From: Clostridiales bacterium
GTDB lineage: Bacteria; Bacillota; Clostridia; Christensenellales; HGM11417
DNA: 33,688 nt
NCBI GenBank assembly: GCA_012519285.1
Contig: JAAYQN010000001.1
Location: 1-33,688, forward strand
Direction of reading: 5' to 3'
A program made the translations under genes and the position numbers. The notes beneath the pieces were generated by a model. That model was not told the DNA's origin, made no database searches, and worked only from the letters and a program-made list of their open reading frames with translations. How positions within the stretch are numbered: the first letter of the stretch is position 1; each line of letters starts with the position of its first letter. Of the stretch, positions 1 through 33,688 are shown piece after piece.

Positions 1-19
1 TATACTGTTCTTGATTCAT
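1..19 (-). mobile_element. IS30-like transposase, first codons only (MNQEQY...), truncated by window edge; element end lies near 111-121
   Basis: Reverse complement of 1-19 reads ATG AAT CAA GAA CAG TAT with a GGGA-type RBS upstream. CCGTTGCACTT (101-111) and AACTTATTATACAAA (56-70) are exact inverted matches to the IS30-like end at 33515-33540. Confidence 0.5.
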
Positions 20-173
20 AGTGGCTTTTCCCTTTTGTATAATTTTGTTATGACAAACTTATTATACAAAGAAAAAGTTTCACTATGAATCTTTTTTTAT
101 CCGTTGCACTTCATTTTACAATCTTCCATTTTTGGGAAAAAATGCCGTTTTGCATAATTTTTTGCTCAAAAGG

Positions 174-202
174 TTGTTAATAGTCTCAAAATATTGTATA
201 AT
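174..202 (+). promoter_or_regulatory. sigma-A-like promoter TTGTTA-17-TATAAT for citrate synthase
   Basis: TTGTTA 174-179, 17-nt spacer, TATAAT 197-202. Confidence 0.7.
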
Positions 203-348
203 AAAAAAACTAACCCCTTTCAAAAAGCCCCGCTTTTGCCATAAATCCAAGCCCATATTTCTTTCATAATTAGCGTCGCCAAAAGGTAAAACCTGTTTTC
301 TCCTTTTTGCTTGCTAAAAAGGGCAAAAATTTTGCTAAAGGAGGTACT

Positions 349-1710
349 ATGAGTTTTTTTTCAACCGAAATCACCGACCAGATAAGGGAGCTGAGCGCTC
401 TCGCGGAAAAATCAACCACGATAGACCCTTCCCTGTATAATAAGTACGACGTCAAGAGAGGGCTGAGGGACGTTGACGGCAGCGGCGTGGTGGCAGGCCT
501 GACGCACATTTCTGACATAATATCCTCGAAGGTGCGGGACGGAAAGGCTGTGCCCTGCAAGGGCGAGCTCTATTATAGGGGATACGACATCCACGACCTC
601 GTGAACGGCTTTATAAGCGGCGATAGGTTCGGCTTTGAGGAGGTCTCCTACCTGCTGCTGTTCGGAAAGCTGCCGAACTCAGAAGAGCTTAAACAGTTCA
701 ATGCTATCTTGAGCAGCTTCAAGACGCTGCCCGTCAGCTTTGTGCGCGACATAATAATGAAAAGGGCATCCATCGACATTATGAATGTCATGTCGAGGAG
801 CGTCCTTACGCTCTACGCTTACGATGATATGGCGGATGATACATCCATTCCCAACGTGCTACGCCAATGCCTTCAGCTCATCGCGCAGTTTCCCCTTATC
901 GCCGTATACGGCTATCAGGTGTACTCACACTACCACGACGACAACAGCTTGATAATACATAAGCCCATGCAAAACCTGTCGACTTCGGAGAATATCCTCC
1001 ACCTGTTGAGGCCGGACAGCAGCTACACCAAGCTTGAGGCAAAGCTTTTGGATCTCTCACTGGTGCTGCACGCCGAGCATGGCGGGGGCAACAATTCTTC
1101 CTTCACAGCGCACGTGGTCACCTCGACGGGGACAGACACCTACTCGACGATAGCCGCTTCTCTCTGTTCCCTCAAGGGATCAAGGCACGGCGGCGCAAAT
1201 ATAAAAGTTGTAAAGATGTTCGAGGACATGAAAGCCTCGCTCAAGGGAGACTATTCCGACGGCGCGGTGTGTGGCTATCTCGTTAAGCTTCTGGACAAAG
1301 AGGCATTCGACCGCTCAGGCCTGATCTACGGGATGGGGCACGCGGTATACTCGCTCTCCGACCCCCGCGCCGAGATATTAAAGGGCTTTGTGGAGCAGCT
1401 CGCGCACGAGAAGGGCTACGACGAGCATTTTGAGCTTTACAGAAAGGTGGAGCGCCTCGCGCCCATAGTCATCGCCGAAAAGCGAAAGATTTATAAAGGC
1501 GTCAGCGCCAACATCGATTTCTATTCCGGTTTTGTGTACAAAATGCTGGGTCTGCCCGTGGAGCTGTTTACGCCGATATTCGCCGTTTCGAGGATAGTGG
1601 GCTGGAGCGCTCACAGGATAGAGGAGATTGCGGGCAGGGGAAAGATAATAAGGCCGGGCTACGTGTGCGTGTGCCCCAAAAAGGAATACGTGCCAATTGA
1701 AAAAAGGTAA
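349..1710 (+). CDS. gltA: citrate synthase
   Basis: ORF with citrate synthase motifs (ELYYRGYDIHDLV, LHAEHGGGNNSSF, GSRHGGAN, GMGHAVYS, DFYSG). Start set at ATG 349 after AAAGGAGG rather than the ORF-track start at 307. Confidence 0.95.
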   Translation: MSFFSTEITDQIRELSALAEKSTTIDPSLYNKYDVKRGLRDVDGSGVVAGLTHISDIISSKVRDGKAVPCKGELYYRGYDIHDLVNGFISGDRFGFEEVSYLLLFGKLPNSEELKQFNAILSSFKTLPVSFVRDIIMKRASIDIMNVMSRSVLTLYAYDDMADDTSIPNVLRQCLQLIAQFPLIAVYGYQVYSHYHDDNSLIIHKPMQNLSTSENILHLLRPDSSYTKLEAKLLDLSLVLHAEHGGGNNSSFTAHVVTSTGTDTYSTIAASLCSLKGSRHGGANIKVVKMFEDMKASLKGDYSDGAVCGYLVKLLDKEAFDRSGLIYGMGHAVYSLSDPRAEILKGFVEQLAHEKGYDEHFELYRKVERLAPIVIAEKRKIYKGVSANIDFYSGFVYKMLGLPVELFTPIFAVSRIVGWSAHRIEEIAGRGKIIRPGYVCVCPKKEYVPIEKR

Positions 1711-1786
1711 AGGACGGGGAAAAACCAAACCCCCGCCATAATTTAAGGTTATGAAAGTTAATTAGAGCCTTTTCCTTAATAATCTG

Positions 1787-1813
1787 TTGACATGGCGGCT
1801 TATAATATATAAT
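1787..1813 (+). promoter_or_regulatory. promoter-like TTGACA-15-TATAAT upstream of the glutamine synthetase relic
   Basis: TTGACA 1787-1792, TATAAT 1808-1813 (15-bp spacer); no intact gene follows. Confidence 0.4.
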
Positions 1814-1854
1814 GTAATCTGAATTTAGGCGTAACATAAAGAAATAAAAACAAC

Positions 1855-1947
1855 TTCAAAAAAGACGAGGACGGCGCGCCCACGCTCATTCCATTTGACA
1901 ACGGCGGCTACCTCGACATGGCGCCCGTCGACAAAGGGGAAAACATT
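1855..1947 (+). pseudogene. glutamine synthetase internal fragment A (FKKDEDGAPTLIPFDNGGYLDMAPVDKGENI)
   Basis: Plus-strand translation resembles the GS-I segment 'DE.G.PT......GGYFDLAPVDLGEN'; no start and no continuation in frame. Confidence 0.75.
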
Positions 1948-2005
1948 TTTTGGTTGCAAAATGGCACGCTCTTACATGGAAAAAAATTTTGCCTGTTTGG
2001 ACGCA

Positions 2006-2119
2006 ACATTCCAAGGCGTTGCTCTTTTCAAACTCTATCTCGTTTTGGCCTGTGCCGTGCTCATGATGGGAGGTTACCGGCCTTATTCCCATCTGCTCGA
2101 GGATGAGACATATCTCGCG
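2006..2119 (-). pseudogene. glutamine synthetase internal fragment B, inverted (REICLILEQMGIRPVTSHHEHGTGQNEIEFEKSNALEC)
   Basis: Minus-strand translation resembles the GS-I segment 'RRDICLTLEQMGI..EASHHE.GPGQNEIDF...ALE', which directly follows fragment A in intact enzymes. Confidence 0.8.
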
Positions 2120-2391
2120 ACTGTAAGCCTTACGGTTTACGCTGTTTTAATATGATAAAGATGTAAGCGATTGCTCATGGCGTTTTACAGCAATGCATTT
2201 ACTTTTGCGTAAAAGTTGAAAATTTGCTTGCCTTTCTGTCAAACAAATTTACAAATAATCAAACCAATACAAGTATCCTCATTTTTCCTTATCAATTCTT
2301 TTTTATCAGTATTTCATAAGCATTTCACAACATTTACAATCTTCCATAAAAACTTTTCCGCATATTATCGCATTGCAAACGGGTCAAAATA

Positions 2392-2420
2392 TTGATTTAT
2401 TAAAAAAAATATCTTATAAT
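2392..2420 (+). promoter_or_regulatory. sigma-A-like promoter TTGATT-17-TATAAT for galU
   Basis: TTGATT 2392-2397, 17-nt spacer, TATAAT 2415-2420. Confidence 0.65.
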
Positions 2421-2463
2421 AAAAAGAGCACATTAAATTATAATAATCTCGGAGGCAAATTAA

Positions 2464-3342
2464 ATGAGCCAGGTTACAAAGGCGGTGATACCTGCCGCGG
2501 GCCTTGGGACGAGGTTTTTGCCCTATACCAAGGCCGTCGCCAAGGAGATGCTGCCTATTGTCGACAAGCCCGCCCTTCAGCTTATCGTCGAGGAGATCGT
2601 GGCTTCGGACATCAGGGAAATCTTAATCATCACCGGAAGGAACAAGCAGAACATTGAAAACCATTTCGACAGGGTTTACGAGCTCGAGCATATCCTGGAG
2701 CAGACGGGAAAATTCGATTCCCTAAAGATAGTAAACGAAATAACCGATATGGCGGACATTCACTACGTTCGCCAAAAAGAGGCAAGGGGACTCGGCCACG
2801 CAATACTTTGCGCGAGGTACTTCGTTGGTGACGCTCCCTTCGCCGTGCTACTCGGCGACGACGTCGTCTACACCGGCGACGGGACTCCCTGTCTCAAGCA
2901 ACTTTTAGACTGCTTTGAGCAAAAGCAAAAGACCATTTTAGGCGTTCAGAGAGTTGACAGGGACAAGGTAAATAAATACGGCATCGTAACCGCAGGGCGC
3001 TCCGAAGGTAGGGTGCATGAGGTCATATCGCTTGTGGAAAAGCCAAATGTCGAGGAGGCGCCCTCTAATATTGCCGTGCTGGGCCGCTACGTCATCACTC
3101 CCGAAATCTTTACATACCTTGAGACGCAGGAGCCCGGAGCGGGCGGTGAGATTCAGCTCACCGACGCCCTGATGAAGATGTGCAGGGACCACGGCATGTA
3201 CGCCTACGAGTTCGAGGGCAAGCGCTACGACATAGGCGACAAGCTGGGATACCTCGAGGCGACAGTAGAGTACGCGCTGAGAGACCCCGTCCTCTCGGAC
3301 GGTTTTAAGGCATACCTGAAAAAGATTTCGAGCAAGTTATAA
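2464..3342 (+). CDS. galU: UTP--glucose-1-phosphate uridylyltransferase
   Basis: MSQVTKAVIPAAGLGTRFLPYTKAVAKEMLPIVDKPALQ signature; RBS GGAGG upstream. Confidence 0.97.
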   Translation: MSQVTKAVIPAAGLGTRFLPYTKAVAKEMLPIVDKPALQLIVEEIVASDIREILIITGRNKQNIENHFDRVYELEHILEQTGKFDSLKIVNEITDMADIHYVRQKEARGLGHAILCARYFVGDAPFAVLLGDDVVYTGDGTPCLKQLLDCFEQKQKTILGVQRVDRDKVNKYGIVTAGRSEGRVHEVISLVEKPNVEEAPSNIAVLGRYVITPEIFTYLETQEPGAGGEIQLTDALMKMCRDHGMYAYEFEGKRYDIGDKLGYLEATVEYALRDPVLSDGFKAYLKKISSKL

Positions 3343-3361
3343 ACGCCAAAATTTGGCTGCG

Positions 3362-4645
3362 ATGAGGATAAAATTCAAAGGCGCCCTGATACTCACCATG
3401 GACGAGAAGCGGCCCTTTATCGAGGACGGCTGCGTCGTGGTGGAAGGGGAAAAAATCGCTTATTGCGGAAAGGATGAGGCAGGCCCGTGCGATGAAGAGG
3501 TGGACGTTTCGGGCGATATACTAATGCCCGGGCTGATAAACTGCCACGCCCATCTCGCTATGTCGCTGTTCAGGGGCACGGCGGAAAGTTCCAACTTAAA
3601 GGAATGGCTGTATAATAAGGTATTCCCCATGGAAAAGCGTCTGACGTGCGACGATGTCTTCTGGGGGACAATGCTCGCCATCGCCGAATGCGCGCGAGGA
3701 GGAATAACCACAGTTGCCGACACCTATTTCTTCAATGAGGCAGCGGCTGAGGCAGCCGGGATAAGCGGTATGGGCTTGGTGCTGATGGGCGCCGACATGG
3801 ACATTGAAGGCAATACCCAGGCAGTCCTCGAAAAGGTGCGGCGGGATTATGAAAGGTACGGCGCGATGGGGATAAAATATATCCCGGGCTGCCACTCCGT
3901 TTACACCTGCTCGCAGCGGCTTATTGAGGGAATCGCGGATTTTGCCTGTCAGGTAAAATCCAAGACGTATATACATCTTTCCGAGACGCTTGAGGAAGTG
4001 GGTGAATGCGCCAACGAGCACGGGGGTTTGACGCCGCCGCAATACCTGCACAAGTGCGGCTTCTTCGACTACGGGGGCATTGCCGCCCACTGCGTTCATG
4101 TCGACAAGGACGACATCCTCTTGCTTAAGCAGCAGGGGGTCTATCCCGTGCACTGCCCCGCTTCCAACCTAAAGCTTGGAAGCGGCATAGCTCCCGTCTA
4201 TTCCATGCTCTATCACGGCCTTGAGGTGGCGCTCGGCACAGACAGCAGCGCCAGCAACAACAGGCTTGACATGTTCAGGGAGATGTACCTCGCCTCGGTG
4301 CTTCAGAAGGGGTCGATGAACAGGGCTGACGCCGTATCCGAGCTGGAGGCGCTCAGGATGGCGACGGTAAACGGCGCAAAGGCATTGGGGCTCAAGACGG
4401 GTATGATAAAGGAAGGCTATGACTCCGACATAATAAGGGTTTCCGCGAAAGGGCCTGACTTTAAACCCAAAAACACAAACGTCGCGGGGCAACTTGTGTA
4501 CGCCGCCTCATCGCACGACGTCGTAATGACCATGTGCAAGGGCAAGGTGCTATATGAGGACGGCAACTTCCACATCGGAATTGATACAGACAGGATTTAT
4601 TCGGAATGCGACAGCCGCATAAATCGCTTGCTTAAATCCATTTGA
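3362..4645 (+). CDS. mtaD: amidohydrolase, 5-methylthioadenosine/S-adenosylhomocysteine deaminase family
   Basis: DILMPGLINCHAHLAMSLFRG, HLSET, HCVHVD, LGTDSSASNN metal-site motifs. Confidence 0.85.
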   Translation: MRIKFKGALILTMDEKRPFIEDGCVVVEGEKIAYCGKDEAGPCDEEVDVSGDILMPGLINCHAHLAMSLFRGTAESSNLKEWLYNKVFPMEKRLTCDDVFWGTMLAIAECARGGITTVADTYFFNEAAAEAAGISGMGLVLMGADMDIEGNTQAVLEKVRRDYERYGAMGIKYIPGCHSVYTCSQRLIEGIADFACQVKSKTYIHLSETLEEVGECANEHGGLTPPQYLHKCGFFDYGGIAAHCVHVDKDDILLLKQQGVYPVHCPASNLKLGSGIAPVYSMLYHGLEVALGTDSSASNNRLDMFREMYLASVLQKGSMNRADAVSELEALRMATVNGAKALGLKTGMIKEGYDSDIIRVSAKGPDFKPKNTNVAGQLVYAASSHDVVMTMCKGKVLYEDGNFHIGIDTDRIYSECDSRINRLLKSI

Positions 4646-4656
4646 CGAGGTAATAA

Positions 4657-6159
4657 ATGGTTGAAAGGCTTATCGAGCAGCTTTTGATTTACGCCCAAGC
4701 TCACCTGGGACTGCGCGGATTCGATGTTTACTACGCCAGAAATCTCCTGATGGCCGAGTTCAAGGTGGCCGAGCCTTACAAGGGAGAGCTTTCACAGGAG
4801 GAAAAAGAGCGAATAAGGGGAATGGCCGTGCCCGACGAATTCATCGAGAGCCTTTGCAGCATCGCGAGTGAAAGGGAGCTTGCTCCCGAGGGCATGGAAC
4901 TTAGCTTCGCGTCAAAGATTATGGGGCTGCTCACGCCTTCTCCCGAAAAAGTAATCGAGAACTTTGACGCCATAAGGGAGAGGGAGGGCATAGAGAGCGC
5001 GTGCCTTTACCTTTATGAGCTTTCGATAAAGAACAACTACATTCAAAAGACCGCCATCGGGAAAAACATCAAGTGGCGCGCCGATTTTGGGGAGAATTTC
5101 ATCGAGGTTACCATCAACCTCAGCAAGCCCGAAAAGGACAACAGGGAAATTCTGCGCCAGCTTAAGCAGCAAGCTACTTCATATCCGTCCTGCGCCCTGT
5201 GTATCGATAACCTCGGGTTTGAGGGCAATTTGTACAGGCCTCCGCGCCAGAACATCAGAGTGATTCCCGTAAAGCTGGCGGGAGAGGAATGGTTTGTGCA
5301 GTATTCTCCCTACCTTTACTACGACGAGCACTGCATAGCCATTTCCATGGAGCACCGTCCCATGAAGGTCGACAGCAAAACGTTTTTGAGGCTGCTCGAC
5401 TTTGTTGACATCTTTCCGCATTACTTTATCGGTAGCAATGCCAGCCTGCCCATCGTGGGCGGCTCCATTCTCTCCCACGAGCATTATCAGGGGGGAGGGT
5501 ACAAGATGCCCCTGCATTATGCTGCCGACAAAAAGTTTTACGACTGCAAGATGGAGGGCGTCAGCGTCAGCACCGTTTCATGGTACAACAGAGTAGTGCG
5601 GATAAGGAGCGCCGACAGGCAAAAGCTATATTCGGTGGCGTGCAAGGTGCTTGAAAAATGGCTGGCCTATACCAACGAGGAGTGCGAGATTATCTCGAGG
5701 ACCGCCGAGCAGCATAATGCCCTCACCCCCATTATGAGGAGGGAGAAGGGCGAGTACGTCCTCGAAATCATCTTAAGAAACAACAGGACAAGCGAAAAAC
5801 ACCCCGACGGAATCTTCCACGCTCACGCCGAGTACCATAACATAAAAAAAGAGGGCATAGGACTTATCGAGGCAATGGGGCTCTACATCCTGCCCGGCAG
5901 GCTCAAGAGGCAGACAGAGGAGATAAAGAGAATCTTGTGCGGCGAGAGGGAATACGGCGAAGACTTGGAAATTCATAAGGGCATGATAGAGCGTCTGCTT
6001 GCCGAGAACGAGACGCCCATGCGGGAAGAAGAGGCGAGGCGCGCCATAACCGAATATATTAACGAGGTTTGCAGGCTAATCCTTATAAATACCGCCGTCT
6101 TTAAGCCCGACGAAAAGGGGCAGAAGGCGTTCGATGAATTCATGTCAGGCATATTCTGA
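4657..6159 (+). CDS. galT: UDP-glucose--hexose-1-phosphate uridylyltransferase (class II GalT)
   Basis: 500 aa; GGSILSHEHYQGG and FIGSNASLPIVGG match class II GalT. Confidence 0.93.
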   Translation: MVERLIEQLLIYAQAHLGLRGFDVYYARNLLMAEFKVAEPYKGELSQEEKERIRGMAVPDEFIESLCSIASERELAPEGMELSFASKIMGLLTPSPEKVIENFDAIREREGIESACLYLYELSIKNNYIQKTAIGKNIKWRADFGENFIEVTINLSKPEKDNREILRQLKQQATSYPSCALCIDNLGFEGNLYRPPRQNIRVIPVKLAGEEWFVQYSPYLYYDEHCIAISMEHRPMKVDSKTFLRLLDFVDIFPHYFIGSNASLPIVGGSILSHEHYQGGGYKMPLHYAADKKFYDCKMEGVSVSTVSWYNRVVRIRSADRQKLYSVACKVLEKWLAYTNEECEIISRTAEQHNALTPIMRREKGEYVLEIILRNNRTSEKHPDGIFHAHAEYHNIKKEGIGLIEAMGLYILPGRLKRQTEEIKRILCGEREYGEDLEIHKGMIERLLAENETPMREEEARRAITEYINEVCRLILINTAVFKPDEKGQKAFDEFMSGIF

Positions 6160-6177
6160 AGCAAAGGGGGAAATGCT

Positions 6178-6891
6178 ATGTGGAAAAAGGTCAAAGAGAA
6201 AAAGAAGAAGAGGCGGAAGCTGACGACGCTGCAGATTACAGCTGCCGTTACCGCGCTGATATTCATCATCGCGATTCCCATTGGAATTTTCGCAAACAAG
6301 GAATACCGCAAGTACTTTGAGCAGTACCGGTCCCTGTTCAACGAAAGCCAGAGGCTGGAGGGCATTTTGAAGGAGCAAAGCGACAGGTATTTTTACGAAC
6401 TGGTCCAGAACGAGCTAATCAATTTAGAGAATGGCAGCAAGGTCATATTTAATAAGATAAAGGGACTTTACAAATACAAACTCTACGTGGACGGCAAGGC
6501 GGTGAGCGGCTCTTCCGTAGAGATTTACCAGCCCCACTGCGTGATAAGGCTCGAGGAATCCTTTGCGGAAGAGACGGATCTGGCGCCGCGAGAGCTGCTA
6601 AAAAGCTTTTCTTACTTTATGAGCAATGGCCAGGGCGGCCAGCCGCTGAATGTCGATGAAATCATCAGGCCGCATGGCGACCAGATGGGCAGAATAGGGT
6701 ACGTCTATCCCTCCAATTACCCCATCGAGATCAGCAGGGACGAGAGCTACCCATACATGGTGCGCATTGACATAAACCTTCCAGACATGAGCGTGGGAAG
6801 GGAGTTTCAGCTGCTGTTTGACATGGATTTTTTGCAAAAATTCGGCATTGACGACCCGTGGGGATTTTCAGTAAGGTATGTAGGTGCGTAA
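6178..6891 (+). CDS. uncharacterised single-TM protein with basic cytosolic N-terminus and extracytoplasmic domain (paralog 1)
   Basis: KKKKRRK head, TM helix TAAVTALIFIIAIPIGIF, coiled-coil-like segment, C-terminal domain with YKLYVDGKAV. Confidence 0.7.
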   Translation: MWKKVKEKKKKRRKLTTLQITAAVTALIFIIAIPIGIFANKEYRKYFEQYRSLFNESQRLEGILKEQSDRYFYELVQNELINLENGSKVIFNKIKGLYKYKLYVDGKAVSGSSVEIYQPHCVIRLEESFAEETDLAPRELLKSFSYFMSNGQGGQPLNVDEIIRPHGDQMGRIGYVYPSNYPIEISRDESYPYMVRIDINLPDMSVGREFQLLFDMDFLQKFGIDDPWGFSVRYVGA

Positions 6892-6892
6892 T

Positions 6893-7657
6893 ATGAGCGA
6901 GGAAAAGAAGGAAAAAAATAACAGTCAGCAAAGCCAGGAAAAGCCGGAAAAAAAGGATAAGCGAAAAAGGCTCTCCAACATAAGGGTGGATTACGCCAAG
7001 CTGCAGACCGTGCTGATTTACGTCGCCTGCGGGCTGATCATCGCCATCTCGCTCTTTTATATCATATTCAACGAGGTAAACATTGCCACCACCAAGGCCA
7101 GGATAGAACAAACTGAGAAGAGGATAGAGCAGCTCAATTATTATCTCGCCAACATAGACGAATACAATGAGGAATACGTTACCGACAAGCTGATGAATCA
7201 GTACGACAGGTCCATGCTGGTCTACGCCCTCTCCGAGCTGTGGAGCTATGAGCTCTACATTAATGGGAAGCTTCTCACAAACGAGAACTACCATACCCTG
7301 TGCGATGTCGACGAAGGGGAAGAGGTGGAAATACTCTTAAAGGAAACTATGCAAGAGAACTCCATTCCTTTCAAACTCGCGTCAAAAGGCAATTCGAGGC
7401 AGGGCGACCCCAACGACGAGCTTAAGAACTATATCACGATAGCAAGCGTGATTACTTTTAATTACAGCGGCGATTCGACGCTGAAAGAGGAATCGAGAGA
7501 CGACCGCATATACCGCACGTATGAAGGCTCCCTTACCTATAAATTTGTAAAGGGGCAGGAAAACGTCGTAATTCGCATTTTCCCAACCCTGGGGGACAAG
7601 CTGGACCTGCCTGAAAAGGACGATATCGGGTTCTACTACGTTTTGACGCTCAGGTAA
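6893..7657 (+). CDS. uncharacterised single-TM protein (paralog 2)
   Basis: Same architecture as the preceding gene; TM VLIYVACGLIIAISLFYIIF; YELYINGKLL parallels YKLYVDGKAV. Confidence 0.7.
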   Translation: MSEEKKEKNNSQQSQEKPEKKDKRKRLSNIRVDYAKLQTVLIYVACGLIIAISLFYIIFNEVNIATTKARIEQTEKRIEQLNYYLANIDEYNEEYVTDKLMNQYDRSMLVYALSELWSYELYINGKLLTNENYHTLCDVDEGEEVEILLKETMQENSIPFKLASKGNSRQGDPNDELKNYITIASVITFNYSGDSTLKEESRDDRIYRTYEGSLTYKFVKGQENVVIRIFPTLGDKLDLPEKDDIGFYYVLTLR

Positions 7658-7658
7658 A

Positions 7659-7688
7659 TTGACCGATTTATTATATTTATGATATAAT
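7659..7688 (+). promoter_or_regulatory. promoter TTGACC-18-TATAAT for the pheST T-box transcript
   Basis: TTGACC 7659-7664; TATAAT 7683-7688. Confidence 0.65.
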
Positions 7689-7704
7689 AACATTCAATTA
7701 AATA

Positions 7705-7946
7705 CCAAAGGCGATGACTAAAACACGGGTAGGCAATCAGTATTATCAAGAGAGGGTTTTGCGTCGGCTGAAACAAAACCTATAATATTTGTCTATCTTT
7801 CATTTACGAGCTGTGCGAGTGAAATGGCAGTAGCCCGCGACGGTTGCACCGTTAAAACTGCAATGAGGCCGCAAAAATTTTGCGGCGAACTTAGGTGGTA
7901 CCACGAATACCTTTCGTCCTATGGATTTTATCTATAGGATTTTTTA
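7705..7946 (+). ncRNA. T-box leader (tRNA-Phe-sensing) upstream of pheS
   Basis: T-box core AGGTGGTACCACG (7893-7905) with CTTTCGTCCT partner. Stem pairing GGTAGGC (7728-7734) with GTCTATC (7791-7797) places TTC (7799-7801, followed by A) in the specifier-loop position. Terminator follows. Confidence 0.9.
7917..7946 (+). terminator. T-box intrinsic terminator
   Basis: TCCTATGGA-TTTTA-TCTATAGGA hairpin followed by TTTTTT. Confidence 0.85.
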
Positions 7947-8059
7947 ATACTGTAAAAACCTTTTTAGGCAGAGCATTTGACTATGGATCAAACGGCATGA
8001 TGGCATTAATGGAAAATTATCGGCTACAGCCTTTAGAAAAGTTTGGAGGTTATCTCAAA

Positions 8060-9088
8060 ATGCGGGAAAAAGTTGACGTTCTCTTAAAAGAAGCCCTGAT
8101 AAAGATTTCAGGGGCGGCGGACAGCGTCGGCCTCAACGATTTGAGGGTAAAATATCTCGGCAGAAACGGTGAGCTTACCGCGCTGCTGAAGGGCTTAAAG
8201 GATATACCGCCTCAGGACAGGCCTGCGGCAGGCAAGATAATAAACGAGGCGAGGGAAGCGATCGAAGAGGCCTTAAAGCATAAGGAAGAGCAGCTCAAAG
8301 CACAGGAGAAGCAGAGGCGCATTGAAGCGGAGAGGGTGGACATCACCATGCCGGGAAAGAGGCAGGCTCTTGGCACCCTTCATCCCTTAAACATCGTAAA
8401 AAACGAAATCGTGGATATCTTTACCTCTTTTGGGTTCGAGCTGTGCGACGGGCCGGAGATAGAGTTTGACTATTACAACTTCCAGGCGCTCAACATCCCA
8501 AAAGACCATCCCGCGAGGGACATGCAGGACACCTTCTATATAAACGACAACATTTTGCTGCGCACCCATACTTCGCCCACGCAGGCGCACGTCATGGAGA
8601 GCAGAAAACCTCCCATCAGGATTTTAAGCCACGGCAAGGTTTACCGCTCCGACGATGACGCTACCCATTCTCCTATGTTCCACCAGATAGAAGGGCTTGT
8701 GATTGATACCGACATCAGTTTGTGCGACCTTAAAGGGATACTCGACGAGTTCGCGAGGGGTATCTTCAACGAAAATACCAAGACAAGGTTTCGCCCCTCG
8801 TATTTCCCCTTCACAGAGCCGAGCGTCGAGGTGGACGTCACCTGCTCGATGTGCGGGGGCGAGGGCTGCAGGCTGTGCAAGGGAACGGGCTGGATAGAGG
8901 TGCTTGGCGCCGGCATGGTCAACCACAGAGTGCTTTTAAACTGCGGCATAGATCCCGAAAAGTACGGGGGGTTTGCCTTTGGCCTGGGGATAGAGAGGAT
9001 TACTATGATAAAGTACGGCATACCCGACATGAGGCTGCTTTTTGAGAACGAGGTCAGGTTCCTCAGTCAGTTCAGGAAGGGAAGATAA
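8060..9088 (+). CDS. pheS: phenylalanine--tRNA ligase alpha subunit
   Basis: Class II aaRS motifs (HPLNIVKNEI, THTSPTQAHVM, GLGIERITMIKYGIPDMR). ATG 8060 after TTTGGAGG; the track start at 7895 lies inside the T-box. Confidence 0.97.
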   Translation: MREKVDVLLKEALIKISGAADSVGLNDLRVKYLGRNGELTALLKGLKDIPPQDRPAAGKIINEAREAIEEALKHKEEQLKAQEKQRRIEAERVDITMPGKRQALGTLHPLNIVKNEIVDIFTSFGFELCDGPEIEFDYYNFQALNIPKDHPARDMQDTFYINDNILLRTHTSPTQAHVMESRKPPIRILSHGKVYRSDDDATHSPMFHQIEGLVIDTDISLCDLKGILDEFARGIFNENTKTRFRPSYFPFTEPSVEVDVTCSMCGGEGCRLCKGTGWIEVLGAGMVNHRVLLNCGIDPEKYGGFAFGLGIERITMIKYGIPDMRLLFENEVRFLSQFRKGR

Positions 9089-9100
9089 GGAGGGCTCAGA

Positions 9101-11494
9101 ATGAAATTACCGTTGTCATGGCTGAAAGACTATGTTGACATAGACATTTCAGCTGAAGAGCTGGCAAAGAGGTTGCTGTGCTGCGGCTTTGAGGTCGAGG
9201 AGATAATCTGCAAGGGAAAAGAGATCAAAAACGTCGTCGCGGGGAAAATCCTTTCGATAAAGAAGCACCCCGGCGCCGACAAGCTGCTTATCTGCGAGGT
9301 CTCGGTGGGAAATGGGGCAATTCGGGTTGTCACCGGCGCTCAGAACGTAAAGGCGGGGGATACCGTGCCCGTCGCGCTGCATGGCGCCACCTTGCTGGGA
9401 GGCGTTAAGATAAAGGAGGGCAAGCTCCGCGGCGAGCTCTCCCAGGGCATGCTGTGCTCGGGCGAAGAGCTTGGGCTGACTTCCGCCGATTATGAGGGCG
9501 CCTCCGCCGATGGGATACTGATAATAAGGGAAAAGGTGGCGCCCGGCACCGACATAAAACAGGCGCTCGGCCTCGACGAATGTGTTCTGGACGTTTCGGT
9601 CACCGCAAACCGCCCCGATTGCCAGAGTGTTTACGGCATGGCGAGGGAGATCGCGGCGCTGCTCGACAAGCCCTTAAAGCCTTTGAACCTTAATTACGAT
9701 GAAGAAAAGGGCGACAGCATAGAAAGGCACCTCGACGTCGAGGTTCTGGCCCCCGACCTTTGCCCGCGCTATATGGTAAAGTACGTCATAGACATTGAGA
9801 TGGTCCAATCGCCTTCGTGGATGAAAAGGCGCCTCGCCCTGTGCGGCATAAGGCCCATAAACGTAATCGTCGACATAACCAATTACGTGCTGCTCGAGGT
9901 GGGCCAGCCCATGCACGCCTTCGATTACAGGTTCCTGGAAGGTGCAAAGATTATCGTAAGGAGGGCAAACCGGGGCGAGAAGATAACCACGCTCAACGAA
10001 AAGGAAAGCGGCTTGAGCGAAGAAATGCTTGTTATCTGCGACGTCAAAAAGCCCATGGCGCTCGCCGGCATAATGGGCGGAGAAAATTCAGGCATAAGGG
10101 AAGACACGAGGGAAATCGTGTTCGAGGCCGCCAAGTTTGCGCGCGACTGCATAAGGAGGACGAGCAGAAAGCTCAGCGTTCAGTCCGATTCCTCTGCAAG
10201 ATTTGAAAAGGGCGTGGACGCGGGGCTGTGCGAGATTGCCATGCGCAGGGCGCTTGCGTTGGTGCATCAATTAAAGTGCGGCAAGATAATAAGCGGCATC
10301 AAGGACATATGCGCCGAAAAGCTGAGCCGCAAGGTAATCTCTGTAGAAAAAGAGAAGATAGACAGGCTGCTCGGAATTTCCATTGAGAAAGAGGCTATGA
10401 TGAGGATATTAAACCGCCTCGAGTTCAAGGTCTCTTTTGAAAAAGACACGCTGCTGTGCGAGGTGCCTCTTTTCAGGGAAGACATAGACGGCTATCCCGA
10501 CCTCGCCGAGGAGATAATTAGGTATTACGGGCACGATCATCTGGTTCCCACGCTCCTCAAGAACGCCTCTATAACCAAGGGCGGAAAGAATGCCTCCCAC
10601 AAGCACGCCGACAGGCTCAAGGACGTGATGGTGGCGCAGGGCTTCAACGAGATAATAACCTATTCCTTCATATCGCAGGAATACTTTGACAAGTTCAGGC
10701 TGAAGGCGAGCGATCCGCTGAGAAAGGCCATCAGGCTGCTTAACCCCTTGAGCGAGAAGATGGCTGTCATGCGCACCACGCTGGTGCCCAGCATAATCGA
10801 GACCGTGGCAACGAATACCAGAAAGAAAATACTATCGGGAAGGTTATTCGAGCTTGCCAACGTATATATCCCGAGCTCATTGCCTCTTAATAGCCTGCCC
10901 GACGAAAAGCCCATGCTGGCCTTTGCGCTGTTCGGCGAGGGCGAGGACTTTTTTACGGCAAAGGGCTGCGTGGAAAACATCGAAGAGCACTTCGGGCTTG
11001 AGCTTTCCTACGAAAGGGGAAGCTACCCCTTCATGCATGGGGGAAGGTGCGCAGACGTCTTTTGCGGCGGCGAAAAGATAGGATTTTTTGGCGAGGTGCA
11101 CCCCGACGCGCTTGAAGAGTTTGACATAAAGCAGAGGGTTTACATCGCCGAGATTGACTTCCGCCTGCTCGAGAAAAATATATGCTATTACAGAGGATTT
11201 AAGCCCGTTCCCAAGTTTCCCGAAGTTGACAGGGACATAGCCGTCATCGTAAAGGAAGAGGTAACGTGCGGGCAGCTACTCGAGACCATCAGTAGAAAGG
11301 GCGGTGCATTGCTCAAAGAGGCGGAGCTTTTCGACTGCTACGTCGGCGGGCAGATAGAGAAGGGCAAAAAGAGCATGGCATTTTCGCTGAGGTTCGGCTC
11401 CGAGGACAGGACGCTGAAGGTTGAGGAAGTGGACCAGGCAATAGAAAAAATCCTCAAAGCGCTTAACCAAGAGTACGGTGCAATATTGAGGTGA
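9101..11494 (+). CDS. pheT: phenylalanine--tRNA ligase beta subunit
   Basis: MKLPLSWLKDYVDI start, TRBD, B3/B4 and FDX-ACB regions. Confidence 0.97.
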   Translation: MKLPLSWLKDYVDIDISAEELAKRLLCCGFEVEEIICKGKEIKNVVAGKILSIKKHPGADKLLICEVSVGNGAIRVVTGAQNVKAGDTVPVALHGATLLGGVKIKEGKLRGELSQGMLCSGEELGLTSADYEGASADGILIIREKVAPGTDIKQALGLDECVLDVSVTANRPDCQSVYGMAREIAALLDKPLKPLNLNYDEEKGDSIERHLDVEVLAPDLCPRYMVKYVIDIEMVQSPSWMKRRLALCGIRPINVIVDITNYVLLEVGQPMHAFDYRFLEGAKIIVRRANRGEKITTLNEKESGLSEEMLVICDVKKPMALAGIMGGENSGIREDTREIVFEAAKFARDCIRRTSRKLSVQSDSSARFEKGVDAGLCEIAMRRALALVHQLKCGKIISGIKDICAEKLSRKVISVEKEKIDRLLGISIEKEAMMRILNRLEFKVSFEKDTLLCEVPLFREDIDGYPDLAEEIIRYYGHDHLVPTLLKNASITKGGKNASHKHADRLKDVMVAQGFNEIITYSFISQEYFDKFRLKASDPLRKAIRLLNPLSEKMAVMRTTLVPSIIETVATNTRKKILSGRLFELANVYIPSSLPLNSLPDEKPMLAFALFGEGEDFFTAKGCVENIEEHFGLELSYERGSYPFMHGGRCADVFCGGEKIGFFGEVHPDALEEFDIKQRVYIAEIDFRLLEKNICYYRGFKPVPKFPEVDRDIAVIVKEEVTCGQLLETISRKGGALLKEAELFDCYVGGQIEKGKKSMAFSLRFGSEDRTLKVEEVDQAIEKILKALNQEYGAILR

Positions 11495-11803
11495 ACTGCT
11501 CAGGTGCGTAAAACACGCGAGCGGCGTAGGATAGGGGGCCTGCTCTGCTGAGAAAAGTTATTTGCCATCCCCCAGGGCGTTTACCTGAAGGCTTAAAGGG
11601 AGAAAGGTTTTATGTAAGAAAATACCGAATTCCCAATGCTATTTCAACATAATAAACGGCAGAAAGCTTTGCGCCCTAAAGACTTCACGGGCAACATGCT
11701 CTTCAACATTACGGGCCAAGATTTTAGGTCGGCGCAGGCGGCGTATGACCTAAGGCAGCCCGAAGGAGACCTTTACGGGCGGACAGCTGCACAGGGCGGT
11801 AAA

Positions 11804-14182
11804 ATGATTTACGAAAAAGTCTTGAATTTGCTCGAATTAAACAAGGTAACAGAAAAGGTTAAGAGATTCTTAAGCCTCGAGATGGGAAAAGGGACGCTGG
11901 ACGAGGAAAGGCCCGCTAAAAGCTTTGAGGAGATGAGGGAAAGGCTGCTGCTTACGAGGGAAGCTGACGTAGTGCTCACAAAATACGGCGCCGACCCTGT
12001 GGCAAGCTATGATGACCCTCAGGCTGCGCTGCAAAAGGCGGAAAAGCAGATCACCCTGGCCATTTCGGGTATCCTTAAGGTTGCGAGGATTTTAAGGAGC
12101 GCCAGGCTCTTTAAGAAAAAGATAGCGCAGCTTGAGGATGAACTGCCCCAGCTAAAGCGCTTTGCCTCCTTACTTTTCATTGATAAGAATTTTGAGGATG
12201 ACGTAGAGAGGTGCTTTATATCCGAAGAGCAGGTGAGCGACGAGGCGAGCGCAAACTTAAAGTCTATCAGGAAGAGCATCCGCAAGGTAAACGAGCAGAT
12301 AAAGGTCAAGCTCAGCTCCATTTTAAGGGATGGCAGAAACTCAAAATATATTCAGGATTTCTTCGTCACTGAGAGGAACGGCAGATACGTCATTCCCGTA
12401 AAGGCGGAGTATAAAAACAGCGTAAAGGGCATGCTGCACGACCAGTCCTCGTCGGGCTCCACCGTGTACATCGAGCCGGAGGAAGTGCTGCAGCTCAACA
12501 ATGAGCTGAGGCTGCTGCAGCTTAAGGAAAAAGAGGAGATAGAGAGAATTCTTCAGGCGTTTACCTCAAGAGTGGGCGGCATGGCGGACGAAATCAGGCT
12601 GACAAATGATATCCTCATAAAGGCAGACGTCGCCTTCGCCAAGGCAAAATACGCCCACGACACTAAATCTGTTTTGCCTCTGATTAACAGCGAAGGCAAA
12701 ATCAACATTCTGCGCGGCAGGCACCCGCTGATTGACAAAGAAAAAATCGTCCCGATAGATATTTCGCTCGGCAAAAGTTACAGCTTTTTGGTCATATCCG
12801 GACCCAACACGGGCGGCAAGACCGTTACCCTCAAGCTCTGCGGCCTGTTTACCCTTATGGCGATGTGCGGCCTTTTTTTGCCCGCGTCTGAAGGCACCGA
12901 GATTTCCTTTTTCAAAAACGTGTTCTGCGACATCGGCGACGAGCAGAGCATAGAAAACAACCTCAGCACCTTTTCCTCTCACTTGAGAAACATCATAGAG
13001 ATATGCGAGTGCGTGGACGTGTCCTCCCTGGTGCTGATAGACGAAATAGGCGCGGGAACGGACCCCGCGGAAGGGGCGGCGCTGGCGCTCTCCATCTTTG
13101 AGTATCTGCTGGGAAAAAACTGCAAGGGCATCGTCACCACCCATTACAATGAGCTAAAAGAGTACGCCTTCCTTAACGAGCGCTCAAAAAACGCCTCGAT
13201 GGAATTCGACCCCGTCAATCTTAAGCCCACCTTCCGCCTTAACATCGGCATTCCGGGCAGTTCCAATGCCCTTGAGATCAGCAAAAAGCTGGGTCTTAGG
13301 GAGGAGATAATCTCTTCTGCCTACGGGAGGCTTAGCAAGGACAAGATAGCGTTTGAAAAGGTGCTAAAGAGCGCGCAGGAAGCTATGTCCGAAGCCGAGG
13401 CCCGCCTGCGCGAAGCCGAGAGCATAAAGGCCGAGTTTCAGGTCAAACTGGATTGGGTCAAGGAAGAAGAGAGAAGGCTAAAGGAGCTTAAGGAAAACGC
13501 GCTGAAAAACGCCAAGATAGAGGCAAAGCGCATCATAGCCGAGGCACAGACCCAAAGCGAACAGCTTATAGAAGAGCTGAAAAAGATTATAAAGAGCGCC
13601 GAGCTTTCTGAATATGACTTAAGCAGGGCGAGGCAAATAAGGAGAAAGCTCGAGGACAGCAAATATAGCATAGAAATAGATGATGGCGAGGACATAGAAG
13701 ATATGGAGCAGCTCCCGCCCGATGTGGCCGAGGTGGGGCAAAAAGCGTATATAAAATCGCTTTCGGGAATGTGCGAGATCGTCTCCATCTCAAGGAACAG
13801 GGAAGATGTCAGGGTAAGGTTTGGCGGCATTGAGATAGACACCAAATTAAATGATTTGTTCCTTCCAAAAAGGGCGACGGTTAAGAAAGAGAAAAGGCAA
13901 AAGGTAAGCCTTGTGAGCAAGATTTCTCCGCAAGGCCCCGTAAAGACCGAGATAAACCTGCTCGGCAGGACAGTTCTCGAGGCGCTGGAAGAGGCAGACG
14001 AGTTCTTAAACAACTGCAGCATCATGGGAATATCCGAATGCAAGATAATTCACGGCCTCGGCACAGGCGCATTGAGGAAGGCGATATGGGAGCACCTCAA
14101 AAAGCATCCCCTCGTGAAGAGCTTCAGGCCTGGAGAGTACGGAGAGGGAGAAAAAGGCGTTACCATTGTCAAGTTAAAATAA
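11804..14182 (+). CDS. mutS2: endonuclease MutS2 with C-terminal Smr domain
   Basis: Walker A GPNTGGKT, DEIGAGTDP, C-terminal Smr-like KIIHGLGTGALRKAI. ATG 11804 preferred over the track start at 11636. Confidence 0.93.
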   Translation: MIYEKVLNLLELNKVTEKVKRFLSLEMGKGTLDEERPAKSFEEMRERLLLTREADVVLTKYGADPVASYDDPQAALQKAEKQITLAISGILKVARILRSARLFKKKIAQLEDELPQLKRFASLLFIDKNFEDDVERCFISEEQVSDEASANLKSIRKSIRKVNEQIKVKLSSILRDGRNSKYIQDFFVTERNGRYVIPVKAEYKNSVKGMLHDQSSSGSTVYIEPEEVLQLNNELRLLQLKEKEEIERILQAFTSRVGGMADEIRLTNDILIKADVAFAKAKYAHDTKSVLPLINSEGKINILRGRHPLIDKEKIVPIDISLGKSYSFLVISGPNTGGKTVTLKLCGLFTLMAMCGLFLPASEGTEISFFKNVFCDIGDEQSIENNLSTFSSHLRNIIEICECVDVSSLVLIDEIGAGTDPAEGAALALSIFEYLLGKNCKGIVTTHYNELKEYAFLNERSKNASMEFDPVNLKPTFRLNIGIPGSSNALEISKKLGLREEIISSAYGRLSKDKIAFEKVLKSAQEAMSEAEARLREAESIKAEFQVKLDWVKEEERRLKELKENALKNAKIEAKRIIAEAQTQSEQLIEELKKIIKSAELSEYDLSRARQIRRKLEDSKYSIEIDDGEDIEDMEQLPPDVAEVGQKAYIKSLSGMCEIVSISRNREDVRVRFGGIEIDTKLNDLFLPKRATVKKEKRQKVSLVSKISPQGPVKTEINLLGRTVLEALEEADEFLNNCSIMGISECKIIHGLGTGALRKAIWEHLKKHPLVKSFRPGEYGEGEKGVTIVKLK

Positions 14183-14184
14183 TT

Positions 14185-14200
14185 TGCATAGTACTATGCA
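14185..14200. repeat. palindrome TGCATAGTACTATGCA, copy 1
   Basis: Perfect 16-bp palindrome 2 nt after the mutS2 stop. Confidence 0.95.
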
Positions 14201-14308
14201 GATTATATTAACTTCGAATACTATATTACCTCAACTTTTTATTTTATTAATTGATATATGGTGGTATAATAAAATTGCTGCGACATCATAAAGGAAAAAG
14301 GTATCGAA

Positions 14309-14896
14309 ATGTTAGAGGTTTTTCATGAAGAGACGATAGGCCCCATTGAGGTCGAAAAGGTAAACAGAAAATACAAAATCGCCGCTACGTTTTCCATTCT
14401 TTCGCTGATTTCGGCTATATTTTTTACATTCTATTTCTTAATGGCGTTAAATTTGCCTATACCTGAGGAGGCGAACTTTAGCGATTTTTTAATCGTTCTG
14501 GTGCCAAATCTGATATTTATGGCGGGGTTTTACACCCTTTACTTTGTGTTCCGTTCAAAAAAGAACAGCTATAACGTGTTCTATGACTACACGTTTGTGT
14601 CGGGAGAGCTCAGGATCGCCAAGGTCTTGAACGGGGTAAAGAGAAAGCCTGTGGCAAAGGTCGTGGCGCGCGATATCTCGGTGCTGGGCAAGGTGTCTTC
14701 CGATAATTTCCTGAGATACAAGAGCATGAAGGACTTAAGGAACATCGTCGCCACCCCCAACGTCAACGTGAGCGACAACGTGTACTTTATGGTTTGCTCT
14801 TGCAACGGGGAAAGGACGCTTCTTCTGTTCGAGCCATCCCAGACGCTTTTGATATACATTAAGAGGTTTGCCGGCAGGACCATCGACTATGTATGA
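14309..14896 (+). CDS. uncharacterised two-TM membrane protein (DUF-like)
   Basis: 195 aa with two TM segments; extended -10 TGGTATAAT upstream (14262-14270). Confidence 0.7.
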   Translation: MLEVFHEETIGPIEVEKVNRKYKIAATFSILSLISAIFFTFYFLMALNLPIPEEANFSDFLIVLVPNLIFMAGFYTLYFVFRSKKNSYNVFYDYTFVSGELRIAKVLNGVKRKPVAKVVARDISVLGKVSSDNFLRYKSMKDLRNIVATPNVNVSDNVYFMVCSCNGERTLLLFEPSQTLLIYIKRFAGRTIDYV

Positions 14897-16034
14897 AGAC
14901 GTAATCTACCTTGACAACTGCGCCACTACCAGGTTGCTGCATCAGGCGGCCCACGCGCTTGCCTTTTACGGCAGCCACAAGTATTTCAATCCCTCGGCGC
15001 TGTACCGGGGCGCCGTCGACGTGTACAAGGACGTCGTCGAAGCGAGAAAGACCATAGCATGGTGCCTCGGATGCGGCGAAGAGGAGATAATATTCACTTC
15101 AGGCGGTTCAGAATCCAACAACACCGCCATCTTCGGCTCCGTCAGGAACAAAAAGGGCCGCGTGATCACTTCTCTGGGCGAACACATGTCCGTTTACGCG
15201 CCCTTCAACGAGCTGAAAAGCAGGGGTTTTGACGTACAATTTGCGAGGATAGACAAATGCGGCCGCGTGGATATAGAGCATTTCAAATCCCTGCTCAGTC
15301 CCGACACCGTGTTCGTGTCGGCCATTCATGCCAGCAATGAGACGGGTGCCGTAAACGACATTGGCCTTATCTCAAGGCTTTGCAAGCAGGCAAACCCAGA
15401 CTGCGTCATTCACGCCGATGGGACGCAGGCTTTTCTCAAGGCAGAATTTGAGGTGGGCTCGCTGGGAATAGACCTTTACACGATAAGCGGGCATAAGGTG
15501 CACGCGCCCAAGGGAATAGGCGCCCTCTACGTAAGGAAGGGAGTAAAGATAAACCTGTTGGTTTATGGGGCCTCGCAGGAGTACGGCATGAGAGCGGGGA
15601 CTGAAAACGCTGGCGCAATCTGCGCGTTTGCCGCGGCGGTCCGTATCCTGCATGGCGACATCAGGCAGAGGATTGCCTATTACAGAAAACTGAGGGAACT
15701 ATTCATCTCCACTCTCAAAAAAAACCTCGGCGATTTTTTGATAAACTGCGAAGAGGGCCTTCCCAACATCATCTCCCTGAGCATTGCCGGAGTAAAGTCG
15801 GAAATTTTGATACAGATGCTCTCCGACAAGGGCATCTATGTGGCGAGCGGCTCGGCGTGCTCCTCGAGGCAAAAGGTCTCCCGCGTCTTAAAGGAGATGG
15901 GCGTGGGGCAGAAATATATCGAAGGCTCAATCCGCGTAAGCTTCAGCCAGTTCAACACCGAGGAAGAAGTTCAGCTTGCCGCCGAGGCTATAGCCGATAC
16001 TGCGAATAGGCTGAGGAAGATGATAAGAAAGTAA
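14889..16034 (+). CDS. cysteine desulfurase (NifS/IscS-like)
   Basis: YLDNCATTR, SGGSESNNTA, SGHKVHAPKGIGALYV, ASGSACSS motifs; start overlaps the upstream stop. Confidence 0.95.
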   Translation: MYEDVIYLDNCATTRLLHQAAHALAFYGSHKYFNPSALYRGAVDVYKDVVEARKTIAWCLGCGEEEIIFTSGGSESNNTAIFGSVRNKKGRVITSLGEHMSVYAPFNELKSRGFDVQFARIDKCGRVDIEHFKSLLSPDTVFVSAIHASNETGAVNDIGLISRLCKQANPDCVIHADGTQAFLKAEFEVGSLGIDLYTISGHKVHAPKGIGALYVRKGVKINLLVYGASQEYGMRAGTENAGAICAFAAAVRILHGDIRQRIAYYRKLRELFISTLKKNLGDFLINCEEGLPNIISLSIAGVKSEILIQMLSDKGIYVASGSACSSRQKVSRVLKEMGVGQKYIEGSIRVSFSQFNTEEEVQLAAEAIADTANRLRKMIRK

Positions 16035-16160
16035 AAAGCCCGTTTTGCCCTGACGCGCACTGATTGGCAAATTTTATTTGTAGGCGGCGCGGTGCGTAAA
16101 GGCAGAGCTGAAAGGATAGGAAAAAAAACAACTTTTTTTCTAAAAACAGGAGGCTGCGGC

Positions 16161-17318
16161 TTGGAAAAGGTCATCCTTATCAGGTTTGGCGAAATATTTT
16201 TAAAGGGAAACAACAGATACGTTTTTGAAAACCTTCTCATCCGCAACATAAAGGAAGCGTTGGAGGGAATCGGCTGCGAAGTGGAGAGGAGCAGGGCGCG
16301 CTTTTGGATAAAGAATTTCAGTGACGCCGAAGAGGTCAGGGTCATCGAGAGACTTATCAAGGTTTTCGGCATACATTCCATAAGCTCCGCCCTGATGGTA
16401 AAGACGGATATAGGCGCTATATTTGAGGCAAGCGAAAAATTCATCAGGCAAGGCACCTTCAAGGTCATAACGGCGCGCGCGGATAAGGGTTTTGAGCTCA
16501 ACTCCATGCAGGTTTCCCAAAAAATCGGGGGAATGCTTCTAAAAAAGCACCCCTTCCTGAAAGTGGACGTACACAAGCCCGATTTTACCATAAACATTGA
16601 CATAAGGGAAGGGGGATACACCTTTGTCTTCTCCGACTACGTAAAGGGAGCGGACGGCCTGCCATGCGGCAGCGCGGGCAAGGGCCTGCTGTTGCTGTCG
16701 GGCGGCATAGACAGCCCTGTCGCGGGCTACATGCTATCAAGGAGAGGCCTCAAGCTCGACGCCATTCATTTTTACAGCTACCCGTACACGAGCGAGCTCG
16801 CCAAGCAAAAAGTAATTACCCTGTGCGAGAAACTCTCCGCCTACAACGGAAAGACCACTCTCTACGTCGTGCCATTTACGGAAATTCAGGAAGAAATTCA
16901 TAAGAATTGCGCGCAAAACTACATGATAACCTTAATGCGCCGCTTCATGATGAGGATTGCCGAAAAGGTGGCGATAAAAGCGGGCGCGAGCGCCCTCGTC
17001 AACGGCGAAAACCTCGGACAGGTTGCAAGCCAAACCATGGAGAGCATATTTGTAACAAACAGCGCTGTGAGCATGCCGGTCTTTCGCCCCTTAATTGGTT
17101 TCGACAAGCTCGACATCATCGAGATCGCGCAAAAAATCGGCACCTACGAGACTTCCATTCTGCCATACGAGGACTGCTGCACCGTGTTTTTGCCCCAAAA
17201 CCCCGTCATAAAGCCCAGGCTTGACTTTACCTTAAGGCAAGAGGCAAAGCTGGACGTAGAAAGGCTTGAGACCGCCGCCATATCCAACATGGAGGTTATC
17301 GTGGCAAAAAGGCCATAA
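16161..17318 (+). CDS. thiI: tRNA 4-thiouridine synthase ThiI (no rhodanese domain)
   Basis: LIRFGEIFLKGNNR, THUMP region, PP-loop LLLSGGIDSPVAGY; probable TTG start after AGGAGG. Confidence 0.93.
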   Translation: MEKVILIRFGEIFLKGNNRYVFENLLIRNIKEALEGIGCEVERSRARFWIKNFSDAEEVRVIERLIKVFGIHSISSALMVKTDIGAIFEASEKFIRQGTFKVITARADKGFELNSMQVSQKIGGMLLKKHPFLKVDVHKPDFTINIDIREGGYTFVFSDYVKGADGLPCGSAGKGLLLLSGGIDSPVAGYMLSRRGLKLDAIHFYSYPYTSELAKQKVITLCEKLSAYNGKTTLYVVPFTEIQEEIHKNCAQNYMITLMRRFMMRIAEKVAIKAGASALVNGENLGQVASQTMESIFVTNSAVSMPVFRPLIGFDKLDIIEIAQKIGTYETSILPYEDCCTVFLPQNPVIKPRLDFTLRQEAKLDVERLETAAISNMEVIVAKRP

Positions 17319-17384
17319 AGGGAAGGTTTTTTGGCAAATTGGGTCAGCTATCCCAGTAGCTCCTGGAGCCACTTTATCAGCAGC

Positions 17385-19715
17385 TCAATCAAAATCGAAA
17401 TAATCATCGGGGTCGTTTTCCCACCATTTTTCGTCGTCGTAATCGTAGCCGTAATCGTGGTCGTCGTCGTAGGTATCATAGGGCGAAAAGTTGTAGGGTA
17501 TGAGGAACTTTTTGCTCATAAAACTCCTTCCTTTGACGGTTCTGTTCAACCTTCTATTTGTAAATTGCGGAACTATGGCATATTGGTACATGGTCCCGCT
17601 CTTTAAATTTTCGTCGCAAAGGGTGATCGGACCTTCCTTTCCGCTCACCTTGAAGATGACCTCCTCGCCGTCCTCGCTATGCCTTATTACCTCGTATTCG
17701 AGATAGCTTTTGGCGGTGAAGCTGATCGTCACCTCGCCCTCGCCGTATTGTACCTGAGCGTCCAGGACGGCGGGTTCCGAAAAGCAATCGGAATATTCCC
17801 TCGGCATAAAGTGGACGCTGAACAGCTCTTTTTTGATGAACTTTTCGGGGGTGAACCCGGTGGCAAGCTTTAGAGTGTGATTTTGCCTTAAGTTTTCGGC
17901 GTCGAGCTCGCACTCCGCGACGCTTTCCGGCATCGGGATGAGTGGCGGGCAGTCATTCCCGTAGCAGGATTTAATAATGTCCCTGGCCATTATCGTGGGA
18001 TATGAGCCGCCGGTGACGCTTAAATCCATCTTTTTCGAGCCCATCCACACCGCAAACGTGTGCTTTGAGCTGTAAGTGATGTTGAAGGCGTCGGTGTTGT
18101 GGGTTGAACAGCCCACCGTGCCTGTCTTGGAATGCAGGTAATAGGGCAGGGCGGCAAGCTTTCTCGTGGTGCCGAACGTTATGCTGTCTTTTAACATGTG
18201 GGAGACGAGGTAGGCGGTATCCTCCCTCATTACCTGCGCGGGGGGTTCGGTGTTCTCGTAGACCACTTTCCCCCTGCTGTCGGTGATGCGCCGTATGAGC
18301 CTCGGCCTCTTGTAAAGGCCTCCCCTTGACAGGGGGACGTAGCTTGCGGCGAGCGCGTCGAGGGATACTCCGTGAGTGAAGCCGCCGAGTGCCAGTCCGA
18401 GGTTTTTGTCATCAGGGGAAAACCTGATGCCGCAGCGGCGCGCGAATAGCTTTGCCCTTTCTATCCCCACTGAATTGAATATCTTCACGGCAGGCACATT
18501 TAGGCTTTTTGCCAGGCTAAACCTCGCGTCCACGTATCCGTAATACTTGTCATCGAAATTTGAGGGGGAATATCCCTCAAAATCTGTCTTTTCGTCGAGT
18601 ATCTGCGTCGCAGGCGCGATGAGATTGTATTCGATCGCCGGCGCGTAGACGAGTATGGGCTTTATCGCCGAGCCCGGCTGGCGGGTTATCTTGTTGAAGG
18701 GGACTTTGCTCTTTACGGCGGCGGCGACTATGGCAAAGCTGTGATTGTCAATTACCAGCGCCGCGGAATCGGTGGATTGGTAATCCTTATAATAGCCCTT
18801 ACTGTAAACCGTCTTGTTTATCGCTTCCTGCTTTTCCCTGTCAAGGTAAGTGTATACGCTGTAATCGAGCCCCATTATTTCCTTTTGGGGAATTCCGAGC
18901 ACTTCGGATATTTCATTCAGGCATATTCTGATATAATCGTTGAAGCCGTTGGCGTGGCCCTTTTCGTCGCACAGCACAACCTCTTTGTTTACGTTTTCGC
19001 TGTATTCGGCGTCGGATATAAATCCAAGCTCGCGCATTTTCGTCAGCACCATATCCTTTCTCTGAATGAGCTTGTCGTAATTGGTATAGGGGGAATAGGT
19101 GCCGGGAGCCTTTATCAAAGCGGCAAGAGCGGCGCTCTCGTTTAAAGTGAGCTTTGAGGCAGCCTTGCCGAAGTAAAAGTGCGCCGCGCTCTCGATGCCG
19201 TAACATCCGCTCCCGAAGTATATATTGTTTAAGTACATGTCGAGGATCTGTTCCTTGGTGTACTTTCTCTCCATCTCGATTGCCAGCTTTATCTCGCGCG
19301 TCTTGCGGAAAATGGTCTTTTCCGACGAAAGCTGCGTATTTTTTATAAGCTGCTGGGATATGGTGGAAGCGCCTTCCTTGAACGAAAGGGATTTGAAGTT
19401 TGTCCACGCCGCGGCGAGCATCCTCCTTATGTCAATGCCGCTGTGGGAATAAAAGCGCTTGTCCTCGACGGCGATGAATGCGTCGTAGGTGTATCGCGGC
19501 AAGTTATCAAAACACTTTTTGCTGTAAATGATGTCTGCATCGACTATTTCGTTGCCCTCGCTGTCGAAAAAGCGCAGCTCGGTAAACCTGCCGCTTAGTT
19601 TTTTGTCGTTTAGGCGCACAGACATGGCGTCCGCAACGAGGACTGCGCCGGCGGCAAACACCAGCAGTGACAACGCCAGGGCTATTTTGAAGGCAATTTT
19701 GAAAAACTTGCGCAT
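17385..19715 (-). CDS. class A penicillin-binding protein (PBP1A-like) with Asp/Tyr-rich C-terminal tail
   Basis: GT51 motif EDKRFYSHSGID, transpeptidase motifs (QPGSAIKP; SKTGTVG), tail DTYDDDHDYGYDYDDEKWWENDPDDYFDFD. Confidence 0.93.
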   Translation of the reverse strand: MRKFFKIAFKIALALSLLVFAAGAVLVADAMSVRLNDKKLSGRFTELRFFDSEGNEIVDADIIYSKKCFDNLPRYTYDAFIAVEDKRFYSHSGIDIRRMLAAAWTNFKSLSFKEGASTISQQLIKNTQLSSEKTIFRKTREIKLAIEMERKYTKEQILDMYLNNIYFGSGCYGIESAAHFYFGKAASKLTLNESAALAALIKAPGTYSPYTNYDKLIQRKDMVLTKMRELGFISDAEYSENVNKEVVLCDEKGHANGFNDYIRICLNEISEVLGIPQKEIMGLDYSVYTYLDREKQEAINKTVYSKGYYKDYQSTDSAALVIDNHSFAIVAAAVKSKVPFNKITRQPGSAIKPILVYAPAIEYNLIAPATQILDEKTDFEGYSPSNFDDKYYGYVDARFSLAKSLNVPAVKIFNSVGIERAKLFARRCGIRFSPDDKNLGLALGGFTHGVSLDALAASYVPLSRGGLYKRPRLIRRITDSRGKVVYENTEPPAQVMREDTAYLVSHMLKDSITFGTTRKLAALPYYLHSKTGTVGCSTHNTDAFNITYSSKHTFAVWMGSKKMDLSVTGGSYPTIMARDIIKSCYGNDCPPLIPMPESVAECELDAENLRQNHTLKLATGFTPEKFIKKELFSVHFMPREYSDCFSEPAVLDAQVQYGEGEVTISFTAKSYLEYEVIRHSEDGEEVIFKVSGKEGPITLCDENLKSGTMYQYAIVPQFTNRRLNRTVKGRSFMSKKFLIPYNFSPYDTYDDDHDYGYDYDDEKWWENDPDDYFDFD

Positions 19716-19877
19716 ACTGACATTATTTTACGTATTTGTCAAAATATTATTTACGCCGGGCTATAAGCGCAAGCCGCAGCGATTTTCAGCGTGCGGGGTA
19801 AGCTATAATATTGGTTGTAAAAAATCAAAAAAAAAGTTATAATTTAATGGTATGAGCGAGGAGTTAAGGGGCAAGGC

Positions 19878-21191
19878 ATGCGTTACCACATAATTACTTT
19901 CGGCTGCCAGATGAATGTCCACGATTCTGAAAAGATCGCGGGGATGCTGACTGAGCTCGGCTACGAGAAGTGCGACAGCGCCGAGCAGGCAGACGTCATC
20001 GTCATCAATACCTGCTGCATCCGGGAGACAGCGGAGAGCAAAGCCATCAGCAAGATAGGCTCCCTTAAGCAAATAAAGGACAAGCATCCCGAAAAGATAG
20101 TGGCGGTGTGCGGCTGCATGACCCAGGCAGGAGACAATTCTCAAAAGCTTTCCGAGCGCTTCCCCTTTATAGACATAATTTTCGGCACCCACAACATCCA
20201 CCATTTCAAAGATTACCTGCTCGAGAGAAGGGAGCTCGGCAAAAAGGTGGTTGAGATTTGGGAAAGGGAGGAGGGCGCGATTGACGACGTGCCAGTGCTC
20301 ACAGGCAACAGCGTGAGCGCTTTCGTCAACATAATTTACGGGTGCAACAATTTCTGCACGTATTGCATAGTACCCTACGTCAGGGGCCGGGAGAGGAGCA
20401 GGCCTTTTGAGGCCATCTACTCCGAAGTAAAGAAGCTCATTGAGGGCGACTACAAGGAGGTCGTCCTGCTGGGGCAGAACGTAAACTCCTACGGGAACGA
20501 CATCGGCGGGATGAAATTTTACCAGCTCCTCGATAAGCTCTCCAAGATCGAGGGCAAATACAGGCTGCGATTTATGACCTCTCATCCAAAGGATTTCGAC
20601 GACAACCTCATCCGAGTAATAAGGGACAACGAGAGGGTATGCAACAGCATCCACCTGCCCGTGCAGTCGGGAAGCGACAGGATACTCAAGGCGATGAACA
20701 GAAATTACACTGCCGCCGATTACCTAAAGATAATAGAAAAAATCTACAAGCATATCCCGGACTGCGGCATAACGTCGGATTTCATGGTGGGCTTTCCGGG
20801 CGAAACCGATGAGGACTTTAAGGCTACGCTGGACCTGGTGAAAAAGGTAAGGTACAACGGCTGCTACATGTTCGTTTACTCGAGGAGGAAGGGGACGCCC
20901 GCCGCAGAGTGGGAACAGGTCCCCGACGAGGTCAAAAAGCAGCGGATTGTAGAGCTTATTTCCCTGCAGAACCAAATAACAAAGGAGATAAACAGGGAAA
21001 AATACCTCGGCAACACATTCGAGATACTCGTTGACGGAAAGCACGACAAGAGGGAAGGCCTCTATTGCGGCAAGACCGAATGCGGCAGGCTGATAAACTT
21101 TGAGGGCGACGAATCACATATAGGGCAATTTTTAAACGTAAAGGTCACAAAGAGCGCCACTTCCGCGCTGTTCGGCGAAATATGCGCATAG
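19878..21191 (+). CDS. miaB: tRNA-2-methylthio-N6-dimethylallyladenosine synthase
   Basis: ITFGCQMNVHDSE, CNNFCTYCIVPYVRGRERSR radical SAM cluster, TRAM domain. Confidence 0.96.
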   Translation: MRYHIITFGCQMNVHDSEKIAGMLTELGYEKCDSAEQADVIVINTCCIRETAESKAISKIGSLKQIKDKHPEKIVAVCGCMTQAGDNSQKLSERFPFIDIIFGTHNIHHFKDYLLERRELGKKVVEIWEREEGAIDDVPVLTGNSVSAFVNIIYGCNNFCTYCIVPYVRGRERSRPFEAIYSEVKKLIEGDYKEVVLLGQNVNSYGNDIGGMKFYQLLDKLSKIEGKYRLRFMTSHPKDFDDNLIRVIRDNERVCNSIHLPVQSGSDRILKAMNRNYTAADYLKIIEKIYKHIPDCGITSDFMVGFPGETDEDFKATLDLVKKVRYNGCYMFVYSRRKGTPAAEWEQVPDEVKKQRIVELISLQNQITKEINREKYLGNTFEILVDGKHDKREGLYCGKTECGRLINFEGDESHIGQFLNVKVTKSATSALFGEICA

Positions 21192-21200
21192 TATTATGCG
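21185..21200. repeat. palindrome family copy 2 (CGCATAGTATTATGCG)
   Basis: One-base variant in the centre; outer pair C-G instead of T-A. Contains the miaB stop codon (21189-21191). Confidence 0.8.
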
Positions 21201-21227
21201 GCAGATAATTTTACAGAGGTGTTTTTT

Positions 21228-23837
21228 ATGGCTTTGACACCGATGATGAGGCAGTATCTGGAGACTAAAGAGAAATACAAGGACTGTATCCTCTTCTATC
21301 GCCTCGGAGACTTTTATGAGATGTTTTTCGATGACGCCATCATTGCGTCAAAGGTGCTCGATCTGGTATTGACGGGAAGGGACTGCGGCCTCGAAGAGAG
21401 GGCACCAATGTGCGGCGTCCCTTACCATTCCGCCGAGGTGTACATAGCTAAGCTGCTCGAGAAAGGCTACAAGGTGGCGATATGCGAGCAGCTCACCACT
21501 CCTGACCAGTCACCCGAACTTCTTGTCAGGGACGTAGTCAGGGTAGTTACGCCGGGCACCGTGATGGAAGAGGGCCTGCTTAAAGAAGACGTCAATAACT
21601 TTATCGCCTCCGTCTACCTTGATAAAGATGACATCGGAATTGCCTGGGCGGACATCTCTACCGGGGAGTTCTATTTGAAGCAGATAAAGAGAGATACAGG
21701 TTTTGCCAAGCTTTGCGACACCTTGCTCGGCTTTTCCCCATCGGAAATAATATGCAATGCTCCGATGCTGGATGAAATCAAAGAACTCAACGCCGTAAAG
21801 TACAACCTTTTGCCCGCTTTCTCGGGATACCATGAATGGGCGTTTTTTCACGATACGGCGTATAAGGCCTTGACCGAACAGCTTCAGGTTAATTCTCTCG
21901 TCCCGTTTGAGTGCGAGAACAAAATTTATGCGATATGCGCGGCAGGCGCCCTCGTCCAATATTTGAGGGACACTCAAAAGCGCTCGCTGAGCCACCTAAG
22001 CCGCCTTTCTTTCGTCAAAGAAAGCAGGTACATGCTCCTTGACAACAACGCCGTGAGGAACTTAGAGCTCGTCAGGACGCTGCGGGACGGCAAAAAATAC
22101 GGCAGCCTCCTGTGGCTGCTCGACGAGACATGTACCAGCATGGGGGCGAGGTGCCTTCACGCAAGCATTTTGCAGCCATTAACCCAACCCGACAAGATCG
22201 CCGAGCGCCTCGACGCTGTGGAAGAGCTCGTCCGCAACGTGGAGATGAGGGAAGGAATAAGGGAATACCTTTCCCAGGTGAGGGACTTGGAGAGGCTAGC
22301 CGCAAAGACCTCTTACGGCAGCCTGAACCCCAAGGATTGCATACATATAAAGAATACCTTTGCGGTGTTGCCTTATATAAGAAATTTGCTCAAATCCGCA
22401 AAGAGCTCGCTGCTAAGGCGCATTTGCGAGGAGATAAGCTGCTTTGACGGCATTGTCGACCTGCTCCGCAGGGCATTGAACGACAACCCTCCTACCGTGT
22501 TAAGGGATGGGGGAATTATTAAGGCGGGCTACAACGCAGAGCTCGACGAGCTCAAGAGCGCCTCCAGCAACGGAAAGAGGTGGCTTTTGGAGCTGGAGGC
22601 AGCCGAAAGGGAGAGGACGGGAATCAAAAACCTCAGAGTCGGTTTCAACAAGGTTTTCGGCTATTACATTGAGGTGACAAAGAGCTACTTAAACCAGGTT
22701 CCCATGAATTACGTACGCAAGCAGACGCTCGCCAACGCCGAGCGCTACATCACGCCCGAGCTTAAGAATGTAGAGAACAAGATACTGGGCGCCGACGAGG
22801 CGAGCATAAGGCTGGAGATAAAGCTCTTTGACGACATAGTGAGCGAGATATCAAAGCTCATAAAGCCCATGCAGGCCACCGGAAAAGCTTTGGCCAACCT
22901 CGATATGCTTTTGTCCTTTGCCGCGGTGGCAATCAAACACAACTACTGCAAGCCCGCCATCACTTCAGGCAGTTGCCTGGTCATCGAGGAGGGAAGGCAT
23001 CCCGTAGTCGAGGCAGTGTCTAAGAGCGAGAAGTTTGTGCCTAACGATACCTACCTCGACGACGACCAGAACAGGATAATGATCATAACCGGCCCTAACA
23101 TGGCGGGAAAGAGCACCTACATGAGGCAGGTGGCGCTGATTATCCTGATGGCTCACATCGGCAGCTTTGTGCCCGCCAAAAAAGCGCAGATTCCCATAGT
23201 GGACAGGATTTTTACGAGGATAGGCGCCTTTGACAACCTCGCCTTTGATCAAAGCACCTTTATGGTGGAGATGACGGAAGTCGCCAGCATCCTGCACAAC
23301 GCCACTGACAGGAGCCTTTTGGTTCTCGACGAGGTGGGCAGGGGAACCAGCACTTTCGACGGTTTGAGCATCGCATGGGCGGTCATGGAATTCATATCAA
23401 AAAAATTCAGGGCCAAGACGCTGTTTGCCACCCATTACCATGAGCTCACTGAGCTTGAGGGCAGGATCGAGGGCGTAAAGAATTATAGAATTTTAGTGAA
23501 AGAAATAAATGGTAGCATTGCGTTTTTAAGGAAGATTCAGAGAGGGGGCGCCAACAAAAGCTTCGGAATTGACGTCGCCGCGCTCGCCGGCATTCCCAGG
23601 CAGGTCATCGAACGGTCGAGAAAGATCCTAATGCAGCTTGAAGAGGCCGACATCAATAATCCTCGGAACAAGTCCGCTCAAGTAGTGATGAGCTTTGACG
23701 TACATGGGGACCGCTCCTCAGAATATGAAGAGATTTTAGATTATGTCAAATCCATTGATTTGGATACCTTGTCGCCCATCGAGGCATTAAACAAAATGTA
23801 TTACTTGAAGCAGAAGGTTGCTGAGCTGGAAAAATAA
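21228..23837 (+). CDS. mutS: DNA mismatch repair protein MutS
   Basis: YLETKEKYKDCILFYRLGDFYEMF, Walker A GPNMAGKST, DEVGRGTSTFDG. Confidence 0.97.
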   Translation: MALTPMMRQYLETKEKYKDCILFYRLGDFYEMFFDDAIIASKVLDLVLTGRDCGLEERAPMCGVPYHSAEVYIAKLLEKGYKVAICEQLTTPDQSPELLVRDVVRVVTPGTVMEEGLLKEDVNNFIASVYLDKDDIGIAWADISTGEFYLKQIKRDTGFAKLCDTLLGFSPSEIICNAPMLDEIKELNAVKYNLLPAFSGYHEWAFFHDTAYKALTEQLQVNSLVPFECENKIYAICAAGALVQYLRDTQKRSLSHLSRLSFVKESRYMLLDNNAVRNLELVRTLRDGKKYGSLLWLLDETCTSMGARCLHASILQPLTQPDKIAERLDAVEELVRNVEMREGIREYLSQVRDLERLAAKTSYGSLNPKDCIHIKNTFAVLPYIRNLLKSAKSSLLRRICEEISCFDGIVDLLRRALNDNPPTVLRDGGIIKAGYNAELDELKSASSNGKRWLLELEAAERERTGIKNLRVGFNKVFGYYIEVTKSYLNQVPMNYVRKQTLANAERYITPELKNVENKILGADEASIRLEIKLFDDIVSEISKLIKPMQATGKALANLDMLLSFAAVAIKHNYCKPAITSGSCLVIEEGRHPVVEAVSKSEKFVPNDTYLDDDQNRIMIITGPNMAGKSTYMRQVALIILMAHIGSFVPAKKAQIPIVDRIFTRIGAFDNLAFDQSTFMVEMTEVASILHNATDRSLLVLDEVGRGTSTFDGLSIAWAVMEFISKKFRAKTLFATHYHELTELEGRIEGVKNYRILVKEINGSIAFLRKIQRGGANKSFGIDVAALAGIPRQVIERSRKILMQLEEADINNPRNKSAQVVMSFDVHGDRSSEYEEILDYVKSIDLDTLSPIEALNKMYYLKQKVAELEK

Positions 23838-24057
23838 TTGCGGTTTAAAAAAATTTTTAATGATTTTCAATTATTATAAAAATTCGTTTGCATCTATTTA
23901 TTTTTTAATATATTATATAGACAAATGTTTATTTTTTAAGATTCTTATCAGCTTTTATATAAATATATGTTAAAAATTTGCTTGAATGGGCGAGCAAAGG
24001 GTTTATATTAAAGGGATTGACCGAACTTTTTTTATTTTTTAAAAGGGTTTGATTGAA

Positions 24058-25980
24058 ATGGGGAAGATAAATATCCTCGACAGTAAAATATACAATAAGA
24101 TCGCCGCGGGCGAAGTGGTAGAGCGGCCCGCATCGGTTGTCAAGGAACTGCTTGACAACAGCATTGATGCCGGAGCTTGTGACATTGAGATTGAGATAAA
24201 GGGCAGCGGCCTCAAGAATATAACGGTGTGGGATGACGGCTGCGGAATGGAAAAAGACGATTTAAAGCTCGCCTTTTTGCCGCACGCCACCAGCAAGATT
24301 TTCAGCGAAAGAGACCTGTTTGGGATAAAGACCCTGGGATTTCGGGGAGAAGCGCTCGCCTCGATCGCCGCCGTGAGCATGGTTGAGATTTGCTCCATGG
24401 CGGAAGGCGCCCAGGTTGGATACGGCCTCAAGATCGTCGCGGGACGGGTGGAGGAAGAGTTTGAGCGCGCGATGGGAAGAGGCACGTATATCAGCGTCAT
24501 CAACCTTTTCTTCAATACGCCCGCGAGGCTTAAATTTTTAAAGAGCGAGAGGGCGGAAGAGGCCGAGGTATCCAATATCGTCTCAAGGTATATCCTATGC
24601 AATCCTCACAAGAGGATAAAGCTTACCAGCAACGGCAAGACCATATATCAGTCTTCAGGCCTGGGTCTGAAGGACGCCATAAATTGTGTTTACGGGCTGG
24701 ATGCGCTTTCAAATATAACAGAGATAAATCATACTGGTAGCGGGTTTAGGCTTTTCGGATATATAAGCAAGCCCTCTTACTCAAAGCCCAACAGGACATA
24801 TCAGACCATAGCGTTAAACGGCAGGTACATCATAAACAACACCATAAGCGCCGCCATCTCAAATGCTTACGGCGAGTTTCTGATGAAGAGGCAATACCCC
24901 TTCTACGTTTTGCACCTTTCCATGCTTGAGCAATGGGTTGACGTCAACGTACACCCGAGCAAGCTTGACGTGCGCTTTGAGGACAACAAAAAGGTATTCA
25001 GCCTCTTTTATAATACCGTATATAAGGCTTTGCATAGTAGTATGCAGGGCTTGCATAGTACTATGCAAAGTATAGAACTCCCACAAAACGGTATGGAAAG
25101 CGCTCCGGCGCAGCAAGCTGGCGATTATATACGGGAGATACTTTACAAGTACGACAGGCAGGACCCTTCTTACAGCCCCGTGAACGTCAGGGTGAGCGAC
25201 GCTTATGCGACAGCCACGCAGGACAGTAAAACTATGCTGCCGCAAGGGAGAATCGAGCTGCCTCCAGAAATGGAAAGTGGACAGCGCTTTGATATTGGTT
25301 TAAAAACAACATTAAAGGTTGATAATATACAGGACGAAGGCGCTGCTTTACGGATTAATGGTAATGCAGATAGACTTGAGCAAAGCGGCAATTCCTTCGA
25401 TCACAGCTTTTTGAATGTAAAGTGCACCCTCTTTAATACATATATAATAGCAACATACAAAGACGACATACTCATAATTGACCAGCACGCCGCGCATGAG
25501 AGGATTTTATTCGATAAGTTTATAAAGGAGCTTCGCAGCGGCAAAAAGGCCGTTCAGGACTTATTGGTACCCTTTATACTAAACGTAAATCCTTCCGAAC
25601 ATGAGTTTATTTGCGAAAATATCGCTATTTTGCGGGACATCGGCTTTGAGATTGAAGAATTTGGCTATTGCGTGTTCAAGGTTTCCGCCGTGCCCGTGCT
25701 TCTTAGCGATATGGATATAGACGCCTTTTTTGCAGACCTGCTTAAAGAGAACGGCGCTTATAGACAACAGGGCAAGGCGACGGATTACATAAGGGAGGAA
25801 ATGATAAAGAAAGCTTGCAGGGCCGCTGTGAAGGCAGGCGACGTATTATCCCAAATGGATTTGGAATACATCTTAAGGCAACTGTTTACAGGAAAGGTGT
25901 TGCTATGCCCCCATGGCAGGCCCATCGTGGCAAAGTACAGCAGGGCAGACCTTGAAAAAATCTTCAAGAGGATTGTGTAG
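24058..25980 (+). CDS. mutL: DNA mismatch repair protein MutL
   Basis: KIAAGEVVERPASVVKELLDNSIDAGA, GFRGEALASIAAVS, C-terminal DQHAAHERILFDKF. Confidence 0.97.
   Translation: MGKINILDSKIYNKIAAGEVVERPASVVKELLDNSIDAGACDIEIEIKGSGLKNITVWDDGCGMEKDDLKLAFLPHATSKIFSERDLFGIKTLGFRGEALASIAAVSMVEICSMAEGAQVGYGLKIVAGRVEEEFERAMGRGTYISVINLFFNTPARLKFLKSERAEEAEVSNIVSRYILCNPHKRIKLTSNGKTIYQSSGLGLKDAINCVYGLDALSNITEINHTGSGFRLFGYISKPSYSKPNRTYQTIALNGRYIINNTISAAISNAYGEFLMKRQYPFYVLHLSMLEQWVDVNVHPSKLDVRFEDNKKVFSLFYNTVYKALHSSMQGLHSTMQSIELPQNGMESAPAQQAGDYIREILYKYDRQDPSYSPVNVRVSDAYATATQDSKTMLPQGRIELPPEMESGQRFDIGLKTTLKVDNIQDEGAALRINGNADRLEQSGNSFDHSFLNVKCTLFNTYIIATYKDDILIIDQHAAHERILFDKFIKELRSGKKAVQDLLVPFILNVNPSEHEFICENIAILRDIGFEIEEFGYCVFKVSAVPVLLSDMDIDAFFADLLKENGAYRQQGKATDYIREEMIKKACRAAVKAGDVLSQMDLEYILRQLFTGKVLLCPHGRPIVAKYSRADLEKIFKRIV
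25030..25071. repeat. two tandem palindrome-family copies (21-bp units) inside mutL
   Basis: TTGCATAGTAGTATGCAGGGC (25030-25050) and TTGCATAGTACTATGCAAAGT (25051-25071), translated LHSSMQG/LHSTMQS. Confidence 0.92.
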
Positions 25981-25983
25981 CGG

Positions 25984-26922
25984 ATGAATGGCACATTGCT
26001 GGTGATTGCCGGGCCCACCGCAACTGGAAAGAGCAGCGTCGCCATGAAGATCGCAAGGGCGCTGGGTACCGACATTATCTCCTGCGATTCCGCCCAGGTT
26101 TATAAATATATGGATATAGGCACGGCAAAGCCTACCTTAAAGGAACGCATGGAGATAAGGCATCACCTTGTAGACTACGTAATGCCCGATGAGGAATACT
26201 CCGCGGTAAGGTGCAAAGAGGATTGCGACGGAATCATTTGCCAGCTTTTTGAGCAAGGTAAAACGCCGCTCATCGTGGGCGGAACAGGCATGTATTTAAA
26301 CGCGGTGCTTTACGAGATGAACTTTGGTAGCGCTTATAAATCCGATGAGATAAGGTCAGAGCTCCAACGCCTGTTAAAGGAAAAGGGCTCCGATTATCTA
26401 TATGACATACTGAAGGAGATTGACAATGAGACCGCCTTGATGCTGCACAAGAATGATGCCAAACGGATTATAAGGGCAATCGAGATTTTCAAGCTCAGCG
26501 GCAAAAAGAAATCTGAACAGATAGAGAACTTTACGAAGAAAAAAAGGTACAAATTTTATTTTGCCGTATTGCATTGCGATCGCAGATACCTCTATGAAAG
26601 GATAAACAGGAGAGTTGACGACATGATGAAAAGAGGCCTTTTGCAGGAGGTTGAAAGGCTTGCCTCGACGGAATACAAGAACTGCAAGTCGCTGCAGCAG
26701 GCGATAGGGTACAAGGAATTGTTAGATTATCTGGACGGAAAGTACACGCTGGGTCAGGCGGTTGAAAAGATAAAACAGTTCACGCGAAATTACGCAAAGA
26801 GGCAGCTCACCTGGTTCAGGAAAGTACCCCATGCGGTATGGTACGACATAAAATCGGGCGAGGATGAGGTGGCAAAACAGATTTTGTACAACTTTAACGA
26901 ATATGCAAAAACTGAGCTTTAA
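25984..26922 (+). CDS. miaA: tRNA dimethylallyltransferase
   Basis: LLVIAGPTATGKSSVA, DSAQVYKYMDIGTAKP. Confidence 0.96.
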   Translation: MNGTLLVIAGPTATGKSSVAMKIARALGTDIISCDSAQVYKYMDIGTAKPTLKERMEIRHHLVDYVMPDEEYSAVRCKEDCDGIICQLFEQGKTPLIVGGTGMYLNAVLYEMNFGSAYKSDEIRSELQRLLKEKGSDYLYDILKEIDNETALMLHKNDAKRIIRAIEIFKLSGKKKSEQIENFTKKKRYKFYFAVLHCDRRYLYERINRRVDDMMKRGLLQEVERLASTEYKNCKSLQQAIGYKELLDYLDGKYTLGQAVEKIKQFTRNYAKRQLTWFRKVPHAVWYDIKSGEDEVAKQILYNFNEYAKTEL

Positions 26923-26926
26923 ACAT

Positions 26927-26955
26927 TTGATTTTAATCAATTCAGCATTTATAAT
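26927..26955 (+). promoter_or_regulatory. hfq promoter TTGATT-17-TATAAT with overlapping dyad TTGATTTTAATCAA
   Basis: TTGATT 26927-26932, TATAAT 26950-26955; dyad 26927-26940. Confidence 0.6.
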
Positions 26956-27021
26956 AAATCTGTTTAAAAATAAAAAAAATGTCAAGAATACAAATGATTG
27001 CTTTTAAGGAGTTTTACTGAT

Positions 27022-27243
27022 ATGAAAGAGTTGATTTTGCAGGATATTATATTAAATCAGGCAAGAAGGGAAAAATCCAAAGTCACTGTAAAGCTTGTCA
27101 GCGGAGACATCATCACGGGAACCATCAGGGGGTTTGATGCCAACACACTCATCATCGACGATGAGGATAGGCAGATAATGTTATACAAAAAAAACATTCT
27201 ATACGTTCAACCTTCAACACCAGTTCTCAAAGACATGCCTTAA
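27022..27243 (+). CDS. hfq: RNA chaperone Hfq
   Basis: LQDIILNQARREKSKVTVKLVSGDIITGTIRGFDANTLII, located directly after miaA. Confidence 0.9.
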   Translation: MKELILQDIILNQARREKSKVTVKLVSGDIITGTIRGFDANTLIIDDEDRQIMLYKKNILYVQPSTPVLKDMP

Positions 27244-27265
27244 GGTTTTCGCGCAGAGGACTTAA

Positions 27266-28510
27266 TTGTTTTCATTCCGCACACACAACAAAATACCCGA
27301 AATAATTGAACAGATTGAAGCCGGGCTCGCCAATGATTTCAAGGTCATTGACGACATCGCGCTTTTCAATCAGGAAAAGGCTTTAAGGAGTTTTATCGAC
27401 AATAAGGTGGCCTTAAGGCACTTTTCGCAAACTACCGGATACGGTTACGACGACATAGGAAGGGATACGCTGAACTCCGTCTATGCCGGAGTATTCAAAT
27501 CCGATTCGGCGATAGTCTCTTCTCATATTTTGTCAGGGACACACGCCATATCATTGGTGCTCTTTGGCCTGCTCAGGCCCGGCAACAAGCTGCTCAGCAT
27601 AAGCGGGCAGCCCTATGACACGCTGAAGGACGTGATAAGCGGCAAAGGCTTGGGTTCTCTCGCCGATTTCGATATATCTTACGACGAAGTGCCCCTGTGC
27701 GAAGGCAATTTCGATAAACCCGCCATAAAGGAAAAGATTTTGGCAGAAAGGCCTCAAATGGTGCTCATCCAGAGGTCAAGGGGTTATTCGCTTAGGAATC
27801 CCTTAAGCTGCGTACAAATTAGGGACATATGTTCATTTATTAAAGGCCTGGACGAGCGCATAATAATATTTGTGGATAACTGTTACGGCGAGTTTACCGA
27901 GAAAGAGGAGCCGATCGAGGCGGGGGCCGACGTAGTGGCGGGCTCGCTCATTAAAAATGCGGGCGGGGGAATTGCCCCCAACGGCGGTTACATAGCGGGA
28001 AGGGGAGACCTGATCGACCTTATCAACAGGAGGCTGACAACTCCCGCCACCGGTGGAGAGATAGGCTCTAATTTCGGAGGTTACCAGTATTTTTACCAGG
28101 GCTTGTTTCTGGCGCCCCACGTCGTGGCTCAAAGCTTAAAGGGTGCCCTGCTCATGGGAGAGGCAATGAAGTGGGCGGGCTATAAGGTATTGCCCGAAGA
28201 GCCTTCCCAATGTTACGATATCATACGCTCCATTGAGTTTGATACCGAAGAGGAGCTCATAACCTTCTGCCGCACCATCCAGAGCGTTTCCCCGGTTGAC
28301 AGCTATGTAGTGCCATACCCTTGGGATATGCCGGGGTATAAAAACAAGGTAATCATGGCCGCGGGCTGCTTCGTGCAAGGCTCCTCAATTGAACTCTCCT
28401 GCGACGCCCCCGTAAGGCCTCCTTATGTCGCCTATTGTCAGGGCGGTCTTACTTACGAGCACGTAAAGATAGCGGTCATCCATTGCCTTCAGAATTTAAA
28501 GAAACTATGA
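27266..28510 (+). CDS. methionine gamma-lyase-like / aluminium-resistance family PLP protein (YnbB-like)
   Basis: FSQTTGYGYDDIGRDTLNSVYAGVF, SGTHAISLVLFGLLRPG, VAGSLIKNAGGGIAPNGGYIAG; next to hfq. Confidence 0.88.
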   Translation: MFSFRTHNKIPEIIEQIEAGLANDFKVIDDIALFNQEKALRSFIDNKVALRHFSQTTGYGYDDIGRDTLNSVYAGVFKSDSAIVSSHILSGTHAISLVLFGLLRPGNKLLSISGQPYDTLKDVISGKGLGSLADFDISYDEVPLCEGNFDKPAIKEKILAERPQMVLIQRSRGYSLRNPLSCVQIRDICSFIKGLDERIIIFVDNCYGEFTEKEEPIEAGADVVAGSLIKNAGGGIAPNGGYIAGRGDLIDLINRRLTTPATGGEIGSNFGGYQYFYQGLFLAPHVVAQSLKGALLMGEAMKWAGYKVLPEEPSQCYDIIRSIEFDTEEELITFCRTIQSVSPVDSYVVPYPWDMPGYKNKVIMAAGCFVQGSSIELSCDAPVRPPYVAYCQGGLTYEHVKIAVIHCLQNLKKL

Positions 28511-28528
28511 ATACTTTGCAATAAAGTA

Positions 28529-28565
28529 CGCATAGTACTATGCAAGGTTACGCATAGTACTATGC
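28529..28565. repeat. two tandem palindrome-family copies (22-bp spacing) after the YnbB-like gene
   Basis: GCATAGTACTATGC at 28530-28543 and 28552-28565, the second followed by TTTTTGTTTTT. Confidence 0.95.
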
Positions 28566-28621
28566 TTTTTGTTTTTCTTTATTTTTTGTACGTTATCGGC
28601 TGACTTATGCGCCAACGCTAA

Positions 28622-29611
28622 TCAATATACAATCCTTTTCGCCGTGATTGCTCTGCCTCTCCAGAATTCAGAGTATTCCTGAATCCTTACTCCGCCCGTT
28701 CCAAACGTGTGCATAATCTTATTGTTCCCGATGTAAAGAGCCACATGGCCTATCTTCTCGATGCCGGTATTGTTCATCCTTGTCGAGGAAGTCATGAATA
28801 TCAGGTCTCCTTTTTGTAGTTTGTCAAGCGGCACTTGGATTCCCTGAAGGCTTTGGCTCCTCGAGTCTCCCTTGAGCTTTACGCTCGCTCCTTTGTAGAA
28901 AATATACTGAACAAACGCCGAGCAGTCAAAGGTTTTGCCCGTGAAATACTTGTTTAGCGTGCCATCCCACAGCAGAATCCTTTGAGAGCCGTATTCGTAG
29001 GGTGTGCCAAGAACCTTCAGCCCTTCGTCTATCACCGCGTGAATCATGGCCATCGCGCTGCCCGCATTGGTATCTATAAGCCTAGTGTAAGATATGTTTG
29101 CCGAAACATAGGCGACCTCATCGCCGTATCTTACCTTGTACCATCCATCTTGCCCTTCTATGTAGTCTACCTTTGCGCCCGCGCTCAGAGAGCCGATAAC
29201 CTTTGACGATGTTGATGGTCCTGTCCTTATGTTCAGTGAATTGACCAGAGACTGCACTTTGATGCCGGTATCTGTGATTACGGTTTGAGTATTCTCTTCA
29301 TCGTAACCGCCTTGCCCTTCTTGAATGCCATTTTCGACATCTTCGGCAGATTTGCTTTCGCCGCTTTCAGCCGCTTCGCTCCCATTCTCCTGCGAAATAC
29401 CGTTTCCGTCGTCATGGCCATTTTCAATTACTTGGTTATCATCGCTCAAGTCTCCATAGGCGTCCTTTCCCTCAATGTCAACAATGGTTTCTTCGGCGAT
29501 GGATTCTTCAGCGTTATCTATGTACATGGGGGAACGGGCATTTATCGCGAATTGGAGCGGCACAGCTATCGCGAATATGACCGCGACTATCAAGTATATC
29601 GCTCTTTTCAT
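28622..29611 (-). CDS. secreted NlpC/P60 endopeptidase with SH3 domain
   Basis: Signal/TM N-terminus, SH3 LNIRTGPSTSSKVIGSL, NlpC FDCSAFVQYIF...HVALYIGNNKIMHTFG. Confidence 0.9.
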   Translation of the reverse strand: MKRAIYLIVAVIFAIAVPLQFAINARSPMYIDNAEESIAEETIVDIEGKDAYGDLSDDNQVIENGHDDGNGISQENGSEAAESGESKSAEDVENGIQEGQGGYDEENTQTVITDTGIKVQSLVNSLNIRTGPSTSSKVIGSLSAGAKVDYIEGQDGWYKVRYGDEVAYVSANISYTRLIDTNAGSAMAMIHAVIDEGLKVLGTPYEYGSQRILLWDGTLNKYFTGKTFDCSAFVQYIFYKGASVKLKGDSRSQSLQGIQVPLDKLQKGDLIFMTSSTRMNNTGIEKIGHVALYIGNNKIMHTFGTGGVRIQEYSEFWRGRAITAKRIVY

Positions 29612-29621
29612 AGTGTGTTCC

Positions 29622-29677
29622 TCCTTGCATTTTTTTGGGAATAATATTCTAATGTACGAAATCCCAAAAAGCAAGGA
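29622..29677 (-). promoter_or_regulatory. inverted repeat sequestering the Shine-Dalgarno of the NlpC/P60 gene
   Basis: TCCTTGC(ATT)TTTTTGGGA / TCCCAAAAAGCAAGGA: 16 paired bases with one 3-nt bulge; the arm near the gene contains the SD AAGGAGG. Confidence 0.7.
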
Positions 29678-29884
29678 ACAAATTTTGGCAAAGGGAATAA
29701 TTTTTAAGGTTTACATTCCCATGGTTTTTATCTGCTTTTTAAGAATTGCAGCAAGAATACAGCAAAAGCTTTTATGAGTATAATCGATATAATTTGACAC
29801 CTTCAACTTATTGAATTATAATTAGAAATCAGAGAGCCTCGAGCAGTAAAAACCTCATGGCAAAGAAAAGATAGTCAGGCAAAA

Positions 29885-29911
29885 GAAAAAACCGCACACA
29901 TCTGCGCGGTT
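29885..29911 (-). terminator. intrinsic terminator of tRNA-Trp
   Basis: Minus strand AACCGCGCA-GATG-TGTGCGGTT followed by a T run. Confidence 0.85.
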
Positions 29912-29912
29912 T

Positions 29913-29987
29913 TGGCAGGGGAGACGCGATTCGAACACGCAACCAATGGTTTTGGAGACCACTACTCTACCGTTGAGCTACTCCCCT
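29913..29987 (-). tRNA. tRNA-Trp (CCA anticodon), CCA end encoded
   Basis: Minus strand AGGGGAGTAGCTCAACGGTAGAGTAGTGGTCTCCAAAACCATTGGTTGCGTGTTCGAATCGCGTCTCCCCTGCCA folds as a cloverleaf. Confidence 0.96.
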
Positions 29988-30047
29988 AAAGCAAATATTA
30001 TTATAATTTAATTCGGGCCAATAGTCAATTGATTAAGGGGAAGTTTT

Positions 30048-30851
30048 ATGAATTATACTCACAGATTGGGCGTAATCGGCTATGGCAACATGGCTGAGGC
30101 CATAGTGAGCGGAATTTTGAAATCAGGGCTCAACAGGGCCGACGAAATCCTTGCCTACGACATCTCTGATGTCAGGTTCGCCAAGGCAAAGAGCGCAGGC
30201 ATTTATACGGCAAAAAGCATTGCGGAAATCTGCACAAGCTGCCGTTACATCCTCCTTTCCGTAAAACCCCAGGTTTTTAGCGAAATAGCGGCAGAGCTTT
30301 CCGCGAGCGTTCGCGAAAACGTTGTAATTTCGATAATGGCGGGGGTGAGCGTTGAAAAGCTTTTAAACAATTTGCCTGGCGCCAGAATTTGCAGGTGTAT
30401 GCCAAACACGCCGGCGCTTATAGGTGAGGGGATAACCGCAGTCGATGCCTCCATGCTCGGCGAGGCCGAAAAGAAATACGTATTTGATATCTTCAATTCC
30501 GTCGGAAAAGCGGTGGAAATAGGGGATGGGCTCATGAACGCGGTCACAGCGGTGAGCGGCAGCGGGCCCGCATACGTTTACCTCTTTATCAAGACCATGA
30601 TAGATGCAGCGGTCAAAATTGGGCTTTCTGCAGAGCAAGCTAAGGAGCTTGTAATACATACCCTGGTGGGCGCCTCCAAAATGGTGGAAAAGAGCTCAGA
30701 ACCTATAGATATTTTGATAGACAGGGTGTGCAGCAAGGGAGGCACGACAATCGAAGGGATAAAAGTACTCAAAGAGAAGGGCCTTTCAGATATCGTGAGC
30801 GAGTGCGTCAGGGCGGCATACAACAGGGCGGAGGAACTTTCGAAGCTGTGA
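30048..30851 (+). CDS. proC: pyrroline-5-carboxylate reductase
   Basis: LGVIGYGNMAEAIVSGIL; AVSGSGPAYVYLFI. Confidence 0.96.
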   Translation: MNYTHRLGVIGYGNMAEAIVSGILKSGLNRADEILAYDISDVRFAKAKSAGIYTAKSIAEICTSCRYILLSVKPQVFSEIAAELSASVRENVVISIMAGVSVEKLLNNLPGARICRCMPNTPALIGEGITAVDASMLGEAEKKYVFDIFNSVGKAVEIGDGLMNAVTAVSGSGPAYVYLFIKTMIDAAVKIGLSAEQAKELVIHTLVGASKMVEKSSEPIDILIDRVCSKGGTTIEGIKVLKEKGLSDIVSECVRAAYNRAEELSKL

Positions 30852-31309
30852 AACACGTTGACATATACACAGACGGGGCGTGCAGCGGCAATCCGGGGAT
30901 AGGAGGTTGGGCGGCTATCCTGATTTACAACGGGCATGAGAAAGAGATAAGCGGGTATTTCAGGGAGACCACCAACAACAGGATGGAGCTTTTCGCTGTG
31001 CTCCAGGGGCTTAAACAGCTAAAAGAGAGCTGCGAGGTCGCAATATATACCGATTCGGCATATATTGCTAATGCATTCAATTCAAAATATATTGATGCGT
31101 GGCAGAAGAACAGCTGGAAAACCGTGGCAAAGCAGGAGGTCAAGAACATCGATTTATGGAAAGCTATCTTGCTCGAAATGAAATCCCACAGGGTCACCTT
31201 CGTTAAGGTAAAGGGGCACAGCGACAACGAGTATAACAACCGTTGCGATGAGCTTGCGCGAAAGCAAATCGAGCTATGCAGCAAAACAGATGGAGATATG
31301 GATTTATGA
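30848..31309 (+). CDS. rnhA: ribonuclease HI
   Basis: VDIYTDGACSGNPGIGGWAAIL, NNRMEL, YTDSAYI, VKGHSDNEYNNRCDELA; GTG start overlapping the proC stop. Confidence 0.94.
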   Translation: MKHVDIYTDGACSGNPGIGGWAAILIYNGHEKEISGYFRETTNNRMELFAVLQGLKQLKESCEVAIYTDSAYIANAFNSKYIDAWQKNSWKTVAKQEVKNIDLWKAILLEMKSHRVTFVKVKGHSDNEYNNRCDELARKQIELCSKTDGDMDL

Positions 31310-32226
31310 CGGTAAACAGGAAAACCATAATTGCTACGGCAATTATTATAATAAGCTGCATAGCTTCAGCTTTTTTGTTTTACAAAATTTCATTTTTGGC
31401 GAACCTATGGAAAATCGCCGCCTTGGCGATAATAGCATTGACCGCAATTGCTTCTGTCATCGCGCTGCACCTCAGGAACGTTCCGGTTTACAGGCTTTGC
31501 GTGACCATAACGCTCTTTGCGCTCTTTTTCGGTTCGCTTTTTTATCTCTTTGACGTCTCGGGATTCTGGGACAGCATAAGCACTGAGCAAGGGATAAAGA
31601 AATTTATTGAGGAGAAAGGCTTTTTCTCCAGCCTTGTATTCTTCATAATCCAGGTGCTTCAAGTGGTCGCAATCCCCATCCCTGGCGCCATAACCATCAC
31701 GGTTGGGTACCTTCTCTTTGGGTTCTGGTGGGGTTCGTTGATAAGTTTTTTAGGCATCGTGGCGGGCTCCGTCTTGGCCTTTTTGATAGGGCGAAAGTTT
31801 GGATACAAGCTGGTTGTGTGGATCGTAGGGGAGGATAAGCTCAACAAGGCCATGAACTTTATCCGGGGAAAGGACAAAGTGATATTTGCGATGATATTCC
31901 TCCTGCCGTTTTTCCCTGATGATATACTGTGCTTCGTGGCGGGCCTTACCCCGATGAGCTTGACCTATTTCACGTGCATGGCCATGACCACGAGAATCAT
32001 AACGATATCAGCGCAGTCGCTGTTTATGAGCTTTGTAAAATACCTTCTCTATTCGGGCTCGGTTACGGGATATATACTGCTCGGCCTGATGGGGGCAGCA
32101 CTGCTCGCAATTTTTATCATTACGGTAAAGTACGCGAAAAGGATTCAGTCCTATTTTGAAAACAAGTTCGACATAATTATCCGGAAGATAAGGGGCGGAA
32201 AAAAGAACAAAGAGGGCGCAGAGTGA
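31306..32226 (+). CDS. TVP38/TMEM64 family (DedA/SNARE-associated-like) membrane protein
   Basis: Multi-TM; VAIPIPGAITITVGYLLFGFWWGSLISFLGIVAGSVLAFLIGRKFG. Confidence 0.85.
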   Translation: MTVNRKTIIATAIIIISCIASAFLFYKISFLANLWKIAALAIIALTAIASVIALHLRNVPVYRLCVTITLFALFFGSLFYLFDVSGFWDSISTEQGIKKFIEEKGFFSSLVFFIIQVLQVVAIPIPGAITITVGYLLFGFWWGSLISFLGIVAGSVLAFLIGRKFGYKLVVWIVGEDKLNKAMNFIRGKDKVIFAMIFLLPFFPDDILCFVAGLTPMSLTYFTCMAMTTRIITISAQSLFMSFVKYLLYSGSVTGYILLGLMGAALLAIFIITVKYAKRIQSYFENKFDIIIRKIRGGKKNKEGAE

Positions 32227-32317
32227 CGCAGAATGATGCGAGGAAAGATGGCCGCAGAACCCAGCGGATTCAAATTTTCTATAACTGCATTGGTGCTATC
32301 GATTTGCCAGCTAAACG

Positions 32318-32353
32318 AAAAAACGGCATAGCCGAATATCAACGGCTATGCCG
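32318..32353 (-). terminator. intrinsic terminator downstream of the ADH gene
   Basis: CGGCATAGCC-GAATATCAAC-GGCTATGCCG, perfect 10-bp stem; A run on plus = T run on minus. Confidence 0.8.
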
Positions 32354-32408
32354 AATTTTACAGGAATTATAAATCCCTATCTGACCGCTCCAAAAAGCTA
32401 TTCTTTTT

Positions 32409-33377
32409 TTATATCAAGGCAACCAAGCGACCCTTGACTTCGCCGCGGCGGAGTCTCTCCAGTCCTTCGGGGATCTCATCAAAGCTTATACTGGCCAGCT
32501 GCGGGTTAAGTTTTCCGGTTGAAAAGAAATTATATACTTCCTTGATATCATTGGTGTCACCACCGCAGCTACCGACGATTTGCGCTTGCTTAAGAATGAG
32601 CGACCGGGTATTGATATTACAATCAAGCTTACCCATACCTACGACAACCACTTTGCCGGATGGAGCTACCGCTTCCAATGCCTCGGAAGTGGTACTGCCA
32701 AATCCTGCATAGTCTACGATTACTTCGCAATTACAAGCTGCCAGATCGGAAACATTCTCAAATACTCCCTTGCAGCCGATCTCTTTGGCTAATGCCCTTG
32801 CATCAGGACTAATATCGACAGCGTATACCTCAATGCCGGCTATGATAGCCATCCCGGCGGCAAACTGCCCTAGTCCGCCGATGCCAATAATTCCCACCTT
32901 CATTCCGGCTTTTGCACCGCCGGCAACGAACAGGGCGTGATACGAGGTCATTCCAGCATCAGTGGCGGCAGCTCCCTGCATAAAAGATACGTTATCAGGC
33001 AGGTGAACCAGGCAATCCTGAGGAACCAGGCACTTGGTAGCGTAACCGCCATCACATTGATAGCCAATTGCATAAGAATGACCCGTTGACGCTGAAAGCT
33101 CCGCGGATATGGGGCACACCCCGACCCTGTCGCCAACTTTGAATCCTGTAACGCCTTCGCCCACTTCGGTGATGACTCCAGCGCATTCGTGGCCCATATA
33201 CATAGGATGGGCAGTAATAATCCCTATCCAACCGGGATCTTCTAGTGCTGCAACATCAGAGTGGCACAGTCCTGCTGCCTTAACGTCAATTACCACCTGA
33301 CCAGGAACAGCCTTGGGGTCCGGTTTCTCGACCAATTTAAGGGGGATGTGAGTATCAGTAAATAACCAACCTTTCAT
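32409..33377 (-). CDS. zinc-dependent medium-chain alcohol dehydrogenase
   Basis: AAGLCHSDVAALEDP, GHECAGVITEVGEGVTGFKVGDRV, GIGGLGQFAAGMA Rossmann motif. Confidence 0.92.
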   Translation of the reverse strand: MKGWLFTDTHIPLKLVEKPDPKAVPGQVVIDVKAAGLCHSDVAALEDPGWIGIITAHPMYMGHECAGVITEVGEGVTGFKVGDRVGVCPISAELSASTGHSYAIGYQCDGGYATKCLVPQDCLVHLPDNVSFMQGAAATDAGMTSYHALFVAGGAKAGMKVGIIGIGGLGQFAAGMAIIAGIEVYAVDISPDARALAKEIGCKGVFENVSDLAACNCEVIVDYAGFGSTTSEALEAVAPSGKVVVVGMGKLDCNINTRSLILKQAQIVGSCGGDTNDIKEVYNFFSTGKLNPQLASISFDEIPEGLERLRRGEVKGRLVALI

Positions 33378-33559
33378 TTAACTCAACTCCTTACTAAATA
33401 ATTTGAATTATACAGACACCTTAGTGCTTTACTTTAGTCTAACACATTTGCTAAAATTACTCAAGTATTTTTGTTAGATTTTTAACAATTTTTTTAATCT
33501 TAAATTGCAACTACAAGTGCAACGGTTTGTATAATAAGTTCTTTCAGTTTCCTTTACCC

Positions 33560-33688
33560 CTAGGGGTAAAGGAAAAAATTTTCTAATTCTTGAGTAAACA
33601 CTTGTTCTGCGGATTTGTAGCCAAGTCGTTTTCGGGGGTAGGTGTCAATCCAATTGTTTATACGGTTTAATGTTTCCTGATCAATTGA
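33560..33688 (-). mobile_element. IS30-family transposase C-terminus, truncated by window edge
   Basis: Minus-strand SIDQETLNRINNWIDTYPRKRLGYKSAEQVFTQELENFFLYP*; IS end-like AAGTGCAACGG at 33515-33525. Confidence 0.85.

Follow-up and report, generated by a model that had tools for sequence, protein, structure and literature searches.

Palindromic sites in the window

What kind of element is the 14 bp palindrome GCATAGTACTATGC, copies of which lie among the mutS2, miaB, mutS, mutL, miaA and hfq genes of a Clostridiales contig? The contig, here called the window, is 33,688 bp long and belongs to G000, a 1.30 Mb draft genome in 94 contigs that is 86% complete. The initial annotation listed four exact copies and two one-base variants, and all six are present where it placed them (Table 1); the hfq gene that it named was also found, at 26998–27243. 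Copy counts and statistics for G000 were obtained with pattern searches. The rarity claimed for the word holds under first- to third-order Markov models, which predict 2e-5 to 8e-5 exact copies in the window; for the version of the 14-mer with an N, 2e-4 to 4e-4 copies are expected and six were found. The observed count was reached by none of 100 shuffles of the window, even with two mismatches allowed.

Table 1. Sites and conserved gene block in the window
Feature	Position	Strand	Details
Perfect palindromic single site	14186..14199	.	GCATAGTACTATGC; 4 nt past the mutS2 stop codon
Single site, one-base variant	21186..21199	+	GCATAGTATTATGC; overlaps the stop codon of miaB, with mutS downstream
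Double site	25030..25068	.	GCATAGTAGTATGC (one-base variant) at 25032-25045 and GCATAGTACTATGC at 25053-25066, 21 bp apart; within mutL
Double site	28530..28565	.	GCATAGTACTATGC at 28530-28543 and 28552-28565, 22 bp apart; TACTATG-N10-CATAGTA
Syntenic block	14868..28510	+	counterpart in G192 is terminus-proximal

In the whole of G000, the pattern occurs nine times and the reversed pattern not at all. One further copy was found at one mismatch, and together these make up seven loci, distributed over four contigs. Of these loci, one being the one-mismatch copy, four are on the 33.7 kb contig, in line with the clustering that had been described (binomial p ~1.5e-5, for a contig picked post hoc). 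Most copies are paired at a distance of 21–24 bp, in the window as its two double sites and also on contigs C13 and C81. The unit is therefore longer than 14 bp. A free base at the centre of the palindrome, read earlier from the two variants, was not borne out: either variant disrupts one arm of the palindrome, and they are therefore imperfect sites. The mutL double site reads in frame as LHSSMQ-G-LHSTMQ, and the 28530 pair separates the 3' ends of a methionine gamma-lyase homologue and an NlpC/P60 gene, which converge on it. At the mutL position, one copy is present in G001 and two in G000, so that copy number can vary locally. A search for phage relatives of the mutL region found none.

Architecture and distribution of the site family

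When 396 genomes of the order were screened, with site counts compared with those of a reversed control, enrichment was found in f15 (but not in its genus g42), f20, f30, most of f32 and G001 of f1, which is the family of the window. Enrichment was weak in part of f19, and most other families were at background. The site family is far above control in five families of the order, and the exact 14-mer is abundant in two f1 genomes, G000 and G003. Counts of the f15-type site are consistently high in f20 (G022, G070, G159 and others), typically 20–49 against 0–6 for the control.

In f15, the site is a 24 bp asymmetric inverted repeat, CADAGTACTATG-N5-CATAATA, with a half-site spacing of 17 bp (broader form, CATARTACTATG-N5-CATARTA) and approximately 15–30 copies per genome. 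In G003, nearly every copy is accompanied at 28 bp by a second arm, which is usually the weaker one, for example GCATAGTACTCTGA-N14-GCATAGTACTATGC. The common denominator is a pair of TACTATG/CATARTA half-sites with lineage-specific spacing (17, 21–24 or 28 bp). The f1 sites are near-symmetric double palindromes in which no polarity is visible. The flank of the 21186 site is similar to the second arm of the f15 type, in + orientation. We conclude that the six 14-mers in the window are one family's version of an order-wide site, predicted from its sequence features to bind a protein.

Among 84,980 genomes scanned, the paired form was found in 24 stretches, about half of them in one MAG; the remainder consisted of stretches from rabbit-gut and other uncultured Clostridia and of several hairpins that appear to be unrelated chance matches. 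Overlapping tandem arrays of the palindrome with a period of 12 were found upstream of genes in L064 (2782–2819, three units) and L059 (1953–1978, two units), which come from other uncultured Clostridia/Clostridiales MAGs. A 20 bp match to the f15 site in a U32-peptidase-like gene of two f32 genomes (L089 and L090) was excluded as a coding coincidence, as it consists of codons for LHSTMPDI in the reading frame. A text search found the exact 14-mer GCATAGTACTATGC in no paper.

Clustering and orientation relative to the terminus

The position of the terminus was inferred from GC skew in draft genomes. In the 824 kb contig C1 of the f15 genome G192, the skew turns from positive to negative at approximately 590–600 kb, the sign change expected at a terminus, and 12 of the 13 sites on this contig lie within 540–824 kb. 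To the left of the switch, sites occupy the + strand; to the right, most occupy the − strand. C1 of G331 has the same pattern, with the switch near 220–240 kb. Concentration of the sites on few contigs, or on one part of a contig, in G192, G331 and G084 gave p values from 2e-12 to 7e-5, which are optimistic because the regions were chosen for carrying sites.

The orientation rule makes a sharp prediction, namely where the skew of a further contig should switch, and it held on two contigs. The locations were written down before the DNA of these contigs was read, with most site positions and strands already known and the skew not. As predicted, in G157 C3 the sites at 49.4 and 71.7 kb flank a skew switch at 60–70 kb, and in G117 C2 the sites at 125.3 and 153.1 kb flank one at approximately 140 kb. 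Among new asymmetric sites, on contigs picked mostly to test the prediction, 22 of 23 agreed with the skew, and the pooled figure was 66/77 (p=1e-10). The weight matrix had been trained, in a strand-neutral manner, on the contigs of the first orientation count; those of the second set were new to it. Where genes run against the skew, 16 of the 20 sites follow the skew; as skew prevails over gene direction by 16 to 4 (p=0.012), gene direction does not explain the orientation of the sites.

The sites of G003 are also clustered, and the orientation of their strong and weak arms has no relation to skew. Site polarity is thus a feature seen in f15 only. A search for dif near the skew switch of G192, with a B. 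subtilis dif sequence as the query, gave weak matches only.

Terminus-side location of homologues of the window genes

The syntenic block in the window is made up of genes for a class-V aminotransferase, ThiI, a penicillin-binding protein (on the − strand), MiaB, MutS, MutL, MiaA, Hfq and the methionine gamma-lyase homologue. All of these except hfq were matched to homologues in a block at 550–562 kb of G192 C1, 30–45 kb from the skew switch, and homologues of the window genes also form one block in G331 and in G084. The positions of the sites in the f15 block differ from those in the window: the positions shared within f15 are near the junction of thiI and the penicillin-binding protein gene, and between miaA and the lyase gene. 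A site 3' of purB is common to G000, G084, G192 and G331, and hence occupies an orthologous place across genera.

Genes at other G000 sites (mutS2, purB, lexA and truB/nrnA) likewise map to terminus-side DNA of G192. For approximately half of the G003 loci, the flanking genes have a homologue in the f15 DNA that was fetched, nearly all of it terminus-side; flanking genes at the remaining loci had no match there and are uninformative. As the f15 set includes limited origin-side DNA (~160 kb of G192), this mapping is supportive rather than decisive. The association of the sites with the terminus is well supported in f15, and is supported indirectly in f1.

A membrane PadR protein as the candidate binder

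Clustering of the genes that adjoin sites led to one DNA-binding protein in four genomes of two families. This protein, here named mPadR, carries a PadR winged helix that scores 63 bits for PF03551 (cut-off, 27) and for which the best sequence and fold matches are PadR structures, including cdPadR1 (5DYM). The winged helix is followed by a long linker predicted with low confidence, and so apparently disordered, and in most members by four C-terminal hydrophobic helices, predicted to be transmembrane.

A site lies directly upstream of the −35 box of mPadR in 13 of 13 f15 genomes examined that encode it (ten, plus G084, G192 and G331). A site is also present at the mPadR promoter in f1 (G003 and G001), f32 (G187) and f19 (G021), and the upstream region in G032 of f30 contains related sequences; no clear site was seen in the mPadR promoter region of G002, G008 or G016. 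In several f15 genomes, mPadR is the sole PadR-like match. Site enrichment was found in 13 of 22 genomes with mPadR and in 0 of 16 without it (Fisher p=1e-4, ignoring phylogeny), and both site enrichment and mPadR are absent from G044, a member of the unenriched f15 genus g42. On this evidence, mPadR is the best candidate for the binder of the sites.

Clostridioides difficile cdPadR1 binds TACT(N11-12)AGTA, including at its own promoter, and about 200 motifs have been predicted for it in that species (PMC5050560). The f15 sites have the same geometry (TACT-ATGN5CAT-ARTA, i.e. TACT-N11-ARTA), while in f1 the spacing differs, with N15–N22 between TACT and AGTA. The winged helix and the site at its own promoter are further similarities of mPadR to the cdPadR1/PadR-s2 proteins. 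However, the regulator cdPadR1 is small and soluble (117 residues in the PDB chain), mPadR adds to this the linker and the four transmembrane helices, and the sites associated with mPadR are clustered at the terminus and show no promoter preference. Of the proposals in the initial annotation, that of a symmetric protein-binding site is thus the one that we retain, as a prediction that draws on the fixed spacing within lineages, the match to a PadR-type operator and the conserved site at the promoter of a DNA-binding protein. In G033 (f31), a CATAGTA-N12/13-TACTATG inverted repeat was found in L235, approximately 150 bp upstream of a gene for a 113 aa PadR and upstream of its −35 box; the operator geometry of this soluble PadR is possibly the ancestral form.

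Proposed role of the sites

Our preferred explanation, which we regard as probable, is that the palindromes are the predicted binding sites of a system that marks the chromosome terminus and is based on mPadR. A dimer of mPadR would bind the inverted TACTATG/CATARTA half-sites and may regulate its own promoter, and its transmembrane part may hold the terminus-proximal chromosome at the membrane or division site. The asymmetry of strong and weak arms in f15 suggests a directional process, and site polarity there could serve fork passage, fork arrest or translocase movement. Against this model stand the failure to find mPadR in the draft of G000 itself (86% complete), the mPadR genomes without site enrichment (G005, G008, G012, G016 and G031), the lack of polarity in G003 and the variation of spacing among lineages.

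Known terminus-marking systems are few: Tus-Ter and MatP-matS, both from some Gammaproteobacteria, and RTP-Ter of Bacillus. Firmicutes have Noc-NBS and ParB-parS, in which 14–16 bp palindromes present in several to tens of copies connect parts of the chromosome with the cell envelope or with segregation. The origin is the region marked by parS, the terminus is avoided by Noc sites, and both systems differ from the present one in motif and protein family. To our knowledge, MatP is without a transmembrane part. The Ter macrodomain of Escherichia coli contains 23 matS sites in 800 kb (PMC3330122). The likeness of the present sites to MatP-matS lies in some 20 copies of a short palindromic site confined to the terminus region and in one dedicated protein, here a candidate. 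The motif (GTGACRNYGTCAC in matS) and the protein family differ, and matS is 13 bp long, whereas the unit described here is a larger double inverted repeat that in f15 is oriented.

More tentatively, we suggest that this may be an independently evolved terminus system, in which a membrane-embedded PadR, 15–30 replication-oriented sites, a membrane tether and a possible polar signal to forks or translocases join the roles of MatP, RTP and a membrane anchor in one protein. If so, terminus marking has evolved repeatedly, a fold shared with RTP has been fused to a membrane anchor in uncultured gut Clostridia, and the way in which the completion of replication is connected with the membrane and with division becomes testable in a new lineage. 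The membrane-anchored PadR type has not previously been linked to the chromosome terminus: a search for papers on PadR and the replication terminus returned, judged by titles and abstracts, none on terminus marking by PadR, and a search for work joining replication terminator protein, Ter sites and Clostridia found none.

Alternative explanations

The sites could instead be Ter sites, i.e. polar traps at which a PadR with an RTP-like fold arrests forks that have passed the terminus. Clustering at the terminus and an orientation flip there, features of RTP-Ter and Tus-Ter, were seen in four f15 genomes, and the strong and weak arms are asymmetric, as are the A and B sites of RTP. PadR-s2 dimers of Bacillus cereus are highly similar to B. 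subtilis RTP in topology and dimer organisation (PMC3506622), and a site is present at the promoter of mPadR itself. However, the forks that RTP blocks are those reaching the strong B site first (PMC10331603), and as the strong arm in f15 faces the opposite way, so that forks coming from the origin reach it first, that rule would block the wrong forks. G003 is without polarity, and arrest needs no membrane anchor of the kind that the candidate protein has. We consider fork trapping by a PadR protein unlikely. Known RTP was rejected: none of 16 genomes matched its family, PF02334, even at E<=1, with the B. subtilis control found.

Still less probable is a conventional PadR regulon, in which the sites are operators of scattered genes, as the initial annotation had proposed without naming a protein. 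The PadR-type motif, the site at the mPadR promoter and sites upstream of a dgt-like gene and thrS in several genomes are in keeping with it. However, with genes called by a simple longest-ORF rule, ORFs contain 26 of the 61 f15 sites, and the 35 in intergenic DNA (21 codirectional, 8 convergent and 6 divergent) match background in their proportions of promoter and 3' positions. This absence of promoter preference makes a regulon unlikely; the genes adjoining sites are unrelated housekeeping genes, and neither terminus clustering nor replication-linked orientation would be explained. The f15 sites are enriched in intergenic DNA (35/61, against ~10% of the sequence), as expected if binding sites avoid coding constraint.

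We regard as very improbable a repeat of the REP, MITE or terminator-hairpin type, a palindrome that multiplies and becomes dispersed and whose action, if it has any, is that of a hairpin in RNA or DNA. Paired copies fold strongly (z −6.6 and −7.7; −13.6 and −15 kcal/mol for DNA), a T-rich run follows the 28530 pair, many f1 sites are near gene 3' ends and the second mutL copy may be a local duplication relative to G001, but orthologous positions recur across genera, the Y1 transposase (PF01797) is absent from the site-rich G393, G331, G084 and G032, the Y1 loci that were found have no adjoining site, no site matches an Rfam family, and the fixed spacing within lineages, replication-linked orientation and promoter conservation would be left unexplained. 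The spreading mini-palindrome suggested at first is discounted on the same transposase and recurrence evidence and on the marking of the terminus. A REP/RAYT assignment was rejected, as the PF01797 survey with adjacency found no Y1 transposase flanked by the repeat, and a hairpin or RNA element was rejected because, although the pairs fold, spacing, orientation and placement favour protein binding.

Other features

An Rfam search of 147 kb at the gathering score returned only a T-box and two tRNAs, none at a site. The T-box leader (102.8 bits) is at 7705–7924 of the window (+ strand), directly upstream of pheS-pheT. At the end of the window, GC skew goes negative over the last 1.7 kb (32000–33688), where − strand genes appear before the contig ends. 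Elsewhere in G000, L040 on contig C34 contains a 508 aa ORF (1368–2894), convergent with lexA, with OB-fold and RNase_T exonuclease domains; it is similar to a portion of PolC or to a stand-alone exonuclease, possibly with a frameshift.
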